From assembly GCA_040220875.1 (NCBI GenBank), contig JAVJVX010000005.1, forward strand, positions 647,665-711,664: a stretch of DNA of 64,000 nucleotides, written 5' to 3'. Made by a program: the position numbers and the translations under genes. The stretch comes from Alphaproteobacteria bacterium. Its GTDB lineage: Bacteria; Pseudomonadota; Alphaproteobacteria; JAVJVX01. The notes beneath the pieces are model-generated. The model was not told where the DNA came from and ran no database searches. It saw only the letters and a list, made by a program, of their open reading frames with translations. Below, one piece after another: positions 1 through 64,000 of this stretch; the first letter of the stretch is position 1; every line of letters begins with the position of its first letter.

Positions 1-258
1 ACCGGGGGCGAGAGTCTGGCGGTGGCCTGTCGCTCGCAGGAAGTGCCCAAAAGCGATTTCGCCAGCATTTTCCTGCTCAGCCGTCGGGCGCGGCCGGGTG
101 ACAAGACGGTGGATCCGCACGAACTGCAGAAGGTCCTGTCCTTTTACGACAAGATCAAGCCCGATGCGGCGCTAAGCGTCGTCAGGCGCTGGAAGCGTGA
201 AGAGGGCTACCGGCAGGCGATCGAAGACGTCGAGAAAGGTTCGAAGCCGAAAAACTGA
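1..258 (+). CDS. C-terminal end of an unrecognised protein (5' truncated by window)
   Basis: The reading frame is open from base 1 and closes with TGA at 256-258, so this is the tail of a gene that starts upstream. A GTG at 22 could in principle be a start but has no ribosome-binding site before it. The visible 85 residues are charged and look soluble, with a Lys-rich end. I recognise no family. It converges on the PagL-like gene with an 8-bp gap. Confidence 0.5.
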   Translation, partial: TGGESLAVACRSQEVPKSDFASIFLLSRRARPGDKTVDPHELQKVLSFYDKIKPDAALSVVRRWKREEGYRQAIEDVEKGSKPKN

Positions 259-266
259 CGCCCGCG

Positions 267-878
267 CTAGAAGCGGTAGCTGTATCGAAGGCCGAACGTA
301 TCCAGGCCCTCGTTCTCGTCGTTGAAGAAATTTCCCTGCGACACGTGGTCGAGAAAGACCGAGATGCTGTCCTTCTTGTAGAAGTTCCAGCCCAGCTCAA
401 GCCCTTCGCGGAACAATACCTCCGTACCCAGCTCTTTCTTGTCGACACGTCCGGGCGCGGCGGTTTCGCCGTTATGGCCCGACAGGCCGAAATGAAACAG
501 CACGAACACGTCATCCCAGAACCACCAGTCCCAGGTGAGACCGCCATAAAGCTGGCTGGTATCGCCGGCATTGTTGATGTGCACACCGATATGCGGGCGG
601 GGTGACCAGAGAATCTCGAGAAAATCGGGGCTGACGAAAACGATCTCGGCGTTGACATCCTCCCCGTCTTCCTTCTCACGCCCGAAAACGCCGGCGTCGT
701 GGAACGCGTACCCGAGCCGGACTTCAGAGACGAACCCGAAAAGCGGCTCGTCTCCGGGCCGGTACGGATCGGCCGCCCGGGCCGGGGCGAAAGCCGAAAG
801 AAGCAGGGTTATGGCGATCGCGGCCGCCGGGCAGTGACGGCCTCGGCCAGGAATTGCTGCCTTGAGGAATGCGACCAA
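267..878 (-). CDS. PagL-like acyloxyacyl hydrolase / outer-membrane barrel protein
   Basis: 203 residues. A signal peptide ends near the ARAAD sequence (about residue 36). The rest alternates short aromatic beta-strand segments and ends in a terminal Phe (RYSYRF), as outer-membrane barrels do. The C-terminal region resembles lipid A 3-O-deacylase PagL, with an H-V-S pair near residue 178 in the position of the catalytic His and Ser. The acidic residue of the triad appears as Asp (GLDTF) one position further along, not the canonical Glu, so activity is uncertain. It lies 107 bp downstream of tadC on the same strand, possibly read through from the pilus operon. A second, more canonical PagL is at 51647-52252. 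Confidence 0.75.
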   Translation of the reverse strand: MVAFLKAAIPGRGRHCPAAAIAITLLLSAFAPARAADPYRPGDEPLFGFVSEVRLGYAFHDAGVFGREKEDGEDVNAEIVFVSPDFLEILWSPRPHIGVHINNAGDTSQLYGGLTWDWWFWDDVFVLFHFGLSGHNGETAAPGRVDKKELGTEVLFREGLELGWNFYKKDSISVFLDHVSQGNFFNDENEGLDTFGLRYSYRF

Positions 879-985
879 GACCGCCCCCGTTCCGATGCGC
901 TTCGCCGATTTCCGGCGACCCCTGTTCTGCGCGGCATCTTAGCTATTTTTTGGCCGGGTAGAAGGGCGTTTTTGTCGGCGGGCGA

Positions 986-1957
986 CTAAAGTGCGCGCAA
1001 TGCGTCCATCGTGCGCAGGACCGCGGGTCCGATCAGGACGACGAAAAGCGTCGGCAGGATGAAGATAATCATCGGCACGGTCATGGTCGCCGGCAGGCGG
1101 GCGGCTTTCTCCTCGGCGCGCAGCAAGCGCTGATCTCGATATTCGGCTGCCAGCACCCGAAGCGCGCGTGCCAGCGGCGTACCGTATTTTTCCGTCTGCA
1201 ACAGTGCGTTTGTGAGGCTTCGCATCTCAGGAATATCGACGCGGCGTCCGAGATTGTCCAAGGCCTGCCTGCGCCGAGGCAGAAAGCCGAGCTCGATCGC
1301 AGTCACATCCAGTTCGTCCGATACTTCGGGCGCAGCCTGGCGCATTTCCCGCGCGACCCGCGTAAAGGTCGCATCGAGCGACAGCCCCGCCTCGGCGCAG
1401 ATCACCATGAGATCAAGCGCATCTGGCAGACCCTTTCGGATTTTCGACCAGCGCTTGCTGATCGCATTGCGCACGAACAGCTCCGGTGCATAAGCCCCGG
1501 CCACCACCAGCAGAGCGGCGATCAGAAGGCGTGTCGTGACGCTCGTCTCGTACGGGCCCGAGGCAAATAATGTCAGGATTACGAACAGCCCGACGAGCAG
1601 CGGCAGGGAAAGTCGCGCGAACAGATAGCGTACCAGCCCCTGCTCCGATCGCCAGCCGGCCTGAGCCAGCTTGAGGCGCGTCCTCTCCGCCTCGCGCGTG
1701 CGCAGCAGGTTGAACTGCCGAACCACCCGTTCCATGAATTTCGTGCGGTCCACCAGCGCCACGCGCCGTCGGGGCTCGGCCATGGCGTGCCGCAGGCGCT
1801 CGCGCCGGTCGATCAGGGCACTGATGCGCTGGCCGTATTCGCTTTCCGGCAAAAGCGCGCGCCAGATCGCAACGACCGTCAGGAAGGCCATGGCCCCGGT
1901 CAGAATGGCCAGCGCATCCGCCTGGTCCAGGCCAAAGGGCAACAGCGTCTCGATCAT
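986..1957 (-). CDS. tadC: Tad pilus assembly inner-membrane platform protein TadC
   Basis: 323 residues, a type II secretion system F-domain protein. A transmembrane segment near the N-terminus is followed by a cytoplasmic helical region, two adjacent hydrophobic segments (about 120-160), the F-domain (about 180-290, with DALDLMVICAEAGLSLD) and a C-terminal transmembrane segment. In the family, TadB and TadC form the platform on which the CpaF/TadA ATPase acts to polymerise Flp pilin. Its ATG overlaps the tadB stop by 4 bp, so the two are translationally coupled. Last gene of the core pilus operon in the window. Confidence 0.93.
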   Translation of the reverse strand: MIETLLPFGLDQADALAILTGAMAFLTVVAIWRALLPESEYGQRISALIDRRERLRHAMAEPRRRVALVDRTKFMERVVRQFNLLRTREAERTRLKLAQAGWRSEQGLVRYLFARLSLPLLVGLFVILTLFASGPYETSVTTRLLIAALLVVAGAYAPELFVRNAISKRWSKIRKGLPDALDLMVICAEAGLSLDATFTRVAREMRQAAPEVSDELDVTAIELGFLPRRRQALDNLGRRVDIPEMRSLTNALLQTEKYGTPLARALRVLAAEYRDQRLLRAEEKAARLPATMTVPMIIFILPTLFVVLIGPAVLRTMDALRAL

Positions 1958-2943
1958 ATTTCGAATCTCACCATTTTTGCCATGACGCCGGCGCCCATCA
2001 GCATCATCAGGGCGCCGAAGCCGATAAGAATCATCCCCCGCGGATCGGTGAAGAGGCTCATTGCATAGCCCTGGTTGAGCGTGAAAATAATCGCAAACAT
2101 GATGAACGGCAGCCCACCCAGGATGTAGGCGCTCGCCCGCGCCTCAGAGCTCATGGCCCGGATCTTCAGCTTCATCTGCCGCCGCTTGCGCAGGAGATCG
2201 GAGAGATGGCCCAACGTCTCGGCCAGATTGCCGCCGGTTTCCTTCTGGATCGACAGCGTGACCACGAAGAATTTGAAATCGGCCGTATTGAAACGCGCCG
2301 CCGCCTCCCAAAGACCTTCCTCAAGCGTGCGCCCGATCCGCATGACTTCCGATATGCCGCGGAATTCGACACCCACCGGATCGGCCATTTCCTCGCCCAC
2401 TGACTTGATCGCCTCGCTTACCGGCAGACCCGAGCGCAAGCCGCGCACGATGAGATCGATAGCGTCCGGAAACTGCGCGTTGAACTTGCCGAGCCGTCGC
2501 GAAATCATCCAGCCCACGATGAACCACGGCAGCCCAAGCCCGGCGAGGATCCCGGCGAAGCTGTTGACCAGCCACGGCAGCGGCATGACCTGGTTAAGGA
2601 GCCAGGCGGCACTCACCGCCAGAAGCCCGTTGGCCAGCAGATAAGGACCGAGACGGATCGGCCGACCGGTCATGCGCAGCCGCCGGCGCAGTTTCTCGGG
2701 CTGCGGCAGGAGTCGCTTGATCAGCCGGTCGAGGCGCGCGATCGAGCTGTCGCGACCGTCGCGCTTGATGCTCTCCGAAATTTCGGGCGCCGTGAAGCCG
2801 GGCCAGCGCCGTTTGAGCGCTTCGAGGCGGCGATGGCGGCCGTCGTCGCCGCCGATTCCGACCGCGGCCATGGCGAGGACCCCGGCACCAAGGGCGAGGA
2901 AAACGCTGACGGCCGCGATAATCGGCAAGAGGTCCCTGATCAT
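1954..2943 (-). CDS. tadB: Tad pilus assembly inner-membrane platform protein TadB
   Basis: 329 residues from the ATG at 2943, chosen because GAGGAGG lies 6-12 bases before it; the in-frame ATG at 2967 lies within the cpaF 3' end. It has an N-terminal membrane helix, a cytoplasmic region, a pair of hydrophobic segments (about 110-150), the F-domain with DAIDLIVRGLRSGLPV, and C-terminal hydrophobic segments. It partners TadC in the pilus inner-membrane platform. It starts 10 bp after cpaF and overlaps tadC by 4 bp, so it sits firmly inside the operon. Confidence 0.93.
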   Translation of the reverse strand: MIRDLLPIIAAVSVFLALGAGVLAMAAVGIGGDDGRHRRLEALKRRWPGFTAPEISESIKRDGRDSSIARLDRLIKRLLPQPEKLRRRLRMTGRPIRLGPYLLANGLLAVSAAWLLNQVMPLPWLVNSFAGILAGLGLPWFIVGWMISRRLGKFNAQFPDAIDLIVRGLRSGLPVSEAIKSVGEEMADPVGVEFRGISEVMRIGRTLEEGLWEAAARFNTADFKFFVVTLSIQKETGGNLAETLGHLSDLLRKRRQMKLKIRAMSSEARASAYILGGLPFIMFAIIFTLNQGYAMSLFTDPRGMILIGFGALMMLMGAGVMAKMVRFEI

Positions 2944-2953
2944 GAGCGCCTCC

Positions 2954-4738
2954 TCAGTCCAACGCATCGAGAAGCGCGCGGTCGAGCCCGAAATAGCGCG
3001 CCTTCTCGGTGAAATGCGGCCGCAGGCCCGACCATTTGAAATCGCCCTGCAAGCGCCCGTCGGCCCCTTCCCCGGTAAATTCGAAGGTGAACAGGTCCTG
3101 GGTCGTGATGACCTCGCCCTCCATGCCGACGACTTCGCTGATCCGGGTCACGCGGCGCACGCCGTCGCGCATGCGCGAAACCTGCACGATAAGGTCAAGT
3201 GCCCCGGCGATCTGGTTGCGCACCGCATGGGTGGGCCAATTGACGCCGGCCATGGCGACCATGTTTTCCAGCCGGGTCAGGCCTTCACGCGGATTGTTGG
3301 CATGGACGGTCCCGAGCGAACCGTCATGGCCGGTATTCATGGCCTGCAGCATATCGAGAGCTTCGGCGCCCCGGACCTCGCCCAGGATGATCCGGTCGGG
3401 CCGCATGCGGAGTGCGTTCTTGACCAGATCGCGCATATCGATCTGGCCCTGTCCCTCGAGATTCGCGGGCCGGGTTTCGAGCCGGACCACATGGGGCTGC
3501 TGCAACTGGAGTTCGGCCGCATCTTCAATAGTCACGACGCGCTCGCCGCCGTCGATCATCTGGCTCAGGGCATTGAGGAGAGTGGTCTTGCCGGACCCCG
3601 TTCCGCCCGAGATCAGGACATTGAGCCGGCACCGTGAGGCGATCTTGAGGACCTTGGCCATGGCGGGGGAAATGTTGCGCTGACCTTCCATGATATCGAG
3701 GGTGATGGATTTTTTCGCGAATTTCCGGATGGAGATGCTGGTGCCGTCTATCGCGAGCGGCGGTGCGATGATGTTGACGCGGCTGCCATCCTCGAGACGC
3801 GCATCGACCAGTGGGCTCGACTCGTCGATCCGCCGCCCGATCTTGGTCACGATCCGCGTCGCGATATTCATGACATGGGTGTTGTCCTTGAACTTGACAT
3901 CCGTGAGCTCCAGCTTGCCCCGGCGCTCGACATATACCTGATAGGGACCGTTGACCATGATGTCGGTGATTTCGTCATCGGCCAGAAGCGGCTCCAGCGG
4001 ACCCAGGCCCAGCATTTCGTTCAAAAGCCCGGTCACCAGATCGCGCTGTTCGATCTGATTGAGCTTGAGCTTCTGTTCACCGACGATTTCACCGACGATC
4101 TCGCCAACCTGGCGAGCGAGCTCCTTGCGGGGCAATCGTGTCGCTACAACGGGATCGATGCGCTCGATCAGGACCGGCTGGACCTTTTCCCGCGCCTCTT
4201 CGATGACCGACCGGCTGGATGTGACGACCCGCCCGTCCGCCCGGCCGGGGCCGGCAATGGGACTGGCAATGGGACTGGCAACAGGACTGGCAACGGGGCT
4301 GGCCCCAAGCGGCTGATCCGGCGCGCCGCCGGCCTCTGTCTCCTGATCCCCCGGCGGCTCGCTTTCGCACCGGGCGGCCTCGGCCTCGGCCAGGAGATTG
4401 TTGATCATCTCGGTCACGACATTGCGCTGATCGAGCAGGGTCAGTTGCGCGCGGCCCGCATTGACATAGGCGAGAACGATATCCGAGCACCGGGCGGCGA
4501 TATCCCGCCGCGGCAACCGGCGAGCGAGGTCGAGGTCAATGCGCTTGCGCAGCTCAGTGCCCAGCTCGCGGGCAACCGCCTCGGCTTTTTCGATGTCGCC
4601 ACCACGTGACATCCGGCGCACATCCCGGCCGATCGGGTGGCCCTGTGCCGATCCGTTGAGGCCGCCGGCCGGCGTCCCGGCCATTCGCGGGGGTGCCTTG
4701 CGGTGGGGTGTTTCCTCCTGACGCTTGCCGAAAGCCAC
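2954..4738 (-). CDS. cpaF: Pilus assembly ATPase CpaF/TadA with duplicated N-terminal domain
   Basis: 594 residues, the cytoplasmic ATPase that powers Flp pilus assembly. The C-terminal half is a standard secretion ATPase with Walker [14 protein letters not shown], Walker B region ([17 protein letters not shown]) and the His box [15 protein letters not shown]. It is longer than the usual roughly 450-500 residues because the N-terminal helical domain appears twice: once around residues 65-115 and again around 190-245, both with R-I-D, R-L-P-R and a QR-N/D-V/L-VT motif. The linker carries a repeated A-S-P-V/I unit (about residues 145-165) encoded by 12-bp repeats near 4250-4305. It starts 15 bp after cpaE. 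Confidence 0.95.
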
Positions 4739-4753
4739 GCGATACCCCCCGTC

Positions 4754-5998
4754 CTAGCCGAAAAGCCGGCCGATAAGGGTGGCCGGCCTGCCGTCGCCCT
4801 CCTCGGGCGGCGGGGCCAGCTCCCTGGCCATCTCGCGCATTGCCTTGAGCAGCTTGGAGCCCCGGGCGGCTTTCGCGAGCGGACGGCCGGCATTGACCGC
4901 CGCCGCCACCGCGTGGGCATCCTCGGGAATCCGGGCGGCGATATCCTGGCCGATGGTTCGCTCGTATTCGCCAGGCGTCAACTGGCCCTTGCCGGCGAGG
5001 CCCTCGCGGTTGATGACGAGCCTGATACTGGCGCCGGGCGCGGTGGTCCGGGCCAGTTCCAGAAGGCGCATCGAGTCCCGCAGCCCCACCATGGACAGGT
5101 CGCTTACGATAAAAATATCGCTGGCGGCCTGAATGAGCTCCGGCTTCATCACCGCCAGCATGCGCGGCACATCGAGCACGATGTACTGGGCCGTGCCGCT
5201 CAATTCGCCGAGCAGGCCGCTCATCGCCTCGGGATCGATCGGCAGGTCCGTGTTCAGCGGCTCTTCGGCCGCGAGAATGGAAAGGTTTTCGCTTTCCGCT
5301 ACGGCGGCGCTGGTCACGAACAGGCTGTCGACCCTCGCGGCATTTGCCAGGGCGTCGGGCAGCCCGCCGGTCGGCGCGAGGTCAAGGGCGAGACCGACAC
5401 TGCCGAAATGCAAATCGAGATCGACCAGCGAGACCTTCTGCCCGTGCTCATGGGCCAGGAGCCAGGCCAGCGTGGTCGCGACAGTGGTCCCGCCCGCCCC
5501 GCCGCGCGCCGCGAGTACCGTTACCACCCGCCCGGCGGCGGCTGGCTTCTCGATTTCGTCGATCGGACGCAGCGCATTGAGAATCGCCCGTTGCAGGGCC
5601 AGCGGCTCAAGCGGCTTGATCAGATAGTCGGCCACACCTTCCGACATCAGGTCGCGGAAGAGGGATACATCGTTCACCTCGCCAAGCGCGATGACGATCG
5701 TGCCGGACTCACAAAGGTCCCGCAGCCGGCGCAGATCGGCGAGCGGATCACCGATCCCGGAAATATCCACCATGAGGAGATGAGGCGAGGGTTCGGCGCG
5801 CAGCGCCTCAAGCGCGCGGTCCAGTCCGCCCGCCTCCACACGTGCTCCCGGCCAGAACGAGGCACTCACCTGCAGGATGACGGCGCGCGTGTCCTCGTCG
5901 GCGACGAAGGCCATCATGTTCTCGGCCGCGCGCGCCTTCGCCGCGTTCCGGCCCAGAGATTTCAGGGCAATGGGTTTCAGGAGAGAGGCGGCTTTCAT
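4754..5998 (-). CDS. cpaE: Pilus localisation/assembly protein CpaE (TadZ, ParA-like)
   Basis: 414 residues. An N-terminal receiver-like domain (about 25-140; MVDISG, VIALGEV, LIKPLEP) precedes a MinD/ParA-type ATPase domain (about 145-390). The deviant Walker A reads ARGGAGGTTVAT, so both lysines of the standard KGGxGKT form are replaced; weak or atypical nucleotide hydrolysis is known in TadZ proteins. In the family it places the pilus machine at its site in the cell. Its ATG overlaps the cpaD stop by 4 bp. Confidence 0.93.
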   Translation of the reverse strand: MKAASLLKPIALKSLGRNAAKARAAENMMAFVADEDTRAVILQVSASFWPGARVEAGGLDRALEALRAEPSPHLLMVDISGIGDPLADLRRLRDLCESGTIVIALGEVNDVSLFRDLMSEGVADYLIKPLEPLALQRAILNALRPIDEIEKPAAAGRVVTVLAARGGAGGTTVATTLAWLLAHEHGQKVSLVDLDLHFGSVGLALDLAPTGGLPDALANAARVDSLFVTSAAVAESENLSILAAEEPLNTDLPIDPEAMSGLLGELSGTAQYIVLDVPRMLAVMKPELIQAASDIFIVSDLSMVGLRDSMRLLELARTTAPGASIRLVINREGLAGKGQLTPGEYERTIGQDIAARIPEDAHAVAAAVNAGRPLAKAARGSKLLKAMREMARELAPPPEEGDGRPATLIGRLFG

Positions 5999-6738
5999 TC
6001 GAATGTCACGGTGGCCGTCGCCCCGCCCTCCTCTTCTTCCGGCAATTCATTGACTTCGCCCGCGCGATAACGCTCGACGGCGGCAGCCGCCACGGTCCCG
6101 TCCGCGGGCCCCATCTCCTGCCCGCGGATGAGGTCTTCCGGATAGGCCACCATGAGGCCGAGATTTGTCACCGTCGCGCAGCCGAAATTGCTCGACGTGG
6201 TATTGGTGAAATCGGCGCCGGGAGGTTTGCTCCAGTCCGGACAATTTGGCGGCGTCACCTGCCAGAACCCGCCCTCGATCGCGATTGCCGGCTCGCCCGC
6301 GGGCTGGGTGGCCCGGCCCTGGCGCGGCTCATATCCCGCCTCGGCCACCAGCCGGGCAATCTCGGACAGCCGGATGCGGTCGATCTCGGCGGTCTCTGCC
6401 GTCAGGGCGGGCAACACGACGACGCTCCGGCGCGGCGGCGGCAGGGCCTTCAGGAAAGAGATCAGCCGATCGCGTTCACGCGCGTCGACGGCGACGTTGT
6501 CCGTCTCGAATGTCACCGCGTGCGACCGTGCGACCCAGGTCACCTTATTCGCCTTGGTCGATGTCAGGAGGGAGCGGTTACCGCTCGCGTCCGTGCCGAC
6601 GGTCTCGCTCTTGCAGCCCGCCAGAAACAGAAGCGCCAGGATCCCCGCACCCGCTATCCAGGCGCGCCGGGCCCGTCCGGCTTTCGCGCGGTGAAAACAG
6701 GAGAATCCGTGAAATGAATTTTCGACTACATGGCTCAT
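5995..6738 (-). CDS. cpaD: Pilus assembly lipoprotein CpaD
   Basis: About 247 residues from the ATG at 6738; an AGGATCC ribosome-binding sequence precedes it and the start falls 10 bp after cpaC, whereas the longer in-frame start would lie inside cpaC. A hydrophobic stretch ends in the lipobox LFLAGC, marking an outer-membrane lipoprotein. The body carries the CpaD signatures of an OmpA-like start (DRLISFLKALP) and a later NCPDWSKPPG and FGCATVTNLG segment. CpaD helps assemble and stabilise the CpaC secretin. It overlaps cpaE by 4 bp. Confidence 0.92.
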   Translation of the reverse strand: MSHVVENSFHGFSCFHRAKAGRARRAWIAGAGILALLFLAGCKSETVGTDASGNRSLLTSTKANKVTWVARSHAVTFETDNVAVDARERDRLISFLKALPPPRRSVVVLPALTAETAEIDRIRLSEIARLVAEAGYEPRQGRATQPAGEPAIAIEGGFWQVTPPNCPDWSKPPGADFTNTTSSNFGCATVTNLGLMVAYPEDLIRGQEMGPADGTVAAAAVERYRAGEVNELPEEEEGGATATVTFE

Positions 6739-6748
6739 GGCTTGGATC

Positions 6749-8311
6749 CTATTTGACGACGGCTCCGACCGGCTCTTCCCGGCGCTCAGGCGAACCTGCG
6801 GGCTGAGATTGCGCCATCGGCGGCGCTTCACCCGCCGGACGCTGCTTGTAATGGTGGCCCTTGAAATAATGCGCCGCATCGCTCGGGCTTTCGTATCCGT
6901 CCGTCGGCGCGGCGAGACGCGCCTCGGAAACAGGCCGAACGATATAGGGCGTCACGATGATGACGAGTTCCGATTCGTTGCGCTGAAACGTGTCGGATCG
7001 GAACAGCGCGCCCAGGATCGGCAAATCGCCAAGCCCCGGAAATTTGTTGATGTCGTGAGTGACGTTGTTCTGCAGCAGGCCCGCGATCGCGAAACTCTGG
7101 CCGCTGGCCAACTCGACCGTGGTCTCCGCCCGTCGACTGGTGAGCGCGGGGATGGTGAACCCGCTGAACTGAATGGCGCCGGCATTGGAGAGTTCGCTCA
7201 CCTCCGGGCGCACCTGCAGGTTGATCCGTCGTTCGCCTGTCAGGGTTGGCGTAAAGGCGAGTCCGACGCCGAATTTCTTGAACTCGATGGTGATCGTGTT
7301 CGCATCCTGCGGCACCGGAATGGGAAACTCGCCGCCTGCGAGAAAACTTGCCGTCTCTCCCGACATGGAGGTCAGGTTGGGCTCGGCCAGGACAGAGATG
7401 AAACCTTCATCCTCGAGCGCGTCGATCACGGCATTCAAATCGACCGAACCGGACGCGAAATTGCCGAACAGGCTGTTGGTCGTGGTCTGCGCGCCCCCGA
7501 CGTTGCGCAGGCGGAAATCCCGCGTGATCAGCGCATCACCAAGGGGGTCGAAGGCACCAAACGGCGCCACCGCCAGCGGATTATTGGTTGGGGCCAGCGT
7601 CCCGGCCACCAGCACCGGATTGCCCGTCGCCAGGCCGAACAGGAAACTGCCGGTATTGAAGACCGATTCCCAGTTGATCCCGATCTGCTTGATGACATCG
7701 CGGGAAACCTCGGCGACACGCACGCGCAGATGCACCTGGTTGGGCGCATCCACGGCAATGCGGTTGATGACTTTTTCCGGATCGCCCGTGAACCGCGCCG
7801 CCAGCATGCGGGCGTTCTCCGCTTCCGAGGCCGATGCGACGTTACCGGTCAGCATCAGCGAATCGCCCACGGACTGCACGTCGAACCGGGCGGTCGGCAA
7901 GAGGCCGCTGAGCGCCGATTTCAGTCGCGTGATGTTGTGATTGACGTAAACCTGCTTGGTCGCGAGGATCCGCTCGTTGCCGTCGGCCGCATAAAGCGTC
8001 GTGTCCCCCGGCTTCTTCCCGAAGATGTAGACGAGGCGGGGAGACTTCACCTGAATGTCGGCGATTTCCGGATTGGCAATAAAGACTGTTTCCGCCGGAC
8101 CGGGCAGACGCACGAGCAAGCCCTTGTTGGTCTCAAGCTCGAGCGCGGCCTCGCCGGCCTCGATCACCTCGACGTCCTGCGCCGCCAGAGATCGCGGAAA
8201 AAAGGTGAAGACAAGCAGCCCGAGAACGATGGCCAGCGCGTAGCGCAGCACCCGCGAGGCTTGCATCCCCTGACAGAAATGTGGCGGAGGGGAAAGAGTG
8301 AGCGCGATCAT
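6749..8311 (-). CDS. cpaC: Outer-membrane secretin CpaC (RcpA) of the Flp pilus
   Basis: 520 residues. A signal peptide (cleavage after SLAAQ) is followed by an N-terminal pilus/BON-type domain (VFIANPEIADIQVKSP, ITRLKSALSGLLP) and the C-terminal secretin domain with the family pattern around VPVPQDANTITIEFKKFGV and PGLGDLPILGALFRS. It forms the outer-membrane ring through which the pilus leaves. The ATG at 8311 overlaps the cpaB stop (ATGA). A second in-frame ATG at 8266 directly follows an AGGGG and would give a shorter, more usual signal peptide; the true start is not settled. Confidence 0.93.
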   Translation of the reverse strand: MIALTLSPPPHFCQGMQASRVLRYALAIVLGLLVFTFFPRSLAAQDVEVIEAGEAALELETNKGLLVRLPGPAETVFIANPEIADIQVKSPRLVYIFGKKPGDTTLYAADGNERILATKQVYVNHNITRLKSALSGLLPTARFDVQSVGDSLMLTGNVASASEAENARMLAARFTGDPEKVINRIAVDAPNQVHLRVRVAEVSRDVIKQIGINWESVFNTGSFLFGLATGNPVLVAGTLAPTNNPLAVAPFGAFDPLGDALITRDFRLRNVGGAQTTTNSLFGNFASGSVDLNAVIDALEDEGFISVLAEPNLTSMSGETASFLAGGEFPIPVPQDANTITIEFKKFGVGLAFTPTLTGERRINLQVRPEVSELSNAGAIQFSGFTIPALTSRRAETTVELASGQSFAIAGLLQNNVTHDINKFPGLGDLPILGALFRSDTFQRNESELVIIVTPYIVRPVSEARLAAPTDGYESPSDAAHYFKGHHYKQRPAGEAPPMAQSQPAGSPERREEPVGAVVK

Positions 8312-9177
8312 CTTGCGCCTCCGCCGAGGGTCAGGGACTCGCTCTCGCTCGCCCGCAATACGTTGATGACGCGGCCCGCACCGCCCAGAACACGGCTCAC
8401 TTCGCTGTCCCAGGTATGACGCGTGCGCCGGGCGTGGCTCCGGCTCGCATCTGCCGGCTGGCCGTCCTCGGTTTCGACTGCAAGTGACCGAAGGCTGAGG
8501 GAAAGCTTGCCGACCTCGTCGACGAGAGTGATGATCTCGGCCTGCTTGGCCGTCACCTCGAGCGTCGCCGTCTTGCCCACTTGCGGCTTGCCGTCGACAT
8601 CCTCGGTGCGCTGATCGATGGCCAGTACCCGGATATCCTCGAGTACGGTTTCGCTGGCCCGGCGCTCGACCCGGTCCTCGACCGAGCCGACGCGGACCGT
8701 ATGGGTCAGGATCACGTCCACCCGGTCACCCGGGAAAATAAACCCGGCGATGCCCGAGGTCGCGTTGACCGGCACCGAGACCGCGCGCTTGCCCGGCGTC
8801 AGAACCGCGGCCAGAAATCCCTGATCGCCGGCCCGCACCAGACGGCCCTCGGTTACGGGCTCGCCTTCGACAAGACGCGAGCGCACCACGGCGCCGGTAA
8901 AATCGTCCGCCGTCAGGCTGCCCTTGACCACGTAGGTATCGGCCAGATCATCATCCGGCCAGGACTGCCAGCGCAGTCGGTCCGGCCGGACAAACTGGCC
9001 GGGCATCAGATCGCGCGCCGCGACCAGCACGTGAGTTCCCGGCTCGGCCTCCACCGTGACAGGTGGGCGGGCGGCATTGGCGCGCTCGGAATCGATCGCC
9101 GCGCGCACCAGAAACGCGGTCGCGACCGCAAGCAGGCCCGCAATGCCCAGGAAGATGGAAGCCTTTGTCCGCCGCAT
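8308..9177 (-). CDS. cpaB: Flp pilus assembly protein CpaB (RcpC)
   Basis: 289 residues. A single N-terminal membrane anchor (ASIFLGIAGLLAVATAFLV) is followed by a SAF domain (about 45-110; VLVAARDLMPGQFVRPD) and the CpaB domain with the characteristic RAVSVPVNATSGIAGFIFPGD stretch and a late LDGR-type TLEVTAKQAEII segment. The family is periplasmic or membrane-anchored and modulates secretin and pilus assembly. It lies 45 bp after cpaA and overlaps cpaC. Confidence 0.93.
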   Translation of the reverse strand: MRRTKASIFLGIAGLLAVATAFLVRAAIDSERANAARPPVTVEAEPGTHVLVAARDLMPGQFVRPDRLRWQSWPDDDLADTYVVKGSLTADDFTGAVVRSRLVEGEPVTEGRLVRAGDQGFLAAVLTPGKRAVSVPVNATSGIAGFIFPGDRVDVILTHTVRVGSVEDRVERRASETVLEDIRVLAIDQRTEDVDGKPQVGKTATLEVTAKQAEIITLVDEVGKLSLSLRSLAVETEDGQPADASRSHARRTRHTWDSEVSRVLGGAGRVINVLRASESESLTLGGGAR

Positions 9178-9222
9178 GCTATTGCTCCGAAATCCCGCTC
9201 TTCGCGCCCGGTCGCCCGCGCC

Positions 9223-9786
9223 CTAGGCGAGGCTCTGCCAGAAAAGGAAGGCGGCGGCATAAAGCCCGCCGGCCGCGATGGCGATGCCGTAGGGAACCGT
9301 CAATTTTGAAAACCGCTTGCCTGCGCGAAACGGGCGCGGCCGGGTGCCACTCCTGCTGCCGACCCTGTCCCCGGCCAGATCAGCCAGATCAGCCAGGCCG
9401 GCCGGCATCGGGCCACGGGCAAGGCCGGGGATGACCATGGCCATGAGGGAAAGCACCCCTCCCGCCAGCAGGGTCACCATGATCACCGGCACGAACAGCG
9501 TGGGCCCGGCCCAGAGCGCGAGCGCAGATAGAAGCTTCACATCGCCGCCGCCTAAGATATTGAGGGCATAAAGCCCGGCGCCCGCAGCAAACACGCCTGC
9601 GGCCAGCATCAGGGCGACGATCCAGTCGACCGGCGTGGGGCTCAGCAGGACAAAAACAGGGAACAGCGCGAGGAGCGCGAGCGACAGGCGATTGGGAATC
9701 CGCGTTCCGAGAAAGTCCTCGATCGCGGCCGCCACCATCAGCACCGCGAACAGAATTACCACCCATTGATAGAAGAAGAGGCTCAT
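9223..9786 (-). CDS. cpaA: Prepilin peptidase CpaA (TadV)
   Basis: 187 residues, about six hydrophobic segments. The two catalytic aspartates of type IV prepilin peptidases are visible: D24 in AIEDFLGTRIPN and D82 in the GGGDVKLL motif. It lacks the N-methylation domain, as CpaA/TadV enzymes do, and should cleave the Flp leader after the Gly of residue 14 in the adjacent pilin. First gene after the pilin terminator, so the machine genes are probably made from read-through or their own promoter. Confidence 0.93.
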   Translation of the reverse strand: MSLFFYQWVVILFAVLMVAAAIEDFLGTRIPNRLSLALLALFPVFVLLSPTPVDWIVALMLAAGVFAAGAGLYALNILGGGDVKLLSALALWAGPTLFVPVIMVTLLAGGVLSLMAMVIPGLARGPMPAGLADLADLAGDRVGSRSGTRPRPFRAGKRFSKLTVPYGIAIAAGGLYAAAFLFWQSLA

Positions 9787-9865
9787 GTGCTGTCTCCCGG
9801 CTCGTTCCCGGTCGGTGCCGGGCGCCCGGCGAAAATCCGGCCCGCGCTGACGGGCCTGTGCAACA

Positions 9866-9931
9866 GGGCAAAAAGGGAAAGGGGGCCGGGCCGGAAGGCC
9901 GGGACGGCCAGGACGGATTGTCCCGGCCCCC
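9866..9931 (-). terminator. Attenuator-like terminator between flp and cpaA
   Basis: Perfect 10-bp inverted repeat (9881-9890 with 9922-9931, GGGGGCCGGG and its complement) enclosing a GC-rich loop. On the minus strand it is followed by a T-rich tail (complement of 9871-9880, then of five A). It lies just downstream of the pilin stop and should let the pilin be made in large excess over the machine proteins, with partial read-through into cpaA. Confidence 0.7.
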
Positions 9932-9946
9932 GAAATTGCCCTGTTC

Positions 9947-10129
9947 TTACGGCGTGGTCACGGCACTGTTCAGCGTCGTGGAGACGCTGGTGAACATCGT
10001 GTCGAGCGATCCGCCCATGGCCTGAAGCGCCCCGATGGCCGCCACGGACACAAGCGCGGCGATCAGGCCGTATTCGATAGCGGTGGCCCCGGACTCGTCC
10101 CGGAGCAGGCTTTTGAAGAACGTTTTCAT
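9947..10129 (-). CDS. flp: Flp-type (type IVb) pilin
   Basis: 60 residues. A short basic leader ends at Gly14, followed by the Flp signature ATAIEYGLIAALVSVAAIG, with Glu at mature +5 and Tyr at +6; the hydrophobic helix then gives way to a short Ser/Thr-rich tail. This is the structural subunit of the pilus, processed by CpaA and polymerised by CpaF/TadBC. It is followed by a terminator and preceded by an exceptional AT-rich leader region. Confidence 0.96.
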   Translation of the reverse strand: MKTFFKSLLRDESGATAIEYGLIAALVSVAAIGALQAMGGSLDTMFTSVSTTLNSAVTTP

Positions 10130-10503
10130 CTTTCAATCCTCCGTGTGTGTTATCGCGCCCGTTTGGAGCGCCTCACGGGGAGAAGATGACAGTGGCGAAA
10201 TAAAAATGTGTTAAGGATCAAATACAGTTTTAGTAATAGTCATGTATTATAAAATAATAATCTCATATTATTATTATTAATATCAGATTCTTCCGGAATT
10301 TTTATTTTGTTTTATCGGTATTTGAGACAAATCCGCGGTCCCGCGGCGGAAGCCCGTCTTGGCCAGGGGCGGGGGTCGAGGCGCGCGGTCGGGGAGGCGC
10401 GCGCCTCGCCCGGGGCGGGCCCGCACGGGGTGAGCGTTCCCGCCGGAGGCGACATCCCGCGGGGATTTCGCGAAAATTGCCGATATTTTTTTTCGCCGGA
10501 GTC
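10130..10503 (-). promoter_or_regulatory. AT-rich promoter region of the pilin gene
   Basis: No convincing gene is present in this stretch. Bases about 10195-10320 are strikingly A/T rich (repeated ATTATT and TAATAA steps) in a chromosome where neighbouring DNA is strongly G/C rich. This is the likely pilin promoter and a candidate binding platform for an AT-preferring regulator such as a MucR/Ros-type or H-NS-like protein. No exact -35/-10 pair could be fixed. Bases 10330-10470 are very G/C rich and show nothing. Confidence 0.45.
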
Positions 10504-10533
10504 AAAAAAAACCGGGCCCTTTCGGGCCCGGTT
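10504..10533 (-). terminator. Intrinsic terminator of the Bax-inhibitor gene
   Basis: Perfect 10-bp stem, AACCGGGCCC (10510-10519) with its complement at 10524-10533, a TTTC loop, and on the minus strand a run of T read from the A tract at 10504-10511. It lies about 40 bp past the stop of the gene at 10573. Confidence 0.9.
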
Positions 10534-10572
10534 CGACAGTACATGCGCGTCCGGCGCGTCGGGGACGCCGGT

Positions 10573-11328
10573 CTAGCGGCGCTCGCCCAGAAGGCGCATC
10601 AGCATGATGAACAGGTTGATGAAATCGAGGTACAGGCTGAGCGCGCCCATCAGCGCCTTTTTGCCTTCGGTCTCGGACGAATCGCCTTCGTAGTAGACGT
10701 TCTTGATGCGCTGCGTGTCATAGGCGGTCAGCCCGGTGAACACCAGGACACCGATGACCGAAACCGCGAAATGCAGCGCCGAGCTGGCGATGAACATGTT
10801 GACCACCGAGGCGATGATGATGCCGATGAGGCCCATGAAAAGGAACGAGCCCCAGCCCGTCAGATCCTTCTTGGTCGTGTAGCCGTAAAGGCTCATGGCG
10901 GCAAAGGTGCCGGCAGTGATGAAGAACACGCGCGCGATACTGGCGCCGGTGAACTGGATGAAAATGGTCGCCAGCGACAGGCCCATCAGCACCGAAAAGC
11001 CCCAGAACACCGCCTGCGCCGTGGAAAGCTGAAGCTTGTGGATCCGGAAGCCCAGGAAAAACACCGCGCCGAGCGGGGCCAGCATCACGAGCCAGACGAG
11101 GGGTGAGCCGAACAGCGTCGCGCCGAACTGGGTCGCCCCGACGATCTGCCCCGTCGCCGGATCGGTCACGACGGCAAGCTGCGCCGTCAGATAGGCCACG
11201 ATGCCGGTGATGGCGAGGCCGCCGGTCATGTAATTGTAGACCCGCAGCATATAGGCGCGCAGACCCTCGTCGATCGCGGCCCCCGCGCGCGCCTCGGCCC
11301 CGGTGCGAAGTTCAAACCGATTGGACAT
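10573..11328 (-). CDS. Bax inhibitor-1/YccA family membrane protein
   Basis: 251 residues with seven hydrophobic segments after a short soluble N-terminus (RAYMLRVYNYMTGGLAITGIV is the usual start of the fold). The C-terminal YLDFINLFIMLMRLLG pattern is typical. Members sit in the inner membrane and are thought to be pH-sensitive ion leak channels or to interact with FtsH; the role here is not known. It stands alone, with its own terminator and a short leader containing a small CGCCCG inverted repeat. Confidence 0.93.
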   Translation of the reverse strand: MSNRFELRTGAEARAGAAIDEGLRAYMLRVYNYMTGGLAITGIVAYLTAQLAVVTDPATGQIVGATQFGATLFGSPLVWLVMLAPLGAVFFLGFRIHKLQLSTAQAVFWGFSVLMGLSLATIFIQFTGASIARVFFITAGTFAAMSLYGYTTKKDLTGWGSFLFMGLIGIIIASVVNMFIASSALHFAVSVIGVLVFTGLTAYDTQRIKNVYYEGDSSETEGKKALMGALSLYLDFINLFIMLMRLLGERR

Positions 11329-11432
11329 GTTTTCGTCTCCAGAAAATTCGCGGCGCCCGAGCGGGCGCGCGGACCTCCGCAGGATATTAGGTGCTTTGCC
11401 CGAGTTTTCAACGCCGCCAGCCTAAAATCCGC

Positions 11433-11461
11433 AAAAAACCGGCTGTATGACAGTTAGCCGG
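11433..11461 (-). terminator. Intrinsic terminator of the YbbA/YbbP-type operon
   Basis: 6-bp stem CCGGCT (11439-11444) with AGCCGG (11456-11461), 11-nt loop, followed on the minus strand by six T (from 11433-11438). It lies 23 bp beyond the permease stop. Confidence 0.7.
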
Positions 11462-11484
11462 GGGTCCCGCGGGGGGTGGCGGTC

Positions 11485-14118
11485 TCACGGATTGCGCAGG
11501 AGCGGCCCCGCCCGCGCGCCCAGCGCCCGCCAGGTCCCCGCGAAGCCCCCCAGCGCCGTCAGCAGCACGGCGGATGCGGCGGTGACCAGCAGCGCCAGCG
11601 CGTCGAAAGACCAGGGCGTCTCCATCAGCTCGGTAATGACGGCGTAGGCGGCCAACGTGCCGCCAAGAGCCGCGATCAGCGTTGTGATGAGGCCAAGGAA
11701 GGCGAACTCCATCAGAAAGCTGCCGAGAATGAATCGGCGCGGTGCCCCCACCACCTTAAGGATGACCGCATCATAGATCCGGCGCTGATGGCCGGCGGCG
11801 ATCGCGCCGGCGAGCACGAGCGCGCCCGCAAACACGGCCACGAGCGCGGTCAGGCGCACGGCCAGTGCGACATCGGCGACGATGGCGTTGGCCGCCTCCA
11901 GCGCGTCGCGTACGCGGATGGCCGAGATATTGGGAAACGCATCGGTTACGCGCCGCTCGAGACGGTCCTCCACCTCGGGGGGTGCGACGACCGTCGCAAC
12001 ATGGGTGACGGGCGCCCCGGCCAGAACGCCGGGCGAGAAGATCATGACATAGTTGAGACTGAGTGACCGCCAGTCGATCTGACGCAGATTGGCGATGGTG
12101 CCGGTAATCTCGCGCCCGAGAATATTGACCGTCAGCGTGTCGCCAACGCCCAGGGCCATGCCGCGCGCCGCCTCGACGTCGAAGCTGATAAGCGGCGCGC
12201 CCGCGTAATCGGCCGCCCACCACTCGCCGTCGACGATATCCACTTCCGCCGGCGGGCGCGCCGCCGTGGTGATGCCCCGATCGCCGCGCGTGATCCAGGC
12301 GACCTCGGGCGCAATGCTGACCTGGTCCAGCGGCACACCATCGACTGCGACAAGTCGGCCGCGCAGGTTGGGCACGTGCGCCACCTCACCGGTACCGGGG
12401 GTGGCCGACACGATTTCCGTGAACCCCTCGAGTTGATCCGGCTGGATGTCGATGAAGAAAAACGCGGGCGCGTCCTTGGGCATGCGCTGGTCGATCTCGC
12501 GCGCGAGATTGCTTTCGATCAGCGCGACCGCGACCAGGACGGTGATGCCGAGCCCGAGGGACAACACCACCCCGGGCGTTGGCGCGCCCGGCCGGTGCAG
12601 ATTGGCAATGGCGAGACGCAGGCCCGGCCGGTGACGGATCTGCATTCGCCGCGCGAGGCGGATGACACCTGCCGCCGCCAGCCGAAACATGGCGAAGGTC
12701 GCGCCCGCGCCAAGGACGAACCAGAGCGCCACCACGCGATCGACACTGGCCCAGATCGCGAGAAGGCCCAGAGCCAGAAGCAGTCCCGCCACGATAAATT
12801 GGTAGCGCCGGGGCGCGCGCCGGGGGGCCGGGTCGACAAGGCCCCGGAACAGCAGGGCGGGCGAGACCTTTTCTGCCTCGCCCAGCGGCAGGAGGGAAAA
12901 GGCGAGCGCGGTCAGCAGGCCGAAGAGGGCAGCCAGCGCCAGGGGCGCGGGATAGATTCCACCCGCCACGGGCACCGGCAGCACGTCGGCGAAAAGTCCG
13001 GCCACCGGTGGCGCCAGCGCGCCCACGGCGAGGCCGCCGGCGATGCCAAGTGCGGCCATGACGCCAATCTCGAGGAGATACGTGCGAAAGATGAGGGCGG
13101 CCGGTGCGCCGAGACACTTGAGCGTGGCGATGCTTTCGGTGCGGCTGGCGAGAAAGGCGCGGACGCCATTGGCGATCCCCACGCCTCCCACGAGCAACGC
13201 AGCCAGCCCCACCAGGGTCAGGAACTGCGCCATCCGGTCGATGAAGAACTGCACCCCCGGCAGGGCATTGCCCGAGGTCTGGATGCGCCACCAGGCATCC
13301 GGGAACCGCGTCTTCAGGTCGTCTGCCCAGATTGCGGGATCGATCCCGTCCGGCAGATCGACGCGATAGAAATAGCGCACCATGCTGCCCGGCCGGATGA
13401 GACCCGTGGCTTCGAGCCCTGGTTCCGAGATCAACAGGCGCGGGCCGAAAATACCGGGCGAGACGCCCTTATCGGGCTCGAAAGCGATTTCACCCCGAAC
13501 CTCGAACACCGCCTCGCCGAGACGCAGCCGGCTGCCCACCGACAGGTCGAGCGTGGCCATCAGGCTGGCATCAGCGAGCGCCCCCGGGATCGGGCCCGCT
13601 GCCGAAGGCCGGGGCGCAAGCGCGGCGGCGAGGTCTTGCGGGGGGACGATCTCAACCTCCCCGAAAAGCGGATAGGCGCTATCCACGGCCTTGAGTTCGA
13701 CGAGGCGACGTCCGGGTCCGCTCGCGGCATCCGGGCCCATGTCGGACCCCGGCTCGCGATCGATCTCGGCCGCACTCGCGACCGGCCCCTCGCGCCGGGC
13801 CATCGCCCGCAGCGTCGTGATCCGGCTGACCCGGCCCGCGTCTTCCAGATGGGCAAGCTGGGCCGGGGTCGCGGGCCGGTGGGTCAGGCGCAGACTGGCG
13901 TCGCCGCCCAGTATCATCCGGCCCTGATCCCTTATGCCCTGGCTCACGGCCGCGCCAAGTGACCCCACCGCGGCGACAGCGCCGACGCCCAGAATCAGCG
14001 ACAGCAGGAAGATGCGAAAGCCGCGCGTCCCGGTGCGCAATTCGCGGCGCGCGAACCGAACCGCGGCCCCGAGGCCGGGGCGCCCCGGCCTGTCCCGCTC
14101 GCCGCCGACCCCGCTCAT
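11485..14118 (-). CDS. ABC transporter permease, YbbP type
   Basis: 877 residues. Architecture is membrane helix (about 35-60), a large periplasmic MacB-like domain, then a first FtsX-like group of four helices (about 300-440), a central membrane pair, a second periplasmic domain and a final FtsX-like helix group (about 745-870). This double-FtsX form is that of YbbP, which with YbbA forms a putative exporter of lipids or hydrophobic compounds. Its start overlaps the ATPase gene stop by 4 bp. The neighbouring TesA-like esterase is divergent, as in ybbAP-tesA of enterobacteria, which supports the assignment. Confidence 0.9.
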   Translation of the reverse strand: MSGVGGERDRPGRPGLGAAVRFARRELRTGTRGFRIFLLSLILGVGAVAAVGSLGAAVSQGIRDQGRMILGGDASLRLTHRPATPAQLAHLEDAGRVSRITTLRAMARREGPVASAAEIDREPGSDMGPDAASGPGRRLVELKAVDSAYPLFGEVEIVPPQDLAAALAPRPSAAGPIPGALADASLMATLDLSVGSRLRLGEAVFEVRGEIAFEPDKGVSPGIFGPRLLISEPGLEATGLIRPGSMVRYFYRVDLPDGIDPAIWADDLKTRFPDAWWRIQTSGNALPGVQFFIDRMAQFLTLVGLAALLVGGVGIANGVRAFLASRTESIATLKCLGAPAALIFRTYLLEIGVMAALGIAGGLAVGALAPPVAGLFADVLPVPVAGGIYPAPLALAALFGLLTALAFSLLPLGEAEKVSPALLFRGLVDPAPRRAPRRYQFIVAGLLLALGLLAIWASVDRVVALWFVLGAGATFAMFRLAAAGVIRLARRMQIRHRPGLRLAIANLHRPGAPTPGVVLSLGLGITVLVAVALIESNLAREIDQRMPKDAPAFFFIDIQPDQLEGFTEIVSATPGTGEVAHVPNLRGRLVAVDGVPLDQVSIAPEVAWITRGDRGITTAARPPAEVDIVDGEWWAADYAGAPLISFDVEAARGMALGVGDTLTVNILGREITGTIANLRQIDWRSLSLNYVMIFSPGVLAGAPVTHVATVVAPPEVEDRLERRVTDAFPNISAIRVRDALEAANAIVADVALAVRLTALVAVFAGALVLAGAIAAGHQRRIYDAVILKVVGAPRRFILGSFLMEFAFLGLITTLIAALGGTLAAYAVITELMETPWSFDALALLVTAASAVLLTALGGFAGTWRALGARAGPLLRNP

Positions 14119-14858
14119 GGCGCGCCGCCGTCAATGCCCGGGGCCGGGGCAAGGCGGCCGTCCACCAGACCCACCAGGTGATCGCAGCGGGCCGCCAGCG
14201 CCTGGTCATGGGTGATCAGCACCAGCGTGGTGCCCACCTCGGCGCTGAGCTCGAACAGAAGGTCCATGATCTGCGCCCCCGTCTCGCCATCGAGATTGCC
14301 CGTCGGCTCATCGGCGAGGAGCAGGCCGGGCTCGACCGAGAGCGCGCGGGCGACCGCGACGCGCTGCTGCTCGCCGCCCGAGAGCTGGGCCGGATAATGA
14401 CCGAGCCTGTGGGCGAGACCGACACGGCCGAGCGCGGTTTCGGCGCGGTCGAAAGCGTCCCGGTGGGCCGAAAGCTCGAGCGGTACAGTCACGTTTTCGA
14501 GCGCCGTCATCGTCGGCACCAGATGAAAGCCCTGAAAGACGATGCCGACATGATCGCGGCGGAAAAGCGCGAGAGAATCCTCGTCCATTTGCGTGAGATC
14601 GTGACCGGCCACGTTGACGGCCCCGCTGCTCGGCCGCTCGAGACCCGCCATGACCATCATCAGGGTCGATTTGCCCGAACCCGAGGGGCCGGTGGTGCCA
14701 ACATGGCTGCCGGGCCGGATATCCAGAGTGATGCCGCGCAGAATATTGACCAGCCCGGCCTGGCTCGGCAGGCTCAGACGGACGTCGCGCAATTCCACGA
14801 TAGGCGCGGACGCGCGCGCGCCCTCGGTCGTCTTCTTGGAAACGGGCATATCGGGCAT
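14115..14858 (-). CDS. ABC transporter ATP-binding protein, YbbA type
   Basis: About 247 residues from the ATG at 14858; a longer frame from 14966 would run into the promoter of the divergent esterase, so the shorter start is chosen. Walker A GPSGSGKST, Q-loop region HVGIVFQGFHLVPTMTALENV, signature LSGGEQQRVAVARAL, Walker B LLLADEPTGNLD and the H-loop LVLITHD are all present. This is the LolD/MacB subfamily that pairs with FtsX-type permeases, here the adjacent 11485-14118 product. Confidence 0.93.
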   Translation of the reverse strand: MPDMPVSKKTTEGARASAPIVELRDVRLSLPSQAGLVNILRGITLDIRPGSHVGTTGPSGSGKSTLMMVMAGLERPSSGAVNVAGHDLTQMDEDSLALFRRDHVGIVFQGFHLVPTMTALENVTVPLELSAHRDAFDRAETALGRVGLAHRLGHYPAQLSGGEQQRVAVARALSVEPGLLLADEPTGNLDGETGAQIMDLLFELSAEVGTTLVLITHDQALAARCDHLVGLVDGRLAPAPGIDGGAP

Positions 14859-14920
14859 ATATGGAAACTTCCGTTGAGGGTCACGAATCGGGCCGGGCAG
14901 CCTAGCCCGGAAGGATACAT

Positions 14921-15733
14921 ATGCAGATGCCCTTATGGCCAAGTTTAGGCAGATTTTGTCCGGCACCCGCCAGCCGGGCCGTCCACAGGATACGGGCGCG
15001 CGCCGCGCGGTGGATCAGACCCCGCCGGATCGGAAAGATCGCGGGCCTCGTCCTCGTCGCCCTCTGGCTCGCCCTGCCCGGCCCGGCGCCGGCCGCGGCG
15101 GAGCCCGGTGCGGCAGCGCAGGCCGGACCCATTACCCTGCTGGCCTTCGGCGACAGCCTGACCGCCGGCTATGGTCTTCCGGTCGAGGACTCCTTCCCGG
15201 CCCGGCTCGAGACGGCGCTTCGCGAAAAGGGTATCGAGGCCCGTGTCCTCAACGCCGGGGTTTCCGGGGACACCACGGCCGGAGGCCTGGCCCGGCTCGA
15301 CTGGTCGCTCGCCCAGAAACCCGACGCCGTGATCCTCGAGCTCGGGGCCAATGACGGACTGCGCGGCTTTGAGCCCGAGACGACCCACGACAACCTCGGC
15401 GCCATTCTGGAAAAACTCGCCGGGCGCGATATCGCCGTTCTTCTGACCGGGATGCGCGCGCCCCCCAATTACGGCGAGGAATACGCGATCGCCTTCAACG
15501 GCGTTTACGAGCGGCTCAGCCGCGCCTTCGATGTCCTCTATTATCCGTTCTTCCTGGAAGGGGTCGCCGGCGATCCGGCACTCAATCAGGATGACGGCAT
15601 CCATCCCAACCGGGCAGGCGTGGACGTGATCGTCTCGAACATTCTGCCCCATGTCCGCCGGCTTATCGCCCATGTCCGCGCGGCCGACGCGACGGCGCCG
15701 AAACCGGCGGCCGCGGCCGATGCCGGCAACTGA
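14921..15733 (+). CDS. tesA: GDSL-type arylesterase / lysophospholipase, TesA-like
   Basis: 270 residues. A GGAAGGA lies 6 bases before the ATG at 14921. A long basic N-terminus leads into a signal segment (LVLVALWLALPGPAPAAA), then the SGNH fold: block I FGDSLTAGYGL (catalytic Ser), block III ELGANDGLRG (Asn) and block V DDGIHPNRAG (Asp and His). Periplasmic esterase, thioesterase or lysophospholipase activity is expected. It is divergent from the YbbA/YbbP-type ABC genes. The extra-long basic start could instead be replaced by an internal start. Confidence 0.9.
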   Translation: MQMPLWPSLGRFCPAPASRAVHRIRARAARWIRPRRIGKIAGLVLVALWLALPGPAPAAAEPGAAAQAGPITLLAFGDSLTAGYGLPVEDSFPARLETALREKGIEARVLNAGVSGDTTAGGLARLDWSLAQKPDAVILELGANDGLRGFEPETTHDNLGAILEKLAGRDIAVLLTGMRAPPNYGEEYAIAFNGVYERLSRAFDVLYYPFFLEGVAGDPALNQDDGIHPNRAGVDVIVSNILPHVRRLIAHVRAADATAPKPAAAADAGN

Positions 15734-15868
15734 AGGACCACGCGCAAGACCGGGCCGTCAGCGCTGCCCGGTTTCCAGAGGCGCCGGTTTTCGCTAAAAC
15801 CGGTCCGGGCCAGGCTCCCGGCCATCCCCGCAACCATCCCCGCAACCATCCGCGTATAAAGGAACCTC

Positions 15869-16909
15869 ATGCAAACCCGTCCCCTTGGCTGGTCAGGCCT
15901 GGAAGTGAGCGACATCTGCCTCGGCACCATGACGTTCGGCCAGCAGAACAGCGAGGCCGACGGACACGCGCAGATGGATTACGCGCTGGATCACGGCGTC
16001 AATTTCATCGACACGGCAGAGATGTATTCGGTCCCGGCCCGTGCCGAGACCTATGGCCGGACCGAGGAAATCGTCGGCACATGGCTCGCTGCGCGGCGGA
16101 ACCGGGACAGGATCATTCTGGCCACCAAGGTGGCAGGGCCCACGGCGATGCACTGGATCCGCGACAATCGGGCGGACCTCGACCGTCGCAACATCATCGC
16201 CGCGCTCGATGCCAGCCTGAAGCGGCTCAGAACCGATTATGTCGATCTTTATCAGCTGCACTGGCCGAGCCGGCCGACCAACTGTTTCGGCAAGCTGGGT
16301 TACGTGCATCAGCCCGACGCCCATGCGGTCCCGATCGAGGAATCCCACGAGACGCTGGCAGAGCTGGTCAAGGCAGGCAAGATCCGCCATTTCGGCCTGT
16401 CCAATGAGACGCCCTGGGGGCTGGCGGCCTTTTTGCGCCTGGCCGAGTCCCGCGGCTGGCCGCGGCCCGTCTCGATCCAGAACCCCTACAGCCTGGTGAA
16501 CCGGACCTTCGAGGTGGGGCTGGCGGAAATGGCGATCCGCGAGGAATGCGGGCTTCTCGGCTATTCACCGCTCGGCTTCGGCACGCTCTCGGGCAAATAT
16601 CTCCGTGACCAGCATCCGGCGGACAGTCGCCTGACCCTGTTCGGCGACAAGTTTCCCCGCTACCAGAAGCCGCTCGTGGGCCGGGCGGTCGAGGAATACG
16701 TGGCGCTGGCCGAATCCCGCGGTCTCGACCCGGCGCAGATGGCGATCGCCTTCGCCTGCCACCAGCCCTTCATGACATCGGTCATCATCGGGGCCACCCG
16801 CGCCGATCAGCTTGCAGCCGATATTGCGGCGGCCGACATCATCCTCCCGCCCGATCTCCTGGAGGAGATCGAGAAAATCCACGCCAGGATTCCAAATCCG
16901 GCCCCATAA
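15869..16909 (+). CDS. tas: NADP(H)-dependent aldo-keto reductase, Tas-like
   Basis: 346 residues with a close resemblance to E. coli Tas over its length: start LGTMTFGQQNSEADGHAQMDYA, then FIDTAEMYSVP (catalytic Asp and Tyr), ATKVAGP (Lys), LYQLHWPSRPTNCFGKLGY (His), and IQNPYSLVNRTFEVGLAE. The 8-strand TIM-barrel reductase probably acts on small aldehydes or ketones; substrate is unknown. Just upstream (15825-15855) there is a short CCCGCAACCAT repeat. Confidence 0.93.
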   Translation: MQTRPLGWSGLEVSDICLGTMTFGQQNSEADGHAQMDYALDHGVNFIDTAEMYSVPARAETYGRTEEIVGTWLAARRNRDRIILATKVAGPTAMHWIRDNRADLDRRNIIAALDASLKRLRTDYVDLYQLHWPSRPTNCFGKLGYVHQPDAHAVPIEESHETLAELVKAGKIRHFGLSNETPWGLAAFLRLAESRGWPRPVSIQNPYSLVNRTFEVGLAEMAIREECGLLGYSPLGFGTLSGKYLRDQHPADSRLTLFGDKFPRYQKPLVGRAVEEYVALAESRGLDPAQMAIAFACHQPFMTSVIIGATRADQLAADIAAADIILPPDLLEEIEKIHARIPNPAP

Positions 16910-16970
16910 CCGTCAAATTTCGGATATACTGTAGGGGCTCACGGGTGAACGGCTATATCTGGGGGTCTCC

Positions 16971-17549
16971 ATGGTTCGTCTGTTTGTCGGTCTCGAATTC
17001 GACGCAGATGTGCAGGCCCGACTGGCGACACTGACTGGTGGTGTGCCGGGGGCACGCTGGGTCCAGCCACCCAATTTCCACCTGACACTTCGCTTCGTGG
17101 GCGAGATCGGCCACGACACGATGGACGACCTCGATACCATGCTGGCCGGCATCGCCGCCCCCGCCTTCGATCTGTCCCTGATGCGGACCGGCTACTTCGG
17201 ATCGCCCGAAAGCCCGCGCATGCTCTGGATCGGGACCGACCGCAATTCGGCGCTCGCTCATCTCCAGTCCAAGATCGAGTCCGCGATCGTCCGGGCGGGG
17301 CTGCCGCCGGAACCGCGCAAATTCATCCCCCATGTCACGCTCGCCCGGCTGCGTCATGCCTCGGGCCATGACGTCACCAAATTCATGGCCGAGCGCAACC
17401 TGTTCCGGATTGACGAAATTCCGGTGCGGCGGTTTACCCTGTTCTCGAGTTTCCTCGCCCATTCAGGAGCCATTCACACGCCCGAGGCGCATTACGAACT
17501 TGACGATCCCGTCTGGGCCGGCGCGTTCGCCGCCGCCCATCGCGCCTGA
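16971..17549 (+). CDS. thpR: RNA 2',3'-cyclic phosphodiesterase (ThpR/LigT)
   Basis: 192 residues with both H-x-T-L motifs of the 2H phosphoesterase family: FHLTLRFVGE (about residue 44) and FIPHVTLARL (about 124). Family enzymes open 2',3'-cyclic phosphates on RNA ends and can catalyse 2'-5' ligation in reverse. Single gene, downstream of the Tas-like reductase on the same strand. Confidence 0.93.
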   Translation: MVRLFVGLEFDADVQARLATLTGGVPGARWVQPPNFHLTLRFVGEIGHDTMDDLDTMLAGIAAPAFDLSLMRTGYFGSPESPRMLWIGTDRNSALAHLQSKIESAIVRAGLPPEPRKFIPHVTLARLRHASGHDVTKFMAERNLFRIDEIPVRRFTLFSSFLAHSGAIHTPEAHYELDDPVWAGAFAAAHRA

Positions 17550-17647
17550 CGTCCCTGCGGGAGAGCATCCGCTGGCACCCTGGCAGTCATGCGAGATATC
17601 GTGATCCTTGACGGTCCCATCGAACCCCTGTTGGCGGGAACACGGTC

Positions 17648-18265
17648 GTGACGGCTCCCGATCCGGCCGCAGCCAGGCTCGAAACGCTTCTCGGCCAAAT
17701 TCGCGCCTGCCGGATTTGCGCCGCGCATCTCCCGCTCGGCCCCCGGCCCGTCCTGCGCGCGGCCCCGTCGGCCCGGATCGCCATTGTCGGCCAGGCCCCC
17801 GGCACGCGCGTGCATGAAACGGGCATCCCGTGGGACGATGCCTCGGGCAAGCGACTGCGGGACTGGCTCGATCTCGACGACGAGGTCTTTTACGACGACC
17901 GCCGGATCGCGATCACGCCCATGGGTTTCTGCTATCCCGGCCGTCTGCCGCAGGGCGGCGACCGGCCGCCCCGGCCCGAATGCGCATCGACCTGGCACGC
18001 GGAACTGCGACGCCACCTTCCACGCCTCGAACTGACTCTCCTTGTCGGCAGCTATGCGCAGAAATTTTATCTTGGCCGCGACGCCCGGCGCACGATGGGA
18101 GAGACGGTGCGTCACTGGCACGATTGCGGGCCGACATTTTTTCCGATGCCTCATCCAAGCTGGCGCGTCACCAACTGGCTGAAGCAGAACCCCTGGTTCG
18201 AGCGCGAGGCGGTACCCGTCCTGCGCCAGCGTGTGCGGGACATCCTGGCAGGTTGGCACGCTTAG
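17648..18265 (+). CDS. Uracil-DNA glycosylase family protein
   Basis: 205 residues from a GTG start at 17648. Cys-rich beginning (RACRICAAHLP) then RIAIVGQAPGTRVHETGIPWDD, the water-activating GQAPG-type motif, and a late MPHPSWRVTNWLKQN that corresponds to the HPS leucine-loop motif of the superfamily. It belongs to the broad UDG fold group; whether it excises uracil or has another base-handling role is not clear. Its TAG overlaps the converging metallopeptidase stop by 4 bp. Confidence 0.85.
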   Translation: MTAPDPAAARLETLLGQIRACRICAAHLPLGPRPVLRAAPSARIAIVGQAPGTRVHETGIPWDDASGKRLRDWLDLDDEVFYDDRRIAITPMGFCYPGRLPQGGDRPPRPECASTWHAELRRHLPRLELTLLVGSYAQKFYLGRDARRTMGETVRHWHDCGPTFFPMPHPSWRVTNWLKQNPWFEREAVPVLRQRVRDILAGWHA

Positions 18266-18672
18266 CCGCCGTCATCGGTACTGTCCTCGATCGCGGCCAT
18301 GTCCGCGTCGCTGAAGCCGAAGTGATGGCCGATTTCGTGGATCAGCACGTGGCGCAGCACCTGCGCAAAGGCTTCGCCCGTCTCGGCGCAATAGGCCTCG
18401 ATGGGCACGAGATAAAGAAACACCATGTCGACATCGAGCGGCACATCGAGCGTCGATTTGCGGTCGAGTGACACGCCCCGGTAGAGGCCCAGCAACTCGT
18501 ACGGGCTTTCGAGTCCGAAATCGGCCGTTGTTTCCTCGTCGGGGAAATCGACGACGCGGATGGCCACGCCCGATGCCGCGTCCCGCAACAGCGGGGGCAG
18601 GGTGCGGAAAATCTCGTCCGCCAGCGCCTCTGCCTCAGCCGCTTTCTGGTCGCTTGCACGCTTTTCCCGCAC
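18262..18672 (-). CDS. Zincin-like metallopeptidase family protein (DUF1025 type)
   Basis: 136 residues. The HEIGHHFGFSDADM motif near residue 112 gives the two zinc histidines and catalytic Glu, followed by an Asp-rich end; the upstream region holds ELLGLYRGVSL, characteristic of this small acidic zincin family common in alphaproteobacteria and actinobacteria. Cytoplasmic, no signal peptide. Substrate unknown. It may be cotranscribed with the EamA permease 11 bp upstream of it on the same strand. Confidence 0.88.
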   Translation of the reverse strand: MREKRASDQKAAEAEALADEIFRTLPPLLRDAASGVAIRVVDFPDEETTADFGLESPYELLGLYRGVSLDRKSTLDVPLDVDMVFLYLVPIEAYCAETGEAFAQVLRHVLIHEIGHHFGFSDADMAAIEDSTDDGG

Positions 18673-18683
18673 CGCCCTCTCCC

Positions 18684-19625
18684 CTACATCGGCCCCGCGC
18701 CAAAGCGCGGTCCCTCGCTGTCCCGCTGCCGGGCCCGGCTCAGGACATGCTCACGCCGCGTCACATAGGCGGACGCGCCGACGATCACCGCCGCTCCGAT
18801 CCAGGTGGTCAGATCGGTAACCTCGCCGAAGAACAGATAACCGATCAGCGCCACCATCGGCAGACGGACATAATCATAGGGTGCCACGGCGCTGGCGTCC
18901 GCGGCGGCAAGCGCCCGGCTCAGGCAGATCTGGGCGAAGGTGCCGATGACGCCCGTGACGGCGAGCCAGAGGAGCCCCGTAAGGTCCGGGGTCTTCCAGA
19001 CGAAAAGGGCGGGAATGAGCGCCATGGGAGTGACGTAAAGGCCAAGCTGGACGACGATGGCTTCAGGCGATTCGGTGCGCGAGAGCGATTTCACCACCAG
19101 CGTCGCGGCCGCGATGGCCGCGGCCGAGGCCAGCGCAAACCCGGCCTCGATCGGAATGTCCGCAGTGTCGGGGCGCATGATAATGATGACGCCGAGAAAG
19201 CCGACGATGACGGCGATCCAACGCCGGAACCAGACCTTTTCGCCAAGGATCAGGACCGCGCCGATCGTGGCGAACAGCGGCGCGGTGAAGCTGAGTGTCA
19301 CGGCCTGACTCATTGGCACCAGGCTGACCGCCATGAACCAGGTGGACATGGCGATCAGGCTTAAAAAGGCACGGAGCAGGAACGTCCCCGGCCGGCTTGT
19401 GCTGAGGCCCCGCGGCCCGGCCCGCAGGACCCACGGCGCCATCGCCAAAAGACCGAACAGGTTGCGGAAAAAAACGATCTCGAGTGGGTGATAATCGGCC
19501 GAGAGATAACGGACCATCCCGACGACGCCCGCGAAGCCGGCCGCCGTCATCACGGCCCAGAACGCGGCGCGCGCCTGCCCCGGCAGGGCATTGAATTTCC
19601 CGATGAGCGCTGATTTTGTGGACAC
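18684..19625 (-). CDS. EamA/DMT superfamily permease
   Basis: About 313 residues from a GTG at 19625; the longer frame would run into the divergent acetoacetyl-CoA synthetase gene. Ten hydrophobic segments in two EamA repeats (about 20-145 and 160-290), with PLEIVFFRNLFGLLAMAPW in the first and IAVIVGFLGVIIIMRP in the middle. Typical of drug/metabolite transporters; the substrate cannot be read from sequence. Confidence 0.85.
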   Translation of the reverse strand: MSTKSALIGKFNALPGQARAAFWAVMTAAGFAGVVGMVRYLSADYHPLEIVFFRNLFGLLAMAPWVLRAGPRGLSTSRPGTFLLRAFLSLIAMSTWFMAVSLVPMSQAVTLSFTAPLFATIGAVLILGEKVWFRRWIAVIVGFLGVIIIMRPDTADIPIEAGFALASAAAIAAATLVVKSLSRTESPEAIVVQLGLYVTPMALIPALFVWKTPDLTGLLWLAVTGVIGTFAQICLSRALAAADASAVAPYDYVRLPMVALIGYLFFGEVTDLTTWIGAAVIVGASAYVTRREHVLSRARQRDSEGPRFGAGPM

Positions 19626-19671
19626 AGCCAACGCTACCCGTTCGCAGGACACAAGGCCAGATGGCGCGACA

Positions 19672-19700
19672 TTGACAGAATGTTGCGCGCGATGTGTAAG
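19672..19700 (+). promoter_or_regulatory. Predicted sigma-70-type promoter of the acetoacetyl-CoA synthetase gene
   Basis: TTGACA at 19672-19677, a 17-bp spacer and TGTAAG at 19695-19700. The expected transcription start near 19707 would leave only about 5 bases before the ATG at 19712, and no Shine-Dalgarno sequence is visible, so the mRNA may be leaderless. Confidence 0.55.
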
Positions 19701-19711
19701 ATCGTCCGAGC

Positions 19712-21727
<2,016 letters not shown>

Positions 21728-21969
21728 GCGACGACAAAAACGGCGGCGCACCGCGAAAACACGGCATTCGGACGTGCCGGGGACCGGGTTCACACATCTT
21801 TGACAGTCCCGGCCCCGTCCTGATCGTTGTCAGCCCGGGTCGGGATGCTAAGGTGCCGCGGGATGAAGGAGGGGTCTGGTGGCGTCCGTAGCCTGCGGCC
21901 ACGGGCACGAACCGCCGGCCACCGGCCAGGGGCACGAGAAACCGGAGAAAGCGAAAACGGAGACAGGAA

Positions 21970-22614
21970 ATGGGTAAGAGCAAAAACCATCTCACGGCGT
22001 TTCCCAGAAAGGCCGGCACCCTGGGCGCGCTGCGCCTCGCATCCGCCCTGGCGCTCGGGACGGGCCTCCTTCTCGGCCCCGGCGCGGCCTGGGCCGTTTG
22101 CGGCAAGGGACGGCCGACCGTTTCCTACCAGGCCAAGAAGACCATCACCCAGGGTGAGGTGAGCGTATCGGCCGTGACCTATGCCACGGCCGAGATGGAG
22201 CGTCACGAACCGGCGGGCATGACGGAAGTGCTGATTTACCGCTACGACAAGCAGGTGGAATGGATGCTGCTGCCGGAGTTCAAGAAATTTTCGGAAATCG
22301 AGCTGGCCGAGGATCCCGAAGAATACATGGAATCGGAACCTGCCGGCGAAGGGACGCTGAACGGCGAGCCCGTCCTCAAGTGCAAATTCTCGGCCGTCTA
22401 TCCCGACGGCGGCACCGAGGAAGGGACGATGTGGATCAACGACGAGAATGTCGTGCTCAAACGCGAGGGCACACTCACCGATCCTCAGGGCGAGATCGCC
22501 TATTCGGAAGAACTCAGTGACTACAAGGTGGTCGACCACGACCCGACCCTGTTCGCCGTGCCGGAGGATTATGACCCGAACCCGATCATGATCCAGGGGC
22601 TGGGGACCAACTAG
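21970..22614 (+). CDS. Secreted protein of unknown function (LolA/DUF4412-like fold possible)
   Basis: 214 residues. GGAGACAGGAA precedes the ATG. A signal peptide (LALGTGLLLGPGAAWAV) is followed by an all-beta-looking domain with repeated short strands: ITQGEVSVSAVTYAT, VLIYRYDKQVEWMLLP, GEPVLKCKFSAVYPDGG, EGTMWINDENVVLKREG. That pattern resembles the LolA/LppX or DUF4412 type of periplasmic lipid-binding domain, but I cannot confirm it. There are two Cys in the mature part. Expected to be periplasmic. Confidence 0.7.
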   Translation: MGKSKNHLTAFPRKAGTLGALRLASALALGTGLLLGPGAAWAVCGKGRPTVSYQAKKTITQGEVSVSAVTYATAEMERHEPAGMTEVLIYRYDKQVEWMLLPEFKKFSEIELAEDPEEYMESEPAGEGTLNGEPVLKCKFSAVYPDGGTEEGTMWINDENVVLKREGTLTDPQGEIAYSEELSDYKVVDHDPTLFAVPEDYDPNPIMIQGLGTN

Positions 22615-22658
22615 CCCGCCACCTTGCCATCGCTGCCGGAACCGGGCATATCTGGCCC

Positions 22659-23210
22659 ATGCGCGGCTATTTCGGCATCGGTGTCGAGACGATCTCGAAA
22701 CCCATGAACGCGGGCAACCTGTTCCGCTCCGCTCATGCGTTCGGCGCCAGCTTCGTCTTCGCGGTGGACCCGCAGTTCTCCATCCGCGAAGCCGGCCTCG
22801 CGGACACCTCCTGCGCCGCCAACAACGTGCCGCTTTTCGAGTTCGACAGCGTTGGCGACATGGAATTGCCGGCGGGATGCGAACTGGTGGGGGTCGAGCT
22901 GGTAGAGGACGCGGTGAGCCTGCCCAGTTTCCGCCATCCGCGCCGGTGCGCCTACGTGCTGGGGCCCGAACGCGGAAATCTGTCGGATGCGATGCTGGCG
23001 CGCTGCCGCCATGTTGTCAAAATCCCGACGAAGTTCTGCATTAACGTCGGTGTCGCTGGCGCGATCGTGATGTATGACCGGCAGCTTTCGCTTGGCCGTT
23101 TCGCCGAGCGGCCCGTCGCGGCGGGCGGAAACATGAGCCCGCTTCCGCCGCCGGTGCATGGCCGGCCGGTACTGCGCACCGTGGGCCGTCGGGGTGGCAG
23201 CGAGACATGA
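22659..23210 (+). CDS. SpoU/TrmH-family RNA 2'-O-methyltransferase
   Basis: 183 residues, only the catalytic SPOUT domain. Motif 1 NAGNLFRSAHAFGA, motif 2 RCAYVLGPERGNLSD and motif 3 KFCINVGVAGAIVMYD, the trefoil-knot SAM site. The target (tRNA or rRNA) is not obvious. The last codons overlap the ialB-like start by 4 bp (ATGA), suggesting coupled expression. Confidence 0.9.
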   Translation: MRGYFGIGVETISKPMNAGNLFRSAHAFGASFVFAVDPQFSIREAGLADTSCAANNVPLFEFDSVGDMELPAGCELVGVELVEDAVSLPSFRHPRRCAYVLGPERGNLSDAMLARCRHVVKIPTKFCINVGVAGAIVMYDRQLSLGRFAERPVAAGGNMSPLPPPVHGRPVLRTVGRRGGSET

Positions 23211-23815
23211 GCGGGGAAACATCAGGAACCATGATGACAAGGTGGATGATGAGAAATCTCGGGACCGGTTTTCGGAAACTTCGCCACGCTGGCGCCGCCG
23301 CAATAGCCATGGCGCTGCTGGCGGGGCTGGTGGCGACGGGCGCGCGGGCAGCGGCGCCCACCTTTATCGGGATGTTCGGCGCCTGGGCCGCCTATGAGGC
23401 GGAAGTGAGCGGAAACGACGGCGCGGGCCGGGTCTGCTACATTGCGAGCGAGCCCTACGAGGACGAAGGCAATTACACGCGCCGGGGCGATATCTTCGCC
23501 CAGGTTTCCCATTGGCCCGGTCGCAATGGCGGCGTCACGGGTGAAGTTTCGTTCATCGCCGGCTACACTTACGAGGAAGGCAGCACGGTCGAGGTCACCG
23601 TCGGCGGGCGCGCCTTCAAGCTGTTCACCCAGAACAACAAGGCCTGGCTGGCCAGCCAGGCGGACGAGGAAGCCCTTGTCCAGGCGATGATAAGGGGCAC
23701 GGATATGGTGGTCACGGGCACCTCCAGCCGGGGGACCCTGACCACCGACACTTATTCGCTCAAGGGATTTACGGCCGCCTATCGCAAGATTTCCGAAGCT
23801 TGCGGCACCGGCTAG
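23207..23815 (+). CDS. ialB: IalB-family (invasion-associated locus B) periplasmic protein
   Basis: 202 residues. A basic N-terminus and signal segment (AIAMALLAGLVATGARAAA) precede the IalB domain: FGAWAAYEAE, CYIASEP, VTVGGRAFKLFTQNNKAWLAS and the Cys-containing end. IalB proteins are small periplasmic proteins widespread in alphaproteobacteria; the name comes from Bartonella, and the role in non-pathogens is unknown. Several in-frame starts are available; 23207 is kept because it overlaps the upstream stop. Confidence 0.9.
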   Translation: MSGETSGTMMTRWMMRNLGTGFRKLRHAGAAAIAMALLAGLVATGARAAAPTFIGMFGAWAAYEAEVSGNDGAGRVCYIASEPYEDEGNYTRRGDIFAQVSHWPGRNGGVTGEVSFIAGYTYEEGSTVEVTVGGRAFKLFTQNNKAWLASQADEEALVQAMIRGTDMVVTGTSSRGTLTTDTYSLKGFTAAYRKISEACGTG

Positions 23816-23847
23816 GCAGGCCGACCGCGACCGCGCGCCCGGGAGAC

Positions 23848-23875
23848 GGGCGGCCGCCCTCGAGGCCGCCCTTTC
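23848..23875 (+). terminator. Probable terminator after ialB
   Basis: 8-bp perfect stem GGGCGGCC (23848-23855) with its complement (23864-23871) and a short TTTCCT tail. The tail is weak, so termination may be partial. Confidence 0.5.
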
Positions 23876-23921
23876 CTAACCGGTGCGGGCAGCCTATATG
23901 GAGGGCGAAAGGCCGCCCGTG

Positions 23922-25106
23922 ATGACTTCTTCCACCGCCACATCCCCCGCCGTATCCGCCGCCCCTGTCGCAAACTCCGGCGAGCTCGGCGCGCGCGCCG
24001 GCCTGATTGGCCTCTCGCGGGCCGAACTGGCGGATTTCCTTGCCGGCCTCGGCGAGGCGCCCTTTCGGGCCAAGCAGCTCTGGCACTGGATCTACAATCA
24101 GGGCGTCTCGGATTTCGCCGCCATGACGAGCCTCGGCAAGCCCCTGCGCCAGCGCCTTGGCGAGCACGCCGATATTACCCGGCCCGAAATCGCGAGCGAA
24201 CAAATCAGCCATGACGGCACCCGTAAATGGCTTCTGCGGCTTGCCGATGGCAATCTGGTCGAGACCGTGTTCATCCCCGAAGAGGACCGCGGCACGCTGT
24301 GCGTCTCCTCCCAGGTGGGCTGCACGCTGACCTGCCGCTTCTGTCATACCGGCACCCAGCGGCTGGTGCGCAACCTGACCGCGGGCGAGATCACGGCGCA
24401 GGTCCTCGTGGCCCGCGATCGAATTGGCGAGTGGCCGACCGCCCGGCCCGGCGCGAAGCCCCCCGACGCGCCCGAGCGCTGGATCAGCAATATCGTGCTG
24501 ATGGGTATGGGTGAGCCTCTCTACAATTTCGACAACGTCGCCCGGGCGCTCGACATCGTCACCGATAACGAAGGCATCCAGATCAGCAAGCGGCGCATCA
24601 CCCTGTCGACGGCAGGGGTGGTGCCGATGATGGAGACCTGCGGCAGGCGGCTCGGCGTCAACCTCGCCGTCTCGCTCCATGCGACGACGGACGCGCTGCG
24701 CGACGAGATCGTGCCGCTCAACCGGAAATATCCGATCGCCGCCCTGCTGAAAGCCTGCCGCGAGTATCCGCGCGCGCGCAACTCCAACCGCATCACCTTC
24801 GAATATGTGATGTTGAAGGACGTGAATGACAGCGCCGAGGATGCGCGCCGGCTGCTCAAGCTGATCGAGGGAATTCCGGCCAAGGTCAATCTCATTCCCT
24901 TCAATCCCTGGCCGGGCGCGCCTTATGAATGCGCGGATGACGAGACGATCGAGCGTTTCGCCGGCATCGTGATGAAGGCGGGCTATGCCTCGCCCGTGCG
25001 CACGCCGCGCGGGCGCGATATCCTTGCCGCCTGCGGCCAGCTCAAGAGCGCGTCCGAGCGCCCGTCGAAAAGCCGTCTGGTCCGGGAGAGCCAGACCCCC
25101 GCCTAA
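23922..25106 (+). CDS. rlmN: Dual-specificity 23S rRNA/tRNA adenine-C2 methyltransferase RlmN
   Basis: About 394 residues. The radical-SAM cluster motif [11 protein letters not shown] is followed by [24 protein letters not shown], and [11 protein letters not shown]; the C-terminal Cys (ILAACGQL) that forms the methylated intermediate is present. It methylates A2503 of 23S rRNA and A37 of some tRNAs. The start is uncertain: ATG at 23922 has AAAGG 9 bases before it, but an ATG at 23898 and a GTG at 23883 are also in frame. Converges with the oxidoreductase gene with a 4-bp stop overlap. Confidence 0.93.
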
Positions 25107-26200
25107 AGCCACCAGTCGTACTGGATCGGTCGGGCCGGCAGGCCGGCCTCCCGACCCAGCTCGACCGCCGCACGCCGGGGCCAGTACGGGTCCTCGAGCA
25201 GCTTGCGGCCGAACAGCACCAGATCCGCCTTGGCCTCGGCGACGATCGCATCGGCCATGCGCGCATCGCTGATCGCCCCGACGGCGGCGGTCGCGATATC
25301 GCCCGTGCGCCGCACCTCCGCCGCCAGCGGCACCTGAAAGCCGGGAGCATAGACGAGGCTGCCGCCCGGCGCCGCGCCGCCCGAACTGCAATCCACGAGA
25401 TCGAGGCCAAGCGGCCTGAGGTCGCGCGCGACCCGCGCCGAGTCCGCGACCTGCCAGCCTTCGGCAAACCCGTCAGCGGTCGAGAGCCGCAGGAAAAGCG
25501 GCTTGCCCTCGGGCCATTCCCCGCGAATCGCACTGACGGTCTCACGCAGGATCCGGGTGCGGTTTTCGAAACTGCCGCCATAGGCGTCCCGGCGCCTGTT
25601 GGTCAGGGGCGAATAGAAACCGTGCAGCAGGTAGCCGTGGGCGCCGTGAATCTCGATCACATCGAAGCCCGCCTCGCGCGCGCGCCGCGCCGCCTGGCCG
25701 AAGGCGCTGGTGATGTCGGCGATCTCGTCCGGCGTCACCGCCCGCGGCAACTTGGTGATTTCGCCAAAGGCAAGCGCGCTCGCTGCCACGGTGGGCCAGC
25801 CCTCGGCGTCATCATCGGGCAGCGAATAACCGGCCGCATCGCCTTTGGGCCGGCCGTCGGCCCAGGGGCGGCTCGAACTGGCCTTGACCCCCGCATGGGC
25901 AAGCTGAATCGCGGGGACGGCGCCGAAGGATCTGATCATCTCGGCCACCCGGCGCCATTGCGGAATATGGTCGTCTGACCAGATGCCCGTATCGGCGTAG
26001 GTGATGCGGCCCTCGGGCCGGACCGCCGTGGCCTCAACGATGATGAGCCCGGCCCCGCCCTGGGCGCGGGCGCCCAGATGCATCAGATGCCAATCGCCGA
26101 TAAAGCCGTCGCGCGCGCTGTACTGGCACATGGGCGACAGGCCGATCCGGTTGGGAAACGTGACGTCGCGCAGGGAGAGCGGGTCGAACAGGCCGGGCAT
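25103..26200 (-). CDS. Old yellow enzyme, YqjM-like NADH:flavin oxidoreductase
   Basis: 365 residues from the ATG at 26200, which has GAGAGGTG just before it. FMN-binding TIM barrel with [13 protein letters not shown] (the Cys of the thermophilic-like OYE class), [21 protein letters not shown], and the active-site [20 protein letters not shown] stretch. The family reduces activated C=C bonds using NAD(P)H; its natural substrate here is unknown. Confidence 0.92.
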
Positions 26201-26517
26201 GGCACCTCTCGAAATTCGTGTGGGATCGCAACTCTTGGCAGGAGTGGCACGGGGGATCGGACGAACGGGACCGGAGCCGTTCATGCCGGTTGGCCGGCCC
26301 GGTCGGCCGGGGACGACAAAATAGCTTGCCGCGCCCGGTTTGCAAGCCGTGCAATACGCTCCCGCGCTGCCGCCGGGGGCGCCGGGGCCGCGAGCGCGGC
26401 CGGGTCTCTTGCCCGGCCGAGCCAAGCCCCTATACTGCCGGCCGATCTCACCCCCGGCCTGCACGCGCTGCCGACGCCTCGCCGCCGGGTCCCGAGTTTC
26501 CGACCGGATTTGGAACC
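26201..26517. other. Intergenic region between oxidoreductase and argG
   Basis: About 317 bp with no convincing gene. It is G/C rich and contains the divergent promoters for the old yellow enzyme gene (minus) and argG (plus). I could not fix a -35/-10 pair. An in-frame upstream extension of argG through this region has no ribosome-binding site and is not used. Confidence 0.5.
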
Positions 26518-27726
26518 ATGGCCCAAGACGTGAAAAAAGTTGTGCTCGCCTATTCGGGCGGCCTCGATACCTCGGTCATCCTGCGCTGGCTGCAGGAACA
26601 ATACGGCTGCGAGGTGGTGACGTTCACCGCCGATCTCGGCCAGGGCGAGGAGCTGGGCCCGGCCCGCGAACGGGCGGAGCAGATGGGGGCGAGCGAGATA
26701 TATGTCGAAGATCTCAAGGAAGAATTCGTCCGTGACTACGTCTTTCCGATGTTTCGTGCCAACGCACTTTACGAGGGCGTCTATCTGCTCGGCACCTCCA
26801 TCGCCCGGCCGCTGATCAGCAAACGCCAGATCGAGATTGCCCGGGAGACCGGCGCCGACGCCGTGGCCCATGGGGCCACCGGCAAGGGCAACGACCAGGT
26901 CCGGTTCGAGCTTGCCTATTACGCGCTGAACCCCGGCATCCGGGTGATCGCGCCGTGGCGCGAGTGGGATCTGACTTCGCGGACGCGTCTGATCGATTAC
27001 GCCGAAGCCCATCAGATCCCGGTGCCGCGCGACAAGCGGGGCGAGCCGCCCTATTCGACCGACGCCAACCTTTTGCACATCAGCTATGAGGGCAAAGCCC
27101 TGGAAGACCCGTGGACAGAACCCGACGAGGACATGTTCACCCGCTCCGTCGCGCCGGAAAACGCGCCCGACAAGCCCACCTATGTCGAGATCGGCTTCGA
27201 GGCGGGCGACCCTGTCTCGGTCGATGGCGAGGCGCTCAGCCCGGCCAGTCTGCTGGCGCGGCTCAACGAGCTTGCCGGCGCCAACGGGATCGGGCGCGAG
27301 GATATTGTGGAGAACCGTTTTGTCGGGATGAAATCGCGCGGTGTCTACGAAACCCCGGGCGGGACGGTCCTGCTGGCCGCCCATCGCGGCATCGAGAGCC
27401 TGACCCTCGACCGCGGGGCCGCCCATCTCAAGGACGAGGTGATGCCGCGCTATGCCGAGCTCGTCTATAACGGCTTCTGGTTCTCGCCCGAGCGCGAGAT
27501 GCTGCAGAAGCTGATCGACGAAAGCCAGAGCCATGTCGCGGGCCGGGTTCGCCTCAAGCTGTACAAGGGATCGGCCAAGGTGGTGGGACGGGAATCGCCG
27601 CACAGCCTCTATAGCGCGGCCTACGCCACCTTCGAGGAAGATTCCGTTTATGATCAGGCTGATGCAGCGGGTTTTATCAATCTCAATTCATTACGGCTGA
27701 GATTGCTCAAATCTATCAGAGGTTAA
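26518..27726 (+). CDS. argG: Argininosuccinate synthase
   Basis: 402 residues from the ATG at 26518. N-terminal P-loop-like nucleotide motif [13 protein letters not shown], then [18 protein letters not shown] and the citrulline/aspartate region [12 protein letters not shown]. The enzyme joins citrulline and aspartate in arginine biosynthesis (cytoplasm). Length matches the class 1 enzyme. A small AACCT-TTCG-AGGTT stem follows the stop but has no T tract. Confidence 0.97.
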
Positions 27727-27840
27727 CAAAACCTTTCGAGGTTCTCTGGTCAGAAATCAGAGCGAAACCCCTGACCACGGCTGTCGATCAGGCCTTCCTG
27801 TATCAGGGCTTTAAGACAGGCGGCCAGCGCACCCGCGGGC

Positions 27841-27886
27841 AAACAAAAACCCCCACAGGCCTTGAAAAGGGGGTGCCTGTGGGGGT
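27841..27886 (-). terminator. Intrinsic terminator of the 41-residue membrane-protein gene
   Basis: 12-bp perfect inverted repeat (27849-27860 with 27875-27886, ACCCCCACAGGC and its complement), 14-nt loop, then TTTTTGTTT on the minus strand. It lies 70 bp beyond the small gene's stop and also faces argG. Confidence 0.75.
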
Positions 27887-27955
27887 CCGTCACCCGGAGC
27901 AGGGGGGGGAGGGGGAGAGCGCTCCGGGCGGTTTTCCCGTATCTGTCGGAGCGAT

Positions 27956-28081
27956 CTAGAACGCCCCGGTATTGGCGAAAGTCGCTTGCAGCAACAGCGC
28001 CGCATAGAACGCGAGGGCCAGGGCCAGCCCCAATTGGGACCAGTTTTCGTGCCGGCGGCGGCGGATCATATCTTCGGTCAT
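27956..28081 (-). CDS. Small single-pass membrane protein, 41 residues
   Basis: A 42-codon frame with an excellent ribosome-binding site, GGAAGGA 6 bases before the ATG at 28081. It encodes a basic cytoplasmic head (MTEDMIRRRRHENWSQ) followed by a hydrophobic helix (LGLALALAFYAALLLQA) and ends FANTGAF. The orientation by the positive-inside rule is N-terminus in the cytoplasm. It has its own upstream AT-rich region and a terminator, so it behaves like a real transcription unit. No family recognised. Confidence 0.7.
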   Translation of the reverse strand: MTEDMIRRRRHENWSQLGLALALAFYAALLLQATFANTGAF

Positions 28082-28320
28082 GTCAGTCCTTCCAAACTAC
28101 GCTGGCAGACGACCTTATCGCCGCTGCCGAGAAGGACTTTAATTAGGCTCTGTTATAAAATAATCACCAATATGTTAAACTTATTAGTCACGAATAAGAA
28201 CCAATTGTGACAGCATACGCGGCGGCGGCGCTGCGCCTCGCGCCGGCGGGACAGAGGAAATCTTTTTCTTTCAGGCTGTTGGGCTTGGCCGCCGGGGCCG
28301 GCCGGCCGGGTCCCGTCGGG
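28082..28320 (-). promoter_or_regulatory. AT-rich leader and promoter region of the small membrane-protein gene
   Basis: No gene seen. Bases 28127-28207 are markedly A/T rich (ATAAAATAATCACC, TTAAACTTATTAG), unlike the surroundings, and lie 50-130 bp upstream of the small gene's ATG. Likely holds its promoter; exact boxes not resolved. Confidence 0.4.
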
Positions 28321-28614
28321 CTAGTAGCGCAGGCCGGGGCCGAAATACTCGAACAGAAGATTCCGGATGAAATACAGCGCCAGAATCAGGATCACCGGTG
28401 AGATATCGAGCCCGCCCAGATTGGGCATAACGCGCCGGATCGGGGCCAGGACAGGCTCGGTGATGCGGAACAGGAAATCGTTCACCAGATAGACGAAGCG
28501 GTTGCGCGTGTTGACCACGTCGAACGCCACCAGCCAGCTGAGCACGACCCAAACGATCAAGAGGAAGATGTAGAGGCTGATGACCGTGTCCACCAGCCAG
28601 AGAACCGATTGCAT
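28321..28614 (-). CDS. YggT family membrane protein
   Basis: 97 residues with two hydrophobic regions (about 5-28 and 65-85) flanking the conserved RITEPVLAPIRRVMPNLGGLDISPVILIL. The bacterial family is related to plastid Ycf19/CCB3 and is often near cell-division or osmotic-response genes; function unknown. Start ATG at 28614. Confidence 0.92.
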   Translation of the reverse strand: MQSVLWLVDTVISLYIFLLIVWVVLSWLVAFDVVNTRNRFVYLVNDFLFRITEPVLAPIRRVMPNLGGLDISPVILILALYFIRNLLFEYFGPGLRY

Positions 28615-28690
28615 CGGAAAACCCCCGTTGCCTCTGCTTGGCGGAGGTTACCGGCAAGCGCCCCTCGAGCGCAACGCCCGCGTCACCCAC

Positions 28691-28719
28691 TTGACTGCAC
28701 CTACACCCCCGCACATTAT
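28691..28719 (+). promoter_or_regulatory. Predicted promoter of tRNA-Ala
   Basis: TTGACT (28691-28696), 17-bp spacer, CATTAT (28714-28719). Start of transcription would be near 28726, about 42 bases before the tRNA. Confidence 0.55.
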
Positions 28720-28767
28720 CCGGCCCCTCGGATCGGGCCCAGCCGGGCCGGTTCCGCTGGCGGGATC

Positions 28768-28843
28768 GGGGCCGTAGCTCAGATGGGAGAGCGTCTCGTT
28801 CGCAATGAGAAGGTCAGGGGTTCGATTCCCCTCGGCTCCACCA
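28768..28843 (+). tRNA. tRNA-Ala (anticodon CGC)
   Basis: 76 nt with encoded CCA. Acceptor GGGGCCG pairs with CGGCTCC, D-arm GCTCAGATGGGAGAGC, anticodon stem TCTCG/TGAGA around loop TTCGCAA giving CGC (reads GCG), T-arm with GGTTCGATTCC. All arms close. Confidence 0.97.
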
Positions 28844-28899
28844 CCCCGACCCGCCGGCCATCTCCCGAAACCCGTCACCCCGGCCCGCGCCCCACGACC

Positions 28900-30363
28900 G
28901 TGACCATCCGCCACGATCCCGCCCGAACGCGCCGGCTCGCCCGCGCCCTGCCGGACCTGCTGGCGCTCCATCGCCACGATCCCGCTCGCTACCCGCATCT
29001 TCTCGAAAGCGCGGCGCAAAGCCTCGACGCTTCCGGCACCAGCCGGTTCGATATCCTCTTCGCCTTCCCGGGCCAGAGCCTGATCCGGCGCGCGGACGGG
29101 CTCAGCCTGACGGACGGCCCCTATGTCCTTCCTGGCCTCCCTCCTGGCGGCCCCCGGAGCGGGGCGTTTCTCGACGGGCTGGATGCCTGGCATGCGGCGG
29201 AAGGAACGCCGCCGCCGACCGGCGAGGCCGGCCGCCTGCCATTTGCGGGCGGCTGGTTTCTCGCGCTCGGCTACGAGTTGGCGGGGGAGATCGAGCCGGT
29301 GCTCCGTCTGCCGCCCGCCCCCCGGCTCGGCGGGATGGGCCGGCTCGTCGCGCTGGCGACGCGCATGCCGGCGGCGGTGATCCGCGACCGCGCCGCGGAT
29401 GAGGTGATCCTCGTCGCCGAGGCCGGGCAGGCCGGTCTGCTCGACCTCATGGAAGAGGATATCGGACGCCTGTCGGGCGCGCCGGTCGGCCCTCAGGTGG
29501 CCGGTCCGGCCGGCCCGACCGTGGAGGAGGAGGAGGCGCATCATCTGGCGCGGATTTCGGCCGCTGTCGATTACATCCGGGCCGGCGATATTTTTCAGGC
29601 CAATATCTCGCGCCCATGGCTGGCCCGGCTCGCCCCCGGTCTCGATCATGCGACCCTCTACGACCATTTGCGCGCCGCCAACCCCGCCCCGTTCGCCGGC
29701 CTCGCGAGCTGGGGCGACGTGGCGGTCATCAGCTCGTCGCCCGAGCGCCTCGTCAGCGTACGCGGCCGGCGGGTCGAGACGCGGCCCATCGCCGGCACCC
29801 GGCCGCGCGGCCGGACGGTCAGCGATGACGCAAAGCTGCGCGATGAGTTGATCGCGCATCCGAAGGAACGGGCCGAACACATCATGCTGGTCGATCTCGA
29901 ACGCAACGATCTCTCGCGTGTTGCCCGCCCCGGTACAGTCCGGGTCAGCGATTACATGACCCTCGAAACCTATGCCCATGTGCATCACATCGTGTCCAAC
30001 GTCACCGGAGAGTTGCGCGATCACGTCACACCGGGCGAGATAATCGCCGCCGTCTTTCCCGGCGGCACCATCACCGGCTGCCCCAAGATCCGCTGCATGG
30101 AAATCATCGCCGAACTGGAAGCGACAGGCCGGGGATTCTACACGGGCGCGCTCGGCTATCTCGATCACTCGGGCGATATGGATCTTAACATTCTGATCCG
30201 CACGCTTGTGCGCGACGGCCAGACGGTCACCTTTCGCGCCGGCGGCGGCATCGTCGCGGATTCGATTCCGTCGCGCGAAATATCCGAGACCCGCGCCAAG
30301 GCCAAGGGGCTGGTGCACGCGCTGGCAGTCGCCGGCGGGAAGCCCGATGGCGGGCGCACATGA
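28900..30363 (+). CDS. pabB: Aminodeoxychorismate synthase component I (PabB-like)
   Basis: 487 residues from the GTG at 28900; the frame stays open upstream through the tRNA, which cannot be coding. The C-terminal chorismate-binding domain shows YIRAGDIFQANIS, RPIAGTRPRGRT, HIMLVDLERNDLSRVA, VTGELRDHVTPGEIIAAVFPGGTITGCPK region and GRGFYTGALGYLDHSG. With the PabC-like lyase gene overlapping by 4 bp, a role in p-aminobenzoate (folate) synthesis is the best reading. The motif has Ala (PIAGT), where E. coli PabB has the Lys that forms a covalent intermediate, so the chemistry may differ. Confidence 0.87.
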   Translation: MTIRHDPARTRRLARALPDLLALHRHDPARYPHLLESAAQSLDASGTSRFDILFAFPGQSLIRRADGLSLTDGPYVLPGLPPGGPRSGAFLDGLDAWHAAEGTPPPTGEAGRLPFAGGWFLALGYELAGEIEPVLRLPPAPRLGGMGRLVALATRMPAAVIRDRAADEVILVAEAGQAGLLDLMEEDIGRLSGAPVGPQVAGPAGPTVEEEEAHHLARISAAVDYIRAGDIFQANISRPWLARLAPGLDHATLYDHLRAANPAPFAGLASWGDVAVISSSPERLVSVRGRRVETRPIAGTRPRGRTVSDDAKLRDELIAHPKERAEHIMLVDLERNDLSRVARPGTVRVSDYMTLETYAHVHHIVSNVTGELRDHVTPGEIIAAVFPGGTITGCPKIRCMEIIAELEATGRGFYTGALGYLDHSGDMDLNILIRTLVRDGQTVTFRAGGGIVADSIPSREISETRAKAKGLVHALAVAGGKPDGGRT

Positions 30364-31199
30364 CCCCGGATTTCCTCATCGACGGCGAGGTGCGGCCCGG
30401 CCTGCCCGTCACCGATCGGGGCTTTACCTATGGCGACGGCGTGTTCGAGACGATTCGCATCACCGATGGGCTCGCCGAACTCTGGCACGCCCATCTGGCC
30501 CGGCTCGAAAAAAGCTGCCGCGCTCTCGGTTTTACTCCCCCGCCGGCCGAGGCCCTGGTGCACGATGCGCGCCGGTTGTTCCGGGATGGGACATCGGGCG
30601 TACTCAAAATTATCGTCACCCGCGGCAGCGGCGGGCGCGGCTATGCGCCGCCACAGACTCCCGCCCCGCGGCGCATCGTCATTCGCGGCCTGCTGCCCGA
30701 AGAGGCGCCGGCGCCGGTCACCCTGACCTTGTGCGCGACCCGGCTTTCGGCGCAGCCGGCTCTCGCGGGCATCAAGACCCTGGGCCGGCAGGACCAGTTG
30801 CTTGCCCGGCGGGAATGGACGGATGCCACCGTATTTGACGGATTGATGCGCGACGCGCATGACCGGGTCGTGGAGACGACCTTCGCCAATATTTTCATCC
30901 GGCGCGGCGGCGCGATCGAAACACCGCCCATCGAGGCGACCGGTATCGACGGTGTGATGCGCCGCTGCCTGATCGAACTTCTGGCCCAGGACTGTCCGGT
31001 CAGGGAGCGCCCGATGACGCTCGCGGATATCACCGCTGCGGACGGGCTGTGCCTGACCAATTCGATCCGGCGCCTCTGTCCGGTAGGGCGTCTTGTCGGC
31101 CTCGACGGCGGAGAGGTGCTGGCCAGGTTTGATCCGCACGCCTTCGACGACATCGCCCGCCGTCTGCGCCAGCGGGTCCGGGACCTCACCGGTTACTGA
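30360..31199 (+). CDS. pabC: Class IV aminotransferase, probable aminodeoxychorismate lyase
   Basis: 279 residues. TDRGFTYGDGVFETIRI is the standard start of the fold; PLP Lys lies in GIKTLGRQDQLLARREW, and the conserved Glu in RVVETTFANIFI. The C-terminal part ITAADGLCLTNSIRRLCPV also fits. It would release p-aminobenzoate from aminodeoxychorismate after PabB. A D-amino-acid or branched-chain aminotransferase role is less likely given the neighbour. It converges on ccmI with a 7-bp overlap. Confidence 0.87.
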   Translation: MTPDFLIDGEVRPGLPVTDRGFTYGDGVFETIRITDGLAELWHAHLARLEKSCRALGFTPPPAEALVHDARRLFRDGTSGVLKIIVTRGSGGRGYAPPQTPAPRRIVIRGLLPEEAPAPVTLTLCATRLSAQPALAGIKTLGRQDQLLARREWTDATVFDGLMRDAHDRVVETTFANIFIRRGGAIETPPIEATGIDGVMRRCLIELLAQDCPVRERPMTLADITAADGLCLTNSIRRLCPVGRLVGLDGGEVLARFDPHAFDDIARRLRQRVRDLTGY

Positions 31200-32110
31200 T
31201 CCGACCCCGCATCCTCGCCCGTCTTCGCCGCGCCCGGCGCGGTCGACCGCATGGCCTCGGGATCGAGGCCGAGACTGCTCGCCAGATCGCGCAGATGGCG
31301 CCGGATGAAGGTTTCCCAGGGCGAGTCTTCCGGAAGGGTCTGCAGCAACCCCGCCCAGCGCTGCGCGGCGGCGGCAGAGTCGCCTTCCTGCGCGTCGGCG
31401 AGGCCCAGAAAGAAGCCGGCCCCCGGATGATCCGGCACGTCCTCCGCCAGACGCGAAAAAACCGCCTGTGCGCGCGCGGTCACCCGCCCGCCCGATCGTT
31501 GCACCAGCATCTCGCCATAAATCATCGCGACCGCCGCATCTTCGGGCGCGAGGCTGTAGGCGCGGGCCAGCGCCTCGATCGCCTCACCGGGCCGGTCAAG
31601 CATGGCGAGCACCCGGCCCAGAAGGATGAGCGATTCGATCTCCTTCGGGCTTTCGGCGAGCCGCTTTTCGAGTTCGATGCGGATGGTCTCAAGCTCGGCC
31701 CGGCGGTCCTCCGCCTGTTCAAGCCCGGCCTTGTAGGGAAGGCCGGGCAGATCGGGCCGGCCAAGCGCGAGATATGTCGCCACCGCCAGCGCGGGCAGGG
31801 CCAGGATCAGGCCGGCGGCGGTGAGAGAGTCCGAGCGACGCGACAGGCGACGCGTGGCCGTGTCGCCGTCCGGCTCCTCGTCCGCAAGGATGAAGAGCTT
31901 GCGCGCGATTTCCGCCTTGGCGGCAGCGAGCCCCTCGTCATCGAGGAGGCCCTCGCGGTGATCGCGCGCGATCTCCCGGAGCTGGGCGCGATAAATCTCG
32001 TTTTCATAAGCGCCGCGGCCCTGAGCGGCCGACCGCTCGGCCCGGCGCATGCCGTAAAGGAGGGCCGCCACCGCGACCAGCGTCATGAGGCCGAAGATGA
32101 ACCAGATCAT
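31193..32110 (-). CDS. ccmI: Cytochrome c-type biogenesis protein CcmI
   Basis: 305 residues. Membrane helix (WFIFGLMTLVAVAALLYGM), cytoplasmic loop with EIYRAQLREIARDHREGLL, a second helix (LILALPALAVATYLALG) with PGLPY region, then periplasmic TPR repeats (about 145-270: LLGRVLAMLDRPGEAIEAL). CcmI chaperones apocytochrome c to the ligation core. Last gene of the ccm operon; overlaps ccmH by 4 bp. Confidence 0.93.
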   Translation of the reverse strand: MIWFIFGLMTLVAVAALLYGMRRAERSAAQGRGAYENEIYRAQLREIARDHREGLLDDEGLAAAKAEIARKLFILADEEPDGDTATRRLSRRSDSLTAAGLILALPALAVATYLALGRPDLPGLPYKAGLEQAEDRRAELETIRIELEKRLAESPKEIESLILLGRVLAMLDRPGEAIEALARAYSLAPEDAAVAMIYGEMLVQRSGGRVTARAQAVFSRLAEDVPDHPGAGFFLGLADAQEGDSAAAAQRWAGLLQTLPEDSPWETFIRRHLRDLASSLGLDPEAMRSTAPGAAKTGEDAGSDQ

Positions 32111-32655
32111 CCGCCGCGCGCCTCCCCATTTGGGCCCGGCGCATCGTCCTGGATCAGTCTCCGCAGACGCGCCTCCTCTTCCGCGCTCAGCGGCGCGACG
32201 GCCTGGGACGCGTCAGACGCCGCGCGGCGGCGCTGGCGACGCCAGAGCCAGAGCGCGACAACACCCGCCGCCAGCACCAGAAACGGCCCGAACCAGAGCC
32301 CGTAGGTCTTGACGGAAAAGGGCGGTTTGAGAAGCACGAATTCGCCGTAGCGGTCGACAACGAAGTCGACCGCTTCCGCGTTGCTGTCCCCGGCTTCGAG
32401 ACGCTCGCGCACCAGCTTGCGCAGGTCGGCCGCGAGCGGCGCGTCGGAATCGTCGATTGACTGGTTCTGACAGACGAGACAGCGCAGCCCCTTGCCGATT
32501 TGCCGGGCCCGGGATTCCAGCACCGGATCATCCAGAATCTCGTCCGGCTGTACGGCCCCCGCGCCCGGCACCAGGAGGCCGGCCAGGCACACGCAGAGCG
32601 CCGCCGCTGTCATGAGGCGGGCGAGGCGTCGGCCCATCGCAACCGGAATATTCAT
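32107..32655 (-). CDS. ccmH: Cytochrome c maturation protein CcmH (thiol reductant)
   Basis: 182 residues. Signal peptide, periplasmic three-helix domain with LRCLVCQNQS (Cys59 and Cys62), a transmembrane helix (about 115-140: GLWFGPFLVLAAGVVALWLW) and a short cytoplasmic tail. It keeps apocytochrome Cys reduced for heme attachment with CcmF and CcmI. Overlaps both neighbours by 4 bp. Confidence 0.95.
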   Translation of the reverse strand: MNIPVAMGRRLARLMTAAALCVCLAGLLVPGAGAVQPDEILDDPVLESRARQIGKGLRCLVCQNQSIDDSDAPLAADLRKLVRERLEAGDSNAEAVDFVVDRYGEFVLLKPPFSVKTYGLWFGPFLVLAAGVVALWLWRRQRRRAASDASQAVAPLSAEEEARLRRLIQDDAPGPNGEARGG

Positions 32656-33194
32656 TGCGCCACCTCGCGAATCAGGGGGACGACCACGTTTTCGAGATCA
32701 TGGGGCGTGAGGGGGCCCACATGGCGGTAGCGGATCCGCCCGTCGCGATCGATGACGAAGGTTTCGGGCACGCCGTAGACGCCCAGTTCGATCGCCGCCC
32801 GTCCATCGCGGTCGGCGCCGATCCGGCGAAACGGGTCGCCCAGCCGCGCCAGCCAGGCGCGCGCCTCGTCAGGATCGTTCTTGTAGTTGATGCCGTGAAG
32901 CGAAACGCCAAATTCGGTCGCGAGCCGGGTCAGCACCGGATGCTCGACCCGGCAGGGGGCACACCAGGAGGCGAACACGTTGACGACCGATACCTCGCCC
33001 CGAAGATCGCTCGAGGCGAGGCCGTCCGTTTCGACGTCTTTTTCCCGCCCGGCCAGGGCCGGCAGGGAAAAGACGGGGACCGGCTTGTCGATCAGGGGCG
33101 AGGGCACGACCGAGGGATCGCGCCCGAGCCCCATGAAGAAAAACACGGACAGCACCAGAAGGGCGATGACCGGAAGAAAATACCGGAGCCTCAT
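32652..33194 (-). CDS. ccmG: Thiol:disulfide interchange protein CcmG/DsbE
   Basis: 180 residues from the ATG at 33194 (overlaps the ccmF stop by 4 bp). N-terminal membrane anchor (YFLPVIALLVLSVFFFMGLG) then a thioredoxin fold with active site FASWCAPCRVEHP and cis-Pro region YGVPETFVID. Periplasm-facing, reduces CcmH or apocytochrome. Confidence 0.95.
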   Translation of the reverse strand: MRLRYFLPVIALLVLSVFFFMGLGRDPSVVPSPLIDKPVPVFSLPALAGREKDVETDGLASSDLRGEVSVVNVFASWCAPCRVEHPVLTRLATEFGVSLHGINYKNDPDEARAWLARLGDPFRRIGADRDGRAAIELGVYGVPETFVIDRDGRIRYRHVGPLTPHDLENVVVPLIREVAQ

Positions 33195-35197
33195 TCGCCA
33201 GCGACCGCGCTGGGCTGGGCGGCGGCGGCGGCGGGGGCGCGGCGCGGCGCGCCGATGCGATACCGCCGGTCGCTCAGCGAAACCAGCCCGCCAAACACCA
33301 TCAGCAGCGCCCCCGCCCAGATCCATGGGATGAGCGGGTTGTGATAGAAACGAAAGGCCCAACGCCGGGGCGCGCCCTCTTCCGTCTCCGCCTCGTCACC
33401 CATCACCGCATAGATATCGGCCATGCCCGTGGTGCGGATCGCCGCCTCCGTCGTCTGCATGTCGCTAACTCTGAAGAACCGGTTTTCCGGCTGCATGACG
33501 GCGATGAGCCGGCCGTCCGCCATCAGGCGAAGCGTCGCGCGCTCTGCCTCGTAATTGGGTCCCTGGACGGTGCCGACGGATTCGAGGCGGAACGTGTAAT
33601 CCCGTAGCGCCACTTCACCGCCGATGGCGAGGCTGGTAACCACTTCCTTCTGCCAGGCAGTGCCGGTCATGCCGATGATCGCTACCGCCAGGCCGAGATG
33701 GGCCAGCGTCATGCCGTGAAGCGCGCGCGGTGTTGTGCGCATGCGCCGAAGGACGGCCGCGGGCGGACCGCTTGTGAGCTTTATGCGTTCGGCAAACTCC
33801 AGCAGCGTGCCGACGGTGAGCCAGGCGGCAAGCGCGAAGGCGACCACGGCCAGGACCGGGCCCGGCTGAAAGACATACCAGGCCACGAGCCCGAGCAGGA
33901 CCGCTCCCGCCAGCGCCACCCAGAGACGGCCCGAGAGGGCGGCGATATCGCCACGCTTCCAGGCCAGCGACGGGCCGATCGCCATCGCCAGAACCATCGG
34001 TGCCACGATCGGCACGAAGGTGAAGTTGAAGAACGGCGGCCCGACCGAGACCTTGCCGCCACCGAGGACATCGAGGATAAGCGGATAGAGTGTGCCGATC
34101 AGCACCGTCGCCACCGCTGTCGTCAAAAGGAGGTTGTTCAGCACCAGCGCACCTTCGCGCGAGATGGGTGCAAACAGCCCGCCACCTTTCAGGCCTGGGG
34201 CGCGCAGCGCGTAAAGCGTGAGTGCGCCGCCGATGGACAGGATCATCAGCAACAGGATGAAGACGCCCCGCTCGGGGTCGTTGGCGAAGCTGTGTACCGA
34301 GGTCAGCACGCCAGAGCGCACGAGGAACGTCCCCAGCAGACTGAGGCCGAAAGTGAGGATGGCGAGGAAAATCGTCCATGATTTCAGCGCGTCGCGTTTC
34401 TCGACGACGATCGCGGAATGAAGCAGCGCCGTCCCCGCCAGCCACGGCATGAGGGAAGCATTCTCCACCGGATCCCAGAACCACCAGCCACCCCAGCCCA
34501 GTTCGTAATAGGCCCACCAGCTGCCCATGGCGATGCCGAGGGTGAGCGCCGCCCAGGCAGCCAGCGTCCAGGGCCGGACCCACCTGGCCCAGGCGGCATC
34601 GACCCGCCCTTCAATGAGCGCCGCCACGGCGAAGGAAAACGCCATCGAGAACCCGACATAGCCGAGATAAAGAAACGGCGGGTGAAAGGCGAGGCCGGGG
34701 TCCTGCAGGATCGGGTTCAGCCCGCCACCGTCGACGGGCGGCGGCAGAAGGCGGAGGAACGGATTGGAGGTGAGCAGGATGAACAGCAGGAACCCCGCCC
34801 CGATCATGCCCTGCACCGCCAGCACGCGCGATTTGAGCGTGGGCGGCAGGTTGGATCCGAAAAGCGCGACGGCGGCGCCGAAGAAGGCGAGGATCATCAC
34901 CCACAGCACCATGGAGCCTTCGTGGTTCCCCCATACGCCGCTGATCTTGTACAGCAGCGGCTTGGCGGAGTGGGAATTGGCGGCGACATTCGCGACCGTG
35001 AAATCGGACACGACATACAGGTAAGTCAGCGCCAGGAAGGCGCCCAGGATGAAGACCGCCTGGCCGATCGCGGCCGGCGCGGCGAGCCCCATCCAGGCGG
35101 CCTTGTCGCGTGCCGCGCCCCAGAGCGGCAAGGACGCCTGGACGAGCGACAGGAACAACGCCAGGACAAGGGCGTAATGGCCGATTTCGGCAATCAT
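33191..35197 (-). CDS. ccmF: Heme lyase component CcmF
   Basis: 668 residues, roughly 14-15 hydrophobic segments. The tryptophan-rich heme-handling motif LGWGGWWFWDPVENASLMPWL is at about residues 234-253, with conserved His residues in flanking periplasmic loops. It attaches heme from CcmE to apocytochromes with CcmH and CcmI. Overlaps ccmE and ccmG by 4 bp each. Confidence 0.96.
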   Translation of the reverse strand: MIAEIGHYALVLALFLSLVQASLPLWGAARDKAAWMGLAAPAAIGQAVFILGAFLALTYLYVVSDFTVANVAANSHSAKPLLYKISGVWGNHEGSMVLWVMILAFFGAAVALFGSNLPPTLKSRVLAVQGMIGAGFLLFILLTSNPFLRLLPPPVDGGGLNPILQDPGLAFHPPFLYLGYVGFSMAFSFAVAALIEGRVDAAWARWVRPWTLAAWAALTLGIAMGSWWAYYELGWGGWWFWDPVENASLMPWLAGTALLHSAIVVEKRDALKSWTIFLAILTFGLSLLGTFLVRSGVLTSVHSFANDPERGVFILLLMILSIGGALTLYALRAPGLKGGGLFAPISREGALVLNNLLLTTAVATVLIGTLYPLILDVLGGGKVSVGPPFFNFTFVPIVAPMVLAMAIGPSLAWKRGDIAALSGRLWVALAGAVLLGLVAWYVFQPGPVLAVVAFALAAWLTVGTLLEFAERIKLTSGPPAAVLRRMRTTPRALHGMTLAHLGLAVAIIGMTGTAWQKEVVTSLAIGGEVALRDYTFRLESVGTVQGPNYEAERATLRLMADGRLIAVMQPENRFFRVSDMQTTEAAIRTTGMADIYAVMGDEAETEEGAPRRWAFRFYHNPLIPWIWAGALLMVFGGLVSLSDRRYRIGAPRRAPAAAAAQPSAVAGE

Positions 35198-35676
35198 GGC
35201 GCCCCACCAACGGGCGGCGCCGCGCCGGGCGCACCCTGCCAGACGCCGGCCTCCTTGAGCGCGTCGGCCACTTCGGGCGGCATGTAGTTCTCATCATGCT
35301 TGGCCAGCACCTGGTCGGCCCGGAAGACATTGTCCGGACCGAACCGACCCTCGGCCACGACACCCTGGCCTTCACGGAAAAGATCGGGCAGGTGGCCCGC
35401 GTAGCGGACATCGAACTGATGCGCCGTATCGGTCACCGCGAAGGTGACGACCTCGAGACCGGCGGCGTCCGCCTCACGGGTCACGGAATTCTCGACGACC
35501 AGGCCGCCCACGCGGATGGGCCGGTCCTGGGGCAGGCTGTCCATCGCCGCCAGTTGTGTCGGACTGAAGAAAAAGACCAGCGTATCCTCGAAGGCGGTGA
35601 CGATCAGCGCCGCCGCGCCGCCGAGACAGGCAAGGGCCAGCAGGACGAAAACGAGGCGCCGTCCGCGGCGGGTCAT
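35194..35676 (-). CDS. ccmE: Heme chaperone CcmE
   Basis: 160 residues. One N-terminal membrane anchor, an OB-fold periplasmic domain (RPIRVGGLVVENSVT, VTDTAHQFDVRYAG) and the covalent heme ligand His127 in AKHDENYMPPE with Tyr131. It carries heme from the CcmABCD complex to CcmF. Four-bp overlaps with ccmD and ccmF. Confidence 0.96.
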   Translation of the reverse strand: MTRRGRRLVFVLLALACLGGAAALIVTAFEDTLVFFFSPTQLAAMDSLPQDRPIRVGGLVVENSVTREADAAGLEVVTFAVTDTAHQFDVRYAGHLPDLFREGQGVVAEGRFGPDNVFRADQVLAKHDENYMPPEVADALKEAGVWQGAPGAAPPVGGAP

Positions 35677-35891
35677 TGCCCATCTCCCGCGCCGGGGTCG
35701 TCGGCCGCTCCGGCCGCCGCCGCCTCGGCGCGCTCCGCTTCGAAGAGCGATTCGAAAAGTGCGAGGCGGCGCTCGATACGGGCGAGCCGCAGGCGCGAGT
35801 GCAGCCAGAGTCCGACCAGCACCAGAAGGCTCAGCCCGTAGGCCGGCCAGACGAAGGCGGCATACCCGCCCATCTCCAGAAATTCATTCAT
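35673..35891 (-). CDS. ccmD: Heme exporter small subunit CcmD
   Basis: 72 residues. Starts MNEFLEMGGYAAFVWPAYGL, a typical CcmD opening, followed by one membrane helix and a charged, Ala-rich tail (ARIERRLALFESL). It helps release heme-loaded CcmE from CcmABC. It overlaps ccmC and ccmE by 4 bp; a longer frame that reads upstream is out of phase with ccmC and is not real. Confidence 0.93.
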   Translation of the reverse strand: MNEFLEMGGYAAFVWPAYGLSLLVLVGLWLHSRLRLARIERRLALFESLFEAERAEAAAAGAADDPGAGDGQ

Positions 35892-36679
35892 GGCGCCTCG
35901 CCGGTCCGGGGCGCCGGGCCGACATCCTGGCCCGCCGCATGGTTGGCCGCCATCACGCGCAGCCGGCGCGCCGCCACCTCGCCCCGCAGGCGCAGCAACA
36001 GCAGCGACACGAACATTGCGACATAGGCGAGCCCCATGATGAGGAGCGGCGTTAGCAAATCGGGATGAATGCTGGGCGCGCCGAGTTTCATGACCGACGC
36101 TGGCTGGTGCAGCGTATTCCACCAATCGACCGACCATTTGATGATGGGCAGGTTCACCACACCCACCAGTGCCAGGATCGCTGCCGCCCGGTCGCCACGG
36201 TTGATGTCCTCGAAGGCGTTGGCCAGCGCCATGTGGCCGACATAGAGGAAGAACAGCACCAGCACAGAGGTGAGCCGGGCGTCCCACACCCACCATGTCC
36301 CCCAGGTGGGCTGTCCCCAGAGGGAGCCGGTCGCCAGCGCGAGGAAGGTAAAGCACGCACCGATGGGGGCGGCCGCGCGGGCGGCGAGAAACGCGAGCGG
36401 ATGGCGCCAGACGAGCCCGGCGGCGCCGGCGCCGGCGAGAACGGTGTAGGAAAGCATCGCGACCCAGGCCGCCGGGACGTGGACATACATGATCCTGACC
36501 GTCTCGCCCTGCTGGTAATCCGCCGGCGAGGCCCAGAGGCCGAGATAGACGCCCCAGGCCACAAGCACCAGCGCCACCGCCCAGCTCCACGGCAGGATCC
36601 GATTGGCGAGGCGGGCGAACCGCGCGGGATTGGCGAGGTAGTGGATCACGTCAGACGGTGTCCCTGTCAGGTCCGGCAA
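35888..36679 (-). CDS. ccmC: Heme exporter/transfer protein CcmC
   Basis: 263 residues from an unusual TTG start at 36679. Six hydrophobic segments and the WGTWWVWDARLTSVL tryptophan motif with flanking His. It moves heme to CcmE. A GAGGAGA lies upstream, but an ATG 4 bases before the TTG in another frame begins a 10-codon ORF (36651-36683), so the start may be controlled. 18 bp after ccmB. Confidence 0.9.
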   Translation of the reverse strand: MPDLTGTPSDVIHYLANPARFARLANRILPWSWAVALVLVAWGVYLGLWASPADYQQGETVRIMYVHVPAAWVAMLSYTVLAGAGAAGLVWRHPLAFLAARAAAPIGACFTFLALATGSLWGQPTWGTWWVWDARLTSVLVLFFLYVGHMALANAFEDINRGDRAAAILALVGVVNLPIIKWSVDWWNTLHQPASVMKLGAPSIHPDLLTPLLIMGLAYVAMFVSLLLLRLRGEVAARRLRVMAANHAAGQDVGPAPRTGEAP

Positions 36680-36697
36680 GCATAATGTCTCCTCGCG

Positions 36698-37363
36698 CTA
36701 CTGCAATGACTGGCGAAGCGCCGCCGCCGCCGCCCAGGGGCAAAGTGCCAGCGCGGCGAGCAAAAAGGCGCCCAGAATCAGCAGAAAGGGCCCCGTCTCC
36801 TGGCCCGCCATCGGGGCCTCGACCGCCGCCACGCCGAAAATCAGTACCGGCACGAAGAACGGAAGCACGATCAGCCCCAGCAGGACCCCGCCCTTGCGCG
36901 CGCCCACAATCAGCGCCGCCCCCACGGCGCCCAGCAGGCTGAGACAGGGCGTTCCCAGCGCCATCGCCGCCGCAAGCGGCCAGAGCGACGATGCCGGCAG
37001 GGCCAGCATGGAGCCGAGGATCGGAGAGAGCGCCACGATGGGCAGGCCCGTGACCAGCCAATGAGCCAATACCCGGGCCAGCACCACCATTTCGAACGGC
37101 GCCTGACCCAGGGCCAGCAGGTCGAGGCTGCCGTCATCGGCATCCGCCTGAAAAAGACGTTCGATCCCGAGCAACGCGGCCAGCAGCGCGATCACCCAGA
37201 TGATCCCCGATGCGACCCGGGCGAGCAACTGGTCGCCAGGCCCGACACCGAAGGGGAAGAGCGAGACCGTCAGCATGAAGAAAAAGAGAACCGTGAGCGT
37301 ATCGCCGCCCCGGCCGAGCGCCAGCGTCAGATCGCGCCGGAGAAGGACGAGAAATCCGGTCAT
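36698..37363 (-). CDS. ccmB: Heme exporter permease CcmB
   Basis: 221 residues from the ATG at 37363 (4-bp overlap with ccmA). Six hydrophobic segments, with the conserved LFQADADDGSLDLL and PCLSLLGAVGAALIVGARKGGVL segments. It forms the membrane part of the CcmAB exporter that works with CcmC and CcmD on heme loading of CcmE. Confidence 0.95.
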   Translation of the reverse strand: MTGFLVLLRRDLTLALGRGGDTLTVLFFFMLTVSLFPFGVGPGDQLLARVASGIIWVIALLAALLGIERLFQADADDGSLDLLALGQAPFEMVVLARVLAHWLVTGLPIVALSPILGSMLALPASSLWPLAAAMALGTPCLSLLGAVGAALIVGARKGGVLLGLIVLPFFVPVLIFGVAAVEAPMAGQETGPFLLILGAFLLAALALCPWAAAAALRQSLQ

Positions 37364-38082
37364 GAAACGGGCGCCTTCGAATGCTCGATCCAGGCGGGGG
37401 GACTGTCCGGAGCGCGCGGTCCGGCGGCACTGAGGCGCAGTTCGCGCTGTGCGCCCATGGCCAGCGAACCATGGGTCGCGGCCACCACGAGCCCGCCCGA
37501 AGCGCGATGGGAGGCGATGACGGCGGCCAGCAGGTCGCCCGCGTAGCTGTCGAGCGCGGCATCGGGCTCGTCCAGGATCCAAAGGGACCGGCGGACCGCC
37601 GTCAGGCGGGAGAGCGCCACGCGCCGGCGCTGGCCGGCGGACAGCACCCGCACCGGCAGATCGGCGAGGCGGTCCACCTCGAAACGTCTGAGCGCGTCCA
37701 GAAGCGCCGCCCGATCCGTCCGCCCGCCATAAAACCCCGCCCAGAAGCGCAGGTTTTCGATCACGGTCAACGCCGGCTTGAGTGCGTTATCGTGCCCCAG
37801 ATAATGCAGCCGGCTGCGATAGGCATCATCCGGCCGCGCGCCCGTGCCGAGAACCACCCGGCCAGCGTATGAAACCTCGCCGCGCGCCGGTGCCAGCAGC
37901 CCGGCGAGCAGCCGGAGCAGCGTGGACTTGCCACTGCCGTTGGGGCCCGTGACCACCAGCAGATCGCCGGGCGCGGACCGGAAGGAGAGATCCTGAAAGA
38001 CGAGCCGTTCACCCCGGATTGCGGCCAGCCCGCGCGCGCCCAGCTCGCCCCCCGCTCCTCTCGTCGTCTCGATCGATACCAT
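37360..38082 (-). CDS. ccmA: Heme exporter ATP-binding protein CcmA
   Basis: 240 residues. Walker A GPNGSGKST, signature LSAGQRRRVALSRL, Walker B LWILDEPDAALD and H-loop VVAATHG. First gene of the ccmABCDEFGHI operon on the minus strand. Its promoter must lie in 38083-38210; a G15 tract and a terminator facing it lie in that interval. Confidence 0.95.
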   Translation of the reverse strand: MVSIETTRGAGGELGARGLAAIRGERLVFQDLSFRSAPGDLLVVTGPNGSGKSTLLRLLAGLLAPARGEVSYAGRVVLGTGARPDDAYRSRLHYLGHDNALKPALTVIENLRFWAGFYGGRTDRAALLDALRRFEVDRLADLPVRVLSAGQRRRVALSRLTAVRRSLWILDEPDAALDSYAGDLLAAVIASHRASGGLVVAATHGSLAMGAQRELRLSAAGPRAPDSPPAWIEHSKAPVS

Positions 38083-38192
38083 CTCGCGCCGCTCAGTCTT
38101 CTGCCAGGGCGGCGGACCCTAGCACAGGAGCAGAGCTGGCCGGCACGCGTCATTTCGCCCGCGGCGCCCCGGAGAGCGGACGGGCGCCCCCC

Positions 38193-38207
38193 GGGGGGGG
38201 GGGGGGG
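38193..38207 (+). repeat. G15 homopolymer tract
   Basis: Fifteen consecutive G, preceded by C residues, upstream of ccmA and next to the terminator at 38211-38243. Such a run is prone to length change by slippage or to sequencing error. It could alter spacing in the ccmA promoter. Confidence 0.95.
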
Positions 38208-38210
38208 CGG

Positions 38211-38243
38211 AGAAAAAAAGGCCGGCCCGAAAGGGCCGGCCTT
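38211..38243 (-). terminator. Strong intrinsic terminator between acnA and ccmA
   Basis: Perfect 11-bp stem (38218-38228 with 38233-38243), GAAA loop, and on the minus strand a T-rich tail from 38211-38217. There is no protein gene upstream on this strand; it is best explained as the end of a small RNA or as insulation of ccmA. Confidence 0.9.
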
Positions 38244-38365
38244 CAGTCTTGTCTCCAGCCTTTGGGGGAAGGCTGGGCCCGACCTCTCCGAAGAGGGTCG
38301 GGGTCCTAGGGGGGTAGGAATGGTGGGACTGTGGCTGGTCAACGGGGCCGAAATGCGCCGGGAAT
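38211..38365 (-). ncRNA. Candidate small RNA with three hairpins
   Basis: On the minus strand, three stem-loops follow one another with no gene: 38278-38302 (UUCG tetraloop, about 10 bp with one bulge), 38255-38276 (8-bp stem with a C-rich loop) and the terminator 38218-38243, followed by a T tract. A CTTGACA box at 38393-38399 lies about 30 bases above the expected start, though no good -10 was found. The C-rich loop could pair with Shine-Dalgarno sequences. No known RNA family recognised. Confidence 0.5.
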
Positions 38366-38528
38366 GTGGCCAAACTGTGATTTTTCGGCAACTGTCAAGA
38401 GAGGCCCGTCCGGGGCATTTGGCGCGGGCGATTCCAGGGATGCAAAAAACGCCCCGGGATGGTAAATCGCACCCCTCGGCCGCCCCCGTCCACCGCCGCC
38501 GCCCAACCCTGATCGAGAAAGGCTTTCC

Positions 38529-41216
<2,688 letters not shown>

Positions 41217-41299
41217 CCGCACCGGCGCTGCGCCTCATGAAACAGCGCCTCATGGAGTTGTGATTGGGGGCTCTCCAGGGCACCGCCTAAAATGTCGCC

Positions 41300-42097
41300 A
41301 TGAAACAGACAGCGGATCACGCCCGGCCCCAGGGGAGCAGGGCCGGCGCCCGGCCGGGGCTGGCCGGCCTGGCCCTCGCGGCCCTCCTTCTGGCGACCAT
41401 CACGTCGGGGCCGGCGCAGGGCGCGGACACCTCCCGGTCCGAGACCGGTCCGGTGGTGATGGAGCTGTTCACCTCCCAGGGCTGCGAAGCCTGCCCGGCC
41501 ATGGACCGCTTGCTGGGCGAATTCGTCGGCCGCGAGGATGTGATCGCGCTGAGCTTCCACGTCGATTACTGGAATTACATCGGCTGGCGCGACCCGTATT
41601 CGAAGCCCTCCTTCAGCAAGCGTCAGAAACTTTACGCGCGCCGGTTCGGAGACAAGATGGTCTCGACCCCGCAATTCGTGGTCGATGGCGAATACGAGGC
41701 GGACGCAACCTCGAAAAACGCGCTGGAACGACTGGTCGAAATGGCGCGCGAGGCCAAGCCCGACCGCGCCCGCGTTTCCCTCGAAATCGGCGCCTCGGGC
41801 GAGCTGAGGGTCGCTATCTCCGGTCCGCCGCAGGCGGAGCCAGCGCATATCTGGATGGTGACCTTCGACCAGCTGCGCGGCACCGCCATACGCAGCGGCG
41901 AGAATCAGGGCATGTTCCTGCGCAATTACAATGTCGTCCGCAATCTGGTTCATGTCGGATTATGGCCGGGGGGCGATCTCGAGATGCGCCTCGACGGATC
42001 GACTCTCATGGTGGACCACGCCGGCGGATGCGCGATCCTCGTTCAGGGCGAACATATGGGCCCGTTTTTGGGCGCCGCGAAACTGACCTGGAACTGA
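41300..42097 (+). CDS. DUF1223 thioredoxin-like exported protein
   Basis: 265 residues. Signal segment (GLALAALLLATITSGPAQGAD), then VVMELFTSQGCEACPAMDRLLGE, a CxxC thioredoxin-like motif, FHVDYWNYIGWRDPYSKP and MVSTPQFVVDG. This domain family is common in alphaproteobacteria and presumed periplasmic; its function is unknown. Precedes the helicase gene on the same strand. Confidence 0.9.
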   Translation: MKQTADHARPQGSRAGARPGLAGLALAALLLATITSGPAQGADTSRSETGPVVMELFTSQGCEACPAMDRLLGEFVGREDVIALSFHVDYWNYIGWRDPYSKPSFSKRQKLYARRFGDKMVSTPQFVVDGEYEADATSKNALERLVEMAREAKPDRARVSLEIGASGELRVAISGPPQAEPAHIWMVTFDQLRGTAIRSGENQGMFLRNYNVVRNLVHVGLWPGGDLEMRLDGSTLMVDHAGGCAILVQGEHMGPFLGAAKLTWN

Positions 42098-42188
42098 CGG
42101 CGACGAAATCGGACGGCACCACAGCGCAACGCAGCCCGGGCCCCGCGACCCCCTTGCACCACCCCGCCCGGCACGCCACTCTCGCCCC

Positions 42189-45100
42189 ATGCCCACCACA
42201 CCTGCGACGGCGCGCCTCACGGCCGTGCTTGGCCCCACCAACACCGGCAAGACCTATCTGGCCATGGAACGCCTGGCCGGCCATGCGTCGGGCATGATCG
42301 GATTTCCGCTGCGTCTTCTGGCCCGGGAGAATTACGACCGACTGGTGGCGATCAAGGGGGACAGCCTAGTGGCGCTGGTCACGGGCGAGGAAAAGATCGT
42401 CCCGCCCACGGCGCGGTATTTCGTCTGCACCGTGGAAGCGATGCCCGCGGATCGGGACGTCGCTTTTCTGGCCGTGGATGAGGTCCAGCTCGCGGCCGAC
42501 CGGGAGCGTGGCCACGTCTTCACCGACCGGCTGATCCATGCCCGCGGCCGGGAAGAGACCATGTTCCTCGGCGCAGCGACGATCCGGCCGCTCTTGAGCC
42601 GGCTCCTGCCCGGGATCGAGATTATCGAGCGGCCGAGATTCTCGACATTAAGCTATGGCGGCGAGAAAAAACTGGGCCGCCTGCCGCGCCGCTCGGCCGC
42701 GGTCGCGTTCTCGGCCAACGATGTCTATGGGCTGGCCGAGGTGATCCGCCGCCAGCGCGGCGGAGCGGCGGTAGTGATGGGCGCGCTCAGCCCGCGCACG
42801 CGCAACGCCCAGGTTGCGCTGTACCAGTCGGGCGATGTCGATTATCTGGTCGCGACCGATGCCATCGGCATGGGCCTCAACATGGATCTGCACCATGTCG
42901 CCCTGGCGGCGCGCTGGAAATTCGACGGCGAGCGCCGGCGGCCCTTAAGCCCTGCCGAGATCGGCCAGATTGCGGGCCGCGCCGGGCGCCACATGCATGA
43001 CGGAACCTTTGGCACCACGGCCGGCTGCGAACGCCTCGAGCCCGAAACCATCGCCGCTGTCGAGTCCCACGAATTCGAGCGTATCGACGGCATTTACTGG
43101 CGCAATCGCGAACTGGATTTTGCATCCGTCCCCCGGTTGCTCGAATCCCTGAACGCACCGCCCCCCGCATCCGATCTCTGGCGGGCGCCCGACTCGGATG
43201 ACGTGAAAACCTTGCGCGACCTGGCAAAATTGGACGGCATCGCGGCCCGCGCGACCGGCCGCGATGCCGTCACCCGACTTTGGGCGGCCTGCCAGATCCC
43301 GGAATTCCATCAGACCCATTCGGACGCCCATACCCGGCTCGTGGGCCGTGTTTTCGAATATCTGATGAGCGAGAACGGCCTCCTGCCGGCGGCCTGGATG
43401 AACGCCCAGCTTGCCCGCCTCGACCGCGTCGACGGCGATATCGAGACATTGATGGGGCGGCTCGCGCAGATTCGAATCTGGACCTATATTTCCCACCGTC
43501 AGGAATGGCTCGAGGACGGGCCGGGCTGGCAGGAGCGGGCGCGGCAGCTCGAGGACCGACTGTCGGACGCCCTGCACCAGGGACTAACCCAGCGTTTCGT
43601 CGACCGGCGAACCTCGGTCCTGCTGCAAAAGCTCAATGCCGAGGATAATTTGAATGCCGAGATCGGCGCGGAGGGAGAAGTTCTTGTCGAGAATCTTTAT
43701 GTGGGCAAGCTCGCCGGCTTCCGGTTCGGAGCCGATCTATCCTCGACCGGCGAGGACGCCCGCGCGCTCGTCCGGGCGGCCCGCCAGGCGCTCAGGGGCG
43801 AAATCGTGACCCGGCTGCAAGGCGTGCGAACCGATACCCACGATGCTTTCAGCCTCGCCCCCGATGGCGGAATGTTGTGGCGCGGTGAACGCATCGCCCG
43901 GCTGGCCAGGGGCCCCGAAATCCTCCGCCCGCGCGTGGAGATCCTGCCGAGCGATCTCCTCGAGGCGGGCGAACGCGACATCATGGCAACCCGCCTCGCC
44001 GCCTGGGTTGACGAAGAACTGCGGCGCCATCTCGCCCCGCTCTTTCGCCTGACCGCGGCCAGCCTGACCGGCAGCGGGCGCGGCCTCGCCTTCCAGCTCT
44101 GTGAGACGCTGGGCACGCTGCGCCGGAGTGCGGTCATCGAGCTTGTCCGCGAACTCTCGAAGGAACAGCGCCGCGATCTCAATCGCGCCGGCGTCCGCAT
44201 CGGTAGTGAGGCGATTTACGTGGACGGGCTTCAGGGCGGCGGCGCCAGCCTGACCCTGCGCGCCCTCTTATGGCGGGTCTTTCACGAAACCTTCGATACA
44301 TTGCCGCTGCCCCCTGACGGGCGCATGAGTTTCCACCCCGAAACATTGCCCGGCGCCGCCCGGACAGAACCGGACGACCAGGCCAGCGCCTTTTATCAGG
44401 CGGCCGGATACCTGCGCGTGGGGCCGGTGTTTCTGCGCGCGGATATTCTCAACCGCCTCGGCCAGGGGCTGTGGCAGGCCACTCATCCGGCACCCGAGCC
44501 GGCGTCTCACCCACCGACCCCAGGCCCGGCAACCGCCGAACCGCCCGAAGCCGCGCGTGATACACCGCCCGAAACGCCGCCCGGAATGCCGGAGGCGGCG
44601 GCGGCGGCGGCGGCGGGGGGGGCAGGACCGGATGGTGCAGAAGAGCCGGCTCCGGAACCCGCTGGAACCGGTCAGCCGGCCGGCCAGGAAGCGGGGGCCA
44701 CGGAGGCAACGGAGGCGACGGGCGGCACGGATGGGCCGCCGGCGAGACCGCGGCCCGGTCATCCCCTGCCGGCCGATCTCCTGTCACAGGCGGGGTTGAA
44801 GCTGGCCGATGCACCGGGCGTTTTCGAGGCGCTCGGATACGAATTGCTGACGGCTGAGGATACGCCCGCCCGGGTCCGTCACCGTCCCCGAAGAAAGGCC
44901 CGGAAACACGGTGGAAAACAGGCCGGGGACCGGAACAGACGACCGGCCGGCCGGCACGGCCGGAACCGGGAGCGACAAGGCGGCGAGGCGCCACAGTCCG
45001 AAAAAACGGCCGCGAAAACCGCCCACGGAGCGACCCAAAAGACGACCCAAAAGACGGCCCAAGAAGCGGCCAAAGAGAGGGGCCGGGGCAAGGGCGCACG

Positions 45101-45344
45101 ACAGGCCGGGGGACACGCTGGGGGACATGCTGGGGGATCGGCCGGGGGGCGGCCGGGCTGGCGGTCTGGCGGCCCTGCGCGCGAAGCCCGTTTCGACGAG
45201 TCCTATTCACCCTTCGCTAAGCTGCGCGAACTCAAGTTTGCCAGCGACGCGCCGCAGGACGGCGGCGGCCGGCGCCATCGCCGGCAGGGCGCGGGCAAGT
45301 CGGGCAAGGCGGAGACGACGGACCCGGAGACTGGCGGATCGTGA
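42189..45344 (+). CDS. Suv3-like RNA/DNA helicase with long basic low-complexity tail
   Basis: 1051 residues. Walker A GPTNTGKT near residue 15, DEVQ box (FLAVDEVQLA), motif V/VI DYLVATDAIGMGLNMDL and IGQIAGRAGRH, followed by the Suv3 C-terminal helical region (to about 750). The rest is a Pro/Ala/Glu-rich stretch and then a Lys/Arg/Gly-rich tail (about 880-1030). Resembles mitochondrial degradosome helicase SUV3. Overlaps the S4 gene by 4 bp; an alphaproteobacterial cluster with S4, TerB, FdxA and CarD follows. Confidence 0.88.
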   Translation: MPTTPATARLTAVLGPTNTGKTYLAMERLAGHASGMIGFPLRLLARENYDRLVAIKGDSLVALVTGEEKIVPPTARYFVCTVEAMPADRDVAFLAVDEVQLAADRERGHVFTDRLIHARGREETMFLGAATIRPLLSRLLPGIEIIERPRFSTLSYGGEKKLGRLPRRSAAVAFSANDVYGLAEVIRRQRGGAAVVMGALSPRTRNAQVALYQSGDVDYLVATDAIGMGLNMDLHHVALAARWKFDGERRRPLSPAEIGQIAGRAGRHMHDGTFGTTAGCERLEPETIAAVESHEFERIDGIYWRNRELDFASVPRLLESLNAPPPASDLWRAPDSDDVKTLRDLAKLDGIAARATGRDAVTRLWAACQIPEFHQTHSDAHTRLVGRVFEYLMSENGLLPAAWMNAQLARLDRVDGDIETLMGRLAQIRIWTYISHRQEWLEDGPGWQERARQLEDRLSDALHQGLTQRFVDRRTSVLLQKLNAEDNLNAEIGAEGEVLVENLYVGKLAGFRFGADLSSTGEDARALVRAARQALRGEIVTRLQGVRTDTHDAFSLAPDGGMLWRGERIARLARGPEILRPRVEILPSDLLEAGERDIMATRLAAWVDEELRRHLAPLFRLTAASLTGSGRGLAFQLCETLGTLRRSAVIELVRELSKEQRRDLNRAGVRIGSEAIYVDGLQGGGASLTLRALLWRVFHETFDTLPLPPDGRMSFHPETLPGAARTEPDDQASAFYQAAGYLRVGPVFLRADILNRLGQGLWQATHPAPEPASHPPTPGPATAEPPEAARDTPPETPPGMPEAAAAAAAGGAGPDGAEEPAPEPAGTGQPAGQEAGATEATEATGGTDGPPARPRPGHPLPADLLSQAGLKLADAPGVFEALGYELLTAEDTPARVRHRPRRKARKHGGKQAGDRNRRPAGRHGRNRERQGGEAPQSEKTAAKTAHGATQKTTQKTAQEAAKERGRGKGARQAGGHAGGHAGGSAGGRPGWRSGGPAREARFDESYSPFAKLRELKFASDAPQDGGGRRHRRQGAGKSGKAETTDPETGGS

Positions 45345-45637
45345 CGGCGCCGGCGCTCCGTCTCGACAAATGGCTCTGGCATGCACGGCTCTTCAGGACG
45401 CGGCGTCTGGCCACGCGCTATGTCGAAACAGGCCGGCTGCGGGTCGACGGAGAAAAGACCGCCAAGCCACATTTTTCCGTTCGCGGGGGGGAGGTCCTGA
45501 CCTTCCCCCTGGGCAAGCATATTCGCGTCATCCGGATCCTCAGGCTCTCGGACGGGCGCGCCCCGGCCGGGGAGGCGCGGTCTCTTTATGAGGATATTGC
45601 ACCGGTGGACGAGGCGCGGGAGACTGACCTGAAATGA
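45341..45637 (+). CDS. S4-domain RNA-binding protein (HslR/Hsp15-like)
   Basis: 98 residues from a GTG at 45341. S4 motif LDKWLWHARLFRTRRLATRYVETGRLRVDG at the start, with LRLSDGRAPAGEA in the C-terminal half. Hsp15 homologues bind the 50S subunit carrying nascent chain. Overlaps the helicase and TerB genes by 4 bp each, so the three are likely coupled. Confidence 0.9.
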   Translation: MTAPALRLDKWLWHARLFRTRRLATRYVETGRLRVDGEKTAKPHFSVRGGEVLTFPLGKHIRVIRILRLSDGRAPAGEARSLYEDIAPVDEARETDLK

Positions 45638-46137
45638 TTTCGAAACTGGCGAACCTGTTCCGAACACCGGATTTGGCGGCCGAGGCAGGCCGCGAGGATG
45701 CGGCCATCCACCTCGCTGCCGCCGCGCTCATGGTCGAGGCGGCCCATATGGACGGCCAGGTGGATGCTGCCGAGCGGTCTGCCATTGCGCGCTGCCTCGA
45801 GGCACATTTCGGGCTTTCCGCGACGGAGGCAGGCGACCTGCTCGCAAAGGCCGAGGCCGAGATCGCCGAATCGACCCAGCTTCATCCCTTTGCCCTGCGC
45901 CTGACCGGGGCCCTCGATTACGACGAGCGGGTGGAACTGGTCGAAATGCTCTGGGAAGTCGCCTATGCCGACGGAGAACTCCACGATTTCGAGGCCAATC
46001 TCCTGCGTCGGCTCGGCGGGCTCCTGCATGTCACGGATTTCGACCGTGGCGCGGCGCGCAAGCGGGCCGTGGCCCGGCTCGCGGCGGACATCGCCCCGGA
46101 TGACGGGGGCGACGACGGCGGGAACGTCACCCGGTAA
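45634..46137 (+). CDS. TerB-family protein
   Basis: 167 residues, mostly helical. TerB-like pattern AAAALMVEAAHMDGQVDAAERSAIA and LVEMLWEVAYADGELHDFEANLLRRL, with the two acidic metal-binding DG-x-D/E segments. Cytoplasmic. Despite the tellurite name, single TerB-domain proteins occur widely with unknown roles. Overlaps the S4 gene by 4 bp. Confidence 0.88.
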   Translation: MISKLANLFRTPDLAAEAGREDAAIHLAAAALMVEAAHMDGQVDAAERSAIARCLEAHFGLSATEAGDLLAKAEAEIAESTQLHPFALRLTGALDYDERVELVEMLWEVAYADGELHDFEANLLRRLGGLLHVTDFDRGAARKRAVARLAADIAPDDGGDDGGNVTR

Positions 46138-46252
46138 CGGAAGGGCTCGACTAACGCTGGCGGGCACGCTAAGGACGTACCCTGATATATCCCGGTGCGC
46201 CCGGCGAGGTCGCGACCGGTAGCGTTGTTTGCGAAATTCTGGAGTTAATGCG

Positions 46253-46582
46253 ATGGCTTACGTCGTTACTGAGGCATGCATCCGATGCAAGTTCACGGAT
46301 TGCGTCGAAGTCTGCCCGGTCGATTGCTTCTATGAGGGTGAGAACATGCTCACCATCAACCCGGATGAGTGCATCGATTGCGGCGTCTGCGTGCCGGAAT
46401 GCCCGGTCGAGGCGATCATGCCCGAAAGCGACGACGAGTCGGGCGAGTGGCTGGAGCTCAACCGCACCTATTCCGAGCAATGGCCCAATATCACCGCCAA
46501 GAAGGACCCGCTGCCGGACGCCAAGGAATGGGAAGGCAAATCGGGCAAAAAGGGCGAATTCAGCCCGAATCCGGCATCCTGA
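46253..46582 (+). CDS. fdxA: Seven-iron ferredoxin FdxA
   Basis: 109 residues from ATG 46253, preceded by GGAG. Cysteines in [18 protein letters not shown] and [12 protein letters not shown] match the 3Fe-4S plus 4Fe-4S Azotobacter FdI/FdII type. Low-potential electron carrier. Followed by CarD with 354 bp between, as in other alphaproteobacteria. Confidence 0.95.
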
Positions 46583-46903
46583 AGCTCCAGGCATCGTGAT
46601 CCTGGGTGATTTTGGGCCGAAAACCCGCCTTTAGGGCGGAAAAACGGGCCAAAACACGGTAAATAAGCCGAAAACCCGTAGTTGGACGCAGATTCGGCCG
46701 CAAAAACTCCCGAGCCGGCGCCTGTTTCCAGGGCGCAGTGTTGTTTCGCTGTCCCCGCGGCGCCGGTTGTGATATATTGTGGCAACTTCAATTCAAAAAT
46801 TCCGCTGTTCTCCCGGGGGCCTGGTCGCTGGGCGGGGGAACCTGCGTATTTGGCCTTGCCAGAGGCGCCAATGCGCCCGGCAAACGTGATTTCTCTCGAG
46901 ACC
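46583..46903. other. Intergenic region between fdxA and carD
   Basis: About 320 bp, no convincing gene. It holds an imperfect hairpin at about 46611-46655 (CCGCC-TTTAG-GGCGG core) and a GCCGAAAACCCG direct repeat (near 46616 and 46668). A possible in-frame upstream extension of carD across this region lacks a ribosome-binding site. Confidence 0.45.
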
Positions 46904-46934
46904 GGACACTGGATAGGACACTGGATAGGACACT
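46904..46934 (+). repeat. 12-bp tandem repeat in the carD leader
   Basis: Two and a half copies of GGACACTGGATA directly before the carD ATG. Each copy contains AGGA, so copy number sets the number of candidate Shine-Dalgarno sequences. Confidence 0.85.
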
Positions 46935-46936
46935 CA

Positions 46937-47860
46937 ATGGCCAAGACAGCCGCAAAAAAGACGACAAAATCGACGAAATCGACGGCAAAACCCCGGGTAT
47001 CCGGCAAGAAGGCGGCCCAGACCAAAGCCCGGACCCAAGCCCAGACTAAAGCCCAGACCCAAAAGACCCAGACCCAGAAGACCCAGGCCCGGACCCAATC
47101 CAAGACGCGCGCCGGGACGGCCCCGGGCGGGCGGGCACGGACATCGGGCACGGCGACGAGCCGCAAACCGTTGGCGAAGAAGGCCTCGAGCAAGACCACG
47201 CACCGGGCACCCGCAAAGACCCGGGCCAGGAGCTCGGCCAAAGCCGTCGGCACGACCCTGGCCACCCCGTCCGCCAAGCCCGAGGCGAAGAAGGCGTCGG
47301 CCGGAACGCTGGCCGGAACCGCCGCGAAGGCCGCGCCGAAAGCAGCCGGCAGGAAGGCCAAGGCACCGAGCTCGCCGTTTTCGCCGGGCGATTTTGTCGT
47401 CTATCCGACTCATGGGGTCGGCCGGGTCGTCGGGCTCGAGGAGCAGGAAATCGCCGGCGAGACCCTCGGCCTTATTGTCATCAGTTTTGAAAAGGACCGC
47501 ATGACGCTGCGCGTTCCCCTCGACAAATCGAAGGAATCGGGATTGCGCAAGCTGTCGAGCAAGGACCGTATGGCCTCGGCCCTGACCACGCTCAAGGGAC
47601 GGGCGCGCGTCAAGCGCACGATGTGGAGCCGCCGGGCGCAGGAATATGAAGCCAAGATCAACTCCGGCGACCCGGTGAGTATCGCCGAAGTGGTGCGCGA
47701 TCTGTTCCGCAAGGAGGACCAGCCCGAACAGTCCTACAGCGAACGTCAGATCTATCAGGCGGCGCTGGACCGGCTGGCGCGCGAACTGGCCGCGATCGAG
47801 CGGATCGAGACCGATGCCGCCTCGGAAAAACTGGAGAACGTGCTGCGCAAGGCGGCCTGA
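46937..47860 (+). CDS. carD: CarD-family transcription regulator with histone-H1-like N-terminal tail
   Basis: 307 residues from ATG 46937. The C-terminal half has the RNA polymerase-interacting domain FSPGDFVVYPTHGVGRVVGLEEQ (about residue 146) and the DNA-binding helical part DRMASALTTLKGRARVKRTMW. The first 145 residues are almost entirely Lys, Ala, Thr, Gln, Arg, Ser, with many K-T-x-A-K repeats, like a histone H1 tail. CarD stabilises open promoter complexes. Here the extra tail is unusual; Myxococcus CarD has a HMGA-like tail but at the C-terminus. Confidence 0.9.
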   Translation: MAKTAAKKTTKSTKSTAKPRVSGKKAAQTKARTQAQTKAQTQKTQTQKTQARTQSKTRAGTAPGGRARTSGTATSRKPLAKKASSKTTHRAPAKTRARSSAKAVGTTLATPSAKPEAKKASAGTLAGTAAKAAPKAAGRKAKAPSSPFSPGDFVVYPTHGVGRVVGLEEQEIAGETLGLIVISFEKDRMTLRVPLDKSKESGLRKLSSKDRMASALTTLKGRARVKRTMWSRRAQEYEAKINSGDPVSIAEVVRDLFRKEDQPEQSYSERQIYQAALDRLARELAAIERIETDAASEKLENVLRKAA

Positions 47861-47885
47861 CATCGCGCCGACGCCCGGCTTTCGG

Positions 47886-47914
47886 AACCCCGGCCACGCG
47901 GCCGGGGTTTTCTT
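47886..47914 (+). terminator. Terminator of carD
   Basis: Perfect 10-bp stem AACCCCGGCC (47886-47895) with its complement (47900-47909), 4-nt loop, then TTTTCTT on the plus strand. It sits 26 bp after the stop codon. Confidence 0.9.
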
Positions 47915-47944
47915 ATGCCCGGGGCCGGCGGCCGGTCGTCAGAA

Positions 47945-49456
47945 TCACTGGCGCACGGTCTTCAGCCATTGTCCGGGGCGGATCCCTTGGCCCGGCGTGA
48001 GCCCGTTCAGCGCCCGGAAGCGCTCTTCCTTGAAATCGTCGAACGGCATGGCGGCGGCAAGCGCGGCGACGCTGTCCGCGGCCGACGCCCGGAAAACATG
48101 CAGGCGAAGCGGCCGGACCGCAGCCGCCTCCTTGGCCGAGATCAGGCGGAAGCTGTGCGTCGTGCGCCGGAACTCCTCGGAAAACGAGGTCATGGCACCG
48201 GCTGGCGCAAGAAACAGGAAGCGGTAGATCGTTTGCACGTCCTTGCGGATCGCCACCAGCCGGGCCGCCATCTCGCCATCCGTGGTGTTGACGCTGGCCG
48301 CCGCCGTCGCCGCTTCCAGCCCGTTGATGGTGATGGTCTCCAGTCCGGTCAGGCTGGCCCCCGGCGCCCAGATTTCAGACAGGTAATAGGCCATCGGACC
48401 ATCCACCGGCTCGGGCGCCATATCGAAAATGATCCGTGCCTTGTCGGGCCCCACGGCCAGCACCTGGCTTTCCGAATTGACCAGCCGAAAGCCCTTTGGC
48501 ACGTCGAAGGTGAAACGCAGCTCCGGATGAATGAAACTGCGGTTGCGAATGACCCCCTGCTTCGGATCGGAACCGTAGATCATGCCGTCGATCTTCTTCA
48601 TGTAGATGTCGGTCGCCAGCATGGGGTCCGCGACCGTCCGCTCGCCTGCCAGGCTGATCGCCTCGCTCACGCGGTCCTCGGTCCTGGGGTGGGTTGAGAA
48701 GAAGTCGATCCCGTCGGGCCGGCCCTCCTTGCCCGCGATCCTGTCCTCGAGGGCGCTGTGCATGCTGAGCGCATCCAGAAACGAGGCCATGGCGCCAGGG
48801 TCGTAGCCGGCGCGGCTCATGTAGCGCACCCCCAGCATATCGGCCTCGAATTCCTGATCGCGCGAAAAGCTCGTCAGGTACAGCCCCGCGCCCAGATTGG
48901 CGAGATCGGCAACCCCCCGATTGCCGGTTGCCGCCCCCGCGAGCACGGCGCCGATCTGAGCCACGACACTCTGGCTGTAGCGCTGAGCCGTGTGGCGGGC
49001 GGTGACATGGCCGATCTCGTGGCCCAGCACGCCCGCGAACTCGGCCTCGTTGCCGGCCAGCGTCATGAGGCCCCGCGTGGCATAGACATAGCCGCCCGGC
49101 AGGGCGAAAGCGTTGACCACATCCGTGTTGAGGATGGTCGCCTTGAAGGGTTCTTCGGGGGTTTCACTGGTCGCCACGAGCAGATCGACGATGCTTTGCG
49201 CGTAGCGCCGGATTTCCGGGTCCGCCACCTCACCGCCAAATTGCTTGAGGATCTTCGGATGCTCCTCGCGCCCGATCCGCACCTCGTCCGCCTTGGACAT
49301 GAAGGGCGTGAAGCTGGGCTCGCCGGTCGCCGGGTTCGTCGTGCATCCGGCGAGAAGACCGGCCAGCAGGAACGCGAGCAGGAGCACCAGCGGGGCCCGT
49401 CCGGACATCCGGACGCGATCAGAAAACCGGGCAGCGCGATTGGCAAGTTTCGTCAT
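47945..49456 (-). CDS. M48-family metallopeptidase, lipoprotein, BepA-like
   Basis: 503 residues. Lipobox LLAGC at about residue 35-40, then the zinc peptidase motif VLGHEIGHVTARH and downstream Glu (DQEFEADMLGVRYMSRAGYD). The C-terminal LNGLTPGQGIRPGQWLKTV resembles a short LysM or TPR-like region. Periplasmic zinc protease of the outer-membrane quality-control type. Overlaps the nuclease gene stop by 4 bp. Confidence 0.9.
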   Translation of the reverse strand: MTKLANRAARFSDRVRMSGRAPLVLLLAFLLAGLLAGCTTNPATGEPSFTPFMSKADEVRIGREEHPKILKQFGGEVADPEIRRYAQSIVDLLVATSETPEEPFKATILNTDVVNAFALPGGYVYATRGLMTLAGNEAEFAGVLGHEIGHVTARHTAQRYSQSVVAQIGAVLAGAATGNRGVADLANLGAGLYLTSFSRDQEFEADMLGVRYMSRAGYDPGAMASFLDALSMHSALEDRIAGKEGRPDGIDFFSTHPRTEDRVSEAISLAGERTVADPMLATDIYMKKIDGMIYGSDPKQGVIRNRSFIHPELRFTFDVPKGFRLVNSESQVLAVGPDKARIIFDMAPEPVDGPMAYYLSEIWAPGASLTGLETITINGLEAATAAASVNTTDGEMAARLVAIRKDVQTIYRFLFLAPAGAMTSFSEEFRRTTHSFRLISAKEAAAVRPLRLHVFRASAADSVAALAAAMPFDDFKEERFRALNGLTPGQGIRPGQWLKTVRQ

Positions 49457-50406
49457 TCGTCCAGAAGCTCCACCTGTTCGGGATGAGTGAGGTCAATCAT
49501 CGGCCCGTTAAAATGGTGCACCCAGCCGCGCACGCGAACCCGCCGCCCGTCGAGGGATTCGGGCGCCAGCCCCGCGGCCTCGAAAAGCCGCACGGCCGGC
49601 CGGTCGAGCCGGACGGTAAAGTCGCTGCGCCAGTCGGGACCGAAATTAAGATAAACCGTGGAGCGCACCCGCGCCACGGCGCGCACCCGGCCGGTGACCA
49701 GATGAAACTCCCCGCGCTCGCCGGAATGGCGCGTGAAGGCGCGCGCCAGCGCCTCGGCCGGCCTTTCGGCATAGGCCCCGAGCGCCCAGAGCCCGCGGCC
49801 CGCCCGGCGCGCTTCGGCCTCGAGGGTGAGCAGGCGGCCGACCAGGGCGCGGTTATCGGCAAAACTGTAGACCCGGGCGAAACCGCCCGCGATCAGCGCC
49901 CCCTGCAACCAGGTACCATCGGCCAGCGTGGCATGGGCCAGCACGCGACCGTGGCGGTCTTCCGACAGGTCGCCACGGTAAAGCCGAAGCGGCTGGTCGG
50001 CCGCGAGGGCCACGAGGGCCGACCGGCTTTCCTCGGCGAAGGGCCAGGCGCGAAACTCCTGCCGGCCGAGCGCCAGCTTGGGCGCCTGGATACCGGTGAG
50101 CCGAAGCTGGCGGCCGTCGCCCAGTACCAGGGTATCGCCGTCGATGATGCCGCCGACGCGCGCCGGGCTGTCGCCATCGGGCGACAGGCGGGTCAGCCCC
50201 GCCTGGTCGGCCATCGCCTCGGTCAACCGCGCGCCCTCCGCGTCGGCCGCCACCAGCGGGACCGGCGCCAGTGCCGGTCCCGCCAGCCAGACGAGCAGCA
50301 CGAGGACCGGGCGGTAACCCTGGCTCTGGAGCGCGCAGCGGGGTAGCGGACCAAACATGGGGCCGAACATGGGACCAAACATGGGACCAAACATGGGACC
50401 AAGCAT
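49453..50406 (-). CDS. Exported thermonuclease-like (SNase) domain protein
   Basis: About 317 residues. Signal segment (YRPVLVLLVWLAGPALAPV) then an SNase/TNase-type OB fold: VGGIIDGDTLVLGDGRQLRLTGIQAPKL, GRVLAHATLADGTWLQGALIAGGFARVY. The family's catalytic Arg/Glu pattern is partly present, so activity is uncertain. A C-terminal OB-like region follows. The N-terminus is encoded by 12-bp repeats giving M-F-G-P units; five in-frame ATG (50406, 50394, 50382, 50370, 50358) are possible and no Shine-Dalgarno decides. A divergent proline iminopeptidase follows upstream. Confidence 0.8.
   Translation of the reverse strand: MLGPMFGPMFGPMFGPMFGPLPRCALQSQGYRPVLVLLVWLAGPALAPVPLVAADAEGARLTEAMADQAGLTRLSPDGDSPARVGGIIDGDTLVLGDGRQLRLTGIQAPKLALGRQEFRAWPFAEESRSALVALAADQPLRLYRGDLSEDRHGRVLAHATLADGTWLQGALIAGGFARVYSFADNRALVGRLLTLEAEARRAGRGLWALGAYAERPAEALARAFTRHSGERGEFHLVTGRVRAVARVRSTVYLNFGPDWRSDFTVRLDRPAVRLFEAAGLAPESLDGRRVRVRGWVHHFNGPMIDLTHPEQVELLDE
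50345..50406 (-). repeat. 12-bp tandem repeat creating five in-frame ATG codons
   Basis: Five ATG codons spaced exactly 12 bp apart on the minus strand, within ATGTTTGGTCCC-type units, at the 5' end of the SNase-like gene. Units differ by one or two bases. Confidence 0.85.
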
Positions 50407-50555
50407 AGGCCAGGCAGCGTGGCCGAAATATGATTGATCTCCGCGCCCGGACACCGTTCTGAACACCGTCCTGGGCCGCCGCCTTGCGGTCGGGCGCTGA
50501 ACGGCTAAACTCCGGGTCCAACCGACAACGCCCCTGACCTTTGCCGCGAGTATAC

Positions 50556-51530
50556 GTGTCCGAGCTTTTCCCGCCTCTCGAGCCCTTCGATAAGGGCATG
50601 CTGCCCCTCGATCCGCCACATGAGATGTATTGGGAACAATCGGGCAGGCCCGATGGAAGGCCGGTGGTCTTCCTGCATGGCGGGCCGGGCGCCGGGGCGG
50701 GCCCCATTCATCGCCGGTTTTTCGATCCGGACCACTACCGCATCGTGATCTTCGATCAGCGCGGCGCCGGGCGCTCGACCCCCCATGGCGAACTCGCGGC
50801 CAACGCCACGCCCGATCTGATCGCCGACATGGAAAAGCTGCGCGCCCATCTCGGGATCGAGCGCTGGATCGTCGCCGGCGGTTCGTGGGGCAGCACCTTG
50901 TCGCTGGCCTATGCCGAGGCCCACCCCGAACGCACCGCCGGGCTTATCCTGCGCGGCATTTTCCTGTGCCGTCCGTCGGAAATCGAGTGGTTCCTTTACG
51001 GCATGGGCACGATCTTTCCCGAGAACTGGGAGAAATTCGCGGGCTTCCTGCCCGAGGCCGAGCGGGGCGATCTGCTGCGCGCCTACCATCGCCGGCTGAT
51101 CGATCCGGACCCCGGCGTCCACATGCCGGCCGCCCGCGCCTGGAGCCAGTACGAGGGCGCGTGCTCGACCCTGCGGCCGAGCCCGAGCACGGTCGCCGCC
51201 TTCGAGGGTGAGCGGCTGGCGCTGGGGCTGGCGCGGATCGAGGCGCATTACTTCGTCAACGACATCTTCATGGAGCCCGACGCGCTGCTTGCCCACGCCC
51301 ATCGCCTCCAGGGCATTCCGGCCCATATCGTGCAGGGCCGCTATGATATCGTCTGTCCGATCATCAGCGCGGACGCGCTGGTGCGCGCCTGGCCTATTCG
51401 GGATCTGGCGGCTGGGGGGGCGCCGCTTACCTACACCATTGTGCCGGATGCCGGACATTCGGCGCTCGAACCCGGCATCCGGACGGCCCTGCTGCACGCG
51501 GCGGCCGATTTCAAATCGCTCGTCTATTAG
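50556..51530 (+). CDS. pip: Proline iminopeptidase
   Basis: 324 residues from the GTG at 50556 (a TTG at 50541 is also in frame). Alpha/beta hydrolase: FLHGGPGAGAGP oxyanion loop, FDQRGAGRST, nucleophile VAGGSWGSTL, catalytic Asp in GRYDIVCP, and His in PDAGHSALE. Family S33 enzymes remove N-terminal proline from peptides. Divergent from the SNase-like gene. Confidence 0.92.
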   Translation: MSELFPPLEPFDKGMLPLDPPHEMYWEQSGRPDGRPVVFLHGGPGAGAGPIHRRFFDPDHYRIVIFDQRGAGRSTPHGELAANATPDLIADMEKLRAHLGIERWIVAGGSWGSTLSLAYAEAHPERTAGLILRGIFLCRPSEIEWFLYGMGTIFPENWEKFAGFLPEAERGDLLRAYHRRLIDPDPGVHMPAARAWSQYEGACSTLRPSPSTVAAFEGERLALGLARIEAHYFVNDIFMEPDALLAHAHRLQGIPAHIVQGRYDIVCPIISADALVRAWPIRDLAAGGAPLTYTIVPDAGHSALEPGIRTALLHAAADFKSLVY

Positions 51531-51646
51531 ACGCAGGGCGGAAACCGGCGCGCGGCGGGAATTGCCAAAACGATCCCAGGCCCTAAGATGCGGGCGGCCC
51601 GGTACGAGGAGACCGGCGCCGGGAAACGAGGAAGACGAGGCACGAC

Positions 51647-52252
51647 ATGATTCTGGCCCGAACCTTGGTCCTGAACCTGGCCCGAACCCTGGTCCCAACC
51701 CTGGGGAGGAGAGGCGCGGCCGCGCTGGCGGTCTGGGGCGTGCTCGTTCTGTCCGCGGGTGGCACCCTGGCCGACGACCGCGATTTCGATGACGCGTATC
51801 TTTGGGGCGCAAAGGCGGATGACCCGGATTATCTGAGCGTCGGCGCGGGCATGTTCGATGTCAACGACGACGAGGAGGCGGGCGAGTTTCGCCTCGAATA
51901 TCGCTCGGACTACCGTTTCCTTTATTTTCTCAAGCCCTTCGTCGGGGTGAGTGCGACCACCGACCGCGCGGTCTACGGCTATTTCGGCGTGCTGGCCGAT
52001 CTCTATTTCGGCAAGCGCATCGTGCTGACGCCGAGCGCGGCGGTAGGCGGCTACAGCGACGGCGACGGCAAGGATCTCGGCAGCACGATCGAGTTTCGCA
52101 CCGGCGGCGAGATCGCCTGGCGCTTCGACGACCGCTCACGCCTGGGCGTGGCCTTCCATCACATCTCGAACGCCAATCTGGACGACGTGAATCCCGGGAC
52201 CGAGATCGTCGTGCTCAATTACTCCCTGCCGTTCGATTCCCTGTTCCGCTAG
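51647..52252 (+). CDS. pagL: PagL-type lipid A 3-O-deacylase
   Basis: 201 residues. After a repeat-encoded start (two L-A-R-T-L-V units) and a signal segment, the mature domain is beta-rich with Y-x-Y-F-G-V repeats. The C-terminus shows FHHISNANLDDVNPGTEIVVLNYSLPF, with His, Ser two later and Glu 14 after the His, exactly the spacing of Pseudomonas PagL His126/Ser128/Glu140. Outer-membrane lipid A deacylase. Its TAG overlaps the methyltransferase stop by 4 bp. Confidence 0.88.
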   Translation: MILARTLVLNLARTLVPTLGRRGAAALAVWGVLVLSAGGTLADDRDFDDAYLWGAKADDPDYLSVGAGMFDVNDDEEAGEFRLEYRSDYRFLYFLKPFVGVSATTDRAVYGYFGVLADLYFGKRIVLTPSAAVGGYSDGDGKDLGSTIEFRTGGEIAWRFDDRSRLGVAFHHISNANLDDVNPGTEIVVLNYSLPFDSLFR

Positions 52253-53163
52253 GACCCGTTCCGCCGCGACAGCCCGAGCAGCGCGACGAGCGGCCGGGCC
52301 GCGACCTCGGCCCGGGGGCGGGTCAGATAAAACTCGGCATAGTAATGCCCGTCCGCCTCGAGCCCGGCGGGATCGATGCCGAGCCCCGAGAGCGTCTCGA
52401 GCGCGCCCGCCTTTTCCTCTTCCGAGGCGAAGGCGCGTTGCGGGAAGAATCGCCCCCTGAGTTTTTCCGTCACCAGGCCGAGCGTCGCGAAATAATCGGC
52501 GATCGCGTCGTAGGGAAACATGCGCAGCACGAAGGACGCGATCCATGGGCGGCGCGCCCGGGGGACCAGCTCGCGGAACGAGTTTTCGGTCACGTAGCCG
52601 ACACAGCCCGTCGAGGTGACGAGATCCACTTCGCCCAGCAGCGCCGATGATCGGGGTGAAGGCGGGGCTTCTTCGAGGTTCTGCGTGATGCCGTCCTTCA
52701 GCAGCCCCACCCTGCATCCGTAATCGACGGCCTTTTTCGCGACATCCATGCCGATGACATTGACGTCCCGCACCGGGCGGCGGCCACGGAAGAACGCGGT
52801 GTCGGCGGCAACCACCTCGGACGCGCTTGCCCCACGGAGCCCGCCCGCCCGGTAGCGCTCGACCAGATCGCGGAAGGTCATGTCGTATTTCAGCATTGCC
52901 GCGTTGATGCCGTAGGAGCAGCCCATATCGGCGAGCGTCGGCCGGGCCAGCGCGCGCTGCTCGGCCAGCCCGTCGAGGATGCGGGCGAAGACCGGCTTGG
53001 CCTCGGTCGGGATGCGGTAGCCCAGCCCGCCGAGCTCGCCGTAATAGGCGCGCGGGTCGGCGCGGTCATAGATGCTGTCGAAATCCTCCTTGGCTTCGTT
53101 GAGCTCCTGGAAGGATCGGGTGTCGGCCAGATCGGCGGGCGAATCGGTTGGCGAAATGGTCAT
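52249..53163 (-). CDS. Class I SAM-dependent methyltransferase family protein
   Basis: 304 residues. The Rossmann motif LADMGCSYGINAAML (SAM site), NVIGMDVAKKAVDYG and DLVTSTGCVGYVTE place it in the class I methyltransferase fold; the substrate is unknown. The N-terminus is acidic and helical. The start codon is the last of three ATGA repeats at 53161-53194 that create two mini-ORFs. It lies at the edge of the accessory island. Confidence 0.75.
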   Translation of the reverse strand: MTISPTDSPADLADTRSFQELNEAKEDFDSIYDRADPRAYYGELGGLGYRIPTEAKPVFARILDGLAEQRALARPTLADMGCSYGINAAMLKYDMTFRDLVERYRAGGLRGASASEVVAADTAFFRGRRPVRDVNVIGMDVAKKAVDYGCRVGLLKDGITQNLEEAPPSPRSSALLGEVDLVTSTGCVGYVTENSFRELVPRARRPWIASFVLRMFPYDAIADYFATLGLVTEKLRGRFFPQRAFASEEEKAGALETLSGLGIDPAGLEADGHYYAEFYLTRPRAEVAARPLVALLGLSRRNGS

Positions 53164-53194
53164 GGCAAAGAAATGGTCATGGCAAAATGGTCAT
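53161..53194 (-). repeat. Start-codon tandem repeat with chained mini-ORFs
   Basis: Three copies of ATGACCATTT read on the minus strand, with ATG at 53194, 53180 and 53163. The first two open into M-T-I-L-P-stop and M-T-I-S-L-P-stop, each stop overlapping the next ATG (ATGA), ending at the methyltransferase start. Confidence 0.8.
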
Positions 53195-53407
53195 GGGATC
53201 GAAGGCCTGATTGGGGTTCGATGGCGGGTGTGCCCGGGTTCTGTGGAGAGGCCCCAAGATGAGCCGGGCAGGCGGGCGAGTCAAACGAGCCGGTCAATTC
53301 CGCCGCAAGAGACTGAAAATGAGGAAAAACTGCCGGCGGCCCCGCCGAGCCAAGCGGCAGCGCGCGCTCGCACCCGGCGGTGCGGCGCTTCCGGGAGTTG
53401 CTTGCCG

Positions 53408-53947
53408 ATGGCGCTGCCTGACGCGATCCGCTGGCTGGCGCGCGAGCGCCGCCGCGACCGTGCGAACCTGTCCGCCTTCCGAGTGTTGTTCGCCGCCCCG
53501 CACGACCTCGTCACCGGGCCGCTCGTGATGCCCGCGCCCGGACGGTTGGCACTGTCCCACCCCGCTGGGCTCGCCGCCGCCGAGGGCCATCGCGGCATCC
53601 ACGCCGAGGAAGGGTTCGCCATCGCACAGACCGGCGCGCCCTTGGGCACGCTGTCGCCCTACCTCGTGGACCCGCTCGACGGCACGCACGTCGCTGATCA
53701 CGACGCAGGTGGTGGTGTGAGCGCTACGAAGATTGTCCGGCACGGCAAGCCACGCGTCCCGACCGTCGAGCGTCCCTGCCTTAGGTGCACTCGACGGTTC
53801 CGCAGCGAGGGAGCGGACCATCGCACGTGCGACGGATGCCGGCAGAGGGCGGGAGACATGGGTCCGTTGAGCTGCATATCGGCAGTCCAAATTAGCCGAA
53901 AATATCTTTTCGAAGCTCTTGGTAGACGCCCATTTCCGGATTTATGA
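53408..53947 (+). CDS. Zinc-ribbon-like unknown protein at the island edge, probably truncated
   Basis: 179 residues. Start MALPDAIRWLARERRR (high G/C at third positions), no membrane segment. A four-Cys motif CLRCTRRFRSEGADHRTCDGC near residues 125-145 suggests a zinc ribbon seen in phage or plasmid proteins. After about 53,880 the composition shifts to AT-rich, and the last 25 codons run antisense into the AAA gene. The original C-terminus was probably lost when the island inserted. No known function. Confidence 0.5.
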   Translation: MALPDAIRWLARERRRDRANLSAFRVLFAAPHDLVTGPLVMPAPGRLALSHPAGLAAAEGHRGIHAEEGFAIAQTGAPLGTLSPYLVDPLDGTHVADHDAGGGVSATKIVRHGKPRVPTVERPCLRCTRRFRSEGADHRTCDGCRQRAGDMGPLSCISAVQISRKYLFEALGRRPFPDL

Positions 53948-55499
53948 GCGGCGTCAGTGTTGATCTCATGAAAGCCTTGACATCATTTCCACCTCCAACG
54001 ATCCCGAGACGTTTTTTCGCATGGGTATAAATCTCACCGGAAGCAGCTTTGAGATCATCTGCGGCTTTGCCACGCGCCTGTGCATTAGTTAACGCGGTGA
54101 TCTTGTCACCCAAGAGATTGATGGCTTCCTCTGGTTTTCCATGCACTTCGCAGAGCTTCGTAAGCACTTCATCGTCAAACAAATAGCATTCCAAGTTTCG
54201 GCGCGACAGCACGCGCACACCTTGAGCGGTTTTGCTCGCAATGTCCTCCGGGGCGTGATCGTCCCGATCAATAAGCCGGACAACTTGAGTTCCCTGAACG
54301 AGAGATTGAAGAGCTTGAATTAAAGCAATTCGGTCATTCTCCACCTCGTGTGAGTTACCTGCGGAAATGAATTTCGTTTCAGGAAACTCAGCTTCAAAAA
54401 TCCTTTCATAACATTCGCTATCCATTGAAGCGTTCTTGCCCGCGCCCGGCACTTTGGGCGCTCCCTCGCAAATGACGACGCGGTTTGGAGCAATGAGGGC
54501 AGCTAGGTCATCTAGCGCAACATTTAGGACTCGCTGCCAGAACGGCCTTGTTGGAGGTATTGGCTTAAGAACCTGAGTTTCATCGAAATCTTTATCACCA
54601 AAATCTACAAAAACGACAGTATCAGGGTGGGCTGCACTTAGATCACGGGCGCGCTTCATCATTCCGATAGAGTGCGTTGCTAGCCAAAGCTGGCAATTTT
54701 CGGGCACCAACCGATACAATTCTTCGAGCAACGCGCCCTGTAATCGAGTGTTCATGTGAGCCTCAGGCTCGTCAATGCAGAACACCGTATTGTTGAACTC
54801 GCGCCGCTTAATGATGAGATCAAGAATTAGATCGAACGCAGCTTTCTCGCCACCAGACAGATTCTTGTAGAGGAACCCCTTACTGGCCCCCTTATCGAAT
54901 CTAAACGTTCCCTCTACAAGTGGATTACCTAAGCTGTTTAATATGAGATCTGGAAACAACCGCTTTATAGCGCTCTGAATCTCGCCAATCGTCTTATCCC
55001 TGAATTTGCCAATGGTCAGCGAGGGGTCTTCCTTTTCATAAACATCCTCTAGCCCCTGACTAGCCATTCTCTGATAGTTCTTCGCAACGGCAGCATCATT
55101 ATCAATGAGCCGGCTGAATCGTTCTTCCTGAAGTAGGGGGGTGATTCGATGCAGATTTCCAATTTGAAACTCAGGGTCGTTTCGGTAGGCAGATCGGACA
55201 TAAATTGCCTTACGCTTCTCGTCCTGATCCTGGGGTACCTCGCCGTAAAACTCGATTTCGATCGCCCTATTCCATCCCAGATTTTCGGGCGAGCCGACTT
55301 TGCTATGGTATGTTTCGTCCCATCCGCCAACCGCCTTCCAACCTTCTCGATGCCATGCATTGAGCGCATCGAAAAACGACGACTTACCGCTTCCATTCGG
55401 TCCGGCCATTATCACCAAGCGAGCGGACTCGGGGATATCTGTCACCGTAAGTTCGGTGAACCTTTTGAATTGCGTCAGTTTAACTTTCTTGATTTTCAC
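53892..55499 (-). CDS. AAA ATPase with TOPRIM-like C-terminal domain (OLD-like)
   Basis: 535 residues, clearly less G/C rich than neighbours. ABC-type ATPase: Walker A GPNGSGKSS (33-41), signature LSGGEKA (214-220), Walker B FCIDEPEAH (240-248), His switch LATHS (273-277). Then a TOPRIM-like part with Glu345 (VVICEG), DRDD (411-414) and RRNLECYL (433-440), as in OLD-family nucleases or DUF4435 proteins. Likely a phage-defence or DNA-repair nuclease-ATPase; adjacent to a nuclease-like pseudogene and tRNA-Arg. Confidence 0.8.
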   Translation of the reverse strand: MKIKKVKLTQFKRFTELTVTDIPESARLVIMAGPNGSGKSSFFDALNAWHREGWKAVGGWDETYHSKVGSPENLGWNRAIEIEFYGEVPQDQDEKRKAIYVRSAYRNDPEFQIGNLHRITPLLQEERFSRLIDNDAAVAKNYQRMASQGLEDVYEKEDPSLTIGKFRDKTIGEIQSAIKRLFPDLILNSLGNPLVEGTFRFDKGASKGFLYKNLSGGEKAAFDLILDLIIKRREFNNTVFCIDEPEAHMNTRLQGALLEELYRLVPENCQLWLATHSIGMMKRARDLSAAHPDTVVFVDFGDKDFDETQVLKPIPPTRPFWQRVLNVALDDLAALIAPNRVVICEGAPKVPGAGKNASMDSECYERIFEAEFPETKFISAGNSHEVENDRIALIQALQSLVQGTQVVRLIDRDDHAPEDIASKTAQGVRVLSRRNLECYLFDDEVLTKLCEVHGKPEEAINLLGDKITALTNAQARGKAADDLKAASGEIYTHAKKRLGIVGGGNDVKAFMRSTLTPLINPEMGVYQELRKDIFG

Positions 55500-55568
55500 G
55501 GCTTTAGCGGCACTCGCTGACGAAATCGGGCCGCAGTTGGTAACAAGCAGGCAAGCTTCCCAGCCAAT

Positions 55569-55721
55569 TTATCTGCCCTTTTTGCGCCTGTCGGGCCGCT
55601 GCGTCAGCGCCGATGCGGCTGCTGACTTTTGAGCCTTGGTAGACTTAGGGTTCCGCAGCACTTTCGCTGCGGCCGACGCGGCAGGGGCACTCGTCACTTC
55701 CTTGTTTGGTTTCCTAGCCAT
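55569..55721 (-). CDS. Small basic protein, 50 residues
   Basis: About 50 residues, starting MARKPNKEVTSAPAASAAAK and ending in QRPDRRKKGR. Rich in Lys, Ala and Ser; no membrane segment. I have seen similar short basic proteins near accessory genes but cannot name the family. It lies between the AAA gene and the nuclease-like pseudogene on the same strand, 70 bp upstream of the AAA gene. Confidence 0.5.
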   Translation of the reverse strand: MARKPNKEVTSAPAASAAAKVLRNPKSTKAQKSAAASALTQRPDRRKKGR

Positions 55722-55838
55722 ATCACGACTCGCGCTGGTTGAAGACAACGTCGCTGCAACGCTAGCGAGTCGTATACTTGCTGTCAATATTTGCCGAGCA
55801 CAAAACGAGAACCATACCAGATGTGGTAATTGCTGCGA

Positions 55839-56377
55839 CTAATATCCGACGATGCACAAGGGGAATGGCATTTGGATACGCGAGTGCCCAAAGAGCGCAT
55901 CAGCCACGGCGACGGTGTTGTCGTAGTCGTTCTGGTCACGTTCCTTCCGCCAGTCTTGTACCTGTAGGAGTTGGGGACGGTGAGGACCAGGTGCTGAAGG
56001 TCCACCATAACCAGCGCCTGGATCAGGTCGCGATATACCGCGTTGCCCATCCATGCCCGGCCCGCCTCGACCTCCAGGCCCGCGCGCCACTCGGGGTGCC
56101 AAGCGTCGATCTCGTACTGCAGGCTCGGCTGGGCGTTCTCTCCAAAGAAGACCGGGCGGCGTATCTTCTGCTCGGATCGCTTGCCCGCCTCGACCTGAAA
56201 GCCCAACTCGACCAGGTCTGGACGCAGCAGTGTCAGCACCTCGTCGCTCGTCAGGCCCTTCGCTGGATTGCGCGTTGAGATGTCAGCCTCGTGGCGCTCG
56301 AACACCGCGACCAGTTCCCGCAAGAATTCGGCGGGGCTCTCTGTGCGGGGGAACGTCGCGAACCTGATCGAAGACAT
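55839..56377 (-). pseudogene. Nuclease-like (PD-(D/E)XK-type) gene broken by a frameshift
   Basis: Reading from ATG 56377 gives about 138 residues with YEIDAW (Asp91) and LEVEAGRAWMGNAVYRDLIQ (two Glu), resembling a PD-(D/E)XK nuclease core. Past about 55,950 this frame becomes nonsense-like (many Thr), while the -1/+2 frame continues as KERDQNDYDNTVAVADALFG to a stop at 55839. A one-base loss near 55941-55951 (GGCGGAAGGAACG on the minus strand) would explain it. It starts 26 bp past the 3' end of tRNA-Arg. Confidence 0.6.
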
Positions 56378-56402
56378 CAAAAATGCGCCAGTAGAGGGAA
56401 AT

Positions 56403-56479
56403 TGGCGCGCCCGGCAGGATTCGAACCTGCGACCCCCAGATTAGGAATCTGGTGCTCTATCCTGCTGAGCTACGGGCGC
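56403..56479 (-). tRNA. tRNA-Arg (anticodon CCT)
   Basis: 77 nt with encoded CCA. Acceptor GCGCCCG with CGGGCGC, D-arm GCTCAGCAGGATAGAGC, anticodon stem CCAGA/TCTGG around TTCCTAA, T-arm GCAGGTTCGAATCCTGC. Adjacent to the island; a partial copy of its 5' half is at 56577-56612. Confidence 0.97.
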
Positions 56480-56576
56480 TCCGTCCGCCATCACGGTCCT
56501 CAACCACGGTCCGCGCGGCGATCATCGACTCAACACGTACGTCAACACAACAACTTGGCCCCCGAAGGTCGGCCGT

Positions 56577-56612
56577 TTAGGAATCTCGTGCTCTATCCTG
56601 CTGAGCTACGGG
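56577..56612 (-). repeat. Partial copy of the tRNA-Arg 5' half
   Basis: 36 bp matching 56441-56476 with one mismatch (56587), in the same orientation, 136 bp away. It covers the 5' half up to and including the anticodon loop. It may be an attachment-site scar or the remnant of a second tRNA-Arg gene. Confidence 0.85.
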
Positions 56613-56667
56613 GACCCGGGGGTCTGTATAGCAGGCGGGGGCCGGCGGGCGCCAGATGGGGGCCGCC

Positions 56668-56721
56668 GGCACTGGTACTGGTACTGGCACTGGCACTGGC
56701 ACTGGCACTGGCACTGGCACT
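56668..56721 (+). repeat. Hexanucleotide tandem repeat GGCACT
   Basis: Nine six-base units of GGCACT or GGTACT, then GGCAGG, about 75 bp upstream of the ATG of the gene at 56797. Repeats are in a frame that would extend the gene upstream as Gly-Thr repeats, but a better ribosome-binding site favours the later start. Confidence 0.9.
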
Positions 56722-56796
56722 GGCAGGGCGGCGGACGTGACTCGGGGGCGGGAAGTTTCTAGGCTTGGCGCCAGCCACGTCTTAGCGGAGGAAACG

Positions 56797-57192
56797 ATGA
56801 GCCGGCATGCGCGCAGCCCCGAAGAGATCCAGACGCTTTTTATCGCCGCCATCGGCAATCACGACCTCGACGGGCTGATGGCGCTTTACGACGAAGACGC
56901 GGTGATGGTCCCCTCGCCCGGCGCGGCGCCGGTGCGGGGGCTGGCCCTGATCCGCGAGGCCCTCGCCGGTCTCCTCGCGCTCGAGCCGGAGGACGCAGCG
57001 CTCGAGACCATCTATTGCCTCCGGCATGACGAGCTGGCGCTGATGCGCTCGGCCTGGCGGTTCACCGGCACCGGACCCGACGGCCGGCGGAGCCTGATCT
57101 CGGGAAGCGGCACCGAGGTCATGCGCCGCCTGCCGGACGGGCGCTGGGTGCAGATCCTCGACAACCCCTGGGGCGGCGATCCGCTTTCCTGA
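56797..57192 (+). CDS. NTF2-fold SgcJ/EcaC family protein
   Basis: 131 residues from ATG 56797, with GGAGG 6 bases before it. Opening SPEEIQTLFIAAIGNHDLDGLMALYDEDAVMVPSPG and ending in WVQILDNPW are characteristic of the SgcJ/EcaC NTF2-like family. A cytoplasmic cone-shaped fold that could bind a small molecule; function unknown. The upstream Gly-Thr repeat ORF extension is rejected. Confidence 0.88.
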   Translation: MSRHARSPEEIQTLFIAAIGNHDLDGLMALYDEDAVMVPSPGAAPVRGLALIREALAGLLALEPEDAALETIYCLRHDELALMRSAWRFTGTGPDGRRSLISGSGTEVMRRLPDGRWVQILDNPWGGDPLS

Positions 57193-57283
57193 GATTCTTT
57201 CCGAATTATTTGACCGTACGTTCTATGAACGCAGAGTTCTCGGCCCGTATGGCCCGGCGCGCGCGACACTGGCGCGCGGAAAT

Positions 57284-57297
57284 TTGATCCAGATCAA
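57284..57297 (+). promoter_or_regulatory. FNR/FixK box
   Basis: TTGAT-CCAG-ATCAA, a perfect match to the TTGAT-N4-ATCAA consensus, about 240 bp upstream of the FNR-type gene. It suggests autoregulation by oxygen-responsive FNR/FixK. The rest of 57193-57525 has a CGTTC-tat-GAACG inverted repeat (57219-57231) and no gene. Confidence 0.8.
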
Positions 57298-57525
57298 AAA
57301 ATTCACAAATTCCGCCCGCCTGATTCCGCCGGGCTGCTCGAGGATTTCTCCGGAAGGGGTGTTCATCCGAAGGGGTAAATGCGCGGATGGTCTACCTCCG
57401 ATAGGGAATTCGACAAGTTTCTGACCGGATTGACTCGCAGGAGTCGCAAAATGGGTGTTAATTTAGAAATACAACAAGTTCCGGTTGCGGCCGGCCCCCC
57501 AACCGCAGATCGAAGGAACCTTGAA

Positions 57526-58314
57526 ATGCCTAACCGCGTGCAGACCACGCGCCACGAACCCCCGCGGAAAATCGGGCCGCCATTTGGTGACATCAATTAT
57601 GTGAATGGCCGCGCCGCGCGCACGCGGGACCGCTGCCGACGATGCGAAGTCTCCGCAAATTGCGTACTTGCCTCGGGCGATTTCCAGGCCTTCGAGCGAT
57701 TTCTCCCCAAAATGGACCAGATCCTGCTCGAGCGCGATCAGGTCCTCTATCTCGAGGGCGACCCCGCACGCCATGTCCACGCCATTTCGGAAGGCGCGCT
57801 CAAGCTTTACAAGACGCTGCGCGACGGGCGTAACCAGGTCGTCGGCTTCGCCTTTCCGGGCGACTTCGTCGATTTCCCCTTTGGCGAATTGCACGACGTC
57901 AACGCCGAGGCGGTCATCGCCACGCGGGTCTGCCGCCTGCCGCGCTCGGAATTGCACCAGCTCTGCGAGCGTTCACCACGGCTCGAGGAAAAATTCCGCG
58001 AGATCGCCGTGCACGAGATCACTTTCGCTCACGGGCAGATGCTGCTTCTGGGACGCAAGACGGCGAGCGAGCGGATCGCGAGCTTCCTTCTGATGATGAG
58101 TGGGGTCAGCCGCCGGCTCGGGAATGGCGCCGACGGCATCTTCATCCCCATGGCGCGTGTCGATATCGCGGATTATCTGGGACTGACGGTCGAGACCGTG
58201 AGTCGCACGCTGTCGCGCATGAAATCCGACCGGCTGATCGATATTCCCGACATTCATCACGTGACGCTGTGCGACATCGAGGCCATCAACGACCTGGCCG
58301 AGGGCGAGGACTGA
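57526..58314 (+). CDS. fnr: FNR-type oxygen-sensing transcription regulator
   Basis: 262 residues from the ATG at 57526 (GAAGGA upstream; an ATG at 57451 is also possible). N-terminal cysteines in CRRCEVSANC and a later VCRLPRSEL match the four ligands of the FNR [4Fe-4S] cluster (E. coli Cys20/23/29/122). The cyclic-nucleotide fold follows, with the helix-turn-helix DIADYLGLTVETVSRTLSRM. Regulates anaerobic/microaerobic genes; autoregulation is suggested by the FNR box at 57284. Confidence 0.92.
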   Translation: MPNRVQTTRHEPPRKIGPPFGDINYVNGRAARTRDRCRRCEVSANCVLASGDFQAFERFLPKMDQILLERDQVLYLEGDPARHVHAISEGALKLYKTLRDGRNQVVGFAFPGDFVDFPFGELHDVNAEAVIATRVCRLPRSELHQLCERSPRLEEKFREIAVHEITFAHGQMLLLGRKTASERIASFLLMMSGVSRRLGNGADGIFIPMARVDIADYLGLTVETVSRTLSRMKSDRLIDIPDIHHVTLCDIEAINDLAEGED

Positions 58315-58334
58315 TTTTGCGCCGCCGCCGGGCC

Positions 58335-58802
58335 CTAACGCCCGGCCCGCCTTGCCGCCTCGGGCAGATCGAGCGGATAACCCTCACCCGCGTAATCGAA
58401 CCCGCCGATTTCATGTTTCGCCACACCGTCATGGGTGGGGCAGGCGTAATAGGCCCTGATCTCGGTAATCAGGCCCCGGTCATCGAATTTGTACCATTCA
58501 TCGCCGCGCAGCACCTGGCTCTGCTTCGGCTTGAAGTGGGTCCACTCGATCACGGCCTCGCGCGCCGCCTCGTCGATCGCCATGCGGTCGATCGTCCACC
58601 ACGAGCCGAGCACCTCGACACAATGCAGCCAGAGATCGGCGATCGCCCGCGCCCCCCGGGCGGCGCCGAACGGGCTGCCGCCGGGAAAGTAATGCACGGC
58701 GTCGGGCGTGAAGAAGCTCATGATCTTGGCGTGATCGGCCTCGTTGCACCCGTCGAAATAGGCACGGATCGCCCGTTCCATCTGTTCGCGGCCCAGCGTC
58801 AT
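58335..58802 (-). CDS. NTF2-like/SnoaL family protein
   Basis: 155 residues, one domain. MERAIRAYFDGCNEADHAKIMSFFTPDAVHYFPGG and the later EWTHFKPKQ and YACPTHDG are characteristic of nuclear transport factor 2-like proteins (some polyketide cyclases and dehydratases). Function cannot be inferred. Converges with the FNR gene, 20 bp apart. Confidence 0.85.
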   Translation of the reverse strand: MTLGREQMERAIRAYFDGCNEADHAKIMSFFTPDAVHYFPGGSPFGAARGARAIADLWLHCVEVLGSWWTIDRMAIDEAAREAVIEWTHFKPKQSQVLRGDEWYKFDDRGLITEIRAYYACPTHDGVAKHEIGGFDYAGEGYPLDLPEAARRAGR

Positions 58803-58846
58803 CGTTACCTCCCCCCGGGGCTTTCCCGCACCCGGCCTGTCGCGCG

Positions 58847-60190
58847 CTAGCGCGCCGCCCGCCCGTGCACCTGCCGGTCCATCGACAGATGGCGCATCAT
58901 CCAGAGCAACAATAACAGCCCCGGCAAGGCGACGAAGGTCGAAATGATGAAAAAACTCGTCCAGTCAGTCTGATCAGCGACATAGCCGCTGACCGCCGAC
59001 AGCATGGTGCGCCCGGTCGCCATCAGCGACGTGAGAAGGGCGAATTGCGTGCCCGTGAACTTGCGGTTGGCCAGAAGCGACAGATAGGCCACGAAAGCGG
59101 CCGAGCCGAGACCGCCCGAGAAATTCTCGATCCCGATGGTGAAGAACAGGAGCCAGACCTCAGCCCCGACATGGGCCTGCAGGGCGAACATCAGGTTGGA
59201 GAACATCTGAAGGATGCCGCAGCCAAGAAGGCTCTTGAGCACGCCGTATCGCACGACCACGAGGCTGCCGAGAAACACGCCGGCGAGAGAGGCGGCGACG
59301 CCAAAGATCTTGCTGACGGATGCGATCTCGGATTTCGTGAAACCGATCAGCACGTAAAAGGGATTGGCCATGACCCCGGCGAAGGCATCGCCAAGTTTGT
59401 AGAGCAGCACGAAGCCGAGCACGATGAGGGCGGTCCCGAGCCCGTTGCGCGAGACGAACTCCGCGAACGGGGCGATGAGTGTCTCGCGAAACCAGGAGCC
59501 TATTTCGATTCCACCGGTTGTGCCGTCGGCCCGCGCGAGAATGGCGCGGTCGTCATCGGGCACAGGGGCCAGCAGGGTCGCCAGCATGCCCACGAGGACA
59601 AGCAGCGCCATAAGCGCATAGACGATCGACCAGTCTTCCAGCCAGTCGGCCAGGTAGAGAGCGCCCGCGCCCGCGGCAATCAGCCCGATGCGATATCCGG
59701 CCTGAGTCATGGCGACGCCCGGCGCCTGTTGCGCCTCGTCGAGGATTTCGATGCGGTAGGCATCGATCACGATATCCTGGCTGGCCGAGAAGAACGCCAC
59801 CACCAGCGTCAGCGCCGCGGTAACCAGCGGGCTGGCCAGGGGGTCCGTGAGGCCGAGCGCGGCAATCGCGGCCAGCAGCAGGCCCTGGATCACCAGCATC
59901 CAGCCGCGCCGCCGGCCGAGCCGGGCCGTCAGCCAGGGAAGCGGGACGCGGTCCACGATGGGCGCCCAGAGGAACTTGAAATTATAGGGCGTGCCGACAA
60001 AGGCGAAGAGGCCGATGGTGGTGAGCGCCACGCCGAGTTCGGCCATCCAGATACTGAGCGTGCCGCCGGTGAGCAACAGCGGCAAGCCGCTCGCGAAACC
60101 CATGACGAAGACGAATAGCAGCCGGGGGGAGCTGTAGACGCGAAGCGTGCGCTGCCAGGAACGGACCGGCCGGGCGGAAAGATCAGTCAT
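58847..60190 (-). CDS. ampG: AmpG-family muropeptide permease
   Basis: 447 residues with about 12-14 hydrophobic segments. MFS and AmpG markers: LLTGGTLSIWMAELGVALTTIGLFAFVGTPYNFKFLWAPIVDR, and SQDIVIDAYRIEIL. Family members import anhydromuropeptides from the periplasm for cell-wall recycling. Preceded upstream by the metallophosphoesterase on the same strand. Confidence 0.9.
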   Translation of the reverse strand: MTDLSARPVRSWQRTLRVYSSPRLLFVFVMGFASGLPLLLTGGTLSIWMAELGVALTTIGLFAFVGTPYNFKFLWAPIVDRVPLPWLTARLGRRRGWMLVIQGLLLAAIAALGLTDPLASPLVTAALTLVVAFFSASQDIVIDAYRIEILDEAQQAPGVAMTQAGYRIGLIAAGAGALYLADWLEDWSIVYALMALLVLVGMLATLLAPVPDDDRAILARADGTTGGIEIGSWFRETLIAPFAEFVSRNGLGTALIVLGFVLLYKLGDAFAGVMANPFYVLIGFTKSEIASVSKIFGVAASLAGVFLGSLVVVRYGVLKSLLGCGILQMFSNLMFALQAHVGAEVWLLFFTIGIENFSGGLGSAAFVAYLSLLANRKFTGTQFALLTSLMATGRTMLSAVSGYVADQTDWTSFFIISTFVALPGLLLLLWMMRHLSMDRQVHGRAAR

Positions 60191-60255
60191 GGTGCGCGTC
60201 CGGCGTCCCGCTCGGGGACAGGAAATTGCGAGAAGGTCAAATGCTGGTCCGCCGC

Positions 60256-61272
60256 CTATTGATCAACGGGCCGCTGCGCCTGCCAGCCATAGGTGACATA
60301 GCGCCAGCGCACATCGTCGCCGTCAAGATCGAAGACGCAGAAGCCTTCGGGTGTCCCGTGCCAGCTGCCCCGCCACCACTTGCCGCAGATCGCACCGCCG
60401 GTCACAAAATGTGTCGATCGCCATTTCAGGCTTTCCAGCACATGCAGATGTCCCTGAAGCACAAGAATAAGGTTGTGCCCCGCGAAGGCATCGAGCACGT
60501 CGCGGTTATTGACCACCACGCGGTTGGCCGGCATTTCCGCCTCGTTGCCTTCGGTCACCTGGTAGAAGGCGGTCGCGAGCGGCATATGGGTGACCGCGAT
60601 AACCGCCGTGCCCGGCGCCAGGCGCGACAGGTCATCGCGCAACCAGTCGAGCTGCGCCGCGTCGACGAAGCCGCGATATTGCAGATCGCCCCCGACCACC
60701 TCCATCGGATCGAGCACGACGAAATGATAGCCGCCCGCATCGAAGGCATAATAGGTGCGCGCCAGACCCAGCCTGGCGCGATAAACCGCGCGCGGGTCGG
60801 CCGCCGCCGGCCGGCCGTCCTCGGGGTTGGCGGCAACCAGATCGTGGTTGCCGATAGCGGGAAAATTCTCCGCCCCGAGAGCGTGGTGAAATTTCAAATA
60901 AGCATCCCAGCGCGGCGCGACAAAGTCGGCATGGTTCTGAAAACCGTCGGTGATGAAATCGCCGCCGCCGATGACGATCTCGGGCGATTCCCGCCGGATC
61001 GCGCCGCCCGCCATGTCGAGGGCGCGGGGCGTGTCGAATTCGATACGGGTGTGGCAATCCGTGTAAAAGACGAAATGCAGCTTCGGTCGTGCGCCGCGTG
61101 CCACGGGAGGCGCCCCGGGGGACGCAATGGGGGACGCACCGGGGGACGCAATGGGGGACGCCGCCGCGGCTGGTCGCGGCCGGAACAGAGCGCCCGGCAG
61201 CGCCAGAGCGCCGGCCGTCGCGCCGAGCTGCGCCAGAAACCGCCGGCGTGTCCCGCCCCCGGTGATGCTCAT
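60256..61272 (-). CDS. Calcineurin-type metallophosphoesterase, Tat-exported
   Basis: 338 residues. A Tat motif (TRRRFLAQLG) and signal, then an A-S-P-I/G repeat (about 38-55) encoded by 12-bp units near 61110-61165. Phosphoesterase core: DCHTR, GGGDFITDG, GNHDLV, HMPL, GHLH. Binuclear metal site complete. Substrate unknown. Overlaps the VanZ-family gene stop by 4 bp. Confidence 0.88.
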   Translation of the reverse strand: MSITGGGTRRRFLAQLGATAGALALPGALFRPRPAAAASPIASPGASPIASPGAPPVARGARPKLHFVFYTDCHTRIEFDTPRALDMAGGAIRRESPEIVIGGGDFITDGFQNHADFVAPRWDAYLKFHHALGAENFPAIGNHDLVAANPEDGRPAAADPRAVYRARLGLARTYYAFDAGGYHFVVLDPMEVVGGDLQYRGFVDAAQLDWLRDDLSRLAPGTAVIAVTHMPLATAFYQVTEGNEAEMPANRVVVNNRDVLDAFAGHNLILVLQGHLHVLESLKWRSTHFVTGGAICGKWWRGSWHGTPEGFCVFDLDGDDVRWRYVTYGWQAQRPVDQ

Positions 61273-62543
61273 GTGATCTTCCCCCGGTTCTGCCGCCGCC
61301 CGGCCAGCCGCTCGCCGGCCAGCAAAACAAGAAACACAAGCCCGAGCGCGCCCAGGAGTTCCCGTTCACCCGCCCAGGTGATCAGGGTCGAGCCGGCGGC
61401 GCTCGTATAAGGCCGGCCCGGATCCTGGGCGTCGTCGAGGAGTTTAGCCGTCCCTGCATCCAGCCGTGAACCGGTTTCGGCCAGCGTCTCCGGATAAAGG
61501 GCCTGGAGGATGGCATCTTCCCGGGCGGCGACGAAAAGGAGAGCCTCGCGATCCCCCGGCTCGGGCGCGGCCAGGGCGGCGGCGAGGTAGCGGTCGCGGC
61601 GAAAGAGATGCACGCGAAACTGATACAGGAACGGATCGATGCCGGGCGAGTGGGTTGCCAGAAAGCGCGTGTAATCCTCTTCCGCGCCAAGTGCCGCCAT
61701 CGCCCGGGCCGCATCGCCGGCCCGCGCGCGATCCGCCTCGATCAGCGCCTGGCGGGAGAGACGCGACCGCACCCGGCCGGTGCCCGGTATCTCGATCATG
61801 CGCCCGTATTCGCCGAGCGCATCGGTGCCGTCGGTGAGAGCGCTCAGCCCCGGCAGCGTGTCCCCGAGCGCCTGCAGCCGCACCGGCGTGGCCGCCAGCA
61901 CGAGTGCCAGCCCCGCCGTCGCCGCCATGCTCCAGCGCGCGAGGCGGCGCCAGGAAGCGGCGTCCGGCCGGCGCGACAGACTGTCGGGGCGCACGGCCAG
62001 CCCGTAGCCCAGAAGCGCAAGCGCGCCCCCCAGGAAATTCAGCCAGATATCGCGCAGATCCCAGAAGCGCTGAGGCAGCACCCATTGCACCAGCTCATCG
62101 CCAAACCCCACGAGCCCGGCCAGGAGAGCGGCCAGCGGATAGGCGCTGAGATTGCGAAGGCGATGACTGAGCGCCCGCAGGATCAGGAGCGCCAGGACGC
62201 CGTATTGCGCGAGATGGAGGGATTCGACAGGACTCGCATCGAGCGAGAAGGCGAGCGCCGCGAAGGCCAGGACGATCAGCGGCAGAAACAACAGGTGGCG
62301 CGCCATGAGGCGGCGCTGCCGCGCAAGTCCGATGGCCAGCGCCGTGACCAGGACGACAGCCAGTAGCGTAACCAGCCAGGCGAAGAGATCTTCGGCCCGG
62401 GCGCCTCGCCAGCCGGCCGCAGCGGCGAGGACGGTGTCCTGCAACTGACGGGCCACCGGAATTGTCAGATAGATGACAACGCCCCATCCCCCGGCCAGCA
62501 GCCAGGAGGTTCGGGGCGAAGAGGCGGGAGGCAGATGCAGCAT
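61269..62543 (-). CDS. VanZ-family membrane protein with C-terminal extension
   Basis: 424 residues from ATG 62543. Several membrane segments; the VanZ signature FGDELVQWVLPQRFWDLRDIWLNFLGG lies around residues 155-180. The long remaining part is a soluble, presumably periplasmic domain (about 225-390) before a final hydrophobic helix. VanZ proteins are linked to teicoplanin resistance but most homologues have no known role. Confidence 0.82.
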   Translation of the reverse strand: MLHLPPASSPRTSWLLAGGWGVVIYLTIPVARQLQDTVLAAAAGWRGARAEDLFAWLVTLLAVVLVTALAIGLARQRRLMARHLLFLPLIVLAFAALAFSLDASPVESLHLAQYGVLALLILRALSHRLRNLSAYPLAALLAGLVGFGDELVQWVLPQRFWDLRDIWLNFLGGALALLGYGLAVRPDSLSRRPDAASWRRLARWSMAATAGLALVLAATPVRLQALGDTLPGLSALTDGTDALGEYGRMIEIPGTGRVRSRLSRQALIEADRARAGDAARAMAALGAEEDYTRFLATHSPGIDPFLYQFRVHLFRRDRYLAAALAAPEPGDREALLFVAAREDAILQALYPETLAETGSRLDAGTAKLLDDAQDPGRPYTSAAGSTLITWAGERELLGALGLVFLVLLAGERLAGRRQNRGKIT

Positions 62544-62697
62544 GGATGGCAGGCCGGATCGGACAGGCGGGGCGGGCGGGGCGCGCGCCAGCCTATCCCA
62601 CCCGGCCCGGTGGGGAAAGCGACCCCGGACCGGGCGGGGGGCCGAAATTTGACGGTGACGTTGGATCGCCCGCCCGTGACCTGATATTATCCGGACC

Positions 62698-63168
62698 ATG
62701 GCGAAAATCGCATTTGTCCTGAATGGCGAGGAGGTCGCGCCCGAGGTCGCGCCGGATACGCCATTGCTCTGGGTGCTGCGCGACGCGCTCGGGCTGACAG
62801 GCACCAAATACGGTTGTGGCATCGCGGATTGCGGGGCCTGCACCATACATGTCGACGGGGAAGCGAGGCGATCCTGCGTGCTGCCGATCTCGGCCGTCGA
62901 GAACGCCACTGTCACCACCATCGAGGGCATCGGGAAGGGAGGCGCGGGCGACGGCGCGCATCCGCTTCAAGCCGCCTGGGTCTCGGCCCAGGTCCCGCAA
63001 TGCGGCTATTGCCAATCGGGCATGATCATGGCCGCGGCCGCGCTTTTGCAGGAGAACCCCCAGCCGAGCGATGCGGAGATCGACGACGCGATAACGAATA
63101 TCTGCCGCTGCGGCACCTATGGACGGATCCGGAAGGCCATCCATCTCGCCGCGGAAGGTGCCGAATGA
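62698..63168 (+). CDS. iorA: Isoquinoline 1-oxidoreductase-type [2Fe-2S] small subunit
   Basis: 156 residues. N-terminal plant-type ferredoxin domain with [15 protein letters not shown] and RRSC; C-terminal second cluster [11 protein letters not shown] and [11 protein letters not shown]. This is the electron-transfer subunit of a xanthine oxidase-family molybdoenzyme. It overlaps the large-subunit start by 4 bp (ATGA). Confidence 0.93.
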
Positions 63169-64000
63169 GGGACCGCGAAGCGTCCACCGGCAAACTCGCC
63201 ACAGGCAAATTCGCGGCCGAAGGAATCACCCGTCGGCGCGTCCTCGTCTCGGCCGCGGTCGCGGGCGGCGGCCTTCTCGTGGGCCTGCCGATGATCGCGC
63301 GCGCCGCCGGCGCCGATCATCCCTTTGCGGCAAGCGCCAGACAGGGCGAGCATGTCTTCAACCCCTGGATCAAGATTTCGGCGGCCGGTGACGTCACGAT
63401 CGCGGTGCCCCGTGTCGAGATGGGCCAGGGGGTCTATACGTCCCTGCCGCTGCTCGCGGCCGAGGAGTTGGACGCGGACTGGGCGCGCGTGCATTTCGTC
63501 CAGGCGCCGGTGGACAACGTCTATGCCAATGTGACGCTGTTCATGGAAGCGATCCGCTTCCGCCCGGAAGGCGAGGGTATCCTGGCCGACGCCGTGCGCT
63601 GGGCGACGCAAAAAGTCGCCCGGGCGCTGGGAATTCAGGGAACCGGCGGCAGCACCAGCATTCGCGAGGCTTACGATCCGATGCGCCGTGTGGGGGCGGC
63701 CACGCGCGAGATGCTGATCGCCGCGGCGGCGCGACGCTGGGAAGTCCCGCGGGCCGAGTGCCGGGCGGAGAAGGGCACGGTCACCCATGGCGCGACGGGC
63801 CGGCGACTTGGCTTCGGCGAGCTGGCAGCGGATGCGGCGCTGACCGATCCGCCGGAACATGTGCGACTCAAGGAGCCGGCCGAGTGGCAATTGATCGGCA
63901 GTGATGTGCCCCGTCTGGACCTGCGAGAGAAAACCGACGGACAGGCGATTTTCGCACCCGATATACAGGGAGACGGCATGGTCTATGGCGCGGTCCGTAC
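63165..64000 (+). CDS. iorB: Isoquinoline 1-oxidoreductase-type molybdopterin large subunit (5' part)
   Basis: 278 residues visible, continues past the window. Tat-type start [21 protein letters not shown] then [42 protein letters not shown], typical of IorB-type subunits. It holds the molybdenum cofactor and would hydroxylate an N-heterocycle or related aldehyde. Exported by Tat, so the enzyme is probably periplasmic. Partial. Confidence 0.92.

Follow-up and report, generated by a model that had tools for sequence, protein, structure and literature searches.

Between the divergent genes acnA and ccmA, the window (the whole 64,000-nucleotide stretch of alphaproteobacterial DNA analysed here) carries on its minus strand a string of hairpins that very probably is a real small RNA of about 120 nt with its own promoter and terminator, common to many alphaproteobacterial families (Table 1). 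The most likely reading is of an RNA of about 121 nt that acts in trans, is transcribed from its own promoter up to a terminator before ccmA, and pairs its C-rich loops with ribosome-binding sites. The locus combines consecutive hairpins and a terminator with conservation through compensatory changes, C-rich loops and a promoter-like block whose spacing is fixed, and it is not tied to any single neighbouring gene.

Table 1. Features of the acnA/ccmA intergenic region and its flanking genes (window positions).
Feature	Positions	Strand	Basis
Conserved promoter/activator block GAAAAATCACAGTTTGGCCACATTCC	38361..38386	-	Alignment of 18 non-redundant relatives
Inferred -10 hexamer CCCGTT	38341..38346	-	Columns +24 to +29 of promoter alignment
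Predicted small RNA, about 121 nt	38213..38333	-	Fold, covariance models; 5' end predicted from -10 position
Small hairpin H0, UCCUA-CCCCCC-UAGGA, C6 loop	38304..38319	-	Fold; matches CCUCCCC-loop hairpin of relatives
Hairpin H1	38278..38302	-	Fold, covariance models, 24-sequence alignment
Hairpin H2, CCAGCCUU-CCCCCA-AAGGCUGG, loop at 38268-38263	38255..38276	-	Fold, covariance models, 24-sequence alignment
Intrinsic terminator, 11-bp perfect stem 38243-38218, UUUC loop, T7 tail 38219-38213	38213..38243	-	
-10-like box TAGGGT, candidate ccmA promoter in the terminator-ccmA gap	38116..38121	-	Weak taken by itself (shuffle P 0.16)
ccmA, haem exporter ATPase, downstream of RNA	37360..38082	-	ORF; homologues at equivalent place in relatives
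acnA, aconitate hydratase, divergent neighbour	38529..41216	+	ORF; gene on acnA side varies among relatives

The initial annotation had described three minus-strand stem-loops ending in an 11-bp terminator with a T tract, a C-rich loop at 38263-38268, and the absence of a protein gene upstream on that strand. When the sequence was read directly and folded, the stem-loops, the terminator and its tract were all found where claimed; the CCCCCA loop of H2 occupies exactly those six positions, and the region is indeed the divergent acnA/ccmA intergenic region. The inventory was incomplete in one respect, as the 5' hairpin H0 had been missed. The 155-nt stretch folds with an energy of -71.8 kcal/mol compared with a mean of -48.8 for dinucleotide shuffles (z -5.9; reached by 0/200), and the trimmed 121-nt RNA gives a fold z of -7.95. 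The loops in the window read CCCCCC, UUCG, CCCCCA and UUUC, and those of relatives CCUCCCC and CCCCCC. About 16 consecutive G residues (C on the minus strand; 38192-38207) lie next to the terminator on its ccmA side, a tract that is possibly slippage-prone or an assembly artefact.

Among the genomes compared, that of the window is the sole representative of its order, and a class-wide blastn search returned short matches in two other genomes (G016, locus L088; G381, locus L095), both within the same acnA/ccmA gap. Upstream regions of acnA were collected in 212 cases, of which 65 also contain ccmA. The ccmA strand carries a terminator in 13 of these 65 intergenic regions (two pairs among the 13 come from the same or closely related genomes) compared with 1/65 for the acnA strand, and in several of the regions the terminator loop contains C runs. 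The order H1-H2-terminator recurs at the same place in five genomes of one family (f105), and only these five were used to build a covariance model, R1, from which the window was left out. The only strong R1 match in the 64 kb of the window lies at 38321-38212 (35.8 bits, E 2.7e-9), the next reaching 10 bits, and the model also recognizes the syntenic loci L228, L088 and L095 (genomes G215, G016 and G381) at 30-32 bits. Six other acnA/ccmA gaps, L226 among them, score 16-22 bits; because R1 matches below about 22 bits also include chance hits to unrelated C-rich terminators, the assignment of these weak members rests on position together with score.

Further models extended this distribution. 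R2, built from ten sequences including that of the window, has a single match in the window's genome, again at 38321-38212 (67 bits, with the window in the training set; next match 16.1). Applied to 385 alphaproteobacterial genomes, it found ten new ones at 31-56 bits, that of the cultured Aquibaculum arenosum (G158) among them. In each of the ten the locus directly precedes ccmA and shares its strand, and acnA is not adjacent; the search was blind to gene context. A third model, R3, added four genomes, G105 and G378 among them. With R3, 20 genomes reach at least 50 bits, the scores of its own training members being inflated, and in 19 of the 20 the RNA immediately precedes a ccmA gene of the same orientation. 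The gene on the opposite side differs: acnA takes this place in the window, and other genomes have MnmE, a CoA ligase or a LysE protein there. Altogether the RNA is spread over about 13 alphaproteobacterial families, weak members included, and is nearly always found just upstream of ccmA. The initial annotation had proposed a small RNA opposite the acnA upstream region; the small-RNA part of that proposal is supported by the conserved hairpins, the compensatory changes, the promoter region, the terminator and the same place in relatives, and the gene it goes with is ccmA, downstream on the same strand, instead of acnA.

Matches downstream of acnA in Devosia and Rhizobium (L028, L051, L054, L083) had weak scores and were not counted as members. 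These loci hold, on the strand opposite to acnA and about 0.9 kb downstream of it, a C-rich hairpin with a terminator (L051:5069-5168, L028:5050-5147, L054:5172-5304 and L083:5104-5223, all minus strand; Devosia and a Rhizobium-labelled bin), preceded in Devosia by a CCCCAATTCaGcCACgaTTTGTCC-like stretch. This element is possibly a second small RNA.

Variation in the stems defeats plain MAFFT when different families are aligned; covariance models were used instead. In the resulting 24-member alignment, which is fitted to the model so that its pair counts lean towards it, both partners have changed in 24 of 26 pairs (8/8 in H1 and 9/9 in H2), 96.8% of the cells pair compared with 68.5% in shuffled and 29-48% in slid structures, and the covariation score is 0.552 compared with 0.146. 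The similarly fitted ten-member alignment has 15 pairs with both-side changes and 97.5% of cells paired. Independent support comes from R1, which found loci outside its training set. The covariation across related genomes that the initial annotation had named as a check is present, and the hairpins are conserved. In 21 members, the hairpin loops contain 326 C, 24 G, 84 A and 83 T (63% C, 5% G), and the whole RNAs 1017 C and 611 G. Hypervariable stems with extensive compensatory change, combined with loops that remain C-rich, fit selection to present such loops. Within the RNA, sequence conservation is highest in a near-identical 5' segment, CTAGACCTCCCCTC, shared by genomes of family f88 (L291, L293, L297, L301).

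Upstream of the RNA, a GCC-anchored alignment of 18 non-redundant members yields the family consensus AAATCACA-N5-GCC-NYATT, with high information at A-Y-C-A-C-A before the GCC, which is itself the anchor, and at N-Y-A-T-T / ATT after it. A -10 consensus, CANANT, follows the GCC after a fixed gap of 21 bases, and its columns +24 to +29 are conserved despite the anchoring on GCC; the hexamer CCCGTT of the window matches it weakly. The AAATCACA-N5-GCC block is probably bound by an activator. Judged from the position of the -10 hexamer, the RNA of the window would start near 38333, and predicted lengths among the members are mostly 114-142 nt. The initial annotation had suggested an RNA of roughly 150 nt starting at 38365, an extent that would have to be shortened to the predicted size. 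It had also noted a CTTGACA box in the right place, with a poor -10. The box does exist at 38399-38393 and was rejected as the -35 box, as relatives lack it at that place. In the promoter regions of L095 and L228, GCCRCATTCMC occurs twice at a distance of 22 bp, and in the window a similar GCCACAGTCCC lies 35 bp after GCCACATTCCC. A genome-wide regulon of TTTnGCCACATTCCC was rejected: the pattern has 18 matches in the window's own genome compared with 5 for a control pattern, and these, judged by eye, are mostly coding or unrelated sequence without a shared small-RNA context.

The near-constant linkage to ccmA could indicate a role in cis. With the RNA upstream of ccmA in nearly all genomes and the gene on the other side changing, this linkage is the main argument for a cis-acting leader of ccmABC, in which transcription from the same promoter would either terminate or read through into ccmA as decided by the hairpins, in the manner of an attenuator or a riboswitch. 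However, TATGAT-like boxes are enriched in the gap between the terminator and ccmA. Their summed score across 15 relatives is 67, whereas shuffles average 46.6 (sd 4.9; 0/500), an enrichment that belongs to the set as a whole, the window's own box being weak and its role as a functional promoter putative. This enrichment suggests that ccmA likely has its own promoter. Moreover, the RNA and its promoter block are located away from ccmA in G105 and G378 (47.6 bits in the latter), beside genes for LysE-type, cupin or AraC-type regulator proteins. The candidate box before ccmA and these two relatives make it unlikely that the RNA is simply a ccmA leader. An unsystematic look revealed no conserved alternative fold, and a conserved aptamer-like sequence is absent.

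Alternatively, a trans-acting RNA might use its C-rich loops to bind a protein or to sponge a G-rich RNA rather than to contact ribosome-binding sites. The composition of the loops alone cannot separate an mRNA from a protein target, but the closest characterised analogues, alpha-r14 and AbcR, pair at ribosome-binding sites (PMC10746234, PMC7143759), and we regard a protein or sponge target as quite improbable. It is very unlikely that chance has merely brought together the terminator of an unseen transcript and GC-rich hairpins without function. Such a coincidence would be compatible with the weakness of the organism-specific promoter motifs and with the mean of 0.8 terminator-like sites expected by chance in 800 bases, yet it is at odds with the cross-family model matches, the compensatory changes, the fixed promoter spacing and the constant position.

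For the preferred reading, an independent small RNA acting in trans, transcription would start at the RNA's own promoter with its conserved upstream block and end at the strong terminator before ccmA. The loops (CCCCCC and CCCCCA in the window, CCUCCCC in relatives) would then pair with the G-rich Shine-Dalgarno sequences of a number of mRNAs and thereby block translation, in the way that alpha-r14 (NfeR1) and AbcR pair with ribosome-binding sites and silence their target mRNAs (PMC10746234, PMC7143759). By analogy with these RNAs, masking of ribosome-binding sites would be the most likely mode of action. Duplex energies of the RNA with the start regions of acnA and ccmA were no better than those of shuffles. 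A more speculative proposal, which we put forward tentatively, is that an undescribed alphaproteobacterial small-RNA family with an activator-dependent promoter is kept by the cytochrome c maturation operon to help coordinate the expression of haem or respiratory genes. The family would give alphaproteobacterial lineages beyond the well-studied Rhizobiales, Rhodobacter and Caulobacter a broad group of regulatory RNAs that have a promoter element in common. It further illustrates how such RNAs evade sequence searches, the stems being free to change while loops and promoter are kept, and the promoter block offers a direct handle on the identity of the controlling regulator.

No Rfam family reaches its gathering score in the window, and searches of the openly accessible literature for papers that name acnA, ccmA or the haem exporter together with small RNAs turned up no description of this RNA. 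The best subthreshold match in the window is anti-hemB (Burkholderia RNA 7, RF02837; 28.5 bits, E 9.5e-5, threshold 49.5), which likewise has three stem-loops with a terminator but differs in host and gene context. 6C RNA (RF01066), which was described from actinobacteria, likewise has a series of hairpins whose loops contain C runs; its model gives 21.7 bits in the window and 37.0 in L226, both below the threshold of 47. AbcR1/AbcR2 (alpha-r15) and suhB/MmgR resemble the RNA as alphaproteobacterial transcripts of about 75-120 nt with CU-rich single-stranded stretches and a GC-rich terminator. However, their UUUCCUCCC linker is absent here, and the suhB/MmgR model (RF00519) scores 25.8 bits in the window and 29.0 in L268, both below the threshold of 41. 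The closest counterpart is alpha-r14/NfeR1 (RF02344) of Sinorhizobium and relatives, an RNA of about 120 nt with three hairpins, C-rich anti-Shine-Dalgarno loops and a conserved upstream promoter stretch; alpha-r14/NfeR1, and less closely AbcR, cover Shine-Dalgarno sequences with C-rich loops that are carried by hypervariable stems (PMC10746234, PMC7143759, PMC3927594). The RNA described here has the same size of about 120 nt and the same three hairpins with hypervariable stems. It differs in its loops, CCCCCC in the window and CCUCCCC in relatives, compared with the ultraconserved CCUCCUCCC in each loop of alpha-r14, and in its promoter, where AAATCACA-N5-GCC at about -53 to -35 stands in place of TGCA-N6-GCAT (the LsrB box) at -72 to -60. 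The gene neighbourhood differs as well, and the RF02344 model has no match in the window even at E values up to 5, its best score among relatives being 30.1 compared with a gathering score of 58.8. Judged by these features, the RNA would work like alpha-r14, but its loops, its promoter motif and its score under the model place it outside that family.
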